From assembly GCF_013415885.1 (NCBI RefSeq), contig NZ_CP058910.1, forward strand, positions 434,001 to 498,000: 64,000 nt of DNA, written 5' to 3'. The stretch's first letter is position 1. Each line of letters begins with the position of its first letter. Origin of the DNA: Halosimplex rubrum. GTDB taxonomy: Archaea > Halobacteriota > Halobacteria > Halobacteriales > Haloarculaceae. The notes under the pieces were generated by a model. The model had not been told where the DNA came from. It was given only the letters and a program-made list of their open reading frames with translations, and ran no database searches. The position numbers and the translations under genes were made by a program. Of the stretch, positions 1-64,000 are shown piece after piece.

Positions 1-69
1 ACCCGAGAGAGGGCACCGATACCCAAAGAGCGTTCCGCACTCGGGCGACCACTGACCCGACCGCGTTCG

Positions 70-1962
70 CTACTCGTCGTCCTCGCGGCGCTGGTCGACC
101 GCGACCGTCCAGTCGCTCCCGTTCGACGCCTCGTCGGCGGCTTCCCCATCGTCGTCGTCACCCGACTCCGCTTCGTCCGCGCCGTCGTCTGACTCGACAT
201 CGTCCGCCACCTCCCCGGGAGCGCCCGACTCGGCGATGGTCTCCGAGTCGTCGCCGACGGTCTCGTCGGCGGACGCGTCAGGGCCGGTCAGCTCGTCCAC
301 GTCGGTACCGGGGAGGTCGGCGAGCTCCTCGCGCGCCGGCTCTCCGGACCGGTCGTCCGATGCGCCCTCGGCCCCGGGCGTCGCGTTATCGGCCTCCGAA
401 TCTTCGGCCGGGTCCGCGGCGCTCTCGCCGAAGTCCGCGGCGCCGTCGTCCGGGTCGGTCGCCTCGTCGTCGGCCGACTCGCCGTCCGCCGGCGCGTCCG
501 ACCGCTCGGCTTCGAGCGCCTCGATGCCGGGGGCGTCCGCGTCGACGAGGGGGTCGGCGGCCGACTCCGCCGACTTCGTCCCGTTTCCGACCGACCCCGA
601 CGCGTCCGGCGGCGTCTCGCCGTCGACCGACTCCTCGCCGACCGTTCGCCCGGGGTCGATCTGTTCGTCGGGGGTGAGCGCGGCGCCGGCGACGCCGGAG
701 GGCTCCGGCGTCGCACCGTCGCGGGGCGTCGCGGCCGCTTCGACCTTGCGGATGGCCTCCGGGGCGGCGACGACGTAGACGGCGTCGCCGGGGGCGAGCG
801 TCCGGTCGCGGGCCGGGAGCGGTTCGACGGGCCCCGAGTCGGGCCGGATCGCGACGACGGTCACGTCGAGGGCGCCGACGGGCTGGCCCGCGAGGTCGCT
901 CCCCGCGCCGACGGTGACGGCGGCCATCGTCTCCTCGGCGACCCGGAGGATCGACGCGAACTCCCGGTCGGGGCGCGTCTCGACGGGCAGGGTCACCAGT
1001 TTGTACTCGCCCTCGCCGTCGAGTTTCCGCGTGTCGGCGGCGTCGATGGCGAGCGTCGCCACGTCGTCGACGACCCCGCGCAGCTCCGCGGTGACGACGC
1101 GCTCGAAGGGGTCCGTGCGCCACACCTGGACGAGGTCGCCGGCGCTGGCGGCGAAGGCGGGGTCGGCTCTCACCGCGACCGCCGAGGTCTCGGGGGGCAA
1201 GGTCGGACCGATACCGGCGGCGCGGGAGCCGACGGCGAGGTACTCGACGCTCCCGTCGTCGGCCAGTTCGAGGTCGACGTGGCCGACGCCGTAGTCGGCC
1301 TTCAGCCGCGTCACGAGGCGCTCGCGCAGCTCCTCGACGGTCAGCCGCCGCGGGAAGACGAACGTCTTGCCGGCGAGTTTCTCCGTAGTCTCGGCGGGGA
1401 CGGGGTCGTAGCCGACGATGTCCTCGACCTCGTCGGGGAGCTCGACGGTGATGACGCGGCCGACGGCCTGGACGACGCGGCTGACCTCCGTCTCGACGGC
1501 CCGTTCGCCGGTGGCGACGGCCACGTCGCTGCCGAGGCGGTCGCCCACGTCGGCGCCGGCGCGGGTCGCGGCCAGTGCGACGAGGAACGTGACGACGTGG
1601 AACAGGATCCCCGCCTGGTCCAGGGGGTCGCCGCTCCCGTCGGGCGCGATGACCTCCCCGAGCGCCTGGTCGGTGTTGAGGACGACCGCGACGGCACTGA
1701 GACCGAACAGGGCGGGGAGTTCACCGGGGACGCGCTCGCGGACGTACCAGCGATAGAGGAGCGCGACGGCCGCCGCCACGCCGGCGGCGAGGACGGCGAA
1801 GGCGAGCACGCGCACCGCGTTCGTCAGCGCCCGCTCGGTGAGCGAGCCGGACTGGCCGACGACCGCGCCCGCGAGGTCGCCAGTAGCTGCGGCGTCGGCG
1901 ACGAGCGCGATGTCGCCGACCGCCGCGAACGCGGGCCAGACGCCCGCCGCGAGGCCGTTCAC
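70..1962 (-). CDS. TrkA-C domain membrane protein with long acidic tail
   Basis: Predicted 630-residue membrane-anchored regulator of the haloarchaeal TrkA-C group, probably involved in potassium or ion-flux control. The N-terminal ~130 residues hold about three hydrophobic segments. A soluble part follows, with an OB/RCK-like region and a C-terminal TrkA-C domain (about residues 350-430, containing PGDAVYVVAAPE). The last ~190 residues are an almost pure D/E/A/S/G tail without hydrophobic segments. Start: GTG at 1962, which overlaps the TGA of the upstream gene in a GTGA, so the two are translationally coupled. No TrkA-N nucleotide-binding domain is visible, so ligand control must come from TrkA-C or a partner. 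The exact substrate is inference. Confidence 0.8.
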   Translation of the reverse strand: MNGLAAGVWPAFAAVGDIALVADAAATGDLAGAVVGQSGSLTERALTNAVRVLAFAVLAAGVAAAVALLYRWYVRERVPGELPALFGLSAVAVVLNTDQALGEVIAPDGSGDPLDQAGILFHVVTFLVALAATRAGADVGDRLGSDVAVATGERAVETEVSRVVQAVGRVITVELPDEVEDIVGYDPVPAETTEKLAGKTFVFPRRLTVEELRERLVTRLKADYGVGHVDLELADDGSVEYLAVGSRAAGIGPTLPPETSAVAVRADPAFAASAGDLVQVWRTDPFERVVTAELRGVVDDVATLAIDAADTRKLDGEGEYKLVTLPVETRPDREFASILRVAEETMAAVTVGAGSDLAGQPVGALDVTVVAIRPDSGPVEPLPARDRTLAPGDAVYVVAAPEAIRKVEAAATPRDGATPEPSGVAGAALTPDEQIDPGRTVGEESVDGETPPDASGSVGNGTKSAESAADPLVDADAPGIEALEAERSDAPADGESADDEATDPDDGAADFGESAADPAEDSEADNATPGAEGASDDRSGEPAREELADLPGTDVDELTGPDASADETVGDDSETIAESGAPGEVADDVESDDGADEAESGDDDDGEAADEASNGSDWTVAVDQRREDDE

Positions 1963-3209
1963 GCCACCGCCTCCCGGAACGCGTCGAGTTCCCCGCGCGT
2001 CCCGACGGCGAACACCTCGTCGCCCGGGGAGAGCGTCGTCGACCCCTTGGGCGCGACGACCCAGCCGCTCGCGCCCCGCACCGCCATCACGGCGACGCCG
2101 TAGGCGCCCCGGACGTTCGCCTCGCCGACGGTCGCGCCGTCGAGCGGCCCGCCGGCGCCGACCGTGACGCGCCCGAACCGGCGGCCCGCTCTGCGGAGGA
2201 GACTGAGCAGTTCGTACTCCCGGCGGACGCCGCGGGACTCGACGACCACGCGGGCGCGGTCGGCCTTCAGCAGCGGCTCGGCGTCCGTCCGCGTGACCGC
2301 GACCGTGATCCGCCCCTCGCCACCGGTCGTCGTCGGCGCCCGCACCGGCTGTGGGACGCCGTCCTCGTCGTCCCCGTCGGCGTCGGCCTCGTCGTCGTCG
2401 CTCCCCGTCGCCTCGGGGTCGGGCCCGGCGGCGGCGGTCGCCTTCTGGGTCTTCGCGCTGACGACCGTCCCGCGGACCTGCGCGTCGGGCGTGATGAGCG
2501 TCACCTCGTCGCTGCGGGCGACGCCCGTCGGGACCAGCGCGGTCACCGAGACCGCCCGCTTGCCGTCGGGGACCCGTTTGGACAGGCCGGAGAAGGGCGG
2601 CGCGGCGACGACCGAGGCGCGGCCGCGCTCGTCGACGGTGACGGCGGCGTCGCCCAGGTCGTACTCGGTCTTGAGCCGCTCGGCCAGCCGCGATTCGAGC
2701 TCGGAGATCCGCAGATCGGCGGGGAACGTCCACTCGCTCGCGCGGATCTCGGCGCGCAGCTCGTCCGGGAGCGGCGGGTACCCCTCCATGTCGGCGACCT
2801 CGCCGACGACGCGGACCCGCGCCTCGTCGCGGCCGGCGAGCGCGCCCCGCACGTCCGCGGCGAGCGTCCGCTCGCGGAGTTGCTTCAGCGAGAGCCGCTT
2901 GGGGAAGGTCATCCCCATCTGGTCGCCGCGGCTGTGGGCGTACAGCGAGATCATCAGGACGACCAGGATCGCGGTCGTGATCGTCACGGCGTTGGCCGAT
3001 TCGGAGATCGTCGGGTCCGCGAGCGCGAGCAGGCCGCCGTTGACCCCCGCCAGCGCGACCGAGAGGACGACCACACCGAACCCGGGGATGGTGACGCCGG
3101 TGAAGTACTTGAAGACGAACCCGAGCGACCACGCGACCAGTCCCGGGATGATACCCGTGAGGATACCGAGATAGATACCGAACAGCAGTTCGACCGGGAA
3201 CGAAGCCAT
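1959..3209 (-). CDS. TrkA-C domain membrane protein
   Basis: 416-residue protein paralogous in layout to the gene after it: three predicted membrane segments (about residues 5-27, 37-60, 75-95), a long soluble region with an acidic insertion (about 265-290), and a C-terminal TrkA-C domain ending in PGDEVFAVGTRGELDAF. It forms a two-gene operon with the downstream TrkA-C gene (4-bp GTGA overlap). The ATG at 3209 was chosen because the membrane segment starts directly after it; upstream in-frame sequence is not membrane-like. Likely a subunit of an ion-transport or ligand-sensing membrane complex. The TrkA-C domain is seen; the transport role is inferred from family and neighbours. Confidence 0.8.
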   Translation of the reverse strand: MASFPVELLFGIYLGILTGIIPGLVAWSLGFVFKYFTGVTIPGFGVVVLSVALAGVNGGLLALADPTISESANAVTITTAILVVLMISLYAHSRGDQMGMTFPKRLSLKQLRERTLAADVRGALAGRDEARVRVVGEVADMEGYPPLPDELRAEIRASEWTFPADLRISELESRLAERLKTEYDLGDAAVTVDERGRASVVAAPPFSGLSKRVPDGKRAVSVTALVPTGVARSDEVTLITPDAQVRGTVVSAKTQKATAAAGPDPEATGSDDDEADADGDDEDGVPQPVRAPTTTGGEGRITVAVTRTDAEPLLKADRARVVVESRGVRREYELLSLLRRAGRRFGRVTVGAGGPLDGATVGEANVRGAYGVAVMAVRGASGWVVAPKGSTTLSPGDEVFAVGTRGELDAFREAVA

Positions 3210-3316
3210 GGGCGGTGTGACGGAATCCTCTCGTAAACCCCTATCGGCGATGGATCGGAGGACCGGCCGGCGGGAGCGTCTCCGACAGTGACAGGACCCA
3301 TCCCGGGTCGGTGGGA

Positions 3317-3322
3317 TTTTAG
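3317..3322 (+). promoter_or_regulatory. TATA-like box of the K+ channel gene
   Basis: TTTTAG lies centred about 27 nt upstream of the ATG at 3346, the spacing expected for a haloarchaeal TATA box driving a leaderless transcript. It supports the ATG at 3346 over the GTG six bases earlier. Confidence 0.5.
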
Positions 3323-3345
3323 CCGCTCGGGCACCTGCGGTGGGT

Positions 3346-4542
3346 ATGGACCCGAGGCGGCTGGCGCACCATCCGCAGACGGTGTTCGTCGGGACCCGCG
3401 CAGCCGTCTGGCTACCGACCGTCGTCGCCATCCTCTCGTTCGGGACGGGCGTGGCCAACATCAGCGCCACGTCGGTCAACCCCCTCATCGAGACGTACAT
3501 CGATATCCCCCGAGAGGTGCAGCGCGCTGCGGGCTTCACCGGCGCGCTCACCGGCTTCCTGATGCTGCTGAGCGCCTGGGGGATGCGCCGGCGGCTGCGC
3601 GCGGCGTGGTTCTCGACGGTCGTGCTCCTCCCGGTGACGGCCGTCCAGGGGCTCGCCCAATCGAGCCGCTACTCGCTGCCGCTGATCGCCCTGTCGCTGC
3701 TGTCGCTGCCGACCGTACTGGTGAACTACCGGCGGTTCGACCGGCGGGCGGACCTCTCGACGACCCAGCTCGCCGCGGCCGCCGCGCTGTCGGGGACGCT
3801 CGTCTACGGCACCGTCGGCGCCTACCAGCTGCGCGAGGAGTTCACCAACCTCTCGACGCTGACCGACGCGCTGTACTACACCATCGTCACCGCCAGCACC
3901 GTCGGCTACGGCGACGTGACGCCCGCGAGCCAGCAGGCGAAGCTGTTCGGGATGAGCGTCCTCGTGCTCGGCGTCGCCAGCTTCACCGTCGCGCTGGGGT
4001 CGCTGCTGGGCCCCGCCATCGAGGCTCGCCTCTCGCAAGCACTCGGTACAATGAACGAATCCGACCTGGAACTCCTGGACGACCACGTCGTCGTCCTGGG
4101 CTACGGCGACCTGACCGAACCGCTGCTCGAAGAACTCTCCCACGCCGCCGAGTTCGTCGTGATAACGCCCGACAGCGACCTGGCGGCCTCGTTGCGAACC
4201 CGGGACCTACACGTCGTCGTCGGCGACCCCAGCGACGAGGACCCGCAGAGACAGGCCGGCGTCGAACACGCCCGCGCCGTCATCGCCGCGACCAACGAAG
4301 ACGCTCAGGACGCGCTGTCGATCCTCACCGCCCGACAGTGCCACCCCGGCGCCCGCATCGTCGCCGCCGCCACCGACCGCGAGAACGTCGAGAAACTCCG
4401 TCGCGCCGGCGCCGACGCCGTCATCAGCCCCGCCGTCATCGGCGGCCACCTCCTCGTCGAGTCCGCGCTGGGCAGCGGCGACATGGAGGGGCTCGCCGAG
4501 CGCCTGCTCGACGCCGAGGACGACGACGGGGCCGACGACTGA
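3346..4542 (+). CDS. potassium channel with RCK (TrkA-N) domain
   Basis: 398-residue voltage-gated-like K+ channel. The first ~170 residues give four hydrophobic segments, then the pore helix and selectivity filter TVGYGD (residues 185-190), a last membrane segment, and a cytoplasmic TrkA-N/RCK domain from about residue 245. The Rossmann glycine motif is GYGDLT (about 252-257), with the third glycine replaced by threonine, so nucleotide binding may differ from standard RCK domains. The C-terminus is short and acidic, with no TrkA-C domain; the neighbouring divergent TrkA-C genes might supply one in trans (inference). Role: K+ conductance at the cell membrane, important for salt-in osmoadaptation. 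Confidence 0.9.
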   Translation: MDPRRLAHHPQTVFVGTRAAVWLPTVVAILSFGTGVANISATSVNPLIETYIDIPREVQRAAGFTGALTGFLMLLSAWGMRRRLRAAWFSTVVLLPVTAVQGLAQSSRYSLPLIALSLLSLPTVLVNYRRFDRRADLSTTQLAAAAALSGTLVYGTVGAYQLREEFTNLSTLTDALYYTIVTASTVGYGDVTPASQQAKLFGMSVLVLGVASFTVALGSLLGPAIEARLSQALGTMNESDLELLDDHVVVLGYGDLTEPLLEELSHAAEFVVITPDSDLAASLRTRDLHVVVGDPSDEDPQRQAGVEHARAVIAATNEDAQDALSILTARQCHPGARIVAAATDRENVEKLRRAGADAVISPAVIGGHLLVESALGSGDMEGLAERLLDAEDDDGADD

Positions 4543-4566
4543 GGCCCGTTCCGGCCGCCGACCCGC

Positions 4567-6111
4567 TCACGACCGGTCGACGATCACCACGTCGGCGTCC
4601 AGGTCCTGGATGCGCTCGAAGGTGGGCGGGGAGATCAGTCGCGAGGCCGTCGAGCGGTCGGTGCTGGCGCCCATGAAGAGGAGGTCGAAGTCGTCGGCGT
4701 TGTCGGCGAGGTAGCGCTCGATGGTCTCGACGGCGACGCGCGTCTCGAAGCCGCCGTCGAACGCCTCGACCAGGTCGGCGAGCATCGCCTCGGCGCGCCG
4801 GCGCTCGCGCCCGCCCGAGACGCACGAACAGACGCTGATCCGACCCGACCGGCCGACCAGCCGGCGAGCGAAGTCGAGCATGCTGTGAGCCACGTCGCTC
4901 GCCCGGCGGACCGGCACCAGCACGCGCTTCCAGCGGGTCCGCCCGGCCGCCGAGCGGTGGACGACCACGTCGACGTCGCCGCGGAACAGGTCGTAGATGT
5001 AGGGCGTGAGCGCGCCGTGGCGCTGCTCGTAGGCCGCCGCGACCAGATCGCAGTTCGTCTCCCGGGCGGTCTTGAGCACGGTGGCCGCCCGCGAGCGACC
5101 CCCCACGGCGACGACCACCTCGCAGGGTACCCCGACTCGCGTCTCGATCTCGCTCGCGCGGTCTTCGAGGTGCGCCGCCGCCTCGGCGACCGCTCGCTCC
5201 TCGGCGCGGTCCCCGGGCGAGTCGCCCTCGCCGTCGTCCTCTCGCCCGTCGGACGACCCGTCGCGGTCACCGTTCGAGACCGACTCGCCGTCGGCGACGC
5301 GCCGGTCGGCTCGCCGGCCCTCGTCGAGGAGGTCCCGCTCGGCGCTGGCGACGGCCCCGTCGTCGACCACGTCCAGCAGGACGACCTTCCCGGCGTCGTG
5401 GGCGGCGGCCAGTCGGGCGCCGAGCATCGCCGTGGCGTCGGGGTTGTCCCCGCGCATCGGGACGAGGACGTGGTCGTCGCTGCCCGTCGACTCGTAGAGG
5501 AACTGCGCGCGCCGGTCGTAGAAGCGCTCGCGCCAGACGACGAACACCAGCGCGACGACGCTGCTGGCCAGCAGGACCGACAGCGCGAACACCAGCTGGT
5601 CGCCCGGGCTGACCAGCAGCCCCAGCAGCGCCGTCGAGTAGGCCGACGGCTCCTCGATGTCCAGCGCCCAGGTGCTCGCCCCGGCGAGGAAGACCGCGAC
5701 CGCGGCCTGAAACGCGCCGACGGTCAGGCCCTCGACCGCGACCCCCGCGACGGCCCCGCCGCCGCCGAGGCCGAGCGCCGACGCGAGACCGAGCGCGGCC
5801 CAGCCACAGAGCGCGCCGGCGGTGAGTCCGGCGACGAACCGCGTCGGCGAGGCGTACTTCCCCTCCGGGTCGGCAAAGAGCGTGTAGGTGCCCGACGCCA
5901 GCGGCGGAAAGAGCAGAAAGGACAGCTGCTCGATGCTGTTGAACAGAAGCGTCACGACCGCGATCAGCAGCGGGACGAACGCGAGGACCGAGACGTGGAC
6001 GAGGTTGCTCGTCCGCTCGACCCAGCGACGGAGGGCCCGCAGCTCCCGCCGCTCGAGCCGCCGGAGCCGCGCGACCGCCGCGTAGATCCGGTCGCCGAGC
6101 GGGCCGCGCAT
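4567..6111 (-). CDS. HPP-family membrane protein fused to UspA domains
   Basis: 514 residues. The N-terminal ~220 residues form an HPP-type integral membrane domain with several hydrophobic segments and the motif EEPSAYSTALLGLL. The C-terminal part (from about 225) is two UspA-like halves (HVLVPMRGDN... and KRVLVPVRRAS...) split by an acidic linker around residues 275-310. It converges with the K+ channel gene (24-bp gap). HPP-UspA fusions are known in haloarchaea; the HPP domain has been linked to nitrite or anion transport in other organisms, but the substrate here cannot be read. ATG at 6111 chosen; a GTG three codons upstream is possible. Confidence 0.8.
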   Translation of the reverse strand: MRGPLGDRIYAAVARLRRLERRELRALRRWVERTSNLVHVSVLAFVPLLIAVVTLLFNSIEQLSFLLFPPLASGTYTLFADPEGKYASPTRFVAGLTAGALCGWAALGLASALGLGGGGAVAGVAVEGLTVGAFQAAVAVFLAGASTWALDIEEPSAYSTALLGLLVSPGDQLVFALSVLLASSVVALVFVVWRERFYDRRAQFLYESTGSDDHVLVPMRGDNPDATAMLGARLAAAHDAGKVVLLDVVDDGAVASAERDLLDEGRRADRRVADGESVSNGDRDGSSDGREDDGEGDSPGDRAEERAVAEAAAHLEDRASEIETRVGVPCEVVVAVGGRSRAATVLKTARETNCDLVAAAYEQRHGALTPYIYDLFRGDVDVVVHRSAAGRTRWKRVLVPVRRASDVAHSMLDFARRLVGRSGRISVCSCVSGGRERRRAEAMLADLVEAFDGGFETRVAVETIERYLADNADDFDLLFMGASTDRSTASRLISPPTFERIQDLDADVVIVDRS

Positions 6112-6220
6112 GGCCGCCACTATCCAACCCGCGGCACAAAAATGATCGTCCGACCGCCCGGTCGACGCGGGGTCGAGCGGTTCGGCGTCCTCGACGCTCG
6201 CCGGCCGGAGGAACCGCCGC

Positions 6221-6946
6221 TCAGAGTCGCGTCGCCGCTTCCAGGGAGATCTCGATCGCTCGCTCGACGTTGTTCTTCGCCTTCTCGGGGAGTTCCTCGT
6301 CGTCGGTCTCACCCTTCTGGGTGCCCTCGACGAGGTTGCCGTCGACGGTGCAGATGGCGCCGGCGGCCAGCCCCTTCCGCCGGGCGAGCGTGAAGACGGC
6401 GGCGGCCTCCATCTCGACGGCCAGCAGGCCCGCGGCCTCCCAGTCCTCGACGTACTCGTCGGTCTCGGCGTAGAAGGCGTCGTCCGTCGCGATGGCGCCG
6501 ACGTGGACGTCCTCGCCGCGCTGTTCCGCGCTGCGGACGAGCGTGTCCAGCGTGTCGTAGTCGGCGACCGCGGGGTACTCCACCTTCTCGTAGCGCTTGG
6601 TCGTCCCCTCGTCTTTGGCCGCGCCCGTCGCGACGACCATGTCGCCGATCTCGATGTCCGACTGCAGCGCCCCCGTCGTGCCGACGCGAACGAAGGTGTC
6701 GACGCCGACGTTCGCGAGCTCCTCGACGGCGATCGTCGCGGAGGGACAGCCGATCCCCGTCGAGCAGATCGTCAGGTCCCGGCCCTCGTAGGTCGCGTTG
6801 ACCAGCTTGTACTCGCGGTTCTCGGCCACGGGTTCGACGTTCTCGCAGTGGCCGGCGATGCGCTCGACGCGCCCGGGGTCGCCGGGGATCAGCGCGATGT
6901 CGTGTACGTCGCCCTCCTCGACCAGCAGATGCGGCTGTTTCGCCAT
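6221..6946 (-). CDS. nucleoside phosphorylase (uridine/purine type)
   Basis: 241-residue PNP/UDP-family phosphorylase, cleaving nucleosides with phosphate in cytoplasmic salvage. Visible family motifs are IPGDPGRVERIA (phosphate site) near the N-terminus, CSTGIGCPSA, VRVGTTGAL, and AVEMEAAAVF, whose glutamates bind ribose. The length matches E. coli uridine phosphorylase. The signature is closest to uridine phosphorylase (udp), but base specificity cannot be fixed by reading. The deoC gene 1.3 kb away fits nucleoside and deoxyribose catabolism. ATG at 6946 directly precedes the conserved start of the family. Confidence 0.85.
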   Translation of the reverse strand: MAKQPHLLVEEGDVHDIALIPGDPGRVERIAGHCENVEPVAENREYKLVNATYEGRDLTICSTGIGCPSATIAVEELANVGVDTFVRVGTTGALQSDIEIGDMVVATGAAKDEGTTKRYEKVEYPAVADYDTLDTLVRSAEQRGEDVHVGAIATDDAFYAETDEYVEDWEAAGLLAVEMEAAAVFTLARRKGLAAGAICTVDGNLVEGTQKGETDDEELPEKAKNNVERAIEISLEAATRL

Positions 6947-7079
6947 GGGCGACTCTGCGTCCGGGCGGGGCAAAACGGTACCCGTTCGGGCGGCCGCGTC
7001 CGTCGCCGACCGGTTCCTCCGGAACGGTTCGGACGGATGGGGAGGGCTCCGGAGCCGAACGGGGGAGCGTTTCGGTAGC

Positions 7080-7283
7080 GATTCGAACCCCGAAAACCGC
7101 ACGATTCCGGCAGGGTTCGACCCGAAACGAGGGGGTTCGCCGTGGGATAGCGGTTCGACACGAAACGGGGGTGGTGGCGGGCGTCGACCGAGCGGCCGTT
7201 CGGGTCGCGGGCGGTCGAACGGCGGCGGCCGACCGACCGGAGGGCGGTGGTCGAGCGGGCGGAGGGCGGCGGTCGAGCGGGCG
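7080..7283. repeat. degenerate GGTTCGA repeats and a 22-bp tandem duplication
   Basis: The 338-bp gap 6947-7284 between two minus-strand genes holds no convincing gene. It contains three spaced, related units: GATTCGAACCCCGAAAAC at 7080, GGTTCGACCCGAAACG at 7114 and GGTTCGACACGAAACG at 7152. Further on is a 22-bp unit repeated in tandem with one mismatch (7240-7261 and 7262-7283), ending at the stop of the DUF63 gene. No tRNA fold fits the GGTTCGA units. Confidence 0.55.
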
Positions 7284-7284
7284 G

Positions 7285-8127
7285 TCAGAGCGCGGGACCG
7301 ATCAGGAACAGGAAGAGGTTGTTGGCGGCGGGGCCCATGCCGACGGCGGCGACGAAGGCGAAGAGGAGGTTCCCCTGGGTGGGGTCGTCCTCGACGAGGT
7401 CGGCCAGGAGGACGACGATGCCGGCGGCGACGACGAGCTTGACGACGGCGAACAGCCAGCCCTTGCCGATGTAGGGGTAGGTGGGGAGCGTCTCGGCGAA
7501 GTCCATGACCCGGCGGGGGATGGGGGTACGCTCGCCGGTGCCGATCACGTCGACGCCGACGGCCGTCGAGAAGCCGTCGAGGGCGTGGGCGAACACGACC
7601 AGCGGGCCGGCGACGCCGGCGCGGTCGACGGCGGCGGTCCACTTGAGTGCGAGCAGGTAGTACACCGGCGCGGTGAGCACGCCGGCGCCGAGAAAGCCGA
7701 TCGGGAGCCAGACCAGCGCGGTCGTCGAGTCGACGCGGCCGGCGGCGAAGACGTACGCGACGGCCGTCAGCGCGAGGACGAGCGCCGTTCCGAAGAACCC
7801 GAGGTTCCGGGCGATCCGACCCGTGTCGTCGAGCATCTGGGCGCGGATGACCGAGGGGAGCCAGACGGCGGCGCCGAGGAGGAACGTCGTCACGTACACC
7901 GCCGGCGCGGCGAAGAAGGGTCTGAGGACCGCGGGGAAGAGCCCGGCCTGCTCGAAGGCGTGGAACGCGCCGCCGGCGATCATCCACGGCGCGAGCGCGA
8001 GCACCTGCCGGGACGTGACCGGCGGGTCCAGCAGGTAGAGGCCGGCCACCGACGCCGCCGTCAGCACGACCAGCGTGATCGCGTACGGCAGCGGCGGGAT
8101 CACCAGCCCGCTCGGGAGGATCTGCAT
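7285..8127 (-). CDS. DUF63 family membrane protein
   Basis: 280-residue polytopic membrane protein with about seven hydrophobic segments. It matches the archaeal DUF63 family by motifs such as GGAFHAFEQAG, the conserved FAHALDGFSTAVGVD segment and the C-terminal MGPAANNLFLF. The family is common in Euryarchaeota and its function is unknown. ATG at 8127 precedes the first membrane helix. It is divergent from deoC, with a 177-bp shared promoter region. Confidence 0.85.
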   Translation of the reverse strand: MQILPSGLVIPPLPYAITLVVLTAASVAGLYLLDPPVTSRQVLALAPWMIAGGAFHAFEQAGLFPAVLRPFFAAPAVYVTTFLLGAAVWLPSVIRAQMLDDTGRIARNLGFFGTALVLALTAVAYVFAAGRVDSTTALVWLPIGFLGAGVLTAPVYYLLALKWTAAVDRAGVAGPLVVFAHALDGFSTAVGVDVIGTGERTPIPRRVMDFAETLPTYPYIGKGWLFAVVKLVVAAGIVVLLADLVEDDPTQGNLLFAFVAAVGMGPAANNLFLFLIGPAL

Positions 8128-8304
8128 ACCCTGTGGCGCGGCGTCGACCGACGAAAGGGTTGCGGTCGGTGCGGTGTCGTTCGGTGGCGGGGTCCCGGTC
8201 GGAAACGACGAGCCCACGCCGCGACCGCCGGCGCGACCGCCGCCGCGCGCCCCGACGCCGCCGATCCGGGCGGGCTTTAGTGGCGGGGGTGCGAGGAGGG
8301 AGCT

Positions 8305-8991
8305 ATGACCACGGACGCCGCGGACCTGACGGGTCGCATCGAACACACGGTCCTCGGGCCGGAGACGACGCCGGACGACGTGATCGCCGTGCTCGACGCC
8401 GCCATCGAGTACGGCCTGCGCGCCTGCATCCCGCCCTGTTACCTCGAACTCGCCGACGGCTACGCCCCGACCGTGCCGCTGTCGACCGTCGTGGGCTTCC
8501 CGCACGGCCAGCACACGCCCGCGACGAAGGTCGCCGAGGCCGAGGACGCCTGGGAGGCCGGCGCCGACGAACTCGACGTGGTGATCAACGTCGGCCGTCT
8601 GCGGGCCGACGAGGACGGCGCCGTGACCGACGAGATCGAGGAAGTCGTCGCCGCCGTCCCGGTCCCGGTGAAGGTGATCGTCGAGACGCCGCTGTTGTCC
8701 GACGCGGAGAAACGCCGCGCCGCCGCCTGCGCCGCCGAGGCCGACGCCGACTACCTCAAGACCGCGACCGGCTTCTCCGACGGCGGCGCGACGGTGCCGG
8801 ACGTGGAGCTGTTGAGCGAGTACCTGCCCGTCAAGGCCTCCGGCGGGATCGGCTCGTGGAGCGAGATGGAAGCGATGCTCGACGCGGGCGCGGAGCGGAT
8901 CGGCGCCTCCAGCGGCGACGCCATCGCCCGGGCGTTCCTCGACCAGCACGAGACCGCCGAGCGCTCGGACGTGAGCGGCTGGGACGACTAG
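8305..8991 (+). CDS. deoC: deoxyribose-phosphate aldolase
   Basis: 228 residues; class I aldolase that splits 2-deoxyribose-5-phosphate into glyceraldehyde-3-phosphate and acetaldehyde. Catalytic features are visible: ELDVVINVG with the aspartate at D91, and YLKTATGF with the Schiff-base lysine at K152. A phosphate-binding SGGIG lies near residue 180. The length is typical for archaeal DeoC. A GAGGAGGG Shine-Dalgarno-like stretch lies just before the ATG, and CTTTAG at 8275-8280 sits at TATA distance. With the nearby nucleoside phosphorylase it fits deoxynucleoside breakdown. Confidence 0.93.
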
Positions 8992-9084
8992 CGTCCGTTC
9001 CGTCGACGGCCGTGGCGAACGCTCCGAGCCGCGCCCCCGATCCGTCGCGCTTTTGACCGCGAGCGCCAAGAGGATACCAACGCG

Positions 9085-10341
9085 ATGGCCCGCTATCACA
9101 TCGAGACCTACGGCTGCACGGCCAACCGGGGTGAGAGCCGCGAGATCGAGCGGTCGCTGCGCGACGGCGGCCACCACCCCGCCGACGGCCCCGAAGAGGC
9201 CGACGTGGCGATCCTCAACACCTGCACCGTGGTCGAGAAGACGGAGCGCAACATGCTCCGCCGGGCCGAGGAACTCGACGCCGAGACGCCCGCCGACCTG
9301 GTCGTCACGGGCTGTATGGCGCTGGCCCAGGGCGAGGAGTTCGAGGCCGCGGATCTCGACGCCGAGGTGCTCCACTGGGACGAGGTCCCCGAGTACGTCC
9401 GCAACGGCGAGTGCCCGACGACGACGCCCGACACCGAGCCCGTCCTCGACGGCGTGGTGGGCATCCTCCCCATCGCCCGCGGGTGCATGAGCGACTGCTC
9501 GTACTGTATCACCAAGCACGCGACCGGGAAGATCGACTCGCCTTCGGTCGAGGAGAACCTGGAGAAGGCCCGCGCCTTAGTCCACGCGGGCGCCAGGGAG
9601 ATCCGCGTCACCGGCCAGGATACCGGCGTCTACGGCTGGGACGAGGGCGAGCGGAAGCTCCACGTCCTGCTCGACCGCATCTGCTCGGAGATAGAGGGGG
9701 AGTTCCGGGTGCGCGTCGGGATGGCCAACCCCAAGGGCGTCCACGGCATCCGCGAGGAACTGGCCGAAGTGTTCGCCGAGCACGACGAGCTGTACAACTT
9801 CCTGCACGCGCCGGTCCAGTCCGGTAGCGACGACGTGCTCGGCGACATGCGCCGCCAGCATCAGGTCAGCGAGTACGTCGAGGTCGTCGAGACCTTCGAC
9901 GAGTACTTAGAGGAGTGGACGCTCTCGACGGACTTCATCGTCGGCTTCCCGACCGAGACCGACCGCGACTTCGAGCAGTCGATGGCCCTGTTGGGCGAGA
10001 CCCGCCCGGAGAAGATCAACGTGACGCGGTTCTCCAAGCGGCCGGGCACCGATGCCGCCGACATGAAGGGCCTCGGCGGCACAGTGAAAAAGGAACGGTC
10101 GAAGGCGATGTCCGAGCTGAAGATGGACGTGATGGACGACGTCTACGAGTCGATGGTCGGCGAGGTGCGCTCGGTCCTGCTCACCGAGGACGGCACCGAC
10201 GACTCGCTGGTGGGCTACGACCGCGCGTATCGACAGGTGGCGGTCCCCGACGCGCAGAACCAGGGGGTCGAACTGGGCGACACCGTCGACGTGGAAGTCA
10301 CGGGGCACAACACCGTCTACGCGCTGGGCGAACTGGCGTAG
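9085..10341 (+). CDS. tRNA t6A37 methylthiotransferase (CDKAL1/e-MtaB type)
   Basis: 418 residues; radical SAM enzyme that adds a methylthio group to N6-threonylcarbamoyladenosine at tRNA position 37. The N-terminal UPF0004 domain carries three cluster cysteines (YGCTANRGES, LNTCTVVEK, VTGCMALA). The radical SAM motif is the canonical C-x3-C-x2-C in GCMSDCSYC, near residue 137. A TRAM domain closes the C-terminus (about 350-418, ending ALGELA). The first residues, MARYHIETYGCTANRG, fit the family start. It appears monocistronic. Confidence 0.93.
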   Translation: MARYHIETYGCTANRGESREIERSLRDGGHHPADGPEEADVAILNTCTVVEKTERNMLRRAEELDAETPADLVVTGCMALAQGEEFEAADLDAEVLHWDEVPEYVRNGECPTTTPDTEPVLDGVVGILPIARGCMSDCSYCITKHATGKIDSPSVEENLEKARALVHAGAREIRVTGQDTGVYGWDEGERKLHVLLDRICSEIEGEFRVRVGMANPKGVHGIREELAEVFAEHDELYNFLHAPVQSGSDDVLGDMRRQHQVSEYVEVVETFDEYLEEWTLSTDFIVGFPTETDRDFEQSMALLGETRPEKINVTRFSKRPGTDAADMKGLGGTVKKERSKAMSELKMDVMDDVYESMVGEVRSVLLTEDGTDDSLVGYDRAYRQVAVPDAQNQGVELGDTVDVEVTGHNTVYALGELA

Positions 10342-10385
10342 CCGGGGGGACGCCGGGTGGCGCCGGGCGCCGCGGCCGACGGGTG

Positions 10386-11150
10386 TCAGAGCCCGAAGTG
10401 GCCGGCCAGGTCGGAGACGTACACCAGCAGGAGCGTGACCGGGACGACGACCGCGACGGCCGGTCGGTGCGAGACGCCCGCGCCGCGGCCGACGGCACCG
10501 GTCCAGAGGAGACCGCTGACCAGCGTCGCCGCCGCGCCGACGACGCGGGTCGCCGCGGTGAGCGCGGGGGCGTCGTCGACGACCGAGACGAGGTGACCCG
10601 CGGGCGTCACCCTGATGAGGCCCTCGGAGGCGTCGGCCCCGCCCGCGAGCGCGGCGACGAGGGCCCCGCCGGTGAACAGCGTCGCCGCGAACTGCGGGCC
10701 GAACCCGACCGCGACAAGTCCGTAGGTACGCGCGAACGCCTGCCCCCGCCGACGCGCGACGCCCACCGGATCGCTCGCGAGACGCCCCGGGACGGACGCC
10801 TCGCCGCGGCGAACGGCGGCGAGCGCGGCGAGGACGGCGGTCGGGACGTACGTCAGGACCGTCACGTAGAGACAGAAGACGAACGGCACGGCCAGCAGGA
10901 GCACGACGACCTCGACGAGTTGTCGGGGGAAGGTGACGACCTGGTCGCCCAGCGCGTAGGTGATCAGGCCGTCGTCGGGCAGGCGCCCGGGTCCGATGAA
11001 CAGGACCGGCGCGAACGCGGCGACGAGCGTCGCGACGCCGAGGGCGAACAGCACCAGCGCCGGCCGGCCCAGCACCGGATGCCGCTCGGCGGCCTCCCAG
11101 GCGGCGGCCTCCGACGGGGCGACCACCAGCGATCGGACCGTCCGGAGCAT
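10386..11150 (-). CDS. predicted membrane protein, YIP1-like layout
   Basis: 254 residues with about five hydrophobic segments (near residues 30-52, 75-105, 150-175, 190-215, 228-248). The N-terminal cytoplasmic stretch (SLVVAPSEAAAWEAAERHP) precedes the first helix, as in haloarchaeal YIP1-domain proteins, but no decisive motif is seen, so the family call is tentative. It converges with the methylthiotransferase gene (44-bp gap) and is divergent from the esterase gene. Function not recognised. Confidence 0.65.
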   Translation of the reverse strand: MLRTVRSLVVAPSEAAAWEAAERHPVLGRPALVLFALGVATLVAAFAPVLFIGPGRLPDDGLITYALGDQVVTFPRQLVEVVVLLLAVPFVFCLYVTVLTYVPTAVLAALAAVRRGEASVPGRLASDPVGVARRRGQAFARTYGLVAVGFGPQFAATLFTGGALVAALAGGADASEGLIRVTPAGHLVSVVDDAPALTAATRVVGAAATLVSGLLWTGAVGRGAGVSHRPAVAVVVPVTLLLVYVSDLAGHFGL

Positions 11151-11255
11151 CCGTCGGTCCCCCGTTCGATCAGGACCGGCTTAAACCAGTGGGGTCGACC
11201 GGGGACGTATCGCCGCGACCGAAACCCGTTTTCCGCTACCGGGCGACGAGCGGGC

Positions 11256-12047
11256 ATGGCCGACGTGACCGTCCACCGCGACGTTGTCTTCCACCGTCCG
11301 CCCGACCGCGAGTCGCCGCTGGAACTCGATGTCTACGAACCCGCGGACGGCGGCGCGGACCGCCCGGCCGTCGTCGCCTACCACGGCGGCGCCTGGATCG
11401 AGGGCGAGAAGGGGCAACTCGAAGCGCTCGAACGCGCCCTCGCCGAGCGGGGCTACGTCTGCTTCGACGCGAACTACCGCCTGAGCGGCGAGGCGACGTT
11501 CCCGACGCCCGTCGAGGACGCGGCTGCGGCCGTCCGCTACGCGGAGGAACACGCCGAGGAGTACGGGATCGATCCCGACCGGGTGGCGACGACGGGCCAC
11601 TCGGCGGGCGCGCACCTCGCGGCGCTGGTCGCCGCCGCCGGCGGCGGGTTCGACCCCGCGGACGCGGCCGTCTCCTCGACGGTAGCGGCGGCCGCGCCGA
11701 TCAGCGGGGTCTACGACCTCCGCGACCGCACCTCGGAGACGGCCAACGATATCGAACGGCAGTTCCTCGGCGGCGGTCCCGACGAGGTGCCCGAGCGCTA
11801 CGAGCGCGTGTCGCCGGCGGCTCACGTCGACGAATCGACGCCGCCGACGCTCGTCCTGCACGGCGACGACGACGACCTGCTGCCCGCCGACGGCGCCCGC
11901 GAGTACGCGCGGACGCTCGCCGCGGCGGGGCGGCGGGTCGAACTCGGCATCCTCCCCGGGGGCGGCCACGGCATCGTCGTCGACCCCGAGGACTGGCAAG
12001 CCCGCGGGATCGAGACGGTCGCCGACTTCCTCGACCGCCGCCTCTGA
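11256..12047 (+). CDS. alpha/beta hydrolase (esterase/lipase, HSL/BD-FAE-like)
   Basis: 263 residues. It has the oxyanion HGG motif in YHGGAWIEG, the nucleophile elbow GHSAG (TTGHSAGAHLAAL), a likely acid in LVLHGDDDDLLP and a catalytic histidine in PGGGHGIV. The family hydrolyses carboxyl esters; the substrate is unknown. The start ATG at 11256 sits just before the first beta strand. Long in-frame upstream sequence is not coding; it runs antisense to the neighbouring membrane-protein gene. No signal peptide is seen, so it is cytoplasmic. Confidence 0.88.
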   Translation: MADVTVHRDVVFHRPPDRESPLELDVYEPADGGADRPAVVAYHGGAWIEGEKGQLEALERALAERGYVCFDANYRLSGEATFPTPVEDAAAAVRYAEEHAEEYGIDPDRVATTGHSAGAHLAALVAAAGGGFDPADAAVSSTVAAAAPISGVYDLRDRTSETANDIERQFLGGGPDEVPERYERVSPAAHVDESTPPTLVLHGDDDDLLPADGAREYARTLAAAGRRVELGILPGGGHGIVVDPEDWQARGIETVADFLDRRL

Positions 12048-12309
12048 CCGAGCGGGGGCCGCCCCCGCTGCGATGGAGTGCGACCGCCACCGTCCCGCCC
12101 GGGAGGGGACGATCGCCGGCGCATCCTCGCAAGGACGGTCGGCGGAGACGTTCGGACGGACCGGACACGCGGGTGTATCCATCCCGCACGGACCCGTCAC
12201 GTAACTGCGGACTACGCTTTTGGAGCGGTCGTTCGAACGTCACCGCGCGGCATCCCCTGTTTCGCTGACACTCTTACAGCCGTCGGCACCGGCGGGTGTC
12301 ACCGTCGAG

Positions 12310-12863
12310 ATGGTCGTGGTGGGGCTGGTGGTCCTCGGCGCCGTGGTCCTGTTCGTGACCGAGTGGCTCCCGGTCGACGTGACCGCGATCGCGATCGTGG
12401 TGTCGCTGGTCGTCCTCGAACCGTGGACGGGGATCTCGCCGACGGAGGGGATCTCGGGATTCTCCAGCCCGGCGACGGCCACCGTGCTCGCGATGCTGAT
12501 CCCGAGCGCCGGGATCAGTCGGACGGGACTGGTCCAGATCCTCGGGCGGCGGATCGCGGCGTTCGCGGGCGACAGTCTGGACAGGCAGCTCCTCGCGACG
12601 GTCGGGGCGGCGGGGCCCGTCTCGGCGTTCGTCAACAACACGCCCGTCGTCGCGGTGCTGGTCCCGGTCATCTCCGAAGTGGCCAACGAGGGACCCACGG
12701 CCGGATGGGGCTCGACCGGCTGGTGATGGGCAGCGTCGCGACGAGCGTCCTCCGGACGGCCGACCGGCCGGTGCTGACGGTGCGGCCGACTCCGCGAGCG
12801 CAGGCCGTTTCGGGAGGAGTCAGTCGTCCTCGGCGTCGAACCCGTCGAATCGTCGACGAGTGA
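12310..12863 (+). pseudogene. deletion scar: SLC13-type permease 5' end joined to UspA 3' end
   Basis: From the ATG at 12310 the frame encodes about 128 residues typical of the N-terminus of an SLC13/DASS permease: hydrophobic segments, PWTGISPTEGISGF, SPATATVLAML, and FVNNTPVVAVLVPVI, the first conserved NNT hairpin. It then breaks at about 12692 and ends out of frame at 12726. From the same point, in another frame, the sequence reads THGRMGLDRLVMGSV and VLRTADRPVLTVR, the phosphate-binding end of a UspA protein, to a stop at 12861-12863. The middle of both genes is missing, which is best explained by one deletion. A GTG/TTG extension upstream of 12310 is not needed. Confidence 0.8.
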
Positions 12864-13457
12864 CTACCCCTCGCTCCGGTTCCCGGGTTCCCGATGCACG
12901 TCCGAGAGGCCCTCGACGGAGGACGCGTTGACGACCGTGACCGTCTCGTTTGCCACCCGCAGTCGGAAGGCGTCGCCGAAGCCGGCCCCCGCTTCGATGC
13001 GCCAGGTCCGGTCGCGGCCGTCGACCCGCTCAACGCGGGCCATCGTCCGCGCGACCAGCGCCGACCGCTCGCTCTCGGAGAGGCCGTCGGTCTGGTTCAC
13101 GTCGATCGTCTCGTTGTACCAGTACCCCCCTTCCCACCCCAGACGGTCGGTCTCCGGATCCGGGGGGTTCTCGGCCATCGCGCCGTCGCCGTCGGCCGTC
13201 CGGTTCGGCGTCGTCGGTCCGGTCGGCGTCGCGGTCCCCGTTCCGGCCTCCGGCGTCGCAGTGGCGGTCGGTCCGGCCGTCGCCGTCCGGTCTGCCCGGC
13301 GTTCGGTCGGCGGACTCGGCCTCTCCGTCGGCGATACCGGCTCGTCGGTCGGCGACGCCGGTCGCCCGGCGGAACCCGGACCGCCCAGAAATCCCGAGCA
13401 GCCGGCGAGCAGCGCCGCGACCGCGATCGCTACCGTCGCGACCGTCCTGCGTTGCAT
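12864..13457 (-). CDS. short lipoprotein resembling the N-terminus of Hvo_1808-type surface proteins
   Basis: 197 residues. It has a signal peptide with lipobox LAGC (Cys about residue 19), a T/P/S-rich spacer (about 25-100), then a segment with GGYWYNETIDVNQTDGL and RTMARVERV that resembles the start of the haloarchaeal Hvo_1808 surface-protein family. The remainder is short, whereas members of that family as I recall them are much longer, so this may be a truncated relative. Its stop codon abuts the last base of the permease/UspA scar (12863/12864), so the same deletion may have cut it. The family link is from memory of motifs, not a search. Confidence 0.6.
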   Translation of the reverse strand: MQRRTVATVAIAVAALLAGCSGFLGGPGSAGRPASPTDEPVSPTERPSPPTERRADRTATAGPTATATPEAGTGTATPTGPTTPNRTADGDGAMAENPPDPETDRLGWEGGYWYNETIDVNQTDGLSESERSALVARTMARVERVDGRDRTWRIEAGAGFGDAFRLRVANETVTVVNASSVEGLSDVHREPGNRSEG

Positions 13458-13560
13458 GTGATACGTCTCGGCCGCGACGCCGAAACGAGCGGACCCGGCA
13501 TTTGCGTGCCGGTCGTCCCGAGACCGGGGGACGGCGACGGCCGCGGAGCGCGGACTGGAG

Positions 13561-15006
13561 TCACCACTCCGGGAAGTATCGCCCGTGGAAGCCGAACGGG
13601 ACGGCGTGGGGTAGCGGCGCCCGCGCCCGCTCGTCGAGCGTCTCGCCGTCGAGCACCAGCAGGTCGGTCCGCCCCTCGGTCGCGTTCAGCGCGGTCACCA
13701 GCACGCACCCCTCGTCGCTCGGCCGCTCGGCGTCGGGCGCGCGGACGAACACCGGCTCCTCGACGAACAGGCCCGGCTGTTCCCACCGACGGGCGTCACC
13801 GGTCCGCACGTCGACCTTCGCGACGTGGTTGCCGTCGCGCTCGGCGGCGCCCTGCGCGAAGGCGTAGCGGTAGGGTTTCGTCCGGTCGCCGCGGGCGACC
13901 CGGGGGAGTTCCAGGCCCTCGTACAGCGACTCGCTCGTGACCCGTCCCCGGTCGAGGGGGATCCGGAAGCGCCGGAGCTGCCCGTCCTGACCGCTCTCGA
14001 ACCAGTCCTCGGCCGCCGAGAGATACAGCCCGTCGACCACGCCGGCGTCCGGGTAGGCGACCAGGTCGACGACGAGCTCGTCGGTCTCGCCGGCCGATCC
14101 GTCCGCCGCCGGGTCCCCCGCCTCGGCCTCGAAGGCGTTGACGTGGTGGAAGACGAACCAGGGGTCGGTGACGCGGGTCGCGACCACGTCGCCGGTGTCG
14201 CGGTCGACGACCCGGAACCGCGTCCCGCGCTCGGGCTCCCAGTCGTAGTTGTCGACGAAACTGTCCGACCCGGGCAGGAGAAAGGAGGCGGGGTTCGTGA
14301 CGAACGGGTGTTCCGTGAGAACGGCGTACCGCTCGGTCAGCGCGAAGCTGTGGACGTACGCGGGGTCCCTGGCCGGCAGCGTCGCGATCCGCTCGCGGGA
14401 GCGCGAGCCGTCGGGGAGCCGGTAGAGCGTGTACTCGCTGGGGCGACCGAAGGCGGTGAGGAGGCCGACCGTCTCCCCGCGGTGGGGGTCGGGGACGACG
14501 TGCGCGCAGTTGATATGCCCGGTGAGCGCGTCGGCGAAGGCGAACTCGCCGAGCGTCTCCAGGGTCTCGGGGTCGCAGTTGAGAAACCGCGGGACCTCGG
14601 TCATCGCGACCAGCGAGTCGCCGACGCGGGCGACGTGGACGTTGCAGTTGTCGGTCGGGTCGTCGAAGAGCAACTGCCGGACCCGCTGGAGGTAGCCGCC
14701 GCCGGTGGCGAACTGCCCCGATATCTCGCCGGTCGCCGTCGCACGGCGGTAGGTCTCCGAGCGCAGCGCGCGGTTGGTGTAGCGGACCGCGTCGGCGCCG
14801 CCCTCGAAGGAAAACCGGTGGAGCATCGCGAGGCCGTCGAACCAGTGAGCGACGCGCTCGCCGCCGACCTCGAAGGCGGCGGGGCCGTTGCGGACCAGCG
14901 CGCCGTCGAGCCAGTCCGGCAGCGACCCCTCGACGGCGAGCGAGCGGTCGGCGACCTCGTCGTCGAGCGTCGCGAACCCCAGTTCGAAGCCGGCCTCCAT
15001 CGACAT
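13561..15006 (-). CDS. carotenoid oxygenase family protein
   Basis: 481 residues; seven-bladed propeller non-haem iron dioxygenase family (RPE65/CCD). The four iron-ligand histidines are visible in their usual contexts: GHINCAHVV, YVHSFALTE, FHHVNAF and the C-terminal FGFHGRYFPEW. The typical start GSLPDWLDGALVRNGPA and a WFDGLAMLHRF motif are present. It probably cleaves a carotenoid or apocarotenoid to an aldehyde product such as retinal; the cleavage site cannot be predicted. Haloarchaeal retinal synthesis usually uses Brp/Blh, so this is a separate or accessory activity. Start ATG at 15006, with a second ATG two codons later. Confidence 0.88.
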   Translation of the reverse strand: MSMEAGFELGFATLDDEVADRSLAVEGSLPDWLDGALVRNGPAAFEVGGERVAHWFDGLAMLHRFSFEGGADAVRYTNRALRSETYRRATATGEISGQFATGGGYLQRVRQLLFDDPTDNCNVHVARVGDSLVAMTEVPRFLNCDPETLETLGEFAFADALTGHINCAHVVPDPHRGETVGLLTAFGRPSEYTLYRLPDGSRSRERIATLPARDPAYVHSFALTERYAVLTEHPFVTNPASFLLPGSDSFVDNYDWEPERGTRFRVVDRDTGDVVATRVTDPWFVFHHVNAFEAEAGDPAADGSAGETDELVVDLVAYPDAGVVDGLYLSAAEDWFESGQDGQLRRFRIPLDRGRVTSESLYEGLELPRVARGDRTKPYRYAFAQGAAERDGNHVAKVDVRTGDARRWEQPGLFVEEPVFVRAPDAERPSDEGCVLVTALNATEGRTDLLVLDGETLDERARAPLPHAVPFGFHGRYFPEW

Positions 15007-15188
15007 ACCGGCCGTAGGGCCGCCAGGGGGTAGTGGCTGGCGGTGGGACGGGGTGCCAGTCGCGTGTTCCGAGGCGCTCGCCGCTCGCGGGTCACTCCGT
15101 TCCCCGCTCGCAGATTCCGGGGGCTCCCTATCGGTTGCCCTCGCCGCTCACGGCTCGTTCCACTCGCCGTTCGCACGTTCCGAGACGC

Positions 15189-16124
15189 TCACTCCGTTCG
15201 CGTCTCGCCCTCGCCCGCCAGCTGGTCGATCTCCTCGTCGGCCTTCCACTCGTCGAGTTCGCGCGGGTCGACGTGGACGAACACGTCGTCGACCTCCGGG
15301 AGCTCGCGGATCGAGTCGACCACGGCCGACTCGATGTCGTGAGCCTCGTACAGCGTGCGCTCGCCCTCGACCTCGATGTGCAGCGACACGTCGATCTCCG
15401 GGCCGACGTAGTGGGCGATGGCGTCGTGGGCGCCCTCCACGTCGGGATGTTCGAGCGCCCGCCGGATGATCTCCCGGCGCAGATCCTCCGGCGGCGCGCG
15501 CCCGAGGAGGTAGCCGAGGTTGTCGCGGACGACCTCGATCCCCGTGTAGACGATGCCGACGGCGACGACCATCGCGGCCAGCGGGTCGAGGATCGGGTAG
15601 CCGGCGCCGGCGCCGAGGACGCCGACGATGGCCGCGCCCGCGGTGAGGATGTCGTTGCGGTTGTCGACGGCGGTCGCGGTCAGCGCCGGCGAGTTGTGCC
15701 GGTCGGCCGCCGCGAGCACGTAGCGGTAGAGGGCGAACTTCGCGACGGCGGCGACGGCGAGGACGGCGATCGCGGTCGGCCCCCGCGAGACCGTCACGTC
15801 GCCCGACAGCAGCGCGGTCGCCGACTGGTAGAGGACCGTGCCGCCGGCGACGAAGATACCGAGCGCGACGAACAGGCCGACGAACGGCTCGATGCGCTCG
15901 TGGCCGTGGGGGTGTTCGAAATCGGGCGGGCGCGTCGTCAGGTAGAGGCCGGCGACGGTGACCAGCGAGTAGACCGCGTCCGAGGCGCTGTTGACCGCCT
16001 CGGACTGGACCGCGAGGCTCCCCGTGGTGACCCAGGCGCCGCCTTTCAGCGCCGCGAGGGCGACGTTCGCCACGAGGAGCAAGATTCCCACACGTCGGAG
16101 CACGCGCGGCCGGTCGTCTGTCAT
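15189..16124 (-). CDS. cation diffusion facilitator transporter, possibly Mn-type
   Basis: 311 residues, six membrane helices and a C-terminal ferredoxin-like domain (about 215-300: HPDVEGAHDAIAHYVGPEIDVSLHIEV). PPDFEHPHGHERIEP in the loop after TM2/TM3 is diagnostic of CDF transporters. The metal-site motifs are NSASD in TM2 and DNRND in TM5, i.e. N-x3-D and D-x3-D instead of the zinc-type H/D-x3-D pair, an arrangement known from Mn(II)-exporting CDFs. Mn export is therefore a reasonable inference. ATG at 16124 chosen over a TTG nine codons upstream. Confidence 0.88.
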   Translation of the reverse strand: MTDDRPRVLRRVGILLLVANVALAALKGGAWVTTGSLAVQSEAVNSASDAVYSLVTVAGLYLTTRPPDFEHPHGHERIEPFVGLFVALGIFVAGGTVLYQSATALLSGDVTVSRGPTAIAVLAVAAVAKFALYRYVLAAADRHNSPALTATAVDNRNDILTAGAAIVGVLGAGAGYPILDPLAAMVVAVGIVYTGIEVVRDNLGYLLGRAPPEDLRREIIRRALEHPDVEGAHDAIAHYVGPEIDVSLHIEVEGERTLYEAHDIESAVVDSIRELPEVDDVFVHVDPRELDEWKADEEIDQLAGEGETRTE

Positions 16125-16176
16125 CGTCGGTGGTTGACGGGGGTGGGTCAAAGCGGTGTCGGGACGGGCCCTCCGC

Positions 16177-16728
16177 TCACTCCGCGAAGACGACCGCCTC
16201 GTCCTCGCCGTCGACGGTCGCGCCCTCCTGCTGGGCGAAGGCGTCGCGGAGCCGGTCGTAGGTCTCGTCGACGGCCTCGACGATGACCTGGGTGTCCGAG
16301 ACGACCGGCATGAAGTTGGTATCGCCTTCCCAGCGCGGGACGACGTGGGTGTGGAGGTGGTCGTCGATAGATCCGCCGGCGGCGCCGCCGCCGAGGTTGA
16401 GCCCCGCGTTGTAGGCGTCGGGGCCGATCCCGTCGTCCAGCGCGTCGAAGGTCCGCTGTTTCAGCCGGGCGTGGTCGAGCAGAGCCTCGTCGTCCAGGTC
16501 GCGGTAGTCGCCGGTGTGGGCGTGGGGGATCACCATGACGTGACCGGGGTTGTACGGGTAGTTGTTCAGGAGGACGAACGAACGGGCCGAGCGGGCGACG
16601 ACCCGCCGGTCGCGGTCCTCGGCGAGGTCGCCGTCGGCGAAGGCGCAGAAGACGCAGCCGTCGACATCGTCGTTGCCGCCCTCACGTTCGACCCACTCGA
16701 TGCGCCACGGGGCGAAGACCTGGTCCAT
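16177..16728 (-). CDS. HIT family hydrolase/transferase
   Basis: 183 residues. It has a histidine triad HLHTHVVPRW near residue 120 and the helper segment NNYPYNPGHVMVIPHAH near 60-76. The N-terminal CVFC pair with further histidines suggests a structural zinc site, as in Ap4A-phosphorylase-like archaeal/bacterial HIT proteins. It probably acts on dinucleoside polyphosphates or AMP conjugates. TAAA at 16753-16756 (TTTA on the coding strand) lies 27-28 nt before the ATG at 16728, supporting this start; in-frame sequence further upstream is not family-like. Confidence 0.88.
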   Translation of the reverse strand: MDQVFAPWRIEWVEREGGNDDVDGCVFCAFADGDLAEDRDRRVVARSARSFVLLNNYPYNPGHVMVIPHAHTGDYRDLDDEALLDHARLKQRTFDALDDGIGPDAYNAGLNLGGGAAGGSIDDHLHTHVVPRWEGDTNFMPVVSDTQVIVEAVDETYDRLRDAFAQQEGATVDGEDEAVVFAE

Positions 16729-16850
16729 GCCGGTCCTGCGAGGTCGACCCACTAAACCCCGACGGGCCGTCGCCGACCGGCGGACGGGAGTAGCGAACGG
16801 CCCGCACGAGGAGGAAAAGACGTATTGGAACGGGCGAGACATCCGGGGGT

Positions 16851-17042
16851 ATGTCCCCCTCTCTCCAGACCGACCCCCTCCGGGCGGCCGCGGCGGCGTT
16901 CGTCGCCGGTGCCGTGGCAGTCACGCTGTTCGGCGTCCTCGTCGCCGGCGACCCCCTCGAACGAGCGGCGCTCGGTAGCCTCGGCTACGCCGTCGGCAGC
17001 GCGATCGGCGTCTACATCGCCTACGCCGGCCCGAACTGGTGA
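16851..17042 (+). CDS. small membrane protein (63 aa)
   Basis: 63 residues with two hydrophobic segments (about 12-32 and 40-58) separated by a short DPLERAALG loop. No family recognised. It lies between the HIT gene (divergent) and a GNAT gene whose stop abuts this one (17042/17043). Good ATG, an uninterrupted frame and clear membrane segments support it as real. Confidence 0.65.
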   Translation: MSPSLQTDPLRAAAAAFVAGAVAVTLFGVLVAGDPLERAALGSLGYAVGSAIGVYIAYAGPNW

Positions 17043-17498
17043 TCAGAGCTCCCGCTCCAGCACCTGTCCCCACGCGTCCAGCCCCTCGGACTCGTAGAAC
17101 GCCCGCCCGTCGTCGTTGCCCGCCCGGCACGCCAGCGACAGGTGCTCGCAGTCGCGCTCTCGGCCCCACTCGACCAGCCGGTCGAGCAACTCGCTCCCGA
17201 ACCCCTCGCCGCGCCGCGGTTCGTCGACGACGAAGTCGTGGACCCAGCAGTGGCGCTCGTGGTGGAGCACCCGCTGGACCGAGACGCCCGCGGCCGCGAC
17301 GAGCGCCTCGCCGCCACCCGTCGCCTCCGGCCCGGCGTCGGTACCGCCGCTCTCGTACAGACCGAACAGCCGGTAGTCGTCCTCCGCGCGCCACTCGCGG
17401 ACGAACGCGTCGTCGACGTGGCTCCACAGCTGCCGGAGTATCGGGACCGCCTCGTCCCACCCCTCGTCGGTCGTGACTTCCCTGACCTCGGTCGGCAT
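17043..17498 (-). CDS. GNAT family N-acetyltransferase
   Basis: 151 residues with the GNAT acetyl-CoA motif A visible as VVDEPRRGEGFGSELLDRLVEWG (R/Q-x2-G-x-G/A type, residues about 95-117) and a following AGNDDGRAFYESEGL motif B. N-terminal strands are typical. It transfers acetyl groups to an unknown amine. Convergent, with zero gap, to the small membrane protein gene. Confidence 0.88.
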   Translation of the reverse strand: MPTEVREVTTDEGWDEAVPILRQLWSHVDDAFVREWRAEDDYRLFGLYESGGTDAGPEATGGGEALVAAAGVSVQRVLHHERHCWVHDFVVDEPRRGEGFGSELLDRLVEWGRERDCEHLSLACRAGNDDGRAFYESEGLDAWGQVLEREL

Positions 17499-17623
17499 GG
17501 GCGAGTCGTAGCCCAGCGACGGGAAAACGGTTTTCGCACCGCGGTATCGCGGCGCACGGCCGACCGCCGGCCGTCCGACCCGCCGGCGGAACGGCTATTG
17601 CCGCTCGGGGCGTCCTGTCACTC

Positions 17624-17869
17624 ATGGGACTGCTCGAAGCGATCCTGGTGTTCGCGGTCGGCTACGTCTGCGGTGCGGTCACGCGGATCTTCGCGGGGAT
17701 CGCGGCGATACTCGCGCTCGTCCTGGCGATTCTGGGGGTCGCGCTTCCGACCGCTATCGTCGGGATCGTCGACCCGATCCTGGGGGTGTACCTCGGCAAC
17801 GAACTGCTCTTCCTCTCGGGGTTCCTGTTCGCCATCGCGCACGACCCCGCCGGCGAGGACGACGACTGA
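17624..17869 (+). CDS. small membrane protein (81 aa)
   Basis: 81 residues with two to three hydrophobic stretches (about 3-20, 22-48, 55-73) and an acidic end (GEDDD). No family recognised. Start ATG at 17624. It is flanked by the divergent GNAT gene and a convergent epimerase gene. Confidence 0.65.
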   Translation: MGLLEAILVFAVGYVCGAVTRIFAGIAAILALVLAILGVALPTAIVGIVDPILGVYLGNELLFLSGFLFAIAHDPAGEDDD

Positions 17870-17909
17870 ACCGCGTCCGGGCGGTCGGCGACACAGCCGA
17901 CGCGTCCGA

Positions 17910-18779
17910 TCAGACCGTCGGCCCGTCCACGTCTTCCGCTGCGGCGTCGCGCCAGGAGTGTTCGGGTTCCCAGTCCAGTACCTCGGCGGCCTTCGCGTTC
18001 GAGATAGAGGCGTCGTCGCCCGACAGGTCACACGGTTCGGGCACTTCACCGAACAACTCCGCGAACAGCTCGGTCGTCTCGCGGTCGGCGTAGTTCTCGT
18101 CGGCGACCGCGAAGACGGCCTCGTGACCCTCGATATCGGCGTCCAGCGCCGCGGCGACGATGCTCGCGATGTCGCGCACGTCGACGTAGCTCCAGAAGTT
18201 CCCGACGCCCTCCGCGGGCGGTTCGTTGCCGAGACAGACGTACTCGCCGGGGTACTGGATCCACGAGGGGCGGATCGAGACGACCGGCACGTCGTGGCGT
18301 CGGACGGTGGCCCGGGCGAGCGCCTCGCCGGCCTCCTTCGAGACGCCGTAGGGGTCCTCCGGTCGGAGGGGGTGTTCCTCGTCGATGGGGAGGTACTCCG
18401 GCGCGGGCGTCTCGGCGGCGAAGGGGAACCCGAGCGCGCTCTCGGAGGAGGCCCAGACGACGCGGGCGTCGGCCCGGCCCGCGGCTTCGAGGACGTTGTA
18501 CGTCGAGACGATATTGTTCTCGAACACCTCGCCGCCGGGGTGGTCGAGCGGGTCGGGGATGGCCGCCCAGTGGACGACCGCGTCGGGGTCGAACGCGCCG
18601 ACGAGGTCGAACACGTCGCCGCGGTCGGTCAGGTCGGCGACCCGAACGTCGACGTTCCCGCGCTCGCTCTCGGCGAATCGCTGGTCGACGCACATGACTT
18701 CGTGGCCGTCTTCGGCCAGTCGGTCGACGATCCATCGGCCGGAGCCACCGAGCCCGCCGGTGACGAGTACGCGTGACAT
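17910..18779 (-). CDS. NAD-dependent epimerase/dehydratase
   Basis: 289-residue extended SDR. It has the Rossmann motif VLVTGGLGGSGRWIVDRL at the N-terminus, an Asp in CVDQRF that prefers NAD, and the catalytic YGVSKEAGE (Y-x3-K, about residues 146-150). The C-terminal lobe ends WEPEHSWRDAAAED. This group includes UDP-glucose/galactose epimerases and uronate dehydrogenases; the sugar substrate is not determined. Next gene on the same strand is UspA with a reversed order, so no firm operon. Confidence 0.85.
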   Translation of the reverse strand: MSRVLVTGGLGGSGRWIVDRLAEDGHEVMCVDQRFAESERGNVDVRVADLTDRGDVFDLVGAFDPDAVVHWAAIPDPLDHPGGEVFENNIVSTYNVLEAAGRADARVVWASSESALGFPFAAETPAPEYLPIDEEHPLRPEDPYGVSKEAGEALARATVRRHDVPVVSIRPSWIQYPGEYVCLGNEPPAEGVGNFWSYVDVRDIASIVAAALDADIEGHEAVFAVADENYADRETTELFAELFGEVPEPCDLSGDDASISNAKAAEVLDWEPEHSWRDAAAEDVDGPTV

Positions 18780-18824
18780 GTCCGATCCGACGGTCTCGCC
18801 CGTGATAAACCCGGAGAAAGCGGA

Positions 18825-19223
18825 TCAGACGGGGACGAGCAGGACCGGCACGGCTCGCGTCTCCAGCACCGCCTCGGTCATGCTCGGCAGGACGAACCGC
18901 TCGACCGCACCGTATTCGACGTCGCCCATCACGACGTACGTCCAGTCGCGCTCGGGTTCGGCGGCTACCTCGGCCAGTCGGGCCTTGGTCGACGGGCCCG
19001 CCTCGTCGTCCTCGGCCGTCTCCACGGCCACCTCCACGGCCACGCCCGGCGCCACCTCGTCGAGCACCGTCTCGACCTCCGCCCGGACGTCGATCGATTC
19101 GCCGACCAGTTCCCGGAGGTGGTACACGTAGAGCTCCTCGCCCGTCTCGCGCGCCCGTTCGGCGGCGAACTCGAGTACCGATTCGCGGCCGTCACCGCCG
19201 TAGGCGACGAATATCGTGCCCAT
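18825..19223 (-). CDS. universal stress protein UspA family
   Basis: 132 residues, single UspA domain starting MGTIFVAYGGDGRESVLEFA. The usual ATP-binding G-x2-G-x9-G-S/T signature is poor here (VVMGDVEYGAVERFVLPSMTEAVL), so it may belong to the non-ATP-binding class. The gene follows methionine aminopeptidase on the same strand with a 13-bp gap and is probably co-transcribed with it. Confidence 0.85.
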   Translation of the reverse strand: MGTIFVAYGGDGRESVLEFAAERARETGEELYVYHLRELVGESIDVRAEVETVLDEVAPGVAVEVAVETAEDDEAGPSTKARLAEVAAEPERDWTYVVMGDVEYGAVERFVLPSMTEAVLETRAVPVLLVPV

Positions 19224-19236
19224 GTGTGGCGTGTTC

Positions 19237-20130
19237 CTACCGACTCCGCGTCGTCACTTCGCAGCCGTCCTCGGTCACGATGATCGTGTGTTCCTTCTGG
19301 CTGACCATCTTGCCGTCCTCTTCCTTGAGCACGGGGTAGCCGTGGACGATGTCCTGGCGCTGGAGGCGACGCAGGGCCATCTTCGGGCGGCGAACGTCGA
19401 GCCAGCGGGCGGCAAAGGGCAGCGTCCGGAACTCCTCGGTGATCTGTTCGAGGGCCTTCCGGGCGGTGCGGTCGCGGACCGAGCCCTCGCGTTCGAGGGC
19501 GAAGATCTCCTCCTGACTGCCTTCCTGGACCTTGCCGCCGCCGTCGGTGGCGAACGGCTCGACCGCGACCACGTCGCCGACTTCGAGTTCGACGCTCTGC
19601 TCGACGGCCCGGTTGGGGATGTTCGGCGTCGTGTGCTGCTCCCAGTGGCCCAGACCGTGGCCGGTGAGGTTGACGACCGGGTTGTAGCCGTAGCCCTCGA
19701 TGGTCTCCTCGATGACGGCGCCGAGCTCGCCCGTCTCGACCCCCGGCTCGACCACGTCGAGAGCCGCGTCGAGCGCCTCGGCCGAGGCCTCGGTGAGTTC
19801 GTCCTCGCCGGCCAGGTCGACGGTGACGGCCGTGTCGGCGAGCCAACCGTCGATGTGGACGCCGATATCGAGTTTGACCAGGTCCTCGCCGATCTCGCGG
19901 TCGTCGTCGGGGCCGGCGGCGCCGTGGGCGGCCTCCTCGTCGACGCTGACGTTGACGGGGAAGGCGGGCTCGCCGCCGAGTTCGCGGATGCGGTCTTCGG
20001 CCCACTCGCTGATCTCGAGGTAGCCCGTCCCGACCTCGCACCGCTCGGCGGCCTCGTCGCGCACCTGCGCGAGGATCTCGCCTGCCTCGCGACAGCTCTC
20101 GTACTGCTCGGAGTCCAGATCGACGCTCAT
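19237..20130 (-). CDS. map: methionine aminopeptidase, type II
   Basis: 297 residues; removes N-terminal methionine from nascent proteins. The five metal ligands are visible in order: the two aspartates in KLDIGVHIDGWLADTAVTVD, the histidine in TGHGLGHW, the glutamate in VAVEPFATDG and the glutamate in SQKEHTIIV. An insertion between the first ligands and the final strand (about residues 170-250) is the helical subdomain of type II enzymes. ATG at 20130 begins MSVDLDSEQYE, like other haloarchaeal copies. It is the first gene of a likely map-uspA operon. Confidence 0.93.
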   Translation of the reverse strand: MSVDLDSEQYESCREAGEILAQVRDEAAERCEVGTGYLEISEWAEDRIRELGGEPAFPVNVSVDEEAAHGAAGPDDDREIGEDLVKLDIGVHIDGWLADTAVTVDLAGEDELTEASAEALDAALDVVEPGVETGELGAVIEETIEGYGYNPVVNLTGHGLGHWEQHTTPNIPNRAVEQSVELEVGDVVAVEPFATDGGGKVQEGSQEEIFALEREGSVRDRTARKALEQITEEFRTLPFAARWLDVRRPKMALRRLQRQDIVHGYPVLKEEDGKMVSQKEHTIIVTEDGCEVTTRSR

Positions 20131-20291
20131 GGCTCGCGGTTTGCGCCCTGCGGTCAAAGGGTTTCTGTGTCGGGCGGGGCCGGTCCCCGCGGGCGCCGCC
20201 AGGCGGAACCGGACTGAAATAGATTACGGCCGGCCACACCGCCTGCGGTCGGCCGCCACGGCTTATCTCCCCGCCGGTCGCACCTCCGGGT

Positions 20292-20630
20292 ATGGCACCT
20301 GCCCTCCCAAACGGTGCGGAATCGATCGCGATCGGCGGCGCGCTCGCCGCCGTGGGATACCTGATCGCCGTCCGCGGCTGGACGTTCCTGGTCGCCGGGT
20401 TCGACCGCACGTCCGCGGCCGACCCCGAGGCCGTCGGGGACATCGTCGGGAACGCCGTCATCCGGGTCGGGGTCGCCCTGGCCGTCGTCGGGGCGCTCGC
20501 CGCGGCGGGCCGCGCACCGGACCTGCTCTACACGGCGCTGGCCGCCGTGATCCTCCTCGTCGTCGCGCGCACGCTGTACCGCGTGAACGTGGTCGTCCCC
20601 CGCCAGTCCGGGGAGGGAAACGGCGCGTGA
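20292..20630 (+). CDS. predicted membrane protein (112 aa)
   Basis: 112 residues with three hydrophobic segments (about 12-35, 55-75, 78-95) and a positively charged end before the acidic tail. No domain recognised. Divergent from map. Confidence 0.65.
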   Translation: MAPALPNGAESIAIGGALAAVGYLIAVRGWTFLVAGFDRTSAADPEAVGDIVGNAVIRVGVALAVVGALAAAGRAPDLLYTALAAVILLVVARTLYRVNVVVPRQSGEGNGA

Positions 20631-20726
20631 CCGCCGAGCGTCCGGCGGCGCCGCCGAGTCGCGACGGCCGCGCCGAGCCCGAGGTGCCCGGTATCGTTTA
20701 GTGAACCGGCCGCACACGCCCCGACC

Positions 20727-21062
20727 GTGACGGACGAGGACGTCGAGTCGGTCGCGACGCTGCTGGCGGACGACACCGTCCGGTGTCTGCTCCTGGCGAC
20801 GCGCGAGGGGCCGCTGTCCGCCGCGGAGCTCGCCGACCGCTGCGGCGTCTCCGAGACGACGGTCTACCGCCGGATCGAGGACCTCGCGGCCCGCGACCTC
20901 GTGGCCGAACGCACCGAACTCGACGACGGCGGCCACCACAGCACCTACGAGGCGACGCTGGACCGCGTGACCGTCGACGTGACCGACGACGGGTTCGACG
21001 TCACCGTCGAGCGCCGCGACAGCATGGCCGACGCGTTCACCCGACTCATCGAAGACCTATGA
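20727..21062 (+). CDS. winged-helix transcriptional regulator (ArsR-like)
   Basis: 111 residues from a GTG start. The winged helix covers residues ~8-75: DDTVRCLLLATREGPLSAAEL, then the recognition helix VSETTVYRRIEDL and a wing with GGHHSTYEA. This is the haloarchaeal type found paired with a small membrane protein, and its stop overlaps the ATG of that gene (ATGA, 21059-21062). It probably autoregulates the two-gene operon (inference). Confidence 0.82.
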   Translation: MTDEDVESVATLLADDTVRCLLLATREGPLSAAELADRCGVSETTVYRRIEDLAARDLVAERTELDDGGHHSTYEATLDRVTVDVTDDGFDVTVERRDSMADAFTRLIEDL

Positions 21063-21400
21063 CACCGACACCGCTCGCGACCGCGTTCGCGCCGCTCCAG
21101 AGCAGTCTCGCGACAGCCGAACTCGCGCTGCTCGCCGTCGATCTCACCTCGGCGCTGCTGGGCGTCGTCATCAGCTACATCGCCTACCGGGGGTACCGCC
21201 GCACCGGGAGCCGCGCGATGGCGTTCGTCGCCGTCGGCTTCGTGCTGATCATGGTCGTCCCGTGGCTCGGGTTCCTCGCCACCCTCGCCGTCGGCTCCTC
21301 GCGTCCGGTCGAACTCGCCGTCGGCGCCGTCTCCGAGGTGAGCCAGCTGCTCGGCACGCTCGCCATCCTCTACGGGATCCGTCTGGAGACGGCCGGGTAA
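21059..21400 (+). CDS. small membrane protein coupled to the HTH regulator (DUF7521-like)
   Basis: 113 residues with three hydrophobic segments (about 22-45, 55-80, 88-110) and a basic loop YRGYRRTGSRAM. Start ATG overlaps the stop of the regulator by 4 bp. Such HTH plus three-helix membrane protein pairs are widespread in haloarchaea; the role is unknown, perhaps membrane-linked sensing. Confidence 0.75.
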   Translation: MTPTPLATAFAPLQSSLATAELALLAVDLTSALLGVVISYIAYRGYRRTGSRAMAFVAVGFVLIMVVPWLGFLATLAVGSSRPVELAVGAVSEVSQLLGTLAILYGIRLETAG

Positions 21401-21446
21401 GCGGTCGAGCCGATACTTTTTCCGTCTCTGTAAACGACGTATACGC

Positions 21447-21701
21447 ATGGGGACGAAGACGGTCCGCCTGGACGACGACGTCTACGAGCGGATCAAGAGC
21501 CGAAAGCAGCCCGACGAGACGTTTTCGGACGCTATCGAACGGCTCACGAGCGAATGGACGCTACTCGATTACGCCGACGGCGAGTCGCCCGTCGACCCCG
21601 ACCGACACCGAGCACTCATCGAGCGGTCCGAGCGAGCGGGAGCCGAGAAATCCGAGGGACGCCTGGAACGGCTCGGTGTCGACACGGATGCCGACGAGTG
21701 A
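21447..21701 (+). CDS. VapB-like antitoxin
   Basis: 84 residues. It starts MGTKTVRLDDDVYERIKSRK, the beta-strand/helix pattern of a ribbon-helix-helix DNA-binding antitoxin, followed by FSDAIERLTSEW and an acidic, probably disordered toxin-binding tail. The stop TGA overlaps the GTG start of the PIN-domain gene (GTGA). A TACTTTTTCC stretch near 21414 lies at TATA distance, and a GTATAC half-palindrome sits just before the ATG. Confidence 0.85.
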   Translation: MGTKTVRLDDDVYERIKSRKQPDETFSDAIERLTSEWTLLDYADGESPVDPDRHRALIERSERAGAEKSEGRLERLGVDTDADE

Positions 21702-22090
21702 TCCTCGATACGGACTTTCTCATCGCGCTCGACGAAGCTGACGATGCCAGGGAGAAAGCACTCGAACTCGAAACCGCCGACGTTCCGTTGCGGGTTCCAG
21801 CGGTCGTCTTACAGGAGCTATACGTAGCCGTCGGTGCCGGCGAGAACGCGAACGAGAACGCGAGGAAGTTCGAGGCGCTGATAGCGAACAAACCGCTCGT
21901 CGACGTCGACGCGAACATCGCACGTCGTGCGGGTGTGCTGGAAGGACAGCATCTCGTGAGCGACGACAGACCGTCGCTCGGCCCCGGCGACGCGCTCGTC
22001 GCCGCGACCGGCCTCCAGTTCAACGAACCGGTCGTCACCTCGGACGGCGACTTCGAGACGGTCGACGGGCTCGTCGTCGAGTCGTTCTAG
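21698..22090 (+). CDS. VapC-like PIN-domain ribonuclease toxin
   Basis: 130 residues, PIN fold. The acidic catalytic residues are in place: D in LDTDFLIAL, E in VLQELYVAV, D in GPGDALVAA and D in VVTSDGDF. VapC toxins cleave tRNA or rRNA and are blocked by VapB. Start GTG at 21698 overlaps the antitoxin stop, as in most vapBC operons. Its TAG stop is read on the palindrome CTAG (22087-22090), which also holds the stop of the convergent asparaginase gene. Confidence 0.88.
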   Translation: MILDTDFLIALDEADDAREKALELETADVPLRVPAVVLQELYVAVGAGENANENARKFEALIANKPLVDVDANIARRAGVLEGQHLVSDDRPSLGPGDALVAATGLQFNEPVVTSDGDFETVDGLVVESF

Positions 22091-22998
22091 CGATCGTCCG
22101 TCCGCGCCGTCTGCATCGCCGGACTGTTGTACGCTTCCCCCGTCCGGCCGTCGGCGTCGACCACGACAATCCCAGCGTTCCCCGCCGCCGCGTCGTCGAA
22201 CTCCTCGACCGCCAGCCGCGCGGCCGCCTCGGCGTCGGCGCCTCCTTCGAGCAGGTCGACGGCGCGGCGAGCGAGCCCCTCGCGGGCAATGTCTTCGCCG
22301 GCGCCGGTCGCGCTCGCGCCGCCCGCTTCCGAGGCGAAAAAGCCCGCGCCGACCTGGGGCACGTCGCCGACCCGGCCGGCCAGCGCGAACCAGCGCCCGC
22401 CCGTGGAGGTGGCGGCGGCGATCTCCTCGCCCTCGCGAGCGACCGCGCCGACGGTGTCGTGGTCGTGGGGGTCCGCGGGCGAGACCTGCTGGTCCCCCGC
22501 CCGGTCCAGATCCTCGTCGCTCGCGAAACGCTCGCGGACCCACCGGAGGTGGGCCTCGGGGTCGCCGGTAGGCGGTTCGGCGTCGCCCCACCGCTCGCGG
22601 GTGCGGTCGGCCCACAGGTCCAGGCCCGTCTCGACGCCGACGGCGTGGGCGAACGCGACCGCCCGTTCCCCCGCGAGCATGACGTGGGGCGTCTCGGTCA
22701 TGACCGCGCGGGCGACTTCGACGGCGTGGCAGACCTCGGGCATCGCGCCCGCGGCGCCGACCTCCCCGTCGGCGGTCATCAGCCCGGCGTCCGTGCGGAT
22801 CATGCCGTCGCTCTGGACGGCGCTCCCCACCCCGGCGTTGAACGACGGGTCGACTTCGAGGACGCGGACGGCGGCGCACACGGCGTCGACCGGGTCCGAT
22901 TCCTCGGCGCCGCGGGCGACGGCCTCGTCCAGCACTGCCTGGCGCTCGGCGGGCTCGTCCGGCGGCGACCCCGCCCCGCCGTGGGCGATGAGTTGCAT
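22087..22998 (-). CDS. isoaspartyl peptidase/L-asparaginase (Ntn hydrolase)
   Basis: 303 residues. It starts MQLIAHGGAGSPPDE, then LEVDPSFNAGVGSAV, and contains the autocleavage site HDTVGAVA, where the Thr becomes the N-terminal nucleophile of the beta subunit, followed by STGGRW and GDVPQVGAGFFAS. It hydrolyses asparagine or repairs isoaspartyl peptides. ATG at 22998 fits the family better than a start nine codons upstream. Confidence 0.9.
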   Translation of the reverse strand: MQLIAHGGAGSPPDEPAERQAVLDEAVARGAEESDPVDAVCAAVRVLEVDPSFNAGVGSAVQSDGMIRTDAGLMTADGEVGAAGAMPEVCHAVEVARAVMTETPHVMLAGERAVAFAHAVGVETGLDLWADRTRERWGDAEPPTGDPEAHLRWVRERFASDEDLDRAGDQQVSPADPHDHDTVGAVAREGEEIAAATSTGGRWFALAGRVGDVPQVGAGFFASEAGGASATGAGEDIAREGLARRAVDLLEGGADAEAAARLAVEEFDDAAAGNAGIVVVDADGRTGEAYNSPAMQTARTDDR

Positions 22999-23050
22999 GT
23001 CTGGTCGTCCCGACCCCGGCGTCATAAGTTCGGTGTCCCGCGATCACGCG

Positions 23051-23740
23051 GTGTTCAGATAAGGTTTGAAGGGTGAGGCGTAGCGTTTTCTGAGTGATTC
23101 ATGCCCGAAAACGCTAGCCTCGGCGGTAATCTCGACCAATTCGACTTAGATTTTGTGGAGCGAGAAGCGACACCACGACTGTTGATGAAGCTGAGTATTC
23201 AGTTGCATCTGGCTGGACTCTCACTTTCGAATACTGTTTCTATTCTTGAGGTATTCGGTGTCAAACGTGCTCGCTCAACTATTCATAATTGGGTTCACAA
23301 AGCTGATTTACAGCCCGAAGGTGGACACTCACCGGATCACGTCGCGGTTGACGAGACCGTGATCCGACTCAACGACGAGCAGTATTGGCTGTACGCTGCT
23401 GTCGATCCGGAAACGAACAAACTGCTGCATACAAAGCTAAGACCAACTACAACGAAGGTTCTCGCCCATTCATTTCTCGCCGAACTCAGCGAGAAACACG
23501 ATGTTGACGACGCCGTGTTTCTCATCGATGGCTCCAAATCGTTAGAAGCTGCGTGTCACCGACATGGCTTCGATTTCAGATACGAAAAACATGGAAATCG
23601 GAACGCTGTTGAACGTGTCTTTAGAGAAGTAAAACGACGAACTGTATGTTTCTCAAACTGTTTTAGCAATGCCGAAGCAGAAACAGCCGACGATTGGCTC
23701 AGATCGTTCAGCTTCGCATGGAATCAGCTTATCTGAACAC
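23051..23740 (+). mobile_element. IS6-type insertion sequence, complete (690 bp)
   Basis: A transposase gene bounded by perfect 13-bp terminal inverted repeats: GTGTTCAGATAAG at 23051-23063 and CTTATCTGAACAC at 23728-23740. Base composition is clearly more AT-rich than the surroundings. No 8-bp duplication touches the ends. However, CGCGATCA occurs on both sides exactly 4 bp away from each end (23039-23046 and 23745-23752). It sits upstream of the asparaginase gene and next to a palindromic island. Confidence 0.88.
23101..23736 (+). CDS. IS6 family transposase
   Basis: 211 residues, apparently full length for the haloarchaeal IS6 group. It has an N-terminal HTH-like region (LSLSNTVSILEVFGV, RSTIHNWVHKAD) and a DDE catalytic core: D in VAVDETVIRL, D in FLIDGSKSLEAA and E in NAVERVFREVKRRT. 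The gene ends inside the right inverted repeat. No frameshift or stop is seen, so the element may be active. Confidence 0.92.
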   Translation: MPENASLGGNLDQFDLDFVEREATPRLLMKLSIQLHLAGLSLSNTVSILEVFGVKRARSTIHNWVHKADLQPEGGHSPDHVAVDETVIRLNDEQYWLYAAVDPETNKLLHTKLRPTTTKVLAHSFLAELSEKHDVDDAVFLIDGSKSLEAACHRHGFDFRYEKHGNRNAVERVFREVKRRTVCFSNCFSNAEAETADDWLRSFSFAWNQLI

Positions 23741-23855
23741 GATGCGCGATCAGGATCCGGGTGTGAGACAGCGACCGACGACTCGACCGCGACCGCAAAC
23801 GGGGCGACCGCTACCGCAACAGCCGACAGCACCGCCGACTCGATCGGAGTACGAG

Positions 23856-24176
23856 ACAGCGTGAAAGCCCCGACCTGCTTCGGTCGCGCGCCTTGCTGCG
23901 CTCCTCGCTCGCTCCGCTCGCTGCGGTGCTTGTGGCGGCGGGCTTCCCGAAGCAGGTCGCCCCTTTCATTCCCGCCCGTATCGGCTGGTCGGACAGTCTG
24001 GGCGGGCGGGAATGAAAGGGGCGGCCGTCTCGACGAACCCCGGCGATGTAAGCACTGGAGCGACCGGAGGGAGCGAAGCGCGCAGCGAGCCGCGGGAGTC
24101 GAGACGCCGGGAGAGCTTCGCTCTCCCGAGCTCGCGGCGGCAAAGCCGCCGCGAACGGCCGGGGCTTTCACGCTGT
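23856..24176. repeat. composite palindromic intergenic element
   Basis: A 321-bp block bounded by a perfect 17-bp inverted repeat ACAGCGTGAAAGCCCCG (23856-23872) and its complement (24160-24176). Inside are a 13-bp pair CGACCTGCTTCGG (23871-23883 / 23947-23959), a perfect 20-bp pair (23959-23978 / 24003-24022) and small hairpins with GGGAGAG and GGCGGC stems (24110-24155). No credible gene is present in 23741-24248. A 15-bp unit GCTGCGGAGACGGTC is repeated in tandem just outside (24185-24214). Confidence 0.7.
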
Positions 24177-24248
24177 TCGCGATCGCTGCGGAGACGGTCG
24201 CTGCGGAGACGGTCGCTATCAGCCGGCAGAAGCCCCGTCTCCACCCTG

Positions 24249-26315
24249 TCACTCCCCGTCGAGTTCGACGGCGGAGACGTGGTCGAAGGTGGCCTCGCAG
24301 TAGGCGCCGATCATGGTCGAGCAGGCGGCGAGGCCGCCGCAGACGGGGTCATCGAGGTCGGCCGAGCGCTGGTCGACGGCGTGCCACTCCTCGCGGTCGG
24401 CGGAGACGAAGGCGGTGACGCGGTCGCCGGTCCGCTCGACGGCGAACCACTCGAAGTTGCGCTCGCCGCTCTCCAGCAGTTGCGCGCGGGTGGGCTCGCC
24501 GTCGGCGGTCCGCCAGCACACCTCCGTGCGGCCGTCGCCGGTCCGACCGACGTAGCCGAACGTCGCCGACTCGCCCGTGTCGTCGCGCAGCATCACCCCG
24601 GCCTTGCTCCGGTCGGCGGGCGCGTCGAACTCGTCGAGACGCGCCTCGACGCGGCAGGGGCCGCGGATCGAGGCCCACCGGAAGTGACACTCGTTGACCC
24701 GTCCGAGGAGGTTGTCGCCGGCCGCCCGGAGCGTCCAGCGGTCGACCGACTCGTCGTGGGCGGACTCCCCGGCGTTGAGCACCTGCCCCACGTCCCGGCC
24801 GGTCGTCAGCGGCCGCGGGGTGCCGGTCCCCGGGAGCGGGTCGGGGTCGGTCACCAGCAGGACGTTGCCGAACTCGAAGCGCGCGCCCCCGTCGCGGCTC
24901 TCGTCGATCCGGAGGTCCCAGCCGTGGGTGTCGGCGACCTCCGAGACGATGGCGAGGTCGGCCCCCGTCGCGGCGGTGTCGTAGCCGGCGTCGAGCAGTT
25001 CCTCGCGCTCGGCGGCGGGGACGGCCGGGCCGTCGTCGGCGACGAAGAAGCCGTCGTCGGTGGCCCCGACGTGGACGGTCACGCCGGGGCCGGTCCGCTC
25101 GAGACAGTGCTCGAAGCAGTTCTCGAACAGCGGTTTCAGCTGCAGGCGGTTGGTGTAGAGGACCGTCTCGGCCGGGAGGGCGACCTCAAGCGTCGCCGCG
25201 GCGGTGGCGACCTCGTCCCAGACGACCTGGAGAAACGAGCCGACCGCGACGCCGCCGACGGGGGCGGGCGCGGTGCCGCTGGAGGCGGCGAGTTCGCTCA
25301 CGTCCTCGACGAGTTCCGCCATCCGGTCGAGGGCGTCGCTCACCCGCTCGGCGGCCTCCGGGTCGCCCTCGCGGGCGAACTCCTGGTAGGCCATCGCGAC
25401 GTGCAACGGGTTGCGCAGGTCGTGGGCGACGAAGCTCGTGAAGTCGTCGAGCCGGCGATTCTGGGCCCGCAAGTCGCGTATCTGGCGCTTCTCGTCGCTC
25501 ACGTCCAGCGTGACGCCGACGAGTCCGCGGGTCCGGTCGCCGTCGCGCCAGGGCACTTTCGTCGTGCGGAGCCAGCGACCGGCCTCGGGGGGGCCGTGGC
25601 ACTCCTCGCGGTCGCGGATCGCCTCGCCCTCGTCGATGACGAGCCGGTCGTCGCCCAGCGCCTCGACCTTCGCCGCCTCGTCCCAGGAGTACAGCTCCCA
25701 GTCGGTCTTGCCGACGGCCTCGACGGGACCGGGAGCGCCGTGTACGTCGGCCATCTTCAGGTGTCGCGCCCGCTCGTCTTTGACGTAGATCGGCAGTTCG
25801 AGCTCCGAGAGGATCGCGTCGAGCATGTCGCGGTCGGTCGCCGCGCGGTAGCGCCTGTCGTGAGTGGTCAGCGCCTCCGCGACCGTCTCCAGCAACTCCT
25901 CGTGCGTCGAGACGGCCGGGCCGCCCGGCTGGGGGAGATAGGCGAACGCGCCGGCCCGCGTCGCCGCGCTGGCGAGCGATTCGTCGCCGTCGGCGGCGTA
26001 GACGACCACCGGGAGGTCCGGATACTCGTCGACGGCGGCGGCGACGCAGCCGACCGGGTCGGCGAGCACGTCGTCGACGACGAGACAGCCGACTGACTCG
26101 TCGTCGGCGAGTCGGTCCAGCGCGCTCGCGCAATCGGCTGCGGCGGCCGCTTCGACGGCGGGGTCGGTGTCGGTCGCGGCCGCCGCGCGGACGACGTCGC
26201 TCGTCACCGGCGACGGGAACGACCACCGCTCGACCGCGTTCGCGACGGCCGCGCCCACCTCGTCCTCGCCCGCCGCTATCACGACCGTCGACGGACCGTG
26301 CAGGTACTTGCTCAC
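24249..26315 (-). CDS. soluble PAS histidine kinase with receiver-like N-terminus and DUF1349-like C-terminus
   Basis: 688 residues, no membrane segments. Order: degenerate receiver-like domain (about 5-160; LVVDD present but no conserved Lys), PAS domain (about 175-290, PIYVKDERARHLKMAD), HisKA with FVAHDLRNP (phospho-acceptor H298), and a HATPase domain (about 400-510). In the HATPase, the second N-box Asn is His (FENCFEH) and the last glycine loop is altered (ATGADL), so ATP binding may be weak. The C-terminal ~170 residues look like a DUF1349/lectin-type beta-sandwich (KAGVMLRDD, FEWFAVERTGDRVTAFVS). The GTG at 26315 was chosen because the domain starts there; an ATG at 26435 is an alternative. 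Confidence 0.8.
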   Translation of the reverse strand: MSKYLHGPSTVVIAAGEDEVGAAVANAVERWSFPSPVTSDVVRAAAATDTDPAVEAAAAADCASALDRLADDESVGCLVVDDVLADPVGCVAAAVDEYPDLPVVVYAADGDESLASAATRAGAFAYLPQPGGPAVSTHEELLETVAEALTTHDRRYRAATDRDMLDAILSELELPIYVKDERARHLKMADVHGAPGPVEAVGKTDWELYSWDEAAKVEALGDDRLVIDEGEAIRDREECHGPPEAGRWLRTTKVPWRDGDRTRGLVGVTLDVSDEKRQIRDLRAQNRRLDDFTSFVAHDLRNPLHVAMAYQEFAREGDPEAAERVSDALDRMAELVEDVSELAASSGTAPAPVGGVAVGSFLQVVWDEVATAAATLEVALPAETVLYTNRLQLKPLFENCFEHCLERTGPGVTVHVGATDDGFFVADDGPAVPAAEREELLDAGYDTAATGADLAIVSEVADTHGWDLRIDESRDGGARFEFGNVLLVTDPDPLPGTGTPRPLTTGRDVGQVLNAGESAHDESVDRWTLRAAGDNLLGRVNECHFRWASIRGPCRVEARLDEFDAPADRSKAGVMLRDDTGESATFGYVGRTGDGRTEVCWRTADGEPTRAQLLESGERNFEWFAVERTGDRVTAFVSADREEWHAVDQRSADLDDPVCGGLAACSTMIGAYCEATFDHVSAVELDGE

Positions 26316-26492
26316 CGCGTCACCCCCAATAGGCGCCCGTTCCCCAGTCTCGTTGATAAATCTTCCCCCGGGGCGCGGGGATCGTCGACACACCCCTCGC
26401 GCATCGTCGAAATCACGTTCGACGATCCCGAACAAATTCGGGTCTCACGGGGTCTCGTTCGGCAGAAACCGCCTCAGTGAAAACGGCAGTCC

Positions 26493-26498
26493 TTTAGG
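26493..26498 (+). promoter_or_regulatory. TATA-like box of icd
   Basis: TTTAGG centred about 26-27 nt before the icd ATG. Further upstream, in the 205-bp gap to the divergent kinase, are two short inverted repeats: CGTCGAA/TTCGACG (26405-26411 / 26418-26424) and CCCGAA/TTCGGG (26427-26432 / 26437-26442). They could be operator half-sites or simple hairpins. Confidence 0.5.
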
Positions 26499-26520
26499 CC
26501 CGACCGTGGAAGGGCGGATC

Positions 26521-27798
26521 ATGGGATACGACTACGACAAGGTTGAGGTTCCGGCTGACGGAACGCCGATTCAGGTCGTCGACGAGGACGCCGACGAACT
26601 CGACGTGCCGGAGAATCCGATCGTGCCGATCATCCACGGGGACGGTATCGGGAAGGACGTGGGGCCGGCCGCACAGAAGGTGCTGGAGGCCGCCGCGAAC
26701 GCCACGGGCCGGGACATCTCCTGGATGCGCGTCTACGCCGGCGAGTCCGGCCGCGAGAAGTACGACGAGAACCTGCCCGACGACACCGTCAACGCCATCG
26801 ACGAGCACCGCGTCGCCATCAAGGGCCCGCTGACGACACCGGTCGGCGCCGGTTTCCGCTCGCTGAACGTCGCGCTGCGACAGACACTGGACTTCTACTC
26901 GAACGTCCGACCCACCTACTACCTCGACGGCGTCCCGTCGCCGATGAAGGCGCCCGAAGAGATGGACATGGTCACCTTCCGCGAGAACACGGAAGACGTC
27001 TACGCCGGCATCGAGTGGGAAGAAGGCACCGAGGAGGTCGAGCAGGTCCGCGAGTTCGTCGAAGACGAGATGGGCTTCGACGACGTCATGCACGACGGTC
27101 CCATCGGCATCGGCATCAAGCCGATCACGGAGTTCGGCTCCAAGCGTCTGGTCCGCAAGGCCATCGACTACGCCCTCGAACACGACCGCGACAAGGTCAC
27201 CCTGGTCGGCAAGGGGAACATCATGAAGTTCACCGAGGGGCAGTTCACCGAGTGGGGCATGGAGGTCGCAGAGGAGGAGTACCCCGACGAGGACGTCTTC
27301 GCCGCCCCCGACTCCCTGTGGGAGGAGCAGGACGACATCGACGTCCCGGAGAATGCCGTCATGGTCGAGTCGCGACTCGCCGACGCGATGCTCCAGTGGA
27401 TGCAGCTGCGCACCGACGAGTTCTCCGTGCTCGCCATGCCGAACCTCAACGGCGACTACCTCTCGGATGCCGCCGGCGCACAGATCGGCGGCCTCGGCAT
27501 CGCGCCGGGCGCCAACTTCGGTGACGCCCGCGTGCTCGCCGAGCCGGTCCACGGCTCCGCGCCCAAGCGCGCCGGCCAGAACAAGGCCAACCCCAGTGCG
27601 ATGATCCTCTCCGGTCGCCTGATGTTCGACTACATGGGCTGGAAGGACGCCGGCGACCTCGTCCGCGACGCCGTCGAGGAGACCATCTCCTCGGGCAAGG
27701 TCACCTACGACCTCGAACGCCATCTCGACGACGCCGAGAAGCTCGGCACCGACGAGTACGCCGAGGCCATCGTCGACAACATCGAAACGCTCTCCTAG
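26521..27798 (+). CDS. icd: isocitrate dehydrogenase (NADP+)
   Basis: 425 residues; TCA-cycle enzyme oxidising isocitrate to 2-oxoglutarate. Features: PIIHGDGIGKDVG, the substrate loop RSLNVALRQTLDFYSNVRP, FRENTEDVYAGIEW, TLVGKGNIMKFTEG with the catalytic Lys, and the metal-binding LNGDYLSD. VHGSAPK is the usual cofactor-site loop. Length is close to E. coli Icd (416). Divergent from the sensor kinase. The stop region forms the first of four hairpins that follow. Confidence 0.95.
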   Translation: MGYDYDKVEVPADGTPIQVVDEDADELDVPENPIVPIIHGDGIGKDVGPAAQKVLEAAANATGRDISWMRVYAGESGREKYDENLPDDTVNAIDEHRVAIKGPLTTPVGAGFRSLNVALRQTLDFYSNVRPTYYLDGVPSPMKAPEEMDMVTFRENTEDVYAGIEWEEGTEEVEQVREFVEDEMGFDDVMHDGPIGIGIKPITEFGSKRLVRKAIDYALEHDRDKVTLVGKGNIMKFTEGQFTEWGMEVAEEEYPDEDVFAAPDSLWEEQDDIDVPENAVMVESRLADAMLQWMQLRTDEFSVLAMPNLNGDYLSDAAGAQIGGLGIAPGANFGDARVLAEPVHGSAPKRAGQNKANPSAMILSGRLMFDYMGWKDAGDLVRDAVEETISSGKVTYDLERHLDDAEKLGTDEYAEAIVDNIETLS

Positions 27799-27906
27799 AG
27801 AGCGTTTCGTGCGCCCGGAAATCGGAGATTTCCGGGAACATCGAGGAACTCGCGTAACGAGTTCCTCGGGCTCTGGCGGCTGCGCCGCCAGAACTTCGAG
27901 AAACTC
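27783..27906 (+). terminator. array of four perfect hairpins with stop-codon look-alikes after icd
   Basis: Hairpin 1: arms 27783-27794 and 27798-27809 (CGAAACGCTCTC, 12 bp), with the icd stop in its loop. Hairpin 2: arms 27814-27823 / 27827-27836 (CCCGGAAATC). Hairpin 3: arms 27842-27852 / 27858-27868 (CGAGGAACTCG), with TAA in the loop. Hairpin 4: arms 27872-27880 / 27884-27892 (TCTGGCGGC). The icd end reads NIETLS-stop; the sequence leading into hairpin 3 reads NIEELA-stop and that after hairpin 4 reads NFEKLS-stop, each in a different frame. Probably a termination or mRNA 3'-end region; no long T-run follows. Confidence 0.6.
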
Positions 27907-27952
27907 TCCTGACGATACAGCCGCTTTTCGCGCCGTTTTCACAGCTTCGCAC

Positions 27953-30226
27953 TCACGCCATCGACCAGCGATAGTGCTGTGCGACGTGCAGCGTCGAGTC
28001 CGGCACCACGATGTCGACGCCCGGCGCGTCCGAGGCGTCGCCGACTGACAGCAGATAGGGCAGCCACAGCTCCCCGGCGGCGACGTCGCCGCCGAACGCC
28101 CGATGTTCGTCGAGCGGTCGCAGGCCGCCGTCGGCCGCCGCGTCCTCCGCGAACACGCGGATCGAGCGGCTCACCAGGTCGAGGACGAACACCCGGCCCT
28201 CGCGAGCGGCGACGGAGATGGGCAGGAGGAACGCGCGGTCGCCGCCGTAGCCGGGCTCTCCGACGGGGTGCCAGTCGTCGCCGTCGAACCGCTGGAGGCG
28301 GTTGTTGTTCTCGTCGGCGACGTAGACGCCGCGCTCGCCGACGGCCACGTCCGAGGGGTTCCAGAAGCCGCCGTCGAGGTGGCCGAAACAGCCGCGGTCG
28401 CCCCGCGCCCGTGCGCCGTCGAGGACGCGGTCGTAGTCCCAGACGCCGATGCGGCCGTTCGCCGAGTCGGCGACCCAGACCCTGGCCACGCCGTCGCCCT
28501 GCGGCTCGACCGCGATCCCTCGCGGGAGCTTCGCCTCGCCCTCGCCCATGCCCCAGGGACCGAAAGAGTCGACGAGGGTGAGCGAGACGCCCGCGTCCGC
28601 GCCAGCGACGGCACCGGCACCGCCCTCCTCGTCGCTCCCGCCCGCGGGCGCCTCGTCGACGGCGTAGACGTGGATCTGCCCCGTCCGGTCGGCCTCGCGG
28701 TAGTGAGCGGTGTAGTCGGTCACGAACAGCCGGCCCCCGCCGCCGGTGCCCGCCGGCCAGTAGGCCAGGCCGAACGGGAACCGCGTCGCGGGCAGGGCCA
28801 CCGGGTCGACGCGGCCGCCGGCGTGGCCCCCGGCGCGGTCGCCCCCGGTACCGGCCGCGCGGCCGCCGTCGGTCACGGCGGTAGATCCGTCGGTCCCGCC
28901 GGTCGCGTCGGTGAACGCGACGCGCTGGAGGCGCCCGTTCCCGCCGTCGCCGACGAGCGCGCAGCGACCGAGCGGCGAGTCGGGGTCGGCGACGACGACC
29001 GACCCGGTCGGGGACGAGAACTGCCCCGGGCGGTCCCGCGGGGCGCCCACCGACCCGAGCCGCCGGGCGGATTCGGTGTGGATATCGACGGCGTAGGCGC
29101 CGACCCGCCCCGCGAGCGCCTCGCTCGTCAGCACCGCCAGCGTCGGGTCGTCGGCGTCGGAGTTCGGCACCGAAACCCCCTCGAAGCCGGCGATTCCGAC
29201 CGGGCCGCGGAACCGATCCTGGCCGGCGGCGTCGGTCGGGGCGGAGTCGTCCCCCCGCCCGCGCCCGTCGTGGGGGACCCCGATCCCGTCTTCGAGGGCG
29301 GCGTTCGCGCGGATGTCTTCGCCGTCCTCGGGGACGACGCCGTCGGCGATGCCGACGCTCGTGTAGGCGTGGACCCGCCCGGTCGCCGCGTCGGGGACGA
29401 AGACCTGGGCGTCGGCGCCCGACCCGACGACGGCCACGTCGCGGGGCATCGGCAACTCGGCGAGGGTCTCGTCCGCGAGCCCCTCGAAGGGCGCCGCCGC
29501 GCCGGTCCGGTCGCAGCGGACGACCGTCGCGAGCTTCGGCGGCCCGGTCGGCCCCTCGTGGAGCACGCCGTAGCCCGTGTTGGCCACGTAGATCCGCCCC
29601 TCGTCGTCGGTGTCGAGCCCCTGAGGCCAGTACAGCGGCGTCGGGTTGTCGTCGCCGACCGCGCGGATCGACCGGACCGGCTCCCCCGACTCGTCGAAGA
29701 CGGCCAGCCGCCCCCGGAGGTCCGACCCCTCGCGGTAGAACTCGTCGGCCGCGACCACCCGGACGCCGTCCCAGTACTCGTGGGCGACGACGCCGTTGGG
29801 GTGGAACGGACCGTCCGCGGCGAACGCCTCGGCAGCGGTCACCCGCGGCGTCGCCCCGTCGTACTCGTAGTCGAGCCGCTGGAGCCGGCCGTTGCCGGTG
29901 TCGGCGACGTAGAGCGAGCGGTCGGTCGGGTGGTGAGCGAGCCGCATCGGGAGGTCGAAGCGGCCCGGCGCCGTCCCGACGCCGCCGACCACGGCGAGCA
30001 GCCGCTCCAGTCCGTCGTCGACGACGAGCAGGCGGTTGTGCCCCGCGTCGGCGATCCAGACGTTGTCCTCGCGGTCCTGAGCGGTCCCGACCGGCGACGC
30101 CAGCCGGGGGTCGACCGCCGCCAGCGGCGCCGGGAGCGACGACGCTTCGTCGGCCGCCCCACCGCCACCGACCGCTCCGTCCGTCGCCCGCGACCCGTAG
30201 TACCCGCGGTAGGTGAACCCGACCAT
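27953..30226 (-). CDS. NHL-repeat beta-propeller protein
   Basis: 757 residues without a signal peptide. Repeated NHL-type units are seen along the whole length: NVWIADAGHNRLLVVD, SLYVADTGNGRLQRLD, GRIYVANTGYG, RVWVADSANGRIGVWD and GVYVADENNNRLQRFD. Such propellers bind proteins, RNA or ligands; no catalytic residues can be pointed to. The ATG at 30226 was chosen because the first repeat region starts shortly after it. Convergent with icd across the hairpin array; same strand as the upstream giant kinase, 62 bp away. Confidence 0.8.
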   Translation of the reverse strand: MVGFTYRGYYGSRATDGAVGGGGAADEASSLPAPLAAVDPRLASPVGTAQDREDNVWIADAGHNRLLVVDDGLERLLAVVGGVGTAPGRFDLPMRLAHHPTDRSLYVADTGNGRLQRLDYEYDGATPRVTAAEAFAADGPFHPNGVVAHEYWDGVRVVAADEFYREGSDLRGRLAVFDESGEPVRSIRAVGDDNPTPLYWPQGLDTDDEGRIYVANTGYGVLHEGPTGPPKLATVVRCDRTGAAAPFEGLADETLAELPMPRDVAVVGSGADAQVFVPDAATGRVHAYTSVGIADGVVPEDGEDIRANAALEDGIGVPHDGRGRGDDSAPTDAAGQDRFRGPVGIAGFEGVSVPNSDADDPTLAVLTSEALAGRVGAYAVDIHTESARRLGSVGAPRDRPGQFSSPTGSVVVADPDSPLGRCALVGDGGNGRLQRVAFTDATGGTDGSTAVTDGGRAAGTGGDRAGGHAGGRVDPVALPATRFPFGLAYWPAGTGGGGRLFVTDYTAHYREADRTGQIHVYAVDEAPAGGSDEEGGAGAVAGADAGVSLTLVDSFGPWGMGEGEAKLPRGIAVEPQGDGVARVWVADSANGRIGVWDYDRVLDGARARGDRGCFGHLDGGFWNPSDVAVGERGVYVADENNNRLQRFDGDDWHPVGEPGYGGDRAFLLPISVAAREGRVFVLDLVSRSIRVFAEDAAADGGLRPLDEHRAFGGDVAAGELWLPYLLSVGDASDAPGVDIVVPDSTLHVAQHYRWSMA

Positions 30227-30288
30227 ACAGGTAGATCGGTTGCCACGTGCATGGTATTTGCTATCGGGAATCGATCGGTCGGGCGGCG

Positions 30289-33200
30289 TCACTCCGTCGG
30301 GGACTCGCCGGCCGCCGAGTCGGCGGCGGGCAGGGAGACGACGACCGCGGACGAGTCGCCCGAGTCGTCGACGCGGGCGGACCCGTCCGCGCGGTCGACC
30401 ACCCAGGCGAACAGCCAGGCGCCGGCGTCGCGGTGGCGGTCGAGGGCCGCCTCGGGCGGCGCGACGAACGGGTCGACGGTCCCGCGGTCGACGCCCGAGT
30501 CCGGGAGCGAGACGCGGCACTCGACCCGCCCGTCGGCCTCGCTCGCTCGGACGCGGACGGTCGGGGCGTCGGCGGCGCTGTCCCGGGCGAGCGCGCCGAA
30601 CAGGGCTTCGAGTCCCGTCACGAGCGACGGCGGGGCGACGACCGCCCGCTCGGCCGGGAGGGTCGCCGAGACCGACACGGGCCGGCGACGCTCGGCGGCC
30701 GCCTCGGCGGCCGCGTCGACGACGGTCGAGAGCGACTGGGCTCGCTCCGCGTCGCCGGGCCCGACCGCCCGCTCGGCCGTGCGGGCGGTCGTCGCGGTCG
30801 CAGCGAGATCGTCGCTCGCGCGCTGGATCGACCGCGCCAGCGCGAGCGGGTCGTCTGTGTCCTCGGTGTCGTCGGCAGTGTCGAGACCGGTGTCGTCGGT
30901 GTCGCCACCGGTCTCGTCGCCGTCGGCCAGCGCGTCGGCGACGAGCTGGGCGTGGCCGGTCACGAGCGTGAGTTCGTTGCGGAGGTTGTGCCGGAGGACC
31001 CGACCGAGCACCCGCTTGAGCCGGGCGAGTTCCGCGGCGCGGCGCTCGCGGGCGGTGACCGCTCGACAGGTGCAGACGGCTCCGTCGAAGGCGTCGGGGT
31101 CGGCGACGGTCAGCTCGTAGCGGTGGCGGTCGCCGTCGGCGCCCCGGACGCGCGCACAGAAGGTCCGGTCGACGCCGACGGGTCGCCACCACTCGTCGGT
31201 GTCGACGGCCGGGTCCCGGTCGCGGCCGCCCTCGTCGTCGCTGCCGTGGCCGCCGTCCGGGCCCCGAGCGCCGTCGACGGGCCGGTCGCCGTCCGCGGTG
31301 ACGGTCGCGAAGGCCGCCTCGACGTGGGTGCCCCGCAGCGCCGACCGGGGGCGACCGAGCAGGCGTTCGAGCGCCTCGTTGACCAGCGCCAGCCGGCCGT
31401 CGGCGTCGACGACGAACATCGGGTCGCCGGCGCTCTCGACGAGCGTCCGGTAGCGTTCGAGCCGCGGGTCCGCGGCCGCGCCGGTCACGTCGCGGGCGAC
31501 GTTGACGACGCCGGCGTACTCGCCGGCCTCGCGCCGGACGGCGAAGTGCAGCGCCAGCGTGACCCGCTCGCCGTCGGCCGTCTCGAAGGCCACGTCGAGC
31601 ACCTCGCTGTCCAGCTCCGGCGTCGCGAGCAGCCGCTGGACGGCCAGTTGCCCCTTCTCCAGCTCGCCCGGCGCCATGAACTCCGCCGAGTGGACCCCGA
31701 CCATGTCCTCGTGGCCCAGCGCGTCGGCGAACGCCTCGTTGTGGTACACCACCTCGCCGTTCGCGTCGACGACCGAGATGCGGTCGCGGGCGTGGTCGAC
31801 CAGCGCCGACAGCAGCGCGCGACGGCGCTCGCGCGCGACCGCCGGCGTCAGGTCCCGCGCGTAGCGCACTCGGAGGTCGTCACCGTCGACCGACAGCGTC
31901 AGGCCCCACTCGCCGACGCGGCGGCGGCTCGTCCCGACGGTCGCGGTCGTGACCGCCGCGCTCTCGCCGTCGGCCGGCGGGTCGGCCGCGTCGGCGAACC
32001 CGGGGTGGCTGTCCGGCACGCGGGTCGCCGTCCCCGCGTCGGTCGCGACGCGGAGGGCCGCGCCCCCGGACGGTTCGACGGTCTCGCCAACGGTCGGATC
32101 GGCGGCCCCATCGGCAGACGGACGGACGGCCTCGCCAGCGGACCGATCGGGGGCTTCGCTGTCGCTCTCGGCCGCGTCCGCCCCGGCGTCCCGCTCGCGG
32201 GGCGCGTCCCCGTCCGCGCCGGCGAGCGCGAGGACCTTCTCGACCAGGAACGCGGCCGGGGCGGTCCCCGTGCCCTTCTCGACGAGGCTGTCGACGGCGG
32301 TGAGACGCGCCTCGTCGCCGGCGTGGGCAACACCGGCGTAGCAGACGACGGGGACGTCGGCCGCCGCGGCCGCGTCGGCGAGGCGGTCCCAGCCGGGGTC
32401 GTCGAGGCGGTCGGTCACCAAGCAGTCGACGCGGCCGGTCGCCAGCGCGTCGACGGCGCCGTCGACGCCCCCGGCGCGCTCGACCGCGACGGTCGGGTCG
32501 ACGCCGGCGGCGGCCTCGCGGATCCGCGCCGTCGCCGAGCGGTCCGGGTCCAGGTGACAGACGCGCACGTCGGCGCCGCCGGGGTCGGCCGTCGTCGCTC
32601 CCCGGTCGCCGGAGCCGCTCAGCGGACCGTCGGCGGTGTCGGCGCGGTCGAACCGGATCGTCGCCCGGGTGCCGTCGTCGGTGGCGAACGACAGGTCGCC
32701 GCCCGATTTGGCGACGACCCACTCGACGAGCCAGAGGCCGACGCCGCTGCCGTGTTCGAGCGGCGTCTCCGCGCCGCGTTCGAGCGCCGACAGCTCCGCG
32801 TCGGGGATCCCCGGACCGTCGTCGGCGACCGAGAGGGTCACCGACCGCTCCGCGAGCGTCGCCGTCACCGAGACCGTCGGGGCCTCGCCGGCGTGACGGA
32901 GCGCGTTGTCGAGGAGGTTGCGGACCGCCAGGTCGACGACCGGGACGGCCCGAACGTCGACCGACGGCACGTCCACATCGACGGCCGCCGCCGAGCCGCC
33001 GTCGACCGACGCGACCGCGCGGTCGACGGCCTCGTCGAGGGCGACGGTCGTCGGCCCGGGGTCGGTGTCGACGATGCGGTCGACCGCCGCGGTCTTGGTG
33101 ACCAGCGCCGACAGCGCGTCGGCGCGTTCGCGGATCGCCGCCGCGAGCGCCGCGGGCTCGCCGTCGACGGCCTCGGCCAGGCGGTCGGCCAGCTCGCCGA

Positions 33201-34425
33201 TCTCGCGGACGCCGTCGGCGACGTCCGTGCAGACGACGCCGGCGAGCAGCCGCCGGAGCCGTTCGAGTTCCGCCCGGCGGCGCTCGCGCTCGGTCACGTC
33301 GCGAAAGGTGCCGACCGTCCCGACGACCGCCCCGTCGGCCCGCACCGGCCCGAAGGTGGCCTCGAACCGGCGGTCTCGGCCCTCCGCGTCCGGGAGCCGC
33401 AGGTCGGTGTCGTGCCACCGGCGACGGTCGCCCGCGCGAACGGTCTCCAGGGCCGCGGCGATCCGCTCGGCCGCCTCGGACGGGACCGGGTCGCTCACCG
33501 CCAGCCCCTCCAGGTCCGCGGGGTCGGCGCCGAGGAACTCGCCCATCGCCGCGTTGGCGAGGGCGATCCGGTCGTCGACGTCGACGACCCACATCGGGTC
33601 GGCGGCGCTCTCGACGAGCGTCCGGTACTGCTCGACGCGGTCGGCCCGCTCGGCCTCGTGGCCGGGACGACGGACCGCGCCGAGGACGCCGCCGCCCGAC
33701 CGTCCGGTCAGCGCGACCGAGAGCACGACACGCGACCCTCGCCACCGGAACTCGAACTCGCGAGTCAGCTCGGTCTCGGGGTCGAGGTCGCCGACCGCGG
33801 CCGTCCACGCGGGGCGCTCGCGCTCGGCGACGACCCGCTCGACCGACCGCCCGACGAACGGCGCCGGGTCGGCGCCGAGCCAGGCCGCGAACGGCTCGTT
33901 GCAGTAGGCGATCCGGCCCGCGCCGTCGGTCGCGAACAGGCCGTCGCGGGCGCGCTCGGCGAGCGTCTCGAACAGGTCGAGCCGGTCGGCCCGCTCGCGG
34001 GTCCGCGTCACGTCCTCGAACAGCGCCAGCCGGTCGGCGGCCGAGTCGGGGGGACACGCCAGGCCGGCGTGGCGGACGACTCGCCGACCCGCGTCGGTCT
34101 CGACCGCCAGTACGGTCCCGCGGGTCGCCGCTCCCTCGGCGGCCGCCGCCGCGACCCGCTCCATCGGCGCGCCGTCGGTCGCCGCGGCCGCGAGGCCGTC
34201 GTAGAAGTCCGCCTCGCCGGTCGCGACCGCCGGCTCTACACCCAGGGCGGCGTCGAGCGGGGCCGTCGCGTCGACGACGCGGCCGTCCGCGAGCGCCACG
34301 GCGACACACCGGCGCTCGCGGACCGCGTCGGCGACCGCCCCACCCGCCGCTCCGCCGTCCGTCGACCCGGCGTCGGCCGGCGGCTCCGCTCCGCCGTCGG
34401 CTGCCCCCGAATCCCCGTCCGTCAT
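30289..34425 (-). CDS. tandem multi-PAS histidine kinase with two complementary half-kinase modules
   Basis: 1378 residues, soluble. Module 1: three PAS-like domains (about 30-405), a dimerisation region in which the usual R-H-D-V-R-N box reads C399-T-D-V-A-D (no histidine), and an intact HATPase (N503/N507, DDGPG at 535-539, GSGVGLWLV near 558). Next is a receiver-like domain (about 625-745) with D672 and K717, and an acidic linker. Module 2: two PAS domains (about 850-1135), an intact box VLRHNLRNE with H1146, then a HATPase remnant lacking the N box and both glycine loops (SLPDSGVD, AGAWLFAWVV). ATG at 34425 follows from the domain start. Light, redox or small-molecule input through PAS is likely but unspecified. 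Confidence 0.85.
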   Translation of the reverse strand: MTDGDSGAADGGAEPPADAGSTDGGAAGGAVADAVRERRCVAVALADGRVVDATAPLDAALGVEPAVATGEADFYDGLAAAATDGAPMERVAAAAAEGAATRGTVLAVETDAGRRVVRHAGLACPPDSAADRLALFEDVTRTRERADRLDLFETLAERARDGLFATDGAGRIAYCNEPFAAWLGADPAPFVGRSVERVVAERERPAWTAAVGDLDPETELTREFEFRWRGSRVVLSVALTGRSGGGVLGAVRRPGHEAERADRVEQYRTLVESAADPMWVVDVDDRIALANAAMGEFLGADPADLEGLAVSDPVPSEAAERIAAALETVRAGDRRRWHDTDLRLPDAEGRDRRFEATFGPVRADGAVVGTVGTFRDVTERERRRAELERLRRLLAGVVCTDVADGVREIGELADRLAEAVDGEPAALAAAIRERADALSALVTKTAAVDRIVDTDPGPTTVALDEAVDRAVASVDGGSAAAVDVDVPSVDVRAVPVVDLAVRNLLDNALRHAGEAPTVSVTATLAERSVTLSVADDGPGIPDAELSALERGAETPLEHGSGVGLWLVEWVVAKSGGDLSFATDDGTRATIRFDRADTADGPLSGSGDRGATTADPGGADVRVCHLDPDRSATARIREAAAGVDPTVAVERAGGVDGAVDALATGRVDCLVTDRLDDPGWDRLADAAAAADVPVVCYAGVAHAGDEARLTAVDSLVEKGTGTAPAAFLVEKVLALAGADGDAPRERDAGADAAESDSEAPDRSAGEAVRPSADGAADPTVGETVEPSGGAALRVATDAGTATRVPDSHPGFADAADPPADGESAAVTTATVGTSRRRVGEWGLTLSVDGDDLRVRYARDLTPAVARERRRALLSALVDHARDRISVVDANGEVVYHNEAFADALGHEDMVGVHSAEFMAPGELEKGQLAVQRLLATPELDSEVLDVAFETADGERVTLALHFAVRREAGEYAGVVNVARDVTGAAADPRLERYRTLVESAGDPMFVVDADGRLALVNEALERLLGRPRSALRGTHVEAAFATVTADGDRPVDGARGPDGGHGSDDEGGRDRDPAVDTDEWWRPVGVDRTFCARVRGADGDRHRYELTVADPDAFDGAVCTCRAVTARERRAAELARLKRVLGRVLRHNLRNELTLVTGHAQLVADALADGDETGGDTDDTGLDTADDTEDTDDPLALARSIQRASDDLAATATTARTAERAVGPGDAERAQSLSTVVDAAAEAAAERRRPVSVSATLPAERAVVAPPSLVTGLEALFGALARDSAADAPTVRVRASEADGRVECRVSLPDSGVDRGTVDPFVAPPEAALDRHRDAGAWLFAWVVDRADGSARVDDSGDSSAVVVSLPAADSAAGESPTE

Positions 34426-34652
34426 CGTCGGTTCCGAACCTCCCGAACGAGCGGCGGCGGCCACTGTCGCGGCCCCTCGCGGGTCGCCCGGCGACACCCT
34501 CGTCCGATCGTTGACACGAAAGCGCGTAGCGGGGCGGACGCGATAAAAGTACCGTCGCCGGGGGCGAGACCGGCGCAGACGGCGGTCGCGGCCGCGCCCC
34601 ACGTCCGGGACCGGTCGAAACGTTCACCACGGTTTGGCCCCGACGGCACGCT

Positions 34653-35006
34653 GTGACCGACGCGCTCGACCTCGAACCCGGGCCGGCCGCCGTCGGGACG
34701 CTCGTCGGCCTCGCGGGGCTGACCTTCCTGCTCGAACCGGTGGTCGGTCCCGTCCCGGTCGGCGGGCTGCGCGTGCGGCCGGTCGCGCTCTCGGCAGCCG
34801 TCCTCGCGGCCGCGCTGGTACTCGGCGCGGTCGTCTTCTACCGGCGGGGCCGGCGGCTGTTCGCGCTGGCTCACGGCGTCTTCGGCCTCGCCTGGACCGG
34901 AATCGTCCTCGGGACGGCGACCGGGAGCGGGTCGTTACTGCTCGGCGGCGTCCTCGTCCTGATCGCCGGTTGCGGCTTCCTCGCGAGTCGAGCCCGAGAG
35001 CGATAG
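34653..35006 (+). CDS. predicted membrane protein (117 aa)
   Basis: 117 residues from a GTG start, with four hydrophobic segments (about 12-30, 42-62, 68-88, 92-110) and a basic cytoplasmic loop FYRRGRRLF. No family recognised. Divergent from the giant kinase gene (227-bp gap) and convergent with the DUF373 gene. Confidence 0.6.
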   Translation: MTDALDLEPGPAAVGTLVGLAGLTFLLEPVVGPVPVGGLRVRPVALSAAVLAAALVLGAVVFYRRGRRLFALAHGVFGLAWTGIVLGTATGSGSLLLGGVLVLIAGCGFLASRARER

Positions 35007-35026
35007 GGGCGGCGGGCGGGCGACCG

Positions 35027-36112
35027 CTAGGTCGGATTGACGCGGCCGCCGAACCGCGACTCGGCGAGCGCGAACGCGAAGGTGCTGGCCAGGCCGAGCA
35101 GCGTCGCGCCGGTGAGGGTGAAGGCGAGATACGACAGGTCGCCGTACGCGAGGAGGAAGCTGGTGACCCCGTGGAGGATGAAGGCGATGGCCAGCACGTA
35201 GACGGGCGCGTTGAGGTGGCGCCACTCGAACTCGCCGTCGATGTAGCCGTCGACGACGCGGCCGAAGCTGCTCGTCACCCCGGCGGCGGCGAACCAGCGC
35301 AGCGACCCGTACACCATCGCCGCGATCACTTCGATGACCGTCAGGGCGTCGCCCGTGTCGGCCTGGAGACCCTGGACCGTCTGGACGCCGGTGAACCCGC
35401 CGATCATCAACAGCAGGCCCGCCACGAAGTACGTCACCAGCGAGACGCGCCCGGCGTACAGCCCCTCGCGGATCCGCTCGACGAACGCGTCGAGGCGCTC
35501 GCCCAGCGCCAGTCCCCGCGACAGCAGGTAGAAGCCGATCAGCGCCGAGGTGACGCCGAACACGGCGCCGGGCATATCCAGCCGTTCGGCCAGCAGCGAC
35601 AGCGGGTAGATGAGCAGCAGGATGCCCATCGGGATGAGGATCGTCCCCCGCGTCTCGGGGTCGTCGAGCACCTGCTTGATCGTGTAGTACATCGATTCGA
35701 GGTCCTGGGCCTGGCGGACGACGACGCGCTGGACGCCGTCGATGGGCACCCGCGAGCGGATCACGGGCAGCACCGACTCGTCCTGGGCGCCGTCGGTGAC
35801 GACCATCGCGCGCACGTCCTCGCCCGTGACGAGGCCGGCGAGTACTTCGTCGAGTTCCTCGCCGACGGCGCGGTTGGCGGCCACGTCGCTGCCGTCGACG
35901 CCGGTGACCGCCGCCACCTCGACGGACTCGTCGGTGATCCGGTCGGCGACGTGCAGCCCCTCGAAGAGGACGTTCACGTCGCTGTCCTCGGGGTCGGCGG
36001 TCGCCAGCTCGACGGCCGCGTTCTCGACGGCGTCGCGGCCGACCACCGGCGTCTCGACGCCCGTCTTCCGACCGAGGTCGTCGTCGAGGTCCACACACAG
36101 GACCAGCAGCAT
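35027..36112 (-). CDS. DUF373 family membrane protein
   Basis: 361 residues. It has an N-terminal soluble domain MLLVLCVDLDDDLGRKTG (about 1-145), diagnostic of archaeal DUF373, followed by about six to seven membrane helices from residue 160 and ending AESRFGGRVNPT. The family is universal in haloarchaea and its function is unknown; the DLDDD motif suggests a metal or nucleotide site (inference). Upstream lies the repeat island 36.2-36.5 kb. Confidence 0.85.
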   Translation of the reverse strand: MLLVLCVDLDDDLGRKTGVETPVVGRDAVENAAVELATADPEDSDVNVLFEGLHVADRITDESVEVAAVTGVDGSDVAANRAVGEELDEVLAGLVTGEDVRAMVVTDGAQDESVLPVIRSRVPIDGVQRVVVRQAQDLESMYYTIKQVLDDPETRGTILIPMGILLLIYPLSLLAERLDMPGAVFGVTSALIGFYLLSRGLALGERLDAFVERIREGLYAGRVSLVTYFVAGLLLMIGGFTGVQTVQGLQADTGDALTVIEVIAAMVYGSLRWFAAAGVTSSFGRVVDGYIDGEFEWRHLNAPVYVLAIAFILHGVTSFLLAYGDLSYLAFTLTGATLLGLASTFAFALAESRFGGRVNPT

Positions 36113-36139
36113 CGGTCGAGGGTAGGCAACGGGCCTGTA

Positions 36140-36292
36140 TCAGTCTTCGGGGCTCTGGGTGAGATCGATGTCCGTGGTGTGGGTTGATACTGAGGGGCGC
36201 CGGCTCTCGACCCGCTCGCTAGGAGTTAGATCTACCACAGGAATCAGGAGACGCTGAAAGCCCTCGGCCCGCTCGCGGGTGCTGTGCGACAT
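36140..36292 (-). CDS. possible short ORF inside the dispersed repeat (copy A)
   Basis: 50 codons from ATG, beginning MSHSTRERAEGFQRLLIPVV. The ATG and the next ~30 codons align without indels to the ORF at 44621 in repeat copy B (MSLSDRERGEGFQRLLSPAV). It may be a real small protein or a by-product of the palindromic repeat. No domain recognised. Confidence 0.25.
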   Translation of the reverse strand: MSHSTRERAEGFQRLLIPVVDLTPSERVESRRPSVSTHTTDIDLTQSPED

Positions 36293-36540
36293 ATCCTCAC
36301 TCGCTCCGCTCGTTCGGATAGTGGTCGCGCACCACCCGCGAGCGCGCCTCGCCCTTTCAGTCCACCAGGAGAGCAAGCTCTTCTGAGCCCGCGCTCACTC
36401 CGTTCGCGTGGACACCAAGGACCGCCCCGCACAGCACCGCACCGCGCCACACACCTCCCCAGCCGATTCGCTCGCCTTCGGCTCGCTCATCCCTCGCACG
36501 ATGCTGTCGCGACACGAGAGTCGCGACAGCGCGCGCCACC
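36190..36540 (-). repeat. dispersed palindromic repeat, copy A
   Basis: The 443-bp gap 36113-36555 is largely this repeat, read on the minus strand. In order: a perfect hairpin with arm GCTGTCGCGAC, CGAGGGATGAGCGAG, a conserved GGTGCTGTGCGGGGCGGT block, an arm CTGAAAGGGCGAGGCGCGCT paired imperfectly with CGGGCCGAGGGCTTTCAG, then the short ORF start. All blocks recur in the same order at 44400-44830 on the plus strand. Copy A carries an extra ~40-bp insertion near 36370-36405 that copy B lacks. Confidence 0.75.
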
Positions 36541-36555
36541 GCAGTTCACCCACCT

Positions 36556-38391
36556 TCAGTCGGCTTCGTCAAGGATGGGCCCCATGATCTCGACCTCCTG
36601 GGCGAGCGCCTCGTCGCCAATGGCGTCCATCTCCGCTCGGAAGTACTCGCGGAACGCCCGGATGCGCTGCTCGTAGGTGTCGCTCACCGTCAGCGGCACG
36701 GACTGCTGTTCCCACTTGCCGAGTTGCTCCTCCGGCGGAGGCACCTGGATGCCGTCGTCGGGGGCCGGAGTCTCGTCCTCGCGCTCGCGCTCGTCGACCA
36801 TCCAGTTCTTCAGGAGGTCGGCGTACCGCGAGAGGAGGACCGCCTTCCGGACGCCGCTGTTGGCGTAGTAGTCCGGTTCGGCGTCGGGGAAGCGGATGCG
36901 GGTCGCGTTCTCGTGGCTGCGGCCGCGGCGGTCCGTCCAGGTGACGGTCAGATCGAGGACCGCGTCCGCCGACTGCCGGTCGACCTGTACGAGGACGACG
37001 CCGCCGCGGGACTTCCCGCCCTCGCTGGGCGACGCGAACAGCGTGTTGACGTGCATGATCCGCCCGGTCGCCTCCTCGGCGGCGGTGGTGCCGTAGACCC
37101 GCTCGATGTCGTACCCGGCCGCGTCCAGGCTGAGTTCGAGGTCGAAGACGAGCGGCGTGACCATGTACTTGAACTCCTCGCCGAGGCGGCGGGTGAACTC
37201 GTCGGCGGAGTGGACGCTGTAGTAGTTCGCGCCTTCGATCGACGTGATGGCGTCGACGAGTTCGGCGTTGAAGTCGACGCCGACGCCGACGAACGTCGTG
37301 TATCGCTGCCGGTCGGCGTTGTCGGCGAGGCGCCCGCGCAGGTCGCCGGCGTCGGTCTCGCCGAGGTTCGGCATCGCGTCGGTCAGGACGATGGTCCGGT
37401 TCTCGTAGACGGCCCGGTCGGCGTCGTCGTACTCGCGGAGCATGTCGGTCGCGTCGGCCACGCCCGCCGAGAGGCGCGTCCCGCCCCCGGCCTCGATGTC
37501 CTCGCGGATGTGGTCGCGGATAGCGTCCATGTCCGTCGCCTCGACCGGTCTGAGCGGCTTCGCGACCGTCGACTCGTCGTCGTAGAGGACGACGCCCAGA
37601 CGGTCGCCGGGTCGGAGCTGTTCGGTCAGCGCGACCAGCGCCTCGCGGGCGACCTCGATCTTCTTGCGGTCCGTGTCGCCCTTCGGGGTCTGCTCGTTCC
37701 CGAACTGGTCGTAGTAGTAGTCGTCGAACTCATCGGACATCGACCCGGAGACGTCGACGACGACAGTGAGGTTGAGCCGTTTGCGCTCGAACTCGTCGGC
37801 GGCCAGCCCGGAGTTCAGCCCGACGGTGAGATAGCGCTCGGTCTCCCCGGAGAGCGGGTCGGCAGTCACCGCCGGCGAGTAGGCGGGCCCGAAGGTCGCG
37901 CCGCAGAGCCGGCCCGGGTCGCCGGTCTCGAAGTAGTAGTCGTAGAACATCCCCTCGTAGCTCAGGCTCTCGGGGAGCGGGAGATACCCCTCCTCGACGT
38001 TGCGGCGGAAAGTTCCGATATCCTTCGCGCCGCCCGCTGCGAGACCGACGCTCCCGTCGGCGGCGACGGCCGTGGCGGTCGGCATCGGCGTCGGGGTCCC
38101 GCCGCCTCCGCCCCCTCCTCCACCGTGGCCCGGTGTCGGCGTCGGGGTCGGGTCGTACTGCCAGTCGTCGATCCGTTTCCGGTCGGTGTCGACGGGCGGG
38201 GCGGTGCCCGTCGGCGTCGGTGTACCGGCGCAGGGCGTCCCCGTCGCCGGCGTGGTGATGTCAGTGCCCGAATCGGTTCGGTCACCGCTGCGATCCGTCT
38301 CCCCCTCGTCGGCGCGACAGCCTGCGAGGGCGGCCGCGGTCGAGGCGGCGGCCGCGCGCAGTAGCCACCGCCGTGATCTGTCTCTCGGCAT
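36556..38391 (-). CDS. Tat-exported lipoprotein with von Willebrand factor A domain
   Basis: 611 residues. Signal RDRSRRWLLRAAAAS with twin arginines, then lipobox LAGC (Cys about residue 24). A T/P/G-rich spacer follows, including a run of nine glycines, then a VWA domain (about 205-420) with the MIDAS motif DVSGSMS, a supporting Thr in GGGTRLSAG and Asp in VLTDAMPNLG. The C-terminal ~180 residues are beta-rich then helical. Surface-anchored adhesion or protein-assembly role is likely, but the partner is unknown. Same orientation as DUF373 but separated by the repeat island. Confidence 0.87.
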   Translation of the reverse strand: MPRDRSRRWLLRAAAASTAAALAGCRADEGETDRSGDRTDSGTDITTPATGTPCAGTPTPTGTAPPVDTDRKRIDDWQYDPTPTPTPGHGGGGGGGGGTPTPMPTATAVAADGSVGLAAGGAKDIGTFRRNVEEGYLPLPESLSYEGMFYDYYFETGDPGRLCGATFGPAYSPAVTADPLSGETERYLTVGLNSGLAADEFERKRLNLTVVVDVSGSMSDEFDDYYYDQFGNEQTPKGDTDRKKIEVAREALVALTEQLRPGDRLGVVLYDDESTVAKPLRPVEATDMDAIRDHIREDIEAGGGTRLSAGVADATDMLREYDDADRAVYENRTIVLTDAMPNLGETDAGDLRGRLADNADRQRYTTFVGVGVDFNAELVDAITSIEGANYYSVHSADEFTRRLGEEFKYMVTPLVFDLELSLDAAGYDIERVYGTTAAEEATGRIMHVNTLFASPSEGGKSRGGVVLVQVDRQSADAVLDLTVTWTDRRGRSHENATRIRFPDAEPDYYANSGVRKAVLLSRYADLLKNWMVDEREREDETPAPDDGIQVPPPEEQLGKWEQQSVPLTVSDTYEQRIRAFREYFRAEMDAIGDEALAQEVEIMGPILDEAD

Positions 38392-38506
38392 ACGTCCGGC
38401 TTCGGGGACAGTTCAAAAGGCTGTGATGAACGATCAAAGAGCGGTTTGAAGCTGGTCGGCCCCGGGAGGTCCGAGGACTGATTCGAGATTCATATCTGTC
38501 CGCTAG

Positions 38507-39265
38507 TCAGGGAACTCTCTCAGTAACGTCCCGCAGGTCCTCGGGGTCGGTCCACGGGAGACAGCGCCCGTGGAGTTCGAACAGTCGGAACTCGTTCAGA
38601 TGCACCCAGCTGTAGGACACTGCCTCGTGCTCTGCATCCTCCCGATCCTCGATCCGGTCGACGATCTCTTCGTGCGAAACCTCGACACCGTTCCGCCGAG
38701 CGCGTGTGACCAGCGAATCCAGCTCTGTCTCAGTGTCTTCCTCGTCAAGGTCGTCATTGAAGTAGACGTTCACCGCGGCGGCGAGAAGGTCGGCCACGGT
38801 TTCGATATGTCTGTCGGTCATCCAGGCGTAATCTCGGGGGAGAACCGTCGATCGCTCGAAATACGGAGTCGCGCTGATCTTTCCGAGTTCGGTCACTTCA
38901 CCGCCGGCGTCCTGCTCGTGGACCGCGACGATATGGTCGGCGTAGGTGGCCAACAGCGTGAACCGGATCCGGAACACCGGAAGACGATCGATCTCGATCT
39001 GCGGGAGATCACCCATCAGGAACGGATAGGTGCCGAGCCGTTTGTCCAGTTCGTTCTCGACGATCCGCAACCGGCGGATGTACGGGTCCCGATAGCTACC
39101 CAGGATAAAGTACGACTCCTCTGGGGTCTGCAGATGTGACACTTCCCGATTGGCGAAGCCAAGGATCTCGGCGGTCTCGTGTGGTTCGAGTTCGAGGCCC
39201 TGCAGCGCTTCGTCGACCGCTTCCATGATCTCGGCGTCGTCCCCTGATGTCTCCGACCCGGTCAT
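38507..39265 (-). CDS. unrecognised protein with possible deoxyribosyltransferase/TIR-like fold
   Basis: 252 residues, soluble. I do not recognise the family. After an N-terminal helical part (1-48), ESYFILGSYRDPYIRRLR, TYPFLMGDLP and ATYADHIVAVHEQDAGGEVTELGKI suggest alternating strands and helices. The pattern ADxIVAV...GG...ELG resembles nucleoside 2-deoxyribosyltransferase and TIR-like nucleotide-processing proteins, where the Glu is catalytic; this is inference. Codon use is less GC-biased than its neighbours. It is divergent from a regulator gene, with an inverted repeat between them. Confidence 0.65.
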   Translation of the reverse strand: MTGSETSGDDAEIMEAVDEALQGLELEPHETAEILGFANREVSHLQTPEESYFILGSYRDPYIRRLRIVENELDKRLGTYPFLMGDLPQIEIDRLPVFRIRFTLLATYADHIVAVHEQDAGGEVTELGKISATPYFERSTVLPRDYAWMTDRHIETVADLLAAAVNVYFNDDLDEEDTETELDSLVTRARRNGVEVSHEEIVDRIEDREDAEHEAVSYSWVHLNEFRLFELHGRCLPWTDPEDLRDVTERVP

Positions 39266-39304
39266 CGGGCGTTGTTTTCAGCTACGAGAACAAATACCTT
39301 TTCG

Positions 39305-39340
39305 ACTGGTTTGGGAAAATAGCGTTTCTACCAAACCAGT
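39305..39340. promoter_or_regulatory. operator-like 10-bp inverted repeat in a divergent promoter
   Basis: Perfect inverted repeat ACTGGTTTGG (39305-39314) and CCAAACCAGT (39331-39340) with a 16-bp spacer, in a markedly AT-rich 115-bp gap between the unknown gene and the winged-helix regulator. The centres are 26 bp apart, compatible with a dimeric winged-helix protein. The adjacent AAATACCTTTT (39289-39299) could be the TATA region of the leftward gene. Confidence 0.6.
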
Positions 39341-39380
39341 TGTCCCAAAGTGTTTTGCGCGTCCGCGAGAAGTATCGAAC

Positions 39381-40493
39381 ATGAGCGATGCGCCTGCCGC
39401 GGAGGACGGTGGTCCCTTCGAGGAGCAGCGGCAGATCTACGAGTTGCTGTCCCAAGAGACGCGACATCTGGTGTTACAGTACATCCTGGGGCATCCAGCG
39501 CATCTCCCGTCGCTCGACGAGTTCGCGTACCTGATCCCCAAAAACAAGGCCGCGATCCGGGACCAGTTACAGGTCCTCGAAGATGCGGACGTGATCGCGT
39601 GTTACGAGCATCCGCCCAACGAGCGTACTCGGGGTCTCCCATCGCAGTTCTACGGCCTCACCGAACACGGTGTAGATGTCCTCTCCGAGTACAACTACCT
39701 GCGAGGGCTCCCCGTCGCCCGCGCACTGTACGACAACACGCGGCTCTCGGAGAAAGTGCAACGCCACCTCAACGCGCCGCGCCCGGCGCTCCCCCCGAGC
39801 GTCGGCCGATCACTTACTATCGGCGAAGAACCGACCGATTTCGACCGAGTAGAGAGCTACATTCGGGAGCGACAGGGTGGCGTTCCCAGTACCGACGACC
39901 AGGTCCTGCTCGCAAAGGCGTTCTTCGAAGCGGAGATCGGTCCCGACCACGAGGGGATCAAACGAACCGATCTGCTCGACGAGTTCGGAGTCGAACTGGA
40001 GCATCGCGCAGAAACGGTGCTCGACAACCTCGTCGATACGGGTCTGCTCGAAGCGACGAAGCCACCGGGACCGGACATCTTCGCGATCAGCGAGCGCATC
40101 GACGAAATCGTCAACGGACGCGTTACCGAGGAGGCCCGGGAAAATCTCGACGGGCTCGTCGCCCACATCGACGACGAACTGCAGTCGATCGAACTGGATG
40201 ACGGGGCCGCCGAAATCAGCGGCTCGGAGACGGTCGCGTCGGAGCCGTCGGTCGCACTCGCCGACGGGGCCGGTCGCACGATACGGAGTATCCTGGCGAG
40301 CGAATTCGGCGTTGCACCGGAGCGTGTCGTCGAACACCTCCGTTCGGGGGACCCGATCGACCGCCTCAATGCGGCCGTCGAGGCGATCGACTCCTCCGAA
40401 GAGGTCGCCAGTTCCGAAGAATACGGACGGATCGTCTTCCTGAGTCAGGCGTACCGCTATCGGCTGACGGAGCGGGCGATGGAGCTGCAGTAA
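39381..40493 (+). CDS. winged-helix transcriptional regulator, long form
   Basis: 370 residues. An N-terminal winged helix (about 12-105) has SQETRHLVLQYILGHPAHLPS, the recognition region PKNKAAIRDQLQVL and a wing ending SQFYGLTEHGVDVLSEY. The rest (about 110-370) is soluble and helical, including a possible second winged helix near 190-240 (KRTDLLDEFGVELEHRAETVLDNLVDTGLLE). This is an ArsR-like haloarchaeal group. It probably binds the inverted repeat upstream and controls itself and the divergent gene (inference). Confidence 0.8.
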   Translation: MSDAPAAEDGGPFEEQRQIYELLSQETRHLVLQYILGHPAHLPSLDEFAYLIPKNKAAIRDQLQVLEDADVIACYEHPPNERTRGLPSQFYGLTEHGVDVLSEYNYLRGLPVARALYDNTRLSEKVQRHLNAPRPALPPSVGRSLTIGEEPTDFDRVESYIRERQGGVPSTDDQVLLAKAFFEAEIGPDHEGIKRTDLLDEFGVELEHRAETVLDNLVDTGLLEATKPPGPDIFAISERIDEIVNGRVTEEARENLDGLVAHIDDELQSIELDDGAAEISGSETVASEPSVALADGAGRTIRSILASEFGVAPERVVEHLRSGDPIDRLNAAVEAIDSSEEVASSEEYGRIVFLSQAYRYRLTERAMELQ

Positions 40494-40535
40494 CTGTCTC
40501 GAACGGATCCGGATCGATGGCTACTGCACGGGCAT

Positions 40536-41717
40536 CTATGTCGGCGCGCCGCGCCGAGCCTGAGACACCCGCGTCAGCACGGCGACGACGAGCATCGCGA
40601 CCAGCAGCGCGGGCAAAATTCCGAGCGCCCCGCGCAGGCCGACGCGCTCGGCCAGGAGTCCGACCACCGGCGGCACCAGCGCGATGCCGACGTAGCCCGC
40701 GCTCGTCGAGATGGCGTTGACGGGGCCGCTGTACTCCGGCGCGGCGTTCATGCCGAACGCCGACAGCGTCGGGAACGTCGCCGAGATCACGAGCCCGAGC
40801 GCGAAGACGGCGACGAACAGCCAGCGCCCGCTCGCGAGGTAGATCGTCGCGATCAGTGCGGGCATCGTGAGCGTCAGCGTCACGAGCACGATATCGAGTG
40901 TGCGGCCGGTGCGGTCGGCGAGGTAGCTGTAGGCCAGCCGCCCGGGGACGTACGCCGCGAGGAAGGTAGAGAGGACGAGGTTCGCCTCCGCGGCGGGGAG
41001 CTGCCGAGCGGCGAAGTAGGGGAGCCAGGTGAAGAGGGTGCCCTCGATGCCGCCGTTGAACACGAGCACGCCGGTCATCCCGGCGACGGCGGGCTTGCGG
41101 AGGACCGCCCGCAGGTCGTCGAGGGTGAGTTCCCGCTCGGTCGCGACGGAGTCGGGGAGGTCCAGCCGGACGAGCAGCGCCGTCGAGACGGCGAAGCCGA
41201 CGGCGACGACGCCGTAGGCGAACCGCCAGTTCCCGGCCGCCAGCGCCGCGGTGACGACCAGCGGGCCCGCGGCGGCGCCGGCGGCCCAGACGAGGGCGTA
41301 GCGGTTGAAGATCCGCGCGCGGCCGTCGGGGTAGAGGTGGCTCAGCACCGCCCGGTCCAGCGCGCGGAACGGCCCGGTGGCGACCCCGCGGAGAAAGAGC
41401 GCGGCGAGGAAGACGAGAAAGACCGGCGCGATCCCCGTCAGGACGGCGCCGACGGCGACGACGGCGGCGCTGCCGACCAGGGCGCGGTAGATGTCGATGC
41501 GGCCGGCGACCAGGCCGACGACCAGCACGGAGGCGACGAAGCCGAGCGTGCCCGCGGTGGCGACGAGCCCCAGCAGCGCCTGGGAAACCTGGAAGCTCTC
41601 CTCGATGCTGGGCAGCAGGGCGCCCCGTAGCTGGAAGCCGACGGCGTCCGTGGTGACGAACGCGAAGATGGCGACCGTCCACAGCAGGCGCTCGCGGCGA
41701 TCGGTGGCCTCAGCCAT
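40536..41717 (-). CDS. major facilitator superfamily transporter
   Basis: 393 residues, 12 predicted membrane helices. The conserved loop 2-3 motif is weak (GLVAGRIDIYR); the equivalent in the second half is SYLADRTGRTLD. Helices 4/5 and 10/11 have typical glycine patterns. Substrate unknown; ligand specificity cannot be read. ATG at 41717 starts MAEATDRRERLLW just before helix 1. It converges with the winged-helix regulator gene (42-bp gap). Confidence 0.85.
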   Translation of the reverse strand: MAEATDRRERLLWTVAIFAFVTTDAVGFQLRGALLPSIEESFQVSQALLGLVATAGTLGFVASVLVVGLVAGRIDIYRALVGSAAVVAVGAVLTGIAPVFLVFLAALFLRGVATGPFRALDRAVLSHLYPDGRARIFNRYALVWAAGAAAGPLVVTAALAAGNWRFAYGVVAVGFAVSTALLVRLDLPDSVATERELTLDDLRAVLRKPAVAGMTGVLVFNGGIEGTLFTWLPYFAARQLPAAEANLVLSTFLAAYVPGRLAYSYLADRTGRTLDIVLVTLTLTMPALIATIYLASGRWLFVAVFALGLVISATFPTLSAFGMNAAPEYSGPVNAISTSAGYVGIALVPPVVGLLAERVGLRGALGILPALLVAMLVVAVLTRVSQARRGAPT

Positions 41718-41919
41718 GTGAGTGTCCCGCCGTGGTCGACGGCTCGTCCTCGTCGCGCGACTCGAACCGATGCACTTGGTGTGTCGATCGGGTGAATCGC
41801 CTAATAGCTTCGCGCTCGCGGTCGGTCCTTCCGGTTCGGTCCACCGGCGGGCGTCAGCGGTTGACACCCCCGGCGAGGGAACGCACGACTTTTGCCGCTC
41901 GACGGGATAGATAGGGGCA

Positions 41920-42963
41920 ATGATATCCGAGGGCTGCGAACAGTGCGCCAAGGGCGGGAAGATGGTCCTGTTCGTCTACGGCTACTGCGACCAGCGCGAC
42001 TGTTTCTACTGTCCCCTCGGCGAGAACCGCAAGAACGTCAATCAGGTGTACGCCAACGAGCGGCCCGTCGAGTCCGACGACGACGTGCTCGAGGAGGCCG
42101 AGCGCATGGACGCCCTCGGGGCGTCTATCACCGGCGGCGAACCCCAGGAGGCGATGGGGCGCACGACGCGGTATCTCTCCCTGCTGAAAGACGAGTACGG
42201 CGAGGACTTCCACACCCACCTCTACACCGGTATCACCGGCGGCCGCGAGAACATGCGCCGGCTCTCCGAAGCAGGTCTCGACGAGATCCGCTTTCACCCA
42301 CCCTACGAGCAGTGGGGCGACCTGCACGGCACCGAGTGGGAGGAGATCCTCTACATCGCCCGCGAAGAAGGGCTGACCCCGGCCTTCGAGATCCCGGGCA
42401 TCCGGCCCGAACAGGAGTTCGTCGACTTCCTCGACGAGGGCGCCGCCGACTTCTGTAACATCAACGAGTTCGAGATGTCCGACGGCAACTACCGCCGGAT
42501 GCAGGAGGAGGGCTTCGAGCTGCGCGACGAGCACATGAGCGCGGTCGACAGCCCGCGCGAGGAGATCCTCGATCAGATGGGCGACCACGAGAAGGTGTAC
42601 TTCTGCACGAGCGTCTTCAAGGACGCCGCCCAGCACCGCCGGCGGCTCAAGCGGATGGCCCGAACCCTGCGCCGTCCGTTCGACGAGATCACCGACGACG
42701 GGACGCTGGTCTACGGGAAGGCGTGGGCCGACGCCGAGCGCATGGACGCGCTGGGCGTCCCCGAGGAGTACTACACCGTCAAGTCCGAACACGTCGAGGT
42801 GGCGTGGTGGCTGCTGGAGGAGATGGTCGAAGACGGCGACATGGAGAGCGGCGAGATCGTCGAGCAGTACCCGACCTACGACGGCACCGTGGTCGAACGG
42901 ACGCCGCTGTCGGGCGGTAGTAGTGGTGGTAGCGACAGCGGCCAGTCCGCGGCGGGCGACTGA
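41920..42963 (+). CDS. radical SAM protein with C-x4-C-x2-C motif
   Basis: 347 residues. The radical SAM cluster motif is GYCDQRDCFYCPLGENR, i.e. C23-x4-C28-x2-C31, one residue longer than the canonical C-x3-C-x2-C. An additional Cys pair (GCEQC, residues 6-9) precedes it. The SAM-binding GGE is visible in ITGGEPQEAM. The C-terminus has a G/S-rich tail. The haloarchaeal family is conserved but uncharacterised; it may act on a cofactor or protein. An ACTTTTG stretch near 41889 sits at TATA distance. Confidence 0.82.
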   Translation: MISEGCEQCAKGGKMVLFVYGYCDQRDCFYCPLGENRKNVNQVYANERPVESDDDVLEEAERMDALGASITGGEPQEAMGRTTRYLSLLKDEYGEDFHTHLYTGITGGRENMRRLSEAGLDEIRFHPPYEQWGDLHGTEWEEILYIAREEGLTPAFEIPGIRPEQEFVDFLDEGAADFCNINEFEMSDGNYRRMQEEGFELRDEHMSAVDSPREEILDQMGDHEKVYFCTSVFKDAAQHRRRLKRMARTLRRPFDEITDDGTLVYGKAWADAERMDALGVPEEYYTVKSEHVEVAWWLLEEMVEDGDMESGEIVEQYPTYDGTVVERTPLSGGSSGGSDSGQSAAGD

Positions 42964-43030
42964 GTCTACGGGACCGACCGGGTCGTACTACCCGTCGAGC
43001 GTCGGCGGGAACGGCCGGATACGCGCCAAC

Positions 43031-43150
43031 ATGACGCTCCTTCCGTCACAGGCGTTCGTCGAGTCGCTGAACGCGACGGTCCCGGTCGAGCGCTCCGACG
43101 ACTGTCCCGCCGAGAGCGAGCGCGAGCGGATCGTGGTCTTCGTCGGGTAG
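43031..43150 (+). CDS. possible 39-aa acidic small protein
   Basis: ATG to TAG, 39 codons, beginning MTLLPSQAFVESLNATVP and ending ERIVVFVG. Acidic and compact with no low-complexity bias, in the 271-bp gap between the radical SAM and oxidoreductase genes. It could be a small protein or a decayed fragment. The rest of the gap shows nothing else. Confidence 0.3.
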   Translation: MTLLPSQAFVESLNATVPVERSDDCPAESERERIVVFVG

Positions 43151-43234
43151 CCGGCGCGACCGCGCCTCGACGGGAGTCGGGGCGACCCTCTCCGGGAAGC
43201 GCGCGTTCTTTTCCGTCCCCTCCGATCGACGCCC

Positions 43235-44380
43235 ATGACAGTCGAGATCGGTATCGTCGGCGCGGGCAATCGCGGACAGGCCCACGCCGACTCCTACGGC
43301 GACGTCGACGGCGCCGACGTCGTCGCCGTCGCTGACATCGACGAAGAGGCGGCGGCCGAACTGGCCGACGACCACGGCGCCGACGTGTACGGTGACTTCC
43401 GGGACATGCTCGACGACGCGGGCGTCGACGCCGTGAGCGTCTGCGTCCACAACAACCTCCACCGCCCGGTCGCCGAGGCCGCAGCCGACGCGGGGGCGCA
43501 CATCTTCACCGAGAAGCCCATGGCCGCCACCTACGCCGACGCGAAGGCCATGGCCGACGCCGCCGAGACCGCCGGCGTCCACATCGGCGTCCAGAACTAC
43601 GACCTCTTTAACGACGAGACCCGCGCCGCAAGCCGCCTGGTCGACCAAGGCGAACTCGGCGAGCCCTACTACGCCCGCGGCGTCTTCTCCCGGCGCCGGG
43701 GCCGCCCCTACATCGACGGCTACGGCACCCCCGGGTTCGTCTCCAAGGACTCCGCCGGCGGCGGCCCGGTCATCGACATCGGTACCTACGTCCTCGGGCA
43801 ACTGCTCTACCTGCTCGGCAACGCCGACGTCGAGCGGGTCGGCGGCGCCACCTTCGAGAAGACCGACGACGCCTACGCCGAGGAGCAGGTCGGCGAGAAC
43901 CGCGACACCTACACCGGCCGCCTCGAGGAGTCGGGCTACGACGTGGAGGATTCGGGGGTCGGGATGGCCCACCTGGCCGACGGGTCGGTGCTCGAACTCC
44001 GGGCGGCCTGGCACATGTACCTCCCCGACCGCCCCAGCGTGGTCGCCGGTTCCCAGGGCGGGCTCCAGCTGGACCCCTTCGAGTTCTACACGACGACGGG
44101 CGACTACGAGGCGACCGTCTCGCTGGATCTGGACGAGTACGAGCGCCGCCAGGGCCTCATCGCCGGCGACGGCTACGAGACCGCCGACACCGGCGACCAG
44201 TTCGCCCACTGGATCGACACCATCGAGGGCGACGTGGACGGCGAGCCCATCGACACCGGCGACCTGGCGCTCAACTCCATGCGGATCATGGAAGGCATCT
44301 ACCTCTCGCAGGCAGCGGGCCGCGAGCTGACCGCCGAGGAGATCGCCGAACAGTCCGAATCGACCGCCGTGGAACTGTAG
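43235..44380 (+). CDS. Gfo/Idh/MocA family oxidoreductase
   Basis: 381 residues. N-terminal Rossmann fold with GIVGAGNRGQAHADSY, the conserved EKPMA motif (about residue 92) and a C-terminal alpha/beta domain, with the substrate-binding lysine/histidine region around GPVIDIGTYVLGQLLYLLG. In haloarchaea, such enzymes include glucose-fructose oxidoreductase-like and xylose dehydrogenase proteins. NAD(P)-dependent sugar oxidation or isomer conversion is likely; the substrate is unknown. Confidence 0.88.
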   Translation: MTVEIGIVGAGNRGQAHADSYGDVDGADVVAVADIDEEAAAELADDHGADVYGDFRDMLDDAGVDAVSVCVHNNLHRPVAEAAADAGAHIFTEKPMAATYADAKAMADAAETAGVHIGVQNYDLFNDETRAASRLVDQGELGEPYYARGVFSRRRGRPYIDGYGTPGFVSKDSAGGGPVIDIGTYVLGQLLYLLGNADVERVGGATFEKTDDAYAEEQVGENRDTYTGRLEESGYDVEDSGVGMAHLADGSVLELRAAWHMYLPDRPSVVAGSQGGLQLDPFEFYTTTGDYEATVSLDLDEYERRQGLIAGDGYETADTGDQFAHWIDTIEGDVDGEPIDTGDLALNSMRIMEGIYLSQAAGRELTAEEIAEQSESTAVEL

Positions 44381-44399
44381 CGCCCGATTTTCACAGTCG

Positions 44400-44830
44400 G
44401 CGCGCGCTGGAGCGCGCTCTCGTGCGCGCGACGTAGCCGCGCGAGGGATGACTGAGCGAGTATCGCGAGCGAAGGAATCGGTTGGGGAGGGTCGTGGCCG
44501 TCTGCGGTGCTGTGCGGGGCGGTCTGCTGTTTCTGTGGCTGTCCTGGCGGACTGAAAGGGCGAGGCGCGCTCGCGTTTATGTAGTCGCCTGAGCGACCGC
44601 TACCCGAGCGGAGCGAGGGTATGTCGCTCAGCGACCGCGAGCGGGGCGAGGGCTTTCAGCGCTTGCTGTCTCCTGCAGTTACAGCGGTTCGTAGCGAGCG
44701 GGGCGAGGGCTTTCAGCGCTTGCTGTCTCCTGCAGTTACAGCGGTTCGTAGCGAGCGGGGCGAGGGCTTTCAGCGGTTACCGAAGACTGCGGTCGCTCAA
44801 ACTGCGAGCGAGCGGGTCGGAAACGAATCA
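44400..44830 (+). repeat. dispersed palindromic repeat, copy B
   Basis: Fills most of the 466-bp gap 44381-44846. Same block order as the 36.2-36.5 kb copy, on the opposite strand: CGAGGGATGACTGAGCGAG, a GGTGCTGTGCGGGGCGGT block, CTGAAAGGGCGAGGCGCGCT, then an ATG at 44621 in the same place and a GCGAGGGCTTTCAGCG block. Here the last part is expanded into a 57-bp tandem repeat. The ORF at 44621-44899 runs on into the 3' end of the convergent gene. Confidence 0.75.
44637..44807 (+). repeat. 57-bp tandem repeat encoding a 19-residue period
   Basis: Three copies with period 57 bp: 44637-44693, 44694-44750 and 44751-44807. The first two are nearly identical; the third diverges after its first ~25 bp but keeps the period and reading frame (ERGEGFQRLPKTAVAQTAS). 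The period is 19 codons, and the frame is open over all copies from the ATG at 44621. The single unit in copy A (36.2 kb) matches one period. Spacers between copies are absent, so it is not a CRISPR. Confidence 0.8.
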
Positions 44831-44846
44831 GAACAGACTGCTCAGA

Positions 44847-45566
44847 CTACAGCTCGACGGTATCGAGGCTCTCGGAGATCTCGGAAACGTGGTCGTTGAA
44901 GGCGTCGACGAACCCCGAAAAACCGTCGGCGTGGGCGCGCAGGTCCTTCGGGGCGGGGGGCTGGTACTGCGAGAGGAGGTAGACGCCGCCCTCGCCGCCG
45001 ACGCGGAGGTAGCTGGCCCTATTTTCCTCCCACTTGAGTTCCCAGCGGGAACTGCCCACGCGCGCGGAAAAGGTGCCGTAGTCGTTGCCCTCGACGCGGT
45101 TGAGTTGCTCGGCCATCAGGTCACACACCTCGCGCATCCGCGAGAGGATGCGTTCGCGGGCCTCGACGACCGAGTCGACGGACTCGATGGCGGGTAGCTC
45201 GTCGGCGGTGTCGTCGAGGACGCCGTCGAGCGAGCGGACGTACTCGTTGAAGGCGTCGACGAAGGCGTCGTAGTCGGCCATCGCTTTCGCGAGCGCCTCG
45301 GGGTCGGGCGGTTGCTTGGTGGAGACGACGTAGACGTCGTCGCCGCGGCCGTCGAAGCGGAGGTAGTCGACGTCGCCGCCCTCGTACTTGAGCGTCCACG
45401 TGGCGCGGTCGGTGTCGAACTCCCGCTGGCCGTAGTCGCCGCCCTGGAGGCGGGCGAGTTCGCGCGCGATGCGGCCGGCGTGGTCGGTGACCTGCGCGAC
45501 CAGTTCGTCCCGGCGGTCGGCGGCCGCGTCGGCGCCGACCACGTCCGCGTCGAGCCCTGCTGTCAT
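44847..45566 (-). CDS. unrecognised cytoplasmic protein with an internal duplication
   Basis: 239 residues made of two similar halves of about 110 residues. Half 1 contains GGDYGQREFDTDRATWTLKYE, YVVSTKQPPDPEAL and FVDAFNEYVRSLD. Half 2 contains GNDYGTFSARVGSSRWELKWE, YLLSQYQPPAPKDL and FVDAFNDHVSEISESLD. Each half is helix, beta-rich core, helix. No signal or membrane segments. Function unknown; similar haloarchaeal proteins lie near PurO. ATG at 45566. The short gap to purO is a divergent promoter. Confidence 0.7.
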   Translation of the reverse strand: MTAGLDADVVGADAAADRRDELVAQVTDHAGRIARELARLQGGDYGQREFDTDRATWTLKYEGGDVDYLRFDGRGDDVYVVSTKQPPDPEALAKAMADYDAFVDAFNEYVRSLDGVLDDTADELPAIESVDSVVEARERILSRMREVCDLMAEQLNRVEGNDYGTFSARVGSSRWELKWEENRASYLRVGGEGGVYLLSQYQPPAPKDLRAHADGFSGFVDAFNDHVSEISESLDTVEL

Positions 45567-45679
45567 CGGCGGATCGACGGGCGCGAGGGGCATAACCCTC
45601 CTGTTCCGACCCCCGCTGGGACCGCACCGCACCGAACCGTATCGACACCTACTTTCCGTCCTAAGGCCGACGGTTGCCC

Positions 45680-46297
45680 ATGTACGTCGGACGCTTCGTC
45701 GTCGTCGCACCGGAGGTCGGCGCCTACCGCGTCTCCTCCCGTTCGTTCCCGAACAGGAAAGCGACCGGTCGCGAGCCGGGCACCGTCACCGTCGGCCCGA
45801 CGGCCGACGCTCCCGAGACCGACAACCCCTACGTCGAGTACAACTGCCTGCGGCTGACCGACAACGGCGCCGTGATCGGCAACGGCTCGCACGTCGACCC
45901 GATCGCCGAGAAGCTCGAACTGGGCTACCCCGCTCGCGACGCGCTGGCCGAGCCGCTGCTGGCGCTGGACTTCGAGAAGGACGACTACGACACGCCCCGC
46001 GTCGCGGGGGTCGTCGGCGTCGGCGCCGCGGACCCGAGCACGAACGCCGACGGCCCCGGTGCCGTGATCGGGACCGTCCGCCGCGACGCGCTGCTGGTCG
46101 AGGAAGTGACGGAACCGACGCTGGTCGCGACCTACGAGAAGGACAGCCCCGAACCGGTCGACTTCGACGCGACGGGTGCCGCCGCGGCCGCCAGCGAGGC
46201 CTACGGGATGGATCTGGAACACGAGGTCTGCGCCGTCGGCGTCGCCGGCGACGGCGAGGGCGGGTTCGAGACGGCGATCTTCAACGGCGAGGAGTAG
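45680..46297 (+). CDS. purO: IMP cyclohydrolase, archaeal type
   Basis: 205 residues; converts FAICAR to IMP, the last step of de novo purine synthesis in archaea that lack PurH cyclohydrolase. The family start [26 protein letters not shown] is unmistakable, followed by [17 protein letters not shown] and [11 protein letters not shown]. Length is normal. ATG at 45680 preferred over TTG two codons upstream. A second purine gene, purM, lies 7 kb away. Confidence 0.93.
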
Positions 46298-46375
46298 ACG
46301 CGTCGCCCGCCGCGCCTCGCCGCTCTGCCGGGATTTTGCCGTACTACTAAGAGCGAGGGGTGCGCAGGCCAGTCC

Positions 46376-47083
46376 ATGAAGGTGGGCGTCATCTCGGACA
46401 TCCACGGGAATCTCGTGGCGCTGGAGGCGGTGCTGGAGGACATGCCGCCGGTCGACCGGCTCGTCTGCGCGGGCGACGTGGTCGGGTACAACCCCTGGCA
46501 CGCCGAGTGCGCGGCAGCCATCCGCGGCGAGGGCGACCACGGGCTGAGCGACGAGGCGGCCGCGATGTTGCCCGACGGAGCGGTGCCGACGGTGATGGGC
46601 AACCACGACCGGGCGGTCGCGTCCGACCAGGCCTACGGGTTCAACGACATGGCCGCGGCCGCGGTCGACCACGCCCGCGAGACCTGCAGCGACGACCAGC
46701 TGTCGTGGCTCGGCGAACTCCCCGAACAGCGCGTGGTCTGCGACCGGCGGATGCGACTCGTCCACGGTCACCCCCACGACCCCGACCGCTACACCTACCC
46801 CGAGGAGTACAACCCGGACATGCTCGGCGACGAGGACGTGCTCGTCACGGGCCACACCCACGTCCAGGGCCACGAGTTCTTCGACGAGGGGCTGATCTTG
46901 AATCCCGGCGCCGTCGGGCAACCCCGCGACGGCGACCCCCGGGCCGCCTACTCGCTGATCGACTTCGACAGCCGGGAGATCGAGGCCCGCCGCGTCGAGT
47001 ACGACGTGGATCGGGTCGTCGACGCGGTGCGGGAGGCCGACCTGCCGCTGCGGATCGGGACGCGACTGCGTTCGGGGCAGTAG
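46376..47083 (+). CDS. metallophosphoesterase (YfcE/DR1281-like)
   Basis: 235 residues. All five calcineurin-type motifs are visible: SDIHGN, CAGDVVGYNPW, GNHDRAV, LVHGHPHDP and TGHTHVQGH. Binds two metal ions; probably hydrolyses phosphodiesters or phosphomonoesters of unknown identity. Follows purO by 78 bp on the same strand and may be co-transcribed, although a separate promoter (TACTACTAAG at 46342) is plausible. Confidence 0.9.
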   Translation: MKVGVISDIHGNLVALEAVLEDMPPVDRLVCAGDVVGYNPWHAECAAAIRGEGDHGLSDEAAAMLPDGAVPTVMGNHDRAVASDQAYGFNDMAAAAVDHARETCSDDQLSWLGELPEQRVVCDRRMRLVHGHPHDPDRYTYPEEYNPDMLGDEDVLVTGHTHVQGHEFFDEGLILNPGAVGQPRDGDPRAAYSLIDFDSREIEARRVEYDVDRVVDAVREADLPLRIGTRLRSGQ

Positions 47084-47132
47084 ACGTCCGAGCGCGGAAG
47101 GCGGAGGGCGGAGGGCGGCGCGTCGGCGCCGC

Positions 47133-48311
47133 TCAGAACACGTCCTGGACGAGCTGGAGCGTCTGTTCGCGGTCGTCCCAGGGGACGAACACGGAGACGG
47201 AGGTCGCGGAGGTGATCACGTCGTAGAGGTGGATGTGGGCCTCCGAGACGGGGTCGATGGTGCGCTTGACGATGCCGGGCTGGTTGGGGAGGTCGCTGCC
47301 GGTGACGCGGACGACGGCGATGTCGTCCTCGACGGTGACGCTGGAGAGCGCCTCGCCGTCGACGACCTCGTCGTGCAACAGCGCCTCGGCGTCCTCGGCG
47401 TCCTCGGCGTCGACGTAGAAGGTGATCGAGTCCATGCCCGAGGAGTTGGCGTCGATGTTGATCCCCTCGTCACCGAGCGCGGCGGCGAGGTCGGCGAGGA
47501 TGCCCGGGCTGTTGCGGATCGCGCGACCGGCGACGGTCACGCAGGCCAGCCGCTCCTCCTGCAGGTCGATGAGGTTCTGGAACTCGCCCTCGATAGAGGT
47601 CCCACCCGTCAGCAGGTCGTCGTGCTGGTAGTGGACGACGCGAACGCCGAGATCGCTCCCCTTGTACGACAGCGCGGAGGGGGCGACGACTTCGGCGCCG
47701 CGGAACGACAGCGAGCGGAGCTCGTCGACGGTGATCTCGCCGACGTTGCGGGCGCCCTCGACGACGCGGGGGTCGCCGGTCATGACGCCCTCGACGTCGG
47801 TGACGATGACGACCTCGTCGGCGTCCATGAACTTGCCGAGCATGACGGCAGTGGTGTCCGAGCCGCCCCGGCCCAGGGTGGTGACGTTGCCCTCGTGGTC
47901 CTGGGCGAGGAAGCCGGTGATGACCGGGACCACGTCGGAGAGCTGGCCGCCGAGCGCGCTGGCGCGTTTCTTCGTCTCGTCGACGTCGACCTCGCCGTAC
48001 TCGTCGGTGATGATCGGCCACCCCTCGCTGCCGGGCTCGAAGAAGTCCGACTCGATACCGCGGGCGGCCAGCGCCCCCTTGAGCATCCGGACGGACGTGC
48101 GCTCGCCCATGGAGACGATCTCGGCGCGGTCGGCGTCCTCGGCGTCGTAGTTGATGTCGTCGAGCAGGTCGTCGGTCGTCGACCCCATCGCGCTGGCGAC
48201 GACGGCGACCTCGTGACCGTTCTCGATGGCTGCCGCGATAGAGTCGGCCGCGCGCGTGACGCGCTCGCCGTTGCCGAGACTCGTGCCCCCGAACTTCACT
48301 ACGACTCGCAT
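47133..48311 (-). CDS. lysC: aspartate kinase
   Basis: 392 residues; first enzyme of the aspartate family of amino acids (Lys/Thr/Met). Kinase motif MRVVVKFGGTSLGNGERV, then VITGFLAQDHEGNVTTLGRGGSDTTA and VTDVEGVMTGDPRVV. The C-terminal ~120 residues hold two ACT domains (VTVAGRAIRNSPGILADL, VRVTGSDLPNQPGIVKRT), which usually give feedback control by lysine or threonine. ATG at 48311 is the family start. Convergent with the phosphoesterase gene. Confidence 0.93.
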   Translation of the reverse strand: MRVVVKFGGTSLGNGERVTRAADSIAAAIENGHEVAVVASAMGSTTDDLLDDINYDAEDADRAEIVSMGERTSVRMLKGALAARGIESDFFEPGSEGWPIITDEYGEVDVDETKKRASALGGQLSDVVPVITGFLAQDHEGNVTTLGRGGSDTTAVMLGKFMDADEVVIVTDVEGVMTGDPRVVEGARNVGEITVDELRSLSFRGAEVVAPSALSYKGSDLGVRVVHYQHDDLLTGGTSIEGEFQNLIDLQEERLACVTVAGRAIRNSPGILADLAAALGDEGINIDANSSGMDSITFYVDAEDAEDAEALLHDEVVDGEALSSVTVEDDIAVVRVTGSDLPNQPGIVKRTIDPVSEAHIHLYDVITSATSVSVFVPWDDREQTLQLVQDVF

Positions 48312-48401
48312 CGGATCACCCGCAACGTGGTTGCGTGACGCATGGCTGGTGGAGCGGTGTTATCCCTCTCCCCGAATAACTGTGTCCATTGCGCGGCGGC
48401 G

Positions 48402-48637
48402 AAACTCCGCTATCGTTCGATCTCGGCGGCAAGTTCTGCGACGGCAGTGGACACGTCGCCGGTATTCTCGTAGCGGTGCTCGGCCAGCGTCCGCGCGGGG
48501 TACCGCCCGACCTCGGCGTCGGCGAACTCCGGGACCGTCGTGACCGAACTCGTCGCCATCGTCGACGCGATGGCCGAGGTGTCTCCCCACGCCGAGATCG
48601 GCGGACTCCAGAAAACCGGGCGCGAGTGGCTGTGATG
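48402..48637. other. gap with gene-like fragments, possible gene remnant
   Basis: The 336-bp gap 48312-48647 contains a 49-codon minus-strand ORF, 48410-48559, beginning MATSSVTTVPEFADAEVGRY and ending AELAAEIER. On the plus strand, 48544-48634, a frame reads LVAIVDAMAEVSPHAEIGGL and ends REWL-stop. Both have protein-like composition, but neither is a complete recognisable gene. They may be decayed ends of lost genes. Confidence 0.3.
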
Positions 48638-48647
48638 GCGAAGACCG

Positions 48648-50393
48648 TCACCGCTCGAACCGCGCCGCGAACCCGCCGTTCTCGGGGACCACCACGTCCA
48701 GCGCCTCCTCGCCGGTGACGGTCCACTCCTCGGATTCGAGGCCGCCCTCGCCGTCGTCTCGAACGACGTGGGCGGTCCACTCCTCGTCGGAGACGGCGTC
48801 GCCCTCGACGAGGAACGCGCAGTCCACCGTCACGATCCGCTGTGGCCCGGCCGTGATCGACCCGAGGAACCACTCCTCGCCGTCGCGGCGAGCCACGGTC
48901 GCTTCGACGCCGGGATACCCACCCACGAAACGCGTCTCGTCCCAGGCCGCCGGAACCCGCTCCAGGAACCCCTCCGCTTCGGGTCGAGCGGCGTACTCGT
49001 CGACGGAGTCGGCGAAGTGCTGGAGCGCCGACTCGAAGACGACCGAGAGCGCGAGTTCGTGGCCCGGCGTCGTCCGGGCGGCGTCCGCCGAGAACGTGAC
49101 CGGCGTGTAGTCCATCGGCCCGACGACGTTGCGGGTGAACGGGAGGGTGCAGTTGTGTTCCGGCGTGACGGTGGACCACTTGTAGTACTCGGCGCCCATC
49201 ACGCCCTCGTAGGTCATGACGTGGGGGTACCGGCGCTGGAGGCCCGTCGGAACCACGGAGCCGTGGAAGTTCACGAGGAGTTCGTGGTCTGCGGCCGCTT
49301 CGGCGAGGTCGTCGTAGAACTGCATCCGGCCCTGGTCGTCGGCGTCCATGAAGTCGACCTTGACCCCCGCGGCGCCCCAGTCGGCCCAGGTCGGGAGTCG
49401 CTCGGCCCGTTTGCTCTCGGTGTTCACGTCCGTCCAGTGAGTCCAGAGGATCACGTCGATCCCGCGCTCCGTCGCGTAGTCGATCAGGTCGGGCATCGCC
49501 GCGCGCTCGCGGGGCCAGCCGGCGTCGACGAGGACGTACTCCCAGCCGCGGTCGGCGGCGTAGTCGACGTACTCGCGCTGGCGCTCGAAGTCGTCGGGGC
49601 TGTCGGACTCGGACCACCACGACCACGCGACCCGACCGGGTTCGACCCACTCGTCGTCGAACCCGGCGTCGTCGACGAGGTCGGTCACGAGCGTCGACTC
49701 GACCACGTCGGCCAGGTCGCCGGTGATCGCGACGCGCCAGGGCGTCTCCAGCGGGAAGTGGGCGTTCATCTGCGTCTGCGGGAGCCCGAAGGTCATCCCC
49801 GGTCCCGAGTCCTCGGCGCGGAGGCGGGCGGCGGCGTAGTCGCCGTCGGCGCCCGCTTCGGCGAGCAGCAGCCACTCGTCGTCGACCCGAAACAGGCCGG
49901 GCGTGCAGTACTCCCCGTCGGTCTCGACGATGGGCTGCTGGCGGGCGCTGGCCTCGTGGGCCTCGTCGAAGGGGGTCAGCCACGTGGCGGTGTCGCGGGG
50001 CAGCGAGAGGGTCGTCTCGTCGCCGGTGTGCCGTTGCATCGCCGTGCCGGTGACGCGGAACCGGAAGGCGACGCCCTCGGCGGCGGCTCGGAGGTCGACC
50101 TCGACGACGCCGTCGGCGTCGGGATGGTCGTAGGTGACCGTCCGCTCGACCGCCCGATGGGTTCGCTCGCGAGCCTTTCCCTTCGGGAGGGCGTAGGTCT
50201 CGGCGACCTCCGCGGGGTCGTCGACCGACACCGCGGCGCCGGTCCAGTCGACGCCGTGGAGCTGTCGGGCGAGTTTCTCCACGGGGAGTTCGGAGGGCGT
50301 CACGAGCGTCGTGCCGTCGCGTTCGACGGCGAGTTCGGCCGTCTCCGGGTCGAAGACGACCGCGTTCGCGTCGGCGGGGCCGGTGAGTCGCAT
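48648..50393 (-). CDS. glycoside hydrolase family 97 protein
   Basis: 581 residues. N-terminal beta-sandwich (about 1-240), TIM barrel (about 250-500: WSWWSESDSPDDF, YVLVDAGWP, VILWTHWTDV), C-terminal beta domain. GVKVDFMDADDQ places an aspartate (D347) where retaining GH97 alpha-galactosidases have the nucleophile, whereas inverting alpha-glucosidases lack it. NFHGSVVPTGLQRRYPH and the Glu-rich YEGVMGAEYY follow the family pattern. Retaining alpha-galactosidase or similar is a fair inference. ATG at 50393 fits; no signal peptide, so it is intracellular. Confidence 0.85.
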   Translation of the reverse strand: MRLTGPADANAVVFDPETAELAVERDGTTLVTPSELPVEKLARQLHGVDWTGAAVSVDDPAEVAETYALPKGKARERTHRAVERTVTYDHPDADGVVEVDLRAAAEGVAFRFRVTGTAMQRHTGDETTLSLPRDTATWLTPFDEAHEASARQQPIVETDGEYCTPGLFRVDDEWLLLAEAGADGDYAAARLRAEDSGPGMTFGLPQTQMNAHFPLETPWRVAITGDLADVVESTLVTDLVDDAGFDDEWVEPGRVAWSWWSESDSPDDFERQREYVDYAADRGWEYVLVDAGWPRERAAMPDLIDYATERGIDVILWTHWTDVNTESKRAERLPTWADWGAAGVKVDFMDADDQGRMQFYDDLAEAAADHELLVNFHGSVVPTGLQRRYPHVMTYEGVMGAEYYKWSTVTPEHNCTLPFTRNVVGPMDYTPVTFSADAARTTPGHELALSVVFESALQHFADSVDEYAARPEAEGFLERVPAAWDETRFVGGYPGVEATVARRDGEEWFLGSITAGPQRIVTVDCAFLVEGDAVSDEEWTAHVVRDDGEGGLESEEWTVTGEEALDVVVPENGGFAARFER

Positions 50394-50517
50394 GTACGTG
50401 GGGGCTCGCGGCCGTCGCAAAAAGTTGCGGGTGCCGGAACGAGTCGCCCGATCCGTCGCCGGGTGTGCAGAACTGTCGATGGCGTTCAGTACAGGTGATA
50501 GGCTGATCAGTAGCATT

Positions 50518-50652
50518 CGCGCGAGCGGAGCGAGCGCGATTCACTGAATCCGAGCAGAGCGAGGATTCAGCCTTTTTCCCCACGTTTTTGCGACGGAGGA
50601 TTCCCGCAGGCGCGCGAAGCGCGCCGAGGAACTCTCCGTCGCAAAAAGTGGG
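50518..50652. repeat. palindromic intergenic island with nested inverted repeats
   Basis: Part of a 331-bp gap (50394-50724) without a credible gene. A GCGCGAGCGGAGCGAGCGC palindrome (50518-50538) is followed by a hairpin CTGAATCC/GGATTCAG (50544-50551 / 50563-50570). A long near-perfect pair CCACGTTTTTGCGACGGAG (50580-50598) and its complement (50634-50652, one base missing) encloses a hairpin GGCGCGC/GCGCGCC (50609-50615 / 50619-50625). The rest of the gap is upstream sequence of two divergent genes. Confidence 0.7.
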
Positions 50653-50724
50653 TTCGCACGCGAAACTGATCGCTGTCGACCCCGCGACCGAAGCTATATC
50701 GGACCCGACACCCCGAACGGAAGT

Positions 50725-51948
50725 ATGACGGACGACGCAGCCGCCGCGGTGCGACCCCTCTCGGCCGACCGCTACGACGAGTTCCGCCGGATCGTCGACT
50801 ACGCGTTCCACCCCGAGGAGGGGCCCCAGCGCTACGACGACGACCCCGAGCGGATCGCCGACCGCTACGGGGCGTTCGTCGACGATGCCCTCGTCAGCGT
50901 CTGCGGCCACTACGACCTCCGGGCGACCCTGCGCGGCGAGTGGGTCCGGCTCGCGGGCCTGGCCGCCGTCGCGACGCCGCCCGAACACCGCCGGGAGGGG
51001 TACGTCGGCGCTCTGGTCGCCGACGCGCTGGAGCGGTGGCGCGGCGAGTACCCGCTCTCGGCGCTGTGGCCGTTCGCGCGGTCGTACTACGAACAGTTCG
51101 GCTGGGCGACCGCCAACACGGCGACGACGTACACGTGCCCGCCCGAGCAACTGGCGTTCGCCCGCGGGGCGGCCGACGGGCGCGCTCGACCGGTCGAACC
51201 CGACGAGTGGCGCGCGCTCCGCTCGGTCCACGAGACGGCCGCCGCGGAGACGACCCTCGCGCTCAAGCGTCGGTCGGAGGCGTGGTGGCGCGAGCGCGTC
51301 CTCTCCGAGGGGGGCGACGACCGACCGTGGGCGTACGTCTGGGAGCGCGACGGCGACGTGTGCGGCTATCTCGTCTACGACTTCGAGGACGCCGGCGAGG
51401 GGTTCGAGAACCGGCGGCTGGCGGTCGACGACATGGCCGCCGCCGACCACGAGGCGCGGCTCGGCCTCCTCGGATTCCTCGCCGACCACGACTCTCAGGT
51501 CACGGAGATACGCTTCGAGAGCGACGCCCGGACGGAACTCCTCGACCTCGTCGACGACCCCGACGCGGTCGACTGCGGGGTGGAGACGGGGCCGATGGTC
51601 CGCGTCGTCGACGCGGTCGACGCGCTGGAGACCTGCCCCTATCCGGCGGACGCGAGCGCCGACTGCACGCTCGCCGTGACCGACGAGACGGCCGACTGGA
51701 ACGACGGCGTCTTCGACCTGGCAGTCGCGGACGGCGAGGCCGACTGCGCGCCCCGCGAGGCGGACGCCGAGACTGTCGACCCGGACGCGACCCTCGACGT
51801 GGGGACGCTCTCGCAACTCGTCGTCGGGTATCACGACGTGGCGACCGCCCGTCGCGTCGGCGGCCTCTCCGTGGCCGAGGGATCCGTCGCCGACACCCTC
51901 GCGACGCTGTTCCCGCCCGAGCGGGTGTATCTGCGGACGTTCTTCTGA
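50725..51948 (+). CDS. Eis-like N-acetyltransferase
   Basis: 407 residues with the Eis layout: N-terminal GNAT domain with ATPPEHRREGYVGALV (acetyl-CoA pyrophosphate loop, R/G-x-x-G), a second GNAT-like domain and a C-terminal SCP2-like domain (DGVFDLAVADGEADC... LSQLVVGYHDVATARRVGGL) ending with the conserved YLRTFF carboxylate end. Eis enzymes acetylate aminoglycosides or peptides; the substrate here is unknown. Confidence 0.87.
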   Translation: MTDDAAAAVRPLSADRYDEFRRIVDYAFHPEEGPQRYDDDPERIADRYGAFVDDALVSVCGHYDLRATLRGEWVRLAGLAAVATPPEHRREGYVGALVADALERWRGEYPLSALWPFARSYYEQFGWATANTATTYTCPPEQLAFARGAADGRARPVEPDEWRALRSVHETAAAETTLALKRRSEAWWRERVLSEGGDDRPWAYVWERDGDVCGYLVYDFEDAGEGFENRRLAVDDMAAADHEARLGLLGFLADHDSQVTEIRFESDARTELLDLVDDPDAVDCGVETGPMVRVVDAVDALETCPYPADASADCTLAVTDETADWNDGVFDLAVADGEADCAPREADAETVDPDATLDVGTLSQLVVGYHDVATARRVGGLSVAEGSVADTLATLFPPERVYLRTFF

Positions 51949-52048
51949 GCGAGGCGGCGCCGGGCGCGGCGCCGGCCGGTGGCGGAGCGAACCGCCGCGG
52001 GGCGCCACCCCGAACAAGGCACTTCGGTGTCCGGACCCAACCGTTCGC

Positions 52049-52753
52049 ATGTCCAGACCGGACGTGAACGACATCGCGCAGGTCGCGGCCGAGGAGAGCA
52101 GGGAGGCGCGTCGGGACCTCAGGCAGACGCTGCTGTCGGGGCTGGCGCTGACGGTCCCGTTCCTGATCACCGTCCTCGTGTTGATCTGGGCGCTGGGGTT
52201 CGTCGCCGGCATGCTGGCGCCGCTGGCCGACGCGCTCGTCGCGCTCGGCCCGGGCAGCCAGATGAGCGACTGGGTCGTGCAACTGCTGGCCGGGGCCATC
52301 GTGTTCGGGCTCGTGTTCCTCGTCGGGGTCGCCGCCCAGCACGGCCCGGACACCCACGTCGCCCGCCGATTCGACGTGCTGATGGAGGACCTGCCCGGCA
52401 TCGGCTCCATCTACACCAGCGTCGAGCGCATGAGCGACGTGCTGGTCGAGGGCGACACCGAGAGCTTCCGCGAGGTGAAGATCGTCGAGTTCCCCCGCGA
52501 GGACTGCTTCGCGCTCGCCTTCCTCACCGCGAGCACGCCGCCGACGGTCGAAGCCGCCGCCGGTCACGACGCGATGGAGACCGTCTTCGTCCCGATGGCG
52601 CCCAACCCCGTGATGGGCGGGCACCTCGTCAACCTCCCGGAAGAGCGCATCTTCGACGTGGATCTCTCCGTCGAGGAGGGGATGCAGGCGATCATGACGA
52701 CCGGCATGGCCATCGACGAGAGCGTCGAGGACGGCGGCCGCGGCGCCGACTGA
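52049..52753 (+). CDS. DUF502 family membrane protein
   Basis: 234 residues. Two membrane helices (about 32-58 and 75-100) bracket a short loop, followed by a soluble C-terminal domain with DLPGIGSIYTSVERMSDVL, VEFPREDCFALAF and FVPMAPNPVMGGHLVNLPEERIFDVDLSVEEGMQAIMTTG, all typical of DUF502. Function unknown. Follows the acetyltransferase by 100 bp on the same strand. Confidence 0.88.
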   Translation: MSRPDVNDIAQVAAEESREARRDLRQTLLSGLALTVPFLITVLVLIWALGFVAGMLAPLADALVALGPGSQMSDWVVQLLAGAIVFGLVFLVGVAAQHGPDTHVARRFDVLMEDLPGIGSIYTSVERMSDVLVEGDTESFREVKIVEFPREDCFALAFLTASTPPTVEAAAGHDAMETVFVPMAPNPVMGGHLVNLPEERIFDVDLSVEEGMQAIMTTGMAIDESVEDGGRGAD

Positions 52754-52838
52754 CGCCCGGGCGGGCCTATCGCCGCCGATCGGCGGGCCCGGATACTGCC
52801 GGCCGCCGACGTACACCGCTCGCGCCCCTCGCTCCGGT

Positions 52839-53321
52839 ATGAGCCTCGACGGCGAATCCGCGCCGGAGTTCGAACTGCCGAGCACCGCCGGCGACACCGT
52901 CGCCCTCGCCGACGAACTGGCGCAGGGGCCGGCGGTGGTCCTGATCAACCGCGGCGTCTGGTGTTCCTTCTGCGCCGAACAGCTCCAGACGTTCGGCGAG
53001 GTGTCCTACGATATGTGGTTCCACGACGACGTGAGCGTCGTCCCGGTCGTCCCCGACCCGCTCCCCGAGGTCACGGAGATGCGCGACCGCTACGACCTGT
53101 CGATCCAGCTCCTGGCCGACCCCGAGGGCGAGGTCTGCGAGCGCTACAGCGGCACCGAGGAGACGAGTCACGGGCTCACCGGCAAGGCGGCCACCTACGT
53201 CGTCGACGGGGGCGGGACCGTCCGGTACGAGGACCGCTCGGACACCCCCGCCGACCGCACCTACGGCAACTGGGTGCGCTACTACGTCCGGAACGGCTAC
53301 GAGCCGCCGTTCGAGGGGTGA
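52839..53321 (+). CDS. thioredoxin-fold redoxin/peroxiredoxin-like protein
   Basis: 160 residues. AhpC/TSA-like start DGESAPEFELPSTAGDTVAL and an active-site motif GVWCSFC (C42-S-F-C45), a CxxC rather than the peroxiredoxin TxxC, suggesting thiol-disulfide or peroxide reductase activity in the cytoplasm. Later elements PVVPDPLPEVTEMRDRYDLSI and the cis-Pro region (GLTGKAATYVVD) fit. The substrate is unknown. Confidence 0.85.
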   Translation: MSLDGESAPEFELPSTAGDTVALADELAQGPAVVLINRGVWCSFCAEQLQTFGEVSYDMWFHDDVSVVPVVPDPLPEVTEMRDRYDLSIQLLADPEGEVCERYSGTEETSHGLTGKAATYVVDGGGTVRYEDRSDTPADRTYGNWVRYYVRNGYEPPFEG

Positions 53322-53427
53322 ACGACGGCGGCCCCTGGCGAGGGTCGCAGCCGGAGCGCTCGACGACCGGTCGCTCCGCTCCACCCGAAACGGTGGCCTT
53401 TTGCTCGCGCTCCGCGGGGGATCCACC

Positions 53428-54444
53428 ATGACCGACGGGGACGCTGCGGACGGACCGGAAGAAGCGGACGGGACCGACGAGGAGGGACTGACCTACGCCG
53501 AGGCGGGCGTCGACATCGCCGGCCAGGAGGCCGCGACGGCGGCGCTGGTCGGCGCGACCGGCGACTTCGAGGGCGACTTCGCCGGCCTGCTCGACATCGG
53601 CGACCGCTACCTCGCGCTGGCGGCCGACGGCGTCGGGACCAAGCTCCTGGTCGCCGAGGCGCTCGACGACTACTCGACCATCGGCATCGACTGCATCGCC
53701 ATGAACGCCAACGACCTGGTCGCGGCGGGCGTCGACCCCGTCGCGTTCGTCGACTACCTCGCCGTCGAGGAGCCCGACGACGCCACCGCCGAGCAGATCG
53801 GTGAGGGCCTCGACGAGGGCGCCGAGCGCGCCGGCGTCGCCCTCGTCGGCGGCGAGACCGCGGTGATGCCCGACGTGATCAAGGGCCTCGACATCGCCGG
53901 CACCTGCGCGGGACTCGCGCCAAAGGACGCCATCTTCCCCGGCGAGGCCGAGGCGGGCGACGTGGTCGTGGGGTGGCCCTCCTCGGGTATCCACTCGAAC
54001 GGGCTGACGCTCGCCCGCGAGGCCGCCACGCGCGACCACGAGTACACCGACCCGTTCCCGCCGAATCCCGACAGGTCGATCGGCGAGGAACTCCTGGAGC
54101 CGACGCGGATCTACAGTGACCTGCTGGGGCCGCTCCGCGAGGTCGACACCCACGCCGCCGCCCACGTCACCGGCGGCGGCTGGACGAACCTGACCCGGAT
54201 GGGCGAGTGCCACTACGAGATCACGGACCCCTTCGACGCCCAGCCGGTCTTCGCGTTCGTCCAGCGGGAGGGCGACGTGACCGACGAGGAGATGCACCGC
54301 ACGTTCAACATGGGCACCGGCTTCGTCGCCGCGATGTCCGAGGCCGACGCCGAAGCGGTCGTCGACGCGACCGACGACGGACGGATTATCGGCCGCGTCG
54401 AGGACGGCGAGGCGTGCGTCGCGGTCCGCGGGCTGGAGCTGTAG
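53428..54444 (+). CDS. purM: phosphoribosylformylglycinamidine cyclo-ligase
   Basis: 338 residues; ATP-dependent ring closure of FGAM to AIR in purine biosynthesis. Features: LTYAEAGVDIAGQEAA, ALAADGVGTKLLVA, NANDLVAAGVDPVAFVDYL, LVGGETAVMPDVI, GWPSSGIHSNGLTLAR and HVTGGGWTNLTRM. ATG at 53428 chosen; the in-frame upstream extension is not needed. Length and motifs are complete. TTTTGC at 53399 is at TATA distance. Confidence 0.94.
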   Translation: MTDGDAADGPEEADGTDEEGLTYAEAGVDIAGQEAATAALVGATGDFEGDFAGLLDIGDRYLALAADGVGTKLLVAEALDDYSTIGIDCIAMNANDLVAAGVDPVAFVDYLAVEEPDDATAEQIGEGLDEGAERAGVALVGGETAVMPDVIKGLDIAGTCAGLAPKDAIFPGEAEAGDVVVGWPSSGIHSNGLTLAREAATRDHEYTDPFPPNPDRSIGEELLEPTRIYSDLLGPLREVDTHAAAHVTGGGWTNLTRMGECHYEITDPFDAQPVFAFVQREGDVTDEEMHRTFNMGTGFVAAMSEADAEAVVDATDDGRIIGRVEDGEACVAVRGLEL

Positions 54445-54501
54445 CCGGCCGACCGTCGCCCCGAGAACGTATCTCACGACACCGGTCGATTCGGCGACAC
54501 G

Positions 54502-54615
54502 ATGGGGTCCGAGAATCTACCGGGTGACGACGTACCGACAGCGAGCCCGCCGTCGACCGACGGCCCGCCGAACGTCCGCTGTCTGCGATTCCTGAAGCCC
54601 GCGGACCCGGAGTGA
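54502..54615 (+). CDS. possible 37-aa small protein
   Basis: ATG to TGA, 37 codons: MGSENLPGDDVPTASPPSTD, then a short NVRCLRFLKPADPE end. P/D/S-rich, no domain. Lies between purM and the convergent SDR gene. Weak support. Confidence 0.25.
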   Translation: MGSENLPGDDVPTASPPSTDGPPNVRCLRFLKPADPE

Positions 54616-54617
54616 GG

Positions 54618-55619
54618 TCACGTCTCCGGCGCTCGTTCACCGCCGGTACCGACGACCTCGGCCTCGTCGAGACCCAGCCACGCGACGCTGGCCCGCCAGA
54701 GGTCCCGCTGGGCGTCGCGGTCGGCGGCGGCCTCGGCCGGGCGAACGGCCTCGCAGTCGTCGAAGTACTCGCCGGTCGTGTCGGTCACCGCGGGCGAGAT
54801 CGCCAGGTAGGTCCCCGTCTCGGCGGACTCGGCCGCGGTATCGACCGTGCCGGTCAACCGCCCGACCGCGCCGAACAGTTTCCAGCCGAGGCCGGCGACC
54901 AGCGAGCCGTTTCGCGACAGCCCGGTCGACGGCGACACGCCCGGGTGACAGCAGTTGGCCGTCACACTCCCCGGGAGCCTCCGGGCGAGTTCGTACGTGA
55001 ACAGGACGTTCGCGAGCTTCGAGTGGCCGTAGGCCCCCACGCCACTGGGCCCGTCGGGACCGCGGACGCCGTCGAGGTCGAGTTCGGCTCGCCGGTGGAG
55101 GTCCGAGGAGACCGTCACGACGCGAGCCGGGTCGGCCGCGTCGGCGTCGTGGCCGCGTTCTCCGTCGTCGCTCCGCTCCTGGGCCCGCCGTTCGCCCGTC
55201 GCCGCGAGGCGGTCGACCAGCGCGTTCGTCAGCAGGAACGTCGCGAGGTGGTTGACGGCGAAGGTCGACTCGACGCCGTCGTCGATCCCCGGCACGTCGA
55301 CCAGGTGGCGGTCGCCCTGCCACGTCCCGGCGTTGTTGACCAGGCAGTCCAGTCGGTCGAAGTCCGCGAGCACGGCGTCGGCGAGCGCGCGCACCTCGTC
55401 GAAGTCGGCGTAGTCGGCGGCGTAGAAGGCGTGACCGTCGCCGGGGAGGTCGGCGACCAGTTCCTCGCCGGCCGCGCGGTCGCGACCGTGGACGACGACG
55501 GTCGCACCGGTCGCGGCGAGGTTGCGCGCCGTCTCCGCTCCGATACCGCTCGTCGACCCGGTCACGAGCGCGACGTGTCCCTCGCCGAGCACCGAGTCGC
55601 TCCCGCCTGCAGCTGTCAT
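54618..55619 (-). CDS. short-chain dehydrogenase (retinol dehydrogenase-like)
   Basis: 333 residues. NAD(P) motif TGSTSGIG (T-G-x3-G-x-G), NNAGTW, catalytic Ser in VVTVSSDLHRR and YGHSKLAN (Y-x3-K). The PGVSPSTGLSRN segment and length resemble the WWOX/retinol dehydrogenase-like SDR class. A low-complexity insertion (ERRAQERSDDGERGHDADAAD, around residues 145-165) is typical haloarchaeal padding. Same strand as the next SDR and part of a redox-enzyme neighbourhood. Confidence 0.88.
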   Translation of the reverse strand: MTAAGGSDSVLGEGHVALVTGSTSGIGAETARNLAATGATVVVHGRDRAAGEELVADLPGDGHAFYAADYADFDEVRALADAVLADFDRLDCLVNNAGTWQGDRHLVDVPGIDDGVESTFAVNHLATFLLTNALVDRLAATGERRAQERSDDGERGHDADAADPARVVTVSSDLHRRAELDLDGVRGPDGPSGVGAYGHSKLANVLFTYELARRLPGSVTANCCHPGVSPSTGLSRNGSLVAGLGWKLFGAVGRLTGTVDTAAESAETGTYLAISPAVTDTTGEYFDDCEAVRPAEAAADRDAQRDLWRASVAWLGLDEAEVVGTGGERAPET

Positions 55620-55700
55620 GACACGTCGTTCGGTTCGGACCGAGTTAACGGCGCCGCCGACGCCGTGCCGTCGGAGCCGGGCCCCGTCCACCCGGTTCGG

Positions 55701-56585
55701 TCAGCCGATCAAGCGTCCGACCGTCGCGGTCGCCCGCTCGTAGCCGGCCTGGATCGCGTCGATGGCGGGTGCGGGGAGCCAGTTCGCCCACCGGACGAAA
55801 CGGGCGAACCGCCCCACGGGGTAGCGGGCCTTCGGGTCGTCGGCCTCGGCGGCGCGAACGACGGCCGCGGCGACGCGTTCCGGTCCCACGGCCAGCGGGT
55901 TGCCGTCGAGGACCCACCCGTCATCGAGGCCGGCGTAGGTCCGCGTGTAGGCGGGCGTCCGCTCGCGGCCGGCCAGCCGCCGGCGCGCCGCGTCGGCGAA
56001 GTCGGTCTCGACCCACGCCGGCTCGACCAGGGACACGTCGACGCCGCTCGTGCGCAGTTCGACCCGGAGCGCGTCGTGGAGCGATTCGACGGCGGCCTTC
56101 CCCGCGGCGTAGGCACCCAGGCCCGGCGAGGCGAGCAGGCCCATGACGCTGGAGACGGTGACGATCCGTCCCCGACCGCGCTCGCGCATGTGCGGGAGGG
56201 CGGCGCGAGCGAGCCGGTGGGGACCGTGGACGAGCACGTCGAATCCCTCGCGAGCGGCGTCGACGGGCACGTCCTCGACGGGCCCGGCTTCGGCGTAGCC
56301 GGCGTTGTTGACCAGGCAGTCCAGCCGCCCGGCCTCGGCGACCACCTCGTCGACGACGCGTTCGCACCGCTCGTCGTCGGTCACGTCCAGCGCGCGGGTC
56401 TCACAGCGGGCCCGGACGCGCTCGGGTAGCGGCGTCGCCACGTCGGTCGCGTACACGCGCCACCCCCGCTCGGCGAACCCGAGCGCGATGGCCGACCCGA
56501 TCCCCCCGCCTGCGCCCGTCACGAGGACGACCGGCCCGCCCCCGTCGCCCCCGACCGCACGAACCGACTCGTCGTTGCGTGACAC
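55701..56585 (-). CDS. short-chain dehydrogenase
   Basis: 294 residues from a GTG. NAD(P) motif TGAGGGIGSA, NNAGYAEAG, catalytic Ser in VTVSSVMGLL and YAAGKAAVE (Y-x3-K). The cofactor-selecting residue after beta 2 is Asp (YATDVATPL), favouring NAD(H). Substrate unknown. Same strand as the preceding SDR, 81 bp apart; divergent from the FAD oxidoreductase over about 200 bp containing their promoters. Confidence 0.87.
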   Translation of the reverse strand: MSRNDESVRAVGGDGGGPVVLVTGAGGGIGSAIALGFAERGWRVYATDVATPLPERVRARCETRALDVTDDERCERVVDEVVAEAGRLDCLVNNAGYAEAGPVEDVPVDAAREGFDVLVHGPHRLARAALPHMRERGRGRIVTVSSVMGLLASPGLGAYAAGKAAVESLHDALRVELRTSGVDVSLVEPAWVETDFADAARRRLAGRERTPAYTRTYAGLDDGWVLDGNPLAVGPERVAAAVVRAAEADDPKARYPVGRFARFVRWANWLPAPAIDAIQAGYERATATVGRLIG

Positions 56586-56785
56586 GGCCGACCGGGCGCG
56601 TGCCGGCGAAAAAAGCGTTCCGGGCCGGTGCGAGCGGGTCGGATAAATCGACGCCACGGGTGAGGGGAAGTACCTTTGCCGGTCGCGTTCGCACCCGTTC
56701 CTGTGAGCGAGTTGCCCTCTCCTCGGGTGACGAACGGGGTGTCCGGCCGCGAACCGACCGGCGGGGTGACGGGGGTGCGTCCGCG

Positions 56786-58252
56786 GTGACGCTCGCGGCC
56801 GTCGACCGCTATGACCCCGGTCGCGTCGGTGACGTGGGCGGTCGCGCGGTCGTCCTCGGAGGGAGCGTCGCGGGACTGTGCGCGGCGCGAGTGCTCGCCG
56901 ACGGCTTCGACGAGGTGGTCGTCGTCGAGCGCGATTCGCTGCCCGACGCACCGGTCGCCCGCGACGGCGCCCCCCAGACGAGCCACCCCCACGCGTTGCT
57001 GTCGGCCGGCCAGGCGGTCCTGGAGGATCTGTTCGTCGGCTTCGGCGAGGACCTGGTCCGGGCGGGGGGACTCGTCGTCGACACCACGCGCAACTTCCTC
57101 GAGTACCAGCGCGGCGGGTTCGTGGCGCCCGGTACCGAGCGGACGCCGACCTACTGCGCCACCCGGCCGCTGTTCGAGCACGTCGTCCGTCGCCGTCTCC
57201 GCGAGCGCGACGCCGTTCGCCTGCTGAGCCCCTGTCTGTTCGTCGACTACCGCACCGACGACGCCGGCCGCGCGGTGACCGGCGTCACCGTCCGCGAGGG
57301 CGACGGCCCGACGGAGTCGCTCGCGGCCGACCTCGTCGTCGACGCCACCGGCCGGGCCAGTCGGACGCCGGAGTGGCTCGACGACGCCGGGTACGACGCC
57401 CCGCCGACCGATCGGGTGGAGATCGACCTCCAGTACAGCTCCGTCCGGATCGACCGCCCGCCGGGCGACCGCCGGGTGGTCAGCGTCCCGCCGGACCCGC
57501 CGCGGCGCCGCGGCGCCGCGCTGATACCCGTCGAGGGCGACCGATGGGAGGTGATCCTCGCCGAGATGGGCGCCGACGGCGGCCCGGCCGACCGCGCCAG
57601 CGTGGTGGCGTTCGCCGAGGACCTGCCGGTCGATCTGGTGGGCGAGCTCCTGCGCGACCGCCCGTGGGTCTCCGACGACGTCGCCCGCTACCCCTTCCCC
57701 GCGAGCGTGCGCCGCCGCTACGAACGGCTCGACCGGTTCCCCGAGGGGCTGGTCGTCACCGGTGACGCGCTCGCGAGTTTCAACCCCGTCTACGGGCAGG
57801 GGATGTCCGTCGCCGCCCTCGACGCGTTGGTGCTCCACGGCGCGCTGGCCGACGGCGGCCGCGACCGACTCGGCCCCCGCTTTTTCGACCGGGTCGCGCC
57901 GGTGCTGGACACCCCCTGGCAACTGGCGGTCGGCGCCGACCGCGGCTTCGCGGCGACCGACGGCTCGGCCTCGCCGGCCGAACGGCTGTTCGAGCGGTAC
58001 TTCGACCGCCTGCTCCGGCGGGCCCACGAGGACAGCGCCGTCGCCGCGGCCTACCAAGAAGTCGTCGGGCTGGAGCGACCGCCGACCGCCCTGCTCCGCC
58101 CCTCGGTCCTCGCCCGGGTCCTGCTCCCAGTCGGTGGGGACGCCGAGCGGACGGGGCCGCCGCGGACCGCCCCGCCCGCCTCAGACCGGGGGCCGCCCCT
58201 CGGCGATGACGAACCGCCCGTCGAACGCGACCGCTCCCAGCGACCGACCTAA
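56786..58252 (+). CDS. FAD-dependent oxidoreductase/monooxygenase
   Basis: 488 residues from a GTG. FAD-binding region RAVVLGGSVAGLCAARVL (G-G-S-x-A-G variant), a VVVERD strand end, the ATG-type motif LVVDATGRASRTPEW, and GDALASFNPVYGQGMSVAALDAL, where GD...P...GxG binds FAD ribose. This matches the 2-polyprenyl-6-methoxyphenol hydroxylase-like class. The C-terminal 24 residues overlap the 3' end of the opposite-strand decarboxylase-like gene by 72 bp. Substrate unknown. Confidence 0.85.
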   Translation: MTLAAVDRYDPGRVGDVGGRAVVLGGSVAGLCAARVLADGFDEVVVVERDSLPDAPVARDGAPQTSHPHALLSAGQAVLEDLFVGFGEDLVRAGGLVVDTTRNFLEYQRGGFVAPGTERTPTYCATRPLFEHVVRRRLRERDAVRLLSPCLFVDYRTDDAGRAVTGVTVREGDGPTESLAADLVVDATGRASRTPEWLDDAGYDAPPTDRVEIDLQYSSVRIDRPPGDRRVVSVPPDPPRRRGAALIPVEGDRWEVILAEMGADGGPADRASVVAFAEDLPVDLVGELLRDRPWVSDDVARYPFPASVRRRYERLDRFPEGLVVTGDALASFNPVYGQGMSVAALDALVLHGALADGGRDRLGPRFFDRVAPVLDTPWQLAVGADRGFAATDGSASPAERLFERYFDRLLRRAHEDSAVAAAYQEVVGLERPPTALLRPSVLARVLLPVGGDAERTGPPRTAPPASDRGPPLGDDEPPVERDRSQRPT

Positions 58253-58930
58253 CCCGAGGCCGCGCAGCCGCTCGGCCAGCGGATGGGTCCCCAGCGAGTA
58301 TCGTCCCCCGAACGGTCGGGCGCCGAACCGCCCGGACAGTTCCAGGGGTTGGCGTCGGACGGCCGTTTCGGGCCGCTCGGGACCGCTCTCGGTTCCGTCC
58401 CCACCGGTGTAACTCGCCGTCTCGACGGTCGTCCGAAATCGCGGGTTCCACGGCGCGTCGAGCGTGAGGACGTGCCCTCGCTCGTCGCCGACGGCCGTCC
58501 GCCGGCGGTCGCCGCGGTCGGTGATCCCGATATCGGCGACGGACTTCGGGTACCCCCAGATCTCGACGCCGAGGGCGCGGGCCGGTTCGGTCGTGACCGG
58601 GAGCGCCGCGACGTAGCCGCCGAGGCCGTCCCGAACGGCGCCGAGTTCCGGGACGGGGCCGTCGGCGGGCGTCGCCGCGAGGAGGACGCCGAACTCCTCG
58701 TAAGGCGCCATCGCGTCGTCGCCGATCCGACGGTAGTCCACCGAGAGGAAGGTGACCGCGGTCCGTCCCGGGGAGAGACGAACCGGTGTGAGGCCCTCGG
58801 GGAGCCACTCGCCGGCCGCTCCCGCGTCGGCCGCGACGGCGACCGCCGTCGCCTCGGCCTCGGTCTCCAGCGGCACGGCGACCTCGTGGCCCGTCGAGAG
58901 CGTGTGCGTCTTCGGCGTCCGGTCGGACAC
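58181..58930 (-). CDS. acetoacetate decarboxylase-like protein
   Basis: 249 residues from a GTG at 58930, chosen because family homology begins at HTLSTGHEV. An ATG at 59044 would add 38 residues with no family match. WGYPKSVADI holds the Schiff-base lysine (K129). The N-terminal barrel strand VALPVTTEPARALGVEI is typical. Such haloarchaeal members may decarboxylate beta-keto acids or belong to the broader non-decarboxylating superfamily. Its 3' end overlaps the FAD gene. Confidence 0.78.
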   Translation of the reverse strand: MSDRTPKTHTLSTGHEVAVPLETEAEATAVAVAADAGAAGEWLPEGLTPVRLSPGRTAVTFLSVDYRRIGDDAMAPYEEFGVLLAATPADGPVPELGAVRDGLGGYVAALPVTTEPARALGVEIWGYPKSVADIGITDRGDRRRTAVGDERGHVLTLDAPWNPRFRTTVETASYTGGDGTESGPERPETAVRRQPLELSGRFGARPFGGRYSLGTHPLAERLRGLGLGRSLGAVAFDGRFVIAEGRPPV

Positions 58931-59068
58931 GCCGATCCCTTCGGTCGAGTCGGCCGAAAGAATGTCGGTGGCGCCGTCTCCGAGAGCGGCCGCGGCGATG
59001 GGAGTCACGGCGATGGGAGCCGCGACGGTGGCGGTCCGTCCCACTCGCCGGTTTCGCGTCCGAGCCGA

Positions 59069-60040
59069 CTACTCGTGGCCGTAGACGGGGACGGGCTCGT
59101 AGGGTTCTTCGAGGTACTCCACGTCGGAATCCGACAGCGACACGTCCAGGGCCTCGACGGCCGCTTCGAGGTGTTCGATACTGGACGTGCCGACGATCGG
59201 CGCGTCGACGTTGTCGTTCTGGAACTGCCAGGCCAGGGCGATCTGGGCCATCGTGACGCCCTTGTCGTCGGCCAGTTCCTCGACGCGTCCGTTGATCGCC
59301 TCGCTACCGGGCCCCTGGTGGTAGGGCGTCCCGTAGTCGATCTCGTGCTCGCCGCGGTCGGTCGAGGTGAACTCCTCGTGGGGACGGGTCAGGTAGCCGG
59401 CCGCCAGCGGGCTCCACGGGAGGACGCCGACGTTCTCCCGGTCGCAGACGGGGTACATCTCGCGTTCCTCCTCGCGGTAGGTCAGGTGATAGAGGTTCTG
59501 CATCGTCTCGAAGCGAGCGAGCCCCTCCTCGTCGCTGACCTGCAGGGCTCGCTGGAACTGGTGGGCCCACATCGACGAGGCGCCGATGTGGCGGACCTGC
59601 CCCCGGGAGACGGCGTCGTCGAGCGCGCGGAGGGTGGTCTCGATCGGTGTGTCGTAATCCCAGCGGTGGATCTGGTAGAGATCGACGGTGTCCATGCCGA
59701 GTCGGTCGAGCGAGTGGGTGAGTTCCTGCTCGATGGTCTTGCGCGAGAGGCCCTCGGCGTTGCGGTGGTCCTTGGCGCCCGAGAAGCGAACCTTGGTGGC
59801 GACGACCTGCTCGTCGCGGTCGTAGTCGGCGAGCACGTCGCCGAGAATCTCCTCGCTCTCGCCCGCCGAATAGGTGTTCGCGGTGTCGAAGAAGTTGACA
59901 CCCAGGTCGATGGCCCGCTCGACGAGTTCGCGGCCCTCCTCCTCGTCGAGCATCCAACTGTCCCCGCTCCCGAAGCTCATACAGCCGAGACAGACCTTCG
60001 AGACTTCCATGCCCGTGGATCCGAGCGTGGTGTACTCCAT
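59069..60040 (-). CDS. aldo/keto reductase
   Basis: 323 residues, (alpha/beta)8 barrel. Starts MEYTTLGSTGMEVSKVCLGCM. Catalytic tetrad visible: D and Y in FFDTANTYSAGESEEILG, K in VATKVRFSG and H in YQIHRWDYDTP. NADPH-dependent reduction of aldehydes, ketones or xenobiotic quinones is expected. Same strand as the decarboxylase-like gene, with a ~140-bp gap. Confidence 0.92.
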   Translation of the reverse strand: MEYTTLGSTGMEVSKVCLGCMSFGSGDSWMLDEEEGRELVERAIDLGVNFFDTANTYSAGESEEILGDVLADYDRDEQVVATKVRFSGAKDHRNAEGLSRKTIEQELTHSLDRLGMDTVDLYQIHRWDYDTPIETTLRALDDAVSRGQVRHIGASSMWAHQFQRALQVSDEEGLARFETMQNLYHLTYREEEREMYPVCDRENVGVLPWSPLAAGYLTRPHEEFTSTDRGEHEIDYGTPYHQGPGSEAINGRVEELADDKGVTMAQIALAWQFQNDNVDAPIVGTSSIEHLEAAVEALDVSLSDSDVEYLEEPYEPVPVYGHE

Positions 60041-60144
60041 GGCGAACGGACGGCGCGACCGGACGTAAAACGCCCGCTCTCGGAAGTCCGCGGGCGCTCC
60101 GACGGCCGCTACTTTGACAATGCGAGACTCGAAACGTGTCGTGT

Positions 60145-60510
60145 ATGGTAACCGATGACGAGGGTGCGCTGGTCGAGGCCCTCCGGGGGCTGGCCGGGGA
60201 CGCCCTCCGCGTGGTCGCCACGTACGACCGGGACGGCTGCGACCCCGTCTACGTCGCGCCGGGCGCGGAGGACCGGGTCCGCTCGCAGGCCGAGCGAGTC
60301 CACGACGAACTCGTCCTCCAGGGCCTGGGCCGGGGCCACCTCGAGGAGCTGTTCGCCGCCGGCGACCTGCACTGTTCGATCCACCGCTTCGACGACCTGA
60401 CGACCTTCCACTTCGCGTCCGGCGAGTTCTCCGGCCTGTTCGTCAGCGTCGACTCCGAGGCGGACCTGCCGCTGGCGACGTTCTCCCAGACCTGCAAGGA
60501 GTACGTGTAG
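60145..60510 (+). CDS. unrecognised haloarchaeal protein (DUF7522-like)
   Basis: 121 residues, soluble, alpha/beta. Contains RVVATYDRDGCDPVYVAPG, ELVLQGLGRGHLEELFAAGDLHC and FASGEFSGLFVSVDSEADL. This set matches a common haloarchaeal domain of unknown function, a family call from memory. ATG at 60145 preferred; a GTG three codons upstream is possible. No operon partner. Confidence 0.65.
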   Translation: MVTDDEGALVEALRGLAGDALRVVATYDRDGCDPVYVAPGAEDRVRSQAERVHDELVLQGLGRGHLEELFAAGDLHCSIHRFDDLTTFHFASGEFSGLFVSVDSEADLPLATFSQTCKEYV

Positions 60511-60588
60511 CCGGGTCGGGCCGGCCCGCCTACGGCGCGGTCGCGCGGTCCGGACGACCGGCGACGGCGGGCCCGTCCCCGCGCCGGG

Positions 60589-60594
60589 TTTATA
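60589..60594 (+). promoter_or_regulatory. TATA box of the DUF460 gene
   Basis: TTTATA in an AT-rich patch about 27 nt (centre to start) before the GTG at 60619. The clearest TATA box in the window; it favours the second GTG over the one at 60613. Confidence 0.6.
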
Positions 60595-60618
60595 TTCGCA
60601 GATTGCATACGCGTGCGT

Positions 60619-62598
60619 GTGAGCACCCGTACGAGTGCGCTGGACGCCGTCGTCTTCGGGGTGGATGTCCAGAGCGGCGACGTGCGCGGGGACGTGTCCT
60701 ACGCGCTGGTCGCCTTCGACGGCGAGCACGTGGATCGGGACGTGGTCTCCCGGCGGAAGCTCCGCCGACTGATCCGCGACGAACGGCCCGCCATCGTCGC
60801 CACCGACAACATGTACGAACTTGCGGAGAACAAGGACGCGCTCGTCCACTTCCTGGGCGAACTCCCGGACGAGACGACGCTGGTGCAGGTCACCGGCGCC
60901 GAGCGGCCGGAACCCCTCTCCCGCGTCGCCAACCGCCACGACGTGCCCTACGGCAAAGATCCTATGAAGGAAGCGGAGGCCGCCGCCCGTCTGGCCGCCA
61001 ACAACGTCGGCCAGGTCGTCTCCGCCTTTACCGACGAGACCGAGGTGAAGGTCTCGCGCGGGCGCTCGACCGGCGGTGGCGGCGGCTGGTCCGAGGACCG
61101 CTACACCCGCCGGATCCACGGCTCGGTCAAGAAGCGCACACGCGAGGTCGAATCCGACCTGAAAGAGGCGGGGCTGGAGTTCGAGCGCGAGGAGACCGAG
61201 AAGTACGGCGGCTTCTCCAACGCCATCTTCACCGTCGAGGGCCGCCCGCGGGACATCCCGGTCTCGAACGAGCGAGCGGGCGACGTGCGCGTCGAGGTCG
61301 AGCGCGTCCGCCGGGACGGCATCGAGTTCCGCCCGCTCGCCAAGCGCCGGGACCACGTCGTCGTCGGCGTCGACCCCGGGACGACCACGGCGGTCGCCAT
61401 CGTCGGCCTCGACGGCGAGGTGCTGGACGTGCTGAGCACGCGGACGGCCGACAGCGCCGATGTGACCGAGTGGATCGTCGAGCGCGGTCGGCCGGTCATC
61501 GTCGCCGCCGACGTGACGCCGATGCCGAACACGGTCGAGAAGCTGCGCCGGTCGTTCGACGCCGCCGGCTGGACGCCCGACCGGGACCTGCCGGTCGACG
61601 TGAAACAGCACCGCACCCGCGAGGAGGGCTACGACAACGACCACGAACGCGACGCCATGGCCGCCGCCTTCGGCGCCTTCGACGCCCGCAAAGACCAGTT
61701 CGAGCGCATCGCCGCGAAGGTCCCCCCCGGCCAGGACGTGGGGCCGGTCGTCGCCCGCGTCGTCGCCGGCGAGGAGTCCGTCGAGACCGTCCTCGACGAC
61801 CTCCGGGACGACGGCGGCGAGGACGGCGAGGAGCCCGACCGGCCCGACAACGAACAGTCCCCCGAGCAAAAGCGCATCTCACAGCTCGAATCGCAGGTCG
61901 CCCAGCTGCAGTCGCACGTCGAGAGCCTGGAGGAGACGGTCGACGAGAAGGACGACCGCATCGACGACCTGGAGGGGAAGCTCTCGGAGGCGCGCAGCGA
62001 GACCCGCGTCGAGGCCCGCAAGGACCGCGAGGTCACCCGGCTGGAGCGCGAGAACCGCCGCCTGACGGGCGAGGTCGACGAGCGCGAGGAGCGCATCGAC
62101 GACCTGGAGGGCAAACTCGAGCGGCTGAAGGCGCTCTGGAAGCTCGATCACTCGAACTTCGCGGACATCTCGGAGAAAAAGAAGGGGCTCGTCCCGGTCA
62201 AGGTGGTCGAGCAGTTCACCAGCGACGCCATCGACGACGCCGACGAGCGGTTCGGGCTCGCCGAGGACGACGTCGTCATGTTCCGCGACGCCTCCGGCGC
62301 CGGCGCCTCGACCGCCGACAAGATCGTCGACGTCGATCCGCAGATCGTCCTCCGCGACGGCGGTCTCTCGGATATCGCCGACGAGATCCTGTTCAAACAC
62401 GACATCCCCGTCGCGCCGGTCGAGATGGTGACCGTCCAGGAGGTCGACGAACTCGCCGTCGCCCGCGAGCGCGAGGTCGAGGCCGCCATCGAGGACTGGG
62501 AGGACCGCGCCGAGGAGCGCGAACGGGAGCAAAACGCCCGGATGGTCGACCGGCTCATCAGCGAACACCGCGCCGGCGACCGCGGCGAGAGCGACTGA
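60619..62598 (+). CDS. DUF460 family protein with RNase H-like and coiled-coil regions
   Basis: 659 residues. Archaeal DUF460 signature start DAVVFGVDVQSGDVRGD, then GVDPGTTTAVAIVGLDGEVL, an RNase H-like acidic strand pattern with RPVIVAADVTPMPN and NDHERDAMAAAFGAF. A coiled coil follows (about 415-515, ISQLESQVAQLQSHVESLEE). The C-terminal domain begins at KKKGLVPVKVVEQF. The group is conserved across Euryarchaeota; a nucleic-acid-related role is suspected but unproven. GTG at 60619 chosen from TATA spacing. Confidence 0.85.
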   Translation: MSTRTSALDAVVFGVDVQSGDVRGDVSYALVAFDGEHVDRDVVSRRKLRRLIRDERPAIVATDNMYELAENKDALVHFLGELPDETTLVQVTGAERPEPLSRVANRHDVPYGKDPMKEAEAAARLAANNVGQVVSAFTDETEVKVSRGRSTGGGGGWSEDRYTRRIHGSVKKRTREVESDLKEAGLEFEREETEKYGGFSNAIFTVEGRPRDIPVSNERAGDVRVEVERVRRDGIEFRPLAKRRDHVVVGVDPGTTTAVAIVGLDGEVLDVLSTRTADSADVTEWIVERGRPVIVAADVTPMPNTVEKLRRSFDAAGWTPDRDLPVDVKQHRTREEGYDNDHERDAMAAAFGAFDARKDQFERIAAKVPPGQDVGPVVARVVAGEESVETVLDDLRDDGGEDGEEPDRPDNEQSPEQKRISQLESQVAQLQSHVESLEETVDEKDDRIDDLEGKLSEARSETRVEARKDREVTRLERENRRLTGEVDEREERIDDLEGKLERLKALWKLDHSNFADISEKKKGLVPVKVVEQFTSDAIDDADERFGLAEDDVVMFRDASGAGASTADKIVDVDPQIVLRDGGLSDIADEILFKHDIPVAPVEMVTVQEVDELAVAREREVEAAIEDWEDRAEEREREQNARMVDRLISEHRAGDRGESD

Positions 62599-62679
62599 CG
62601 CGGCGGCCGACGCGTCGTTCCGGCGCACTGCCGTCCCCCCACCGCCGTCTGTACGCGCGGCTCTTTCACGACGACTGTC

Positions 62680-62874
62680 GTGTCAAGTTTTTTTCCGGTG
62701 GGGCTCGTCCAGACGCTGCTGTTCGAGTTGCTCGGGCCGTCGTTCGACCCGCGGGTCGGCCTCCTGCTCGCGCCGCTGCCGGTAGTGCTGTACTTCCTCG
62801 GGTTCGTCCTCGCCTTCTACCTCTACTCCGAGACCGACATCGCCGACGGCCGAGGCGGCGAGACGACCGCGTAG
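62680..62874 (+). CDS. small membrane protein (64 aa)
   Basis: 64 residues from a GTG. Two hydrophobic segments (about 4-18 and 26-50), then an acidic end (SETDIADGRGGE). Orphan small membrane protein, no family recognised. Confidence 0.6.
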   Translation: MSSFFPVGLVQTLLFELLGPSFDPRVGLLLAPLPVVLYFLGFVLAFYLYSETDIADGRGGETTA

Positions 62875-62927
62875 GAGAGAGGAGCGGACGGCCGCGTTGG
62901 ACGGTCGCGTGGGTTCGATACCCTCGT

Positions 62928-63116
62928 TCAGACCATGCCGCCCATGCCGAACGAGGCGAGGACGTTCGTGACGACGCCGTAGAGTATCAGGCCGACGCCG
63001 GCGACGACGAGGCCGATCCCGGCGGCGATCAGCGGTTCGACCGACGCGATGAGTCCGATACCGCCCAGGATCACGAGGATGCCGACGATCCCGGCGGCGC
63101 CGAGTTTGTCTATCAC
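62928..63116 (-). CDS. small membrane protein (DUF7470-like, 62 aa)
   Basis: 62 residues from a GTG. Two glycine-rich hydrophobic helices (about 8-25 and 30-52) separated by VEPLIAAG, ending with Gly/Met. Common haloarchaeal small membrane protein type; the family assignment is from memory. Confidence 0.65.
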   Translation of the reverse strand: MIDKLGAAGIVGILVILGGIGLIASVEPLIAAGIGLVVAGVGLILYGVVTNVLASFGMGGMV

Positions 63117-63188
63117 GTCTCCGCCTCCACTCGGCCGGGCCTTAACCGTTTCAGTCTCCGCGCTCGGCGGCGTCGTCGGCTTTCGCCG

Positions 63189-63602
63189 TCAGTACTCGAA
63201 GTCGGCCTCGACGGTCTGGGCCGCTCGCACGAGTTCCGTGACGGCCTCGCGGTTGCTCAGTAGTTCCATCTCCGAGCCCTCGAACTCCAGGGAGTCGCCC
63301 ATGACGGCCTCGGTGATGTCGAGGTCGTCCTTCAGGAGGTCGACCCACACCGCGTAGGGACCGGCCAGCCCGAAGTCGTAGTCGGCGTCGGGGTCGTGTC
63401 CGCGGGCGGCCACGCAGGCGCCGTCGGCGACGACGACGGTGAGGACGACGGGGTCGCCGTCGTAGCGGTCGTCTGGGAGGATGGCGAACCGGAAGGTGGC
63501 GTCGAAGCCCGCCGCGGCCTCCGCGAAGGCGTCGCGGTCGTTGAGTCGCGCCTGGAGTCGGTCGGCCCACTCGTCGGCCTCGCCCGGCAGCGTCGGTGTC
63601 AT
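63189..63602 (-). CDS. SCP2-like sterol-binding domain protein
   Basis: 137 residues. ATG at 63602 starts MTPTLPGEADEWADRLQARL; the in-frame sequence upstream is not needed. The strand/helix pattern FDATFRFAILPDDRYDGDPVVLTVVVADGACV, LAGPYAVWVDLLKDDLDITEAVMGDSLEFEG fits the SCP2 fold used for lipid or hydrophobic-ligand binding. Ligand unknown. Confidence 0.75.
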   Translation of the reverse strand: MTPTLPGEADEWADRLQARLNDRDAFAEAAAGFDATFRFAILPDDRYDGDPVVLTVVVADGACVAARGHDPDADYDFGLAGPYAVWVDLLKDDLDITEAVMGDSLEFEGSEMELLSNREAVTELVRAAQTVEADFEY

Positions 63603-63691
63603 CGTGTGTGGTGTGGACCCCTCCGCGGCTTTGACCTTTCGGGTTTCCCGGGGCGTCTCGGCGTCCCCAGGGCTGGGCCACCCGCGCAGCC

Positions 63692-64000
63692 TCACACGTC
63701 GCCGTTCTCGAACTCGAGGACGACGGGGCGGTGGTCGGAGACCTGCACGTCGATCACGTCGCAGCGGGTGGGCTCGATGTCGGGGGAGGCGAGGAAGAAG
63801 TCGAGTGTGCGGGTCTCGGAGACAAGCGAGTCGAGCGGCCGCGGCGGGACCGTCTCCCCGGGGTTGTGGAGGACCAGGCCCGTCTCTTCGAGCGCCGACT
63901 CGACCTCCTCGAGGCCGTCGTAGGCGTTGAAGTCGCCGGCGACGACGACGCGGTCGCGCTCGGCGACGATGGCGGCGATCTCGTCGAGCTGTTTGCGGCG
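63692..64000 (-). CDS. endonuclease/exonuclease/phosphatase family protein (C-terminal part)
   Basis: 102 residues visible, cut by the window end (start beyond 64000). VVVAGDFNAYDGLEE carries the D-x-N pair and VSDHRPVVLEF the catalytic Asp-His, both diagnostic of the EEP fold (DNase I-like). Could be a nuclease or a phosphoesterase. Stop TGA at 63692-63694. Confidence 0.88.
   Translation of the reverse strand, partial: RRKQLDEIAAIVAERDRVVVAGDFNAYDGLEEVESALEETGLVLHNPGETVPPRPLDSLVSETRTLDFFLASPDIEPTRCDVIDVQVSDHRPVVLEFENGDV

Follow-up and report, generated by a model that had tools for sequence, protein, structure and literature searches.

Kinase mutants of EnvZ that lack the phosphoacceptor histidine and mutants that lack the CA domain complement each other. 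The domains of EnvZ also function in vitro when split, and CheA3 and CheA4 of Rhodobacter sphaeroides form a kinase only when together (PMC3591291); intermolecular complementation of CheA is likewise on record (Swanson 1993, in the reference list of PMC5956149). The window analysed here, a stretch of 64,000 nucleotides from Halosimplex rubrum (GCF_013415885.1, contig NZ_CP058910.1, positions 434,001 to 498,000), carries a histidine kinase gene that can be set beside these systems. As in CheA3/CheA4, its ATP-binding domain and its phosphoacceptor histidine lie on different units, neither of which is predicted to work alone. However, CheA3 and CheA4 are two proteins of the CheA family with whole domains missing, whereas the Halosimplex units are HisKA-type modules of one chain, not separate proteins, and both damaged domains are still present. 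Engineered complementation in CheA and EnvZ resembles the predicted arrangement in that one subunit gives the CA domain and the other the histidine, but it concerns laboratory mutants in a mixed dimer, whereas the Halosimplex kinase occurs naturally, as a fusion, and is conserved.

Archaeal REC-HisK proteins (PMC5847659) have a Rec-PASn-DHp-CA layout, which is also that of a standalone 750-aa Halosimplex paralogue and of the related module 2 taken alone (N-terminal Rec, PAS repeats, C-terminal DHp-CA), but the tandem kinase has two cores per chain, with one histidine and one ATP site lost. MsmS and RdmS share with module 1 an intact CA domain and an absent phosphoacceptor histidine; they differ in that the accessible part of their description (PMC11784639) holds no second His-bearing module. 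A tandem kinase from another Haloarculaceae genus (G058, L152 1465-6018, plus strand, 1517 aa) also places two DHp-CA cores in one haloarchaeal protein, but it is not an orthologue and keeps the H, N, G1 and G2 boxes in both cores. The notion that a tandem layout always decays is ruled out by this protein. A search of the open-access literature returned no description of a tandem kinase of the Halosimplex kind, which is weak evidence of absence.

Gene and domain architecture

The protein has the architecture PASx3-DHp1-CA1 fused to Rec-PASx3-DHp2-CA2, with the following features.

30289..34425, minus strand: tandem histidine kinase gene, 1378 aa starting MTDGDSG; six Halosimplex genomes have it as one open frame whose MT start agrees
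33661..34338, minus strand: module 1 N-terminal sensor region, residues 30-255, two PAS-like domains (Pfam PAS stretches; collinear self-match with module 2)
33274..33648, minus strand: last PAS of module 1, residues 260-384 (Pfam PAS 265-377, whole-protein E 6.4e-39)
33070..33273, minus strand: DHp1, residues 385-452, degenerate phosphoacceptor box (A1 profile alignment from position 16, past the H box; helix-1 variability)
33226..33228, minus strand: T400 codon, replacing the phosphoacceptor His (Thr in 5/6 orthologues, His in G006)
32620..33048, minus strand: CA1, residues 460-602, intact ATP-binding domain with N503/N507, D535 and HGSGVGLW (HATPase_c 4.7e-18; motifs 6/6)
32212..32571, minus strand: pseudo-receiver, residues 619-738 (hhalign to same-genome receivers; D626/P627, D672, A697, K717)
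31051..31935, minus strand: module 2 sensor region, residues 831-1125, PAS domains (Pfam PAS stretches; identity to a standalone Rec-PAS kinase)
30751..31050, minus strand: DHp2, residues 1126-1225, H box intact (VLGRVLRHNLRNELTLV, same in 6/6)
30988..30990, minus strand: H1146 codon, predicted phosphoacceptor (invariant 6/6; box as in intact kinases, e.g. RHNLRNEL of L087)
30316..30723, minus strand: CA2, residues 1235-1370, ATP site lost (N, G1 and G2 boxes absent 6/6; without a Pfam HATPase_c match; high variability)

The two halves self-align collinearly from end to end (28% identity, E 5e-22), indicating that the protein is an internal tandem duplication, and residues 574-1036 are 39% identical to a standalone Rec-PAS kinase. 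A variable acidic loop lies in DHp2 at about 1168-1194. Pfam, run on the 1378-aa protein, recognised four PAS stretches and one HATPase_c (499-594, whole-protein E 4.7e-18), and neither HisKA, Response_reg nor a second HATPase_c, so that CA2 and both DHp domains were missed. A first-pass annotation of the window had read the gene as a tandem kinase with complementary losses and had suggested a profile search of each segment.

Complementary losses in the two modules

All residues named in that annotation (CTDVAD, N503, DDGPG, GSGVGLWLV, D672, K717, and RHNLRNE with H1146) are in place, and its description of the two losses was confirmed residue by residue. The module 1 H box reads C399-T400-D401-V402-A403-D404, with Thr at the phosphoacceptor position 400, and DHp1 (385-452) contains no other His. 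CA1 has N503/N507, DDGPG at 535-539 and HGSGVGLWLV from 558. Judged as a HisKA-type histidine kinase, module 1 thus lacks the phosphoacceptor histidine and possesses a CA domain with N, G1 and G2 boxes. Module 2 is the converse: its H box, R1145-H1146-N-L-R-N-E-L, supplies the phosphoacceptor histidine in 6/6 orthologues, and CA2 reads ALFGALA, SLPDSGV and DRHRDAGAW at the sites expected for the N, G1 and G2 boxes, none of which is present in any of the six. The A1 profile, built from 11 ordinary haloarchaeal kinase cores, detects module 1 with E 1.9e-48, in an alignment that begins only past the H box, and splits module 2 into a CA2 piece (E 5.8e-22) and an H-box piece (1.6e-7); since it matches both cores, both are true but damaged kinase cores.

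A census of kinases in the window's own genome (profile matches plus retrieved stretches) gave about 39 cores with a readable H box, among which module 1 is the only His-less core and 30289-34425 the only two-core gene. The histidine is kept beside a damaged CA domain in three census cores, namely module 2, the unrelated L103 and, in part, the neighbouring kinase L121, and two of the four damaged cores share one protein, each lacking what the other keeps. An H box with Asn after the His is normal in this genome, where several intact kinases carry RHNLRN. L103 (G000:C1:4263529-4264116) is a single-core gene with an intact RHNVRNDM box and lost N, G1 and G2 boxes.

In a tree that included the last PAS, the two modules group with the standalone paralogue and with a Rec-HK from another genus in a single clade (support 0.995), within which the order of branching is not resolved and module 2 sits on a long branch. 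As judged from this clade, both cores derive from one Rec-PAS-HK subfamily, and the simplest history would be duplication, then fusion, then complementary degeneration.

Orthologues and order of the losses

The Halosimplex sample comprised eight genomes including that of the window, with one (G007) only 71% complete. Full-length orthologues of 55-88% identity occur in five of the others (G002, G003, G004, G005 and G006), so that, with the window copy, six species have an open frame of about 1400 codons; G001 and the 71%-complete G007 yielded none. In scans that used the C-terminal part of the protein, no relative turned up in the other Haloarculaceae of a 57-genome sample, nor among the best ten candidates per genome in an order-level sample of 243 genomes.

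CA2 is dead in all six Halosimplex copies, and the CA1 motifs and the H1146 box are kept in all six. The module 1 position is Thr in the window copy and in four orthologues 72-88% identical to it; the most diverged copy, G006, retains a histidine in the sequence RHDVGR, a box that is itself drifting, as the usual Arg and the Asn/Thr after the His are also lost. Because G006 keeps the module 1 histidine while its CA2 is already dead, the losses did not always occur together: by parsimony they are sequential, CA2 first and the module 1 histidine later, on the stem of the other five, and G006 on this reconstruction shows the intermediate step. All five His-less copies trace back to a single ancestral loss, so their conservation does not amount to five independent events. 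Both losses are present in five of the six copies, and G006 is half of a counter-example of the kind the first-pass annotation had named, a homologue with only one loss, its remaining box being eroded as well. The G006 orthologue (L040) also ends in a long low-complexity DADADTDADAD tail that is absent in the others.

Constraint on the retained and lost parts

Variable columns were counted in the five species with both losses and compared with an intact standalone Rec-PAS-HK paralogue from the same five genomes (L002 and its orthologues, with an RHDVRTGL box and intact CA). Column variability was used in place of dN/dS by domain, which was dropped as synonymous changes are too few and codon use too biased. 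In the CA domains, 30/116 columns vary in CA1, 56/114 in CA2 and 20/112 in the paralogue. CA2 is more variable than the paralogue CA (p=6.6e-7) and than CA1 (p=0.0004), and CA1 does not differ significantly from the paralogue CA (p=0.15), these p values being rough as columns are not independent of phylogeny. In DHp helix 1, the counts are 9/32 for module 1, 3/32 for module 2 and 1/32 for the paralogue; DHp1 is more variable than the paralogue (p=0.013, likewise rough), DHp2 is near it, and the direct comparison of DHp1 with DHp2 is not significant (rough p=0.11). The helix around H1146 is nearly frozen, whereas that around T400 is not. Such a pattern would be expected of a working pair made up of CA1 and H1146.

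The receiver region

The first-pass annotation had noticed a receiver-like domain between the modules, with D672 and K717, and had cast it as an internal relay. The domain is present but degenerate. Its homology to receivers appears only in profile-profile comparison (hhalign against 25 same-genome receivers, 97%, E 1.3e-10); Pfam gave no match and a PDB search nothing firm. Among the five key residues, D626 of the DD pair is followed by P627 in place of the second acidic residue, A697 stands for the Thr, and D672 and K717 are retained, the phospho-site D672 being replaced by Glu in G006 and the standalone Halosimplex paralogues. The published definition counts any receiver without all five as a pseudo-receiver (PMC12632262), and by one estimate up to 40% of archaeal REC-HisK receivers may escape phosphorylation (PMC5847659). 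Given P627 and A697, with Glu for D672 in G006, the domain is classed as a pseudo-receiver and the relay is not supported; the domain may act as a regulatory input.

A proposed working kinase and its alternatives

We favour, with moderate confidence, the reading that CA1 and H1146 constitute one obligate kinase, produced by intragenic subfunctionalisation of a tandem duplicate. A Rec-PAS-HK gene would have been duplicated in tandem and fused in the Halosimplex lineage, giving a two-core kinase in which CA2 presumably lost ATP binding first and DHp1 its histidine later in most species. The two modules would then build one catalytic site, CA1 binding ATP and phosphorylating H1146 of DHp2. In the simplest geometry, DHp1 and DHp2 would pair within the chain as a pseudo-dimer and CA1 would reach across their bundle; alternatively, two chains could swap partners. 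The phosphoryl group on H1146 would pass to a separate response regulator, with the PAS domains, like the pseudo-receiver, serving as putative regulatory inputs. AlphaFold models are of low confidence, with a mean pLDDT of 47.3 for the module 2 core and of 36.5 for residues 260-1378 (three sequences).

The argument runs through CA1. As CA2 is dead, loss of the module 1 histidine would end all autokinase activity unless CA1 uses H1146, and the CA1 motifs are still intact. CA1 stays constrained after that loss, which suggests that it had another acceptor, and H1146 in the same chain is the nearest. Loss of the CA domain by itself is no sign of cross-module work, since some non-tandem haloarchaeal kinases also pair an intact histidine with a poor CA domain. 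Sequence comparison establishes the losses and how far they are conserved, their order by parsimony, and a constraint pattern that matches them; on this basis, the protein probably functions only through transfer from the ATP site in one copy to the histidine in the other. The original suggestion of two halves forming one working kinase thus gains support from the conserved CA1 and H1146 box and the looser lost parts, and is parted from the relay that came with it.

CA1 could equally serve another protein. The alternative built on this, which we consider unlikely, has CA1 as an active ATPase that, within a mixed dimer, phosphorylates a different kinase's histidine; H1146 would either receive its phosphoryl group from another kinase or act as a phosphatase site, and the halves would belong to different complexes. 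RetS-GacS mixed dimers are known (PMC4866733), and archaeal kinases without an H box, RdmS among them, show ATP binding and hydrolysis and may have another protein as their target (PMC11784639). The adjacent kinase gene (24249-26300, minus strand) is a candidate for the partner, a Rec-PAS-HK that keeps its histidine and has a broken N box: it carries an AHDLRNPL box, with NCFEHCL/NCFERCL as N box and TGADLA/TGTDLA as G2 in the window, G002, G004 and G005, and is intact in G006. However, G003 has a His-less tandem kinase and no orthologous neighbour at the locus, the neighbour's DHp falls on a different kinase branch in the tree, and a same-chain partner would be far more concentrated. A coupling of the neighbour's damage to the module 1 histidine loss is likewise not supported, as G003 is without the neighbour. 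This neighbour (24249-26300; L038, L040, L041, L042; L078) belongs to a second kinase family, one in which opposite losses are found from species to species, and its G001 homologue shows the reverse loss, His to Arg with the CA domain intact.

It is quite unlikely that the protein is a pseudokinase, no longer a kinase at all, in which CA1 senses ATP or changes conformation and H1146 is a phosphatase or phosphotransfer site for a response regulator, under control of the PAS inputs. The Asn at +4 of the H1146 box is kept, and the solved-structure relatives of module 1 include DivL (4q20), a pseudokinase. Archaea do contain HisKA proteins that lack HATPase, and these may retain a role as phosphatases or in phosphotransfer (PMC5847659). 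Against such a role, the residue at +1 of H1146 is Asn, not the Glu/Asp of the HE/DxxN/T phosphatase motif (PMC3591291), and all ATP and Mg boxes of CA1 remain intact after the module 1 histidine loss. That the losses are neutral wear, without mechanism, in a redundant duplicate on its way out is very improbable: the gene is missing from two of the eight Halosimplex genomes (one just 71% complete) and CA2, DHp1 and the linkers drift fast, but the frame of about 1400 codons is open in six species and CA1 and the H1146 box are nearly as constrained as in the intact paralogue.

Returning to phosphorylation of H1146 by CA1, the protein may, as a more tentative proposal, be a natural single-chain split kinase, in which the two-fold symmetric dimer has given way to an asymmetric pseudo-dimer of fixed arrangement, whose ATP site and phosphoacceptor are each single and obligate. 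It would have arisen in steps, through duplication, degeneration and complementation, and a sister species would still carry the intermediate. If true, this would be a natural asymmetric histidine kinase with one ATP site and one histidine per chain, so that single mutants could report cis or trans geometry and half-of-sites behaviour. It would also offer an ordered series (G006 with the histidine, the others without) for a duplicated enzyme dividing its work within one gene, and another case among the poorly studied archaeal kinases.

Insertions behind the N box

The window's own tandem kinase is without an insertion that recurs in its relatives. Directly behind the N box, several unrelated Halosimplex kinases carry one to three units of a repeated short insertion, ENAVEHGSTSPxSQxxxDAVEH. 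The carriers are L038, L039 and L042 (in the module 1 CA), L117, L119 and L122 (in the window's genome), and L040/L077, L080 and L027. Some copies contain the palindrome GTCGAGC-ACG-GCTCGAC, and the repeats look as if insertion had recurred at a single point in the ATP-binding domain.
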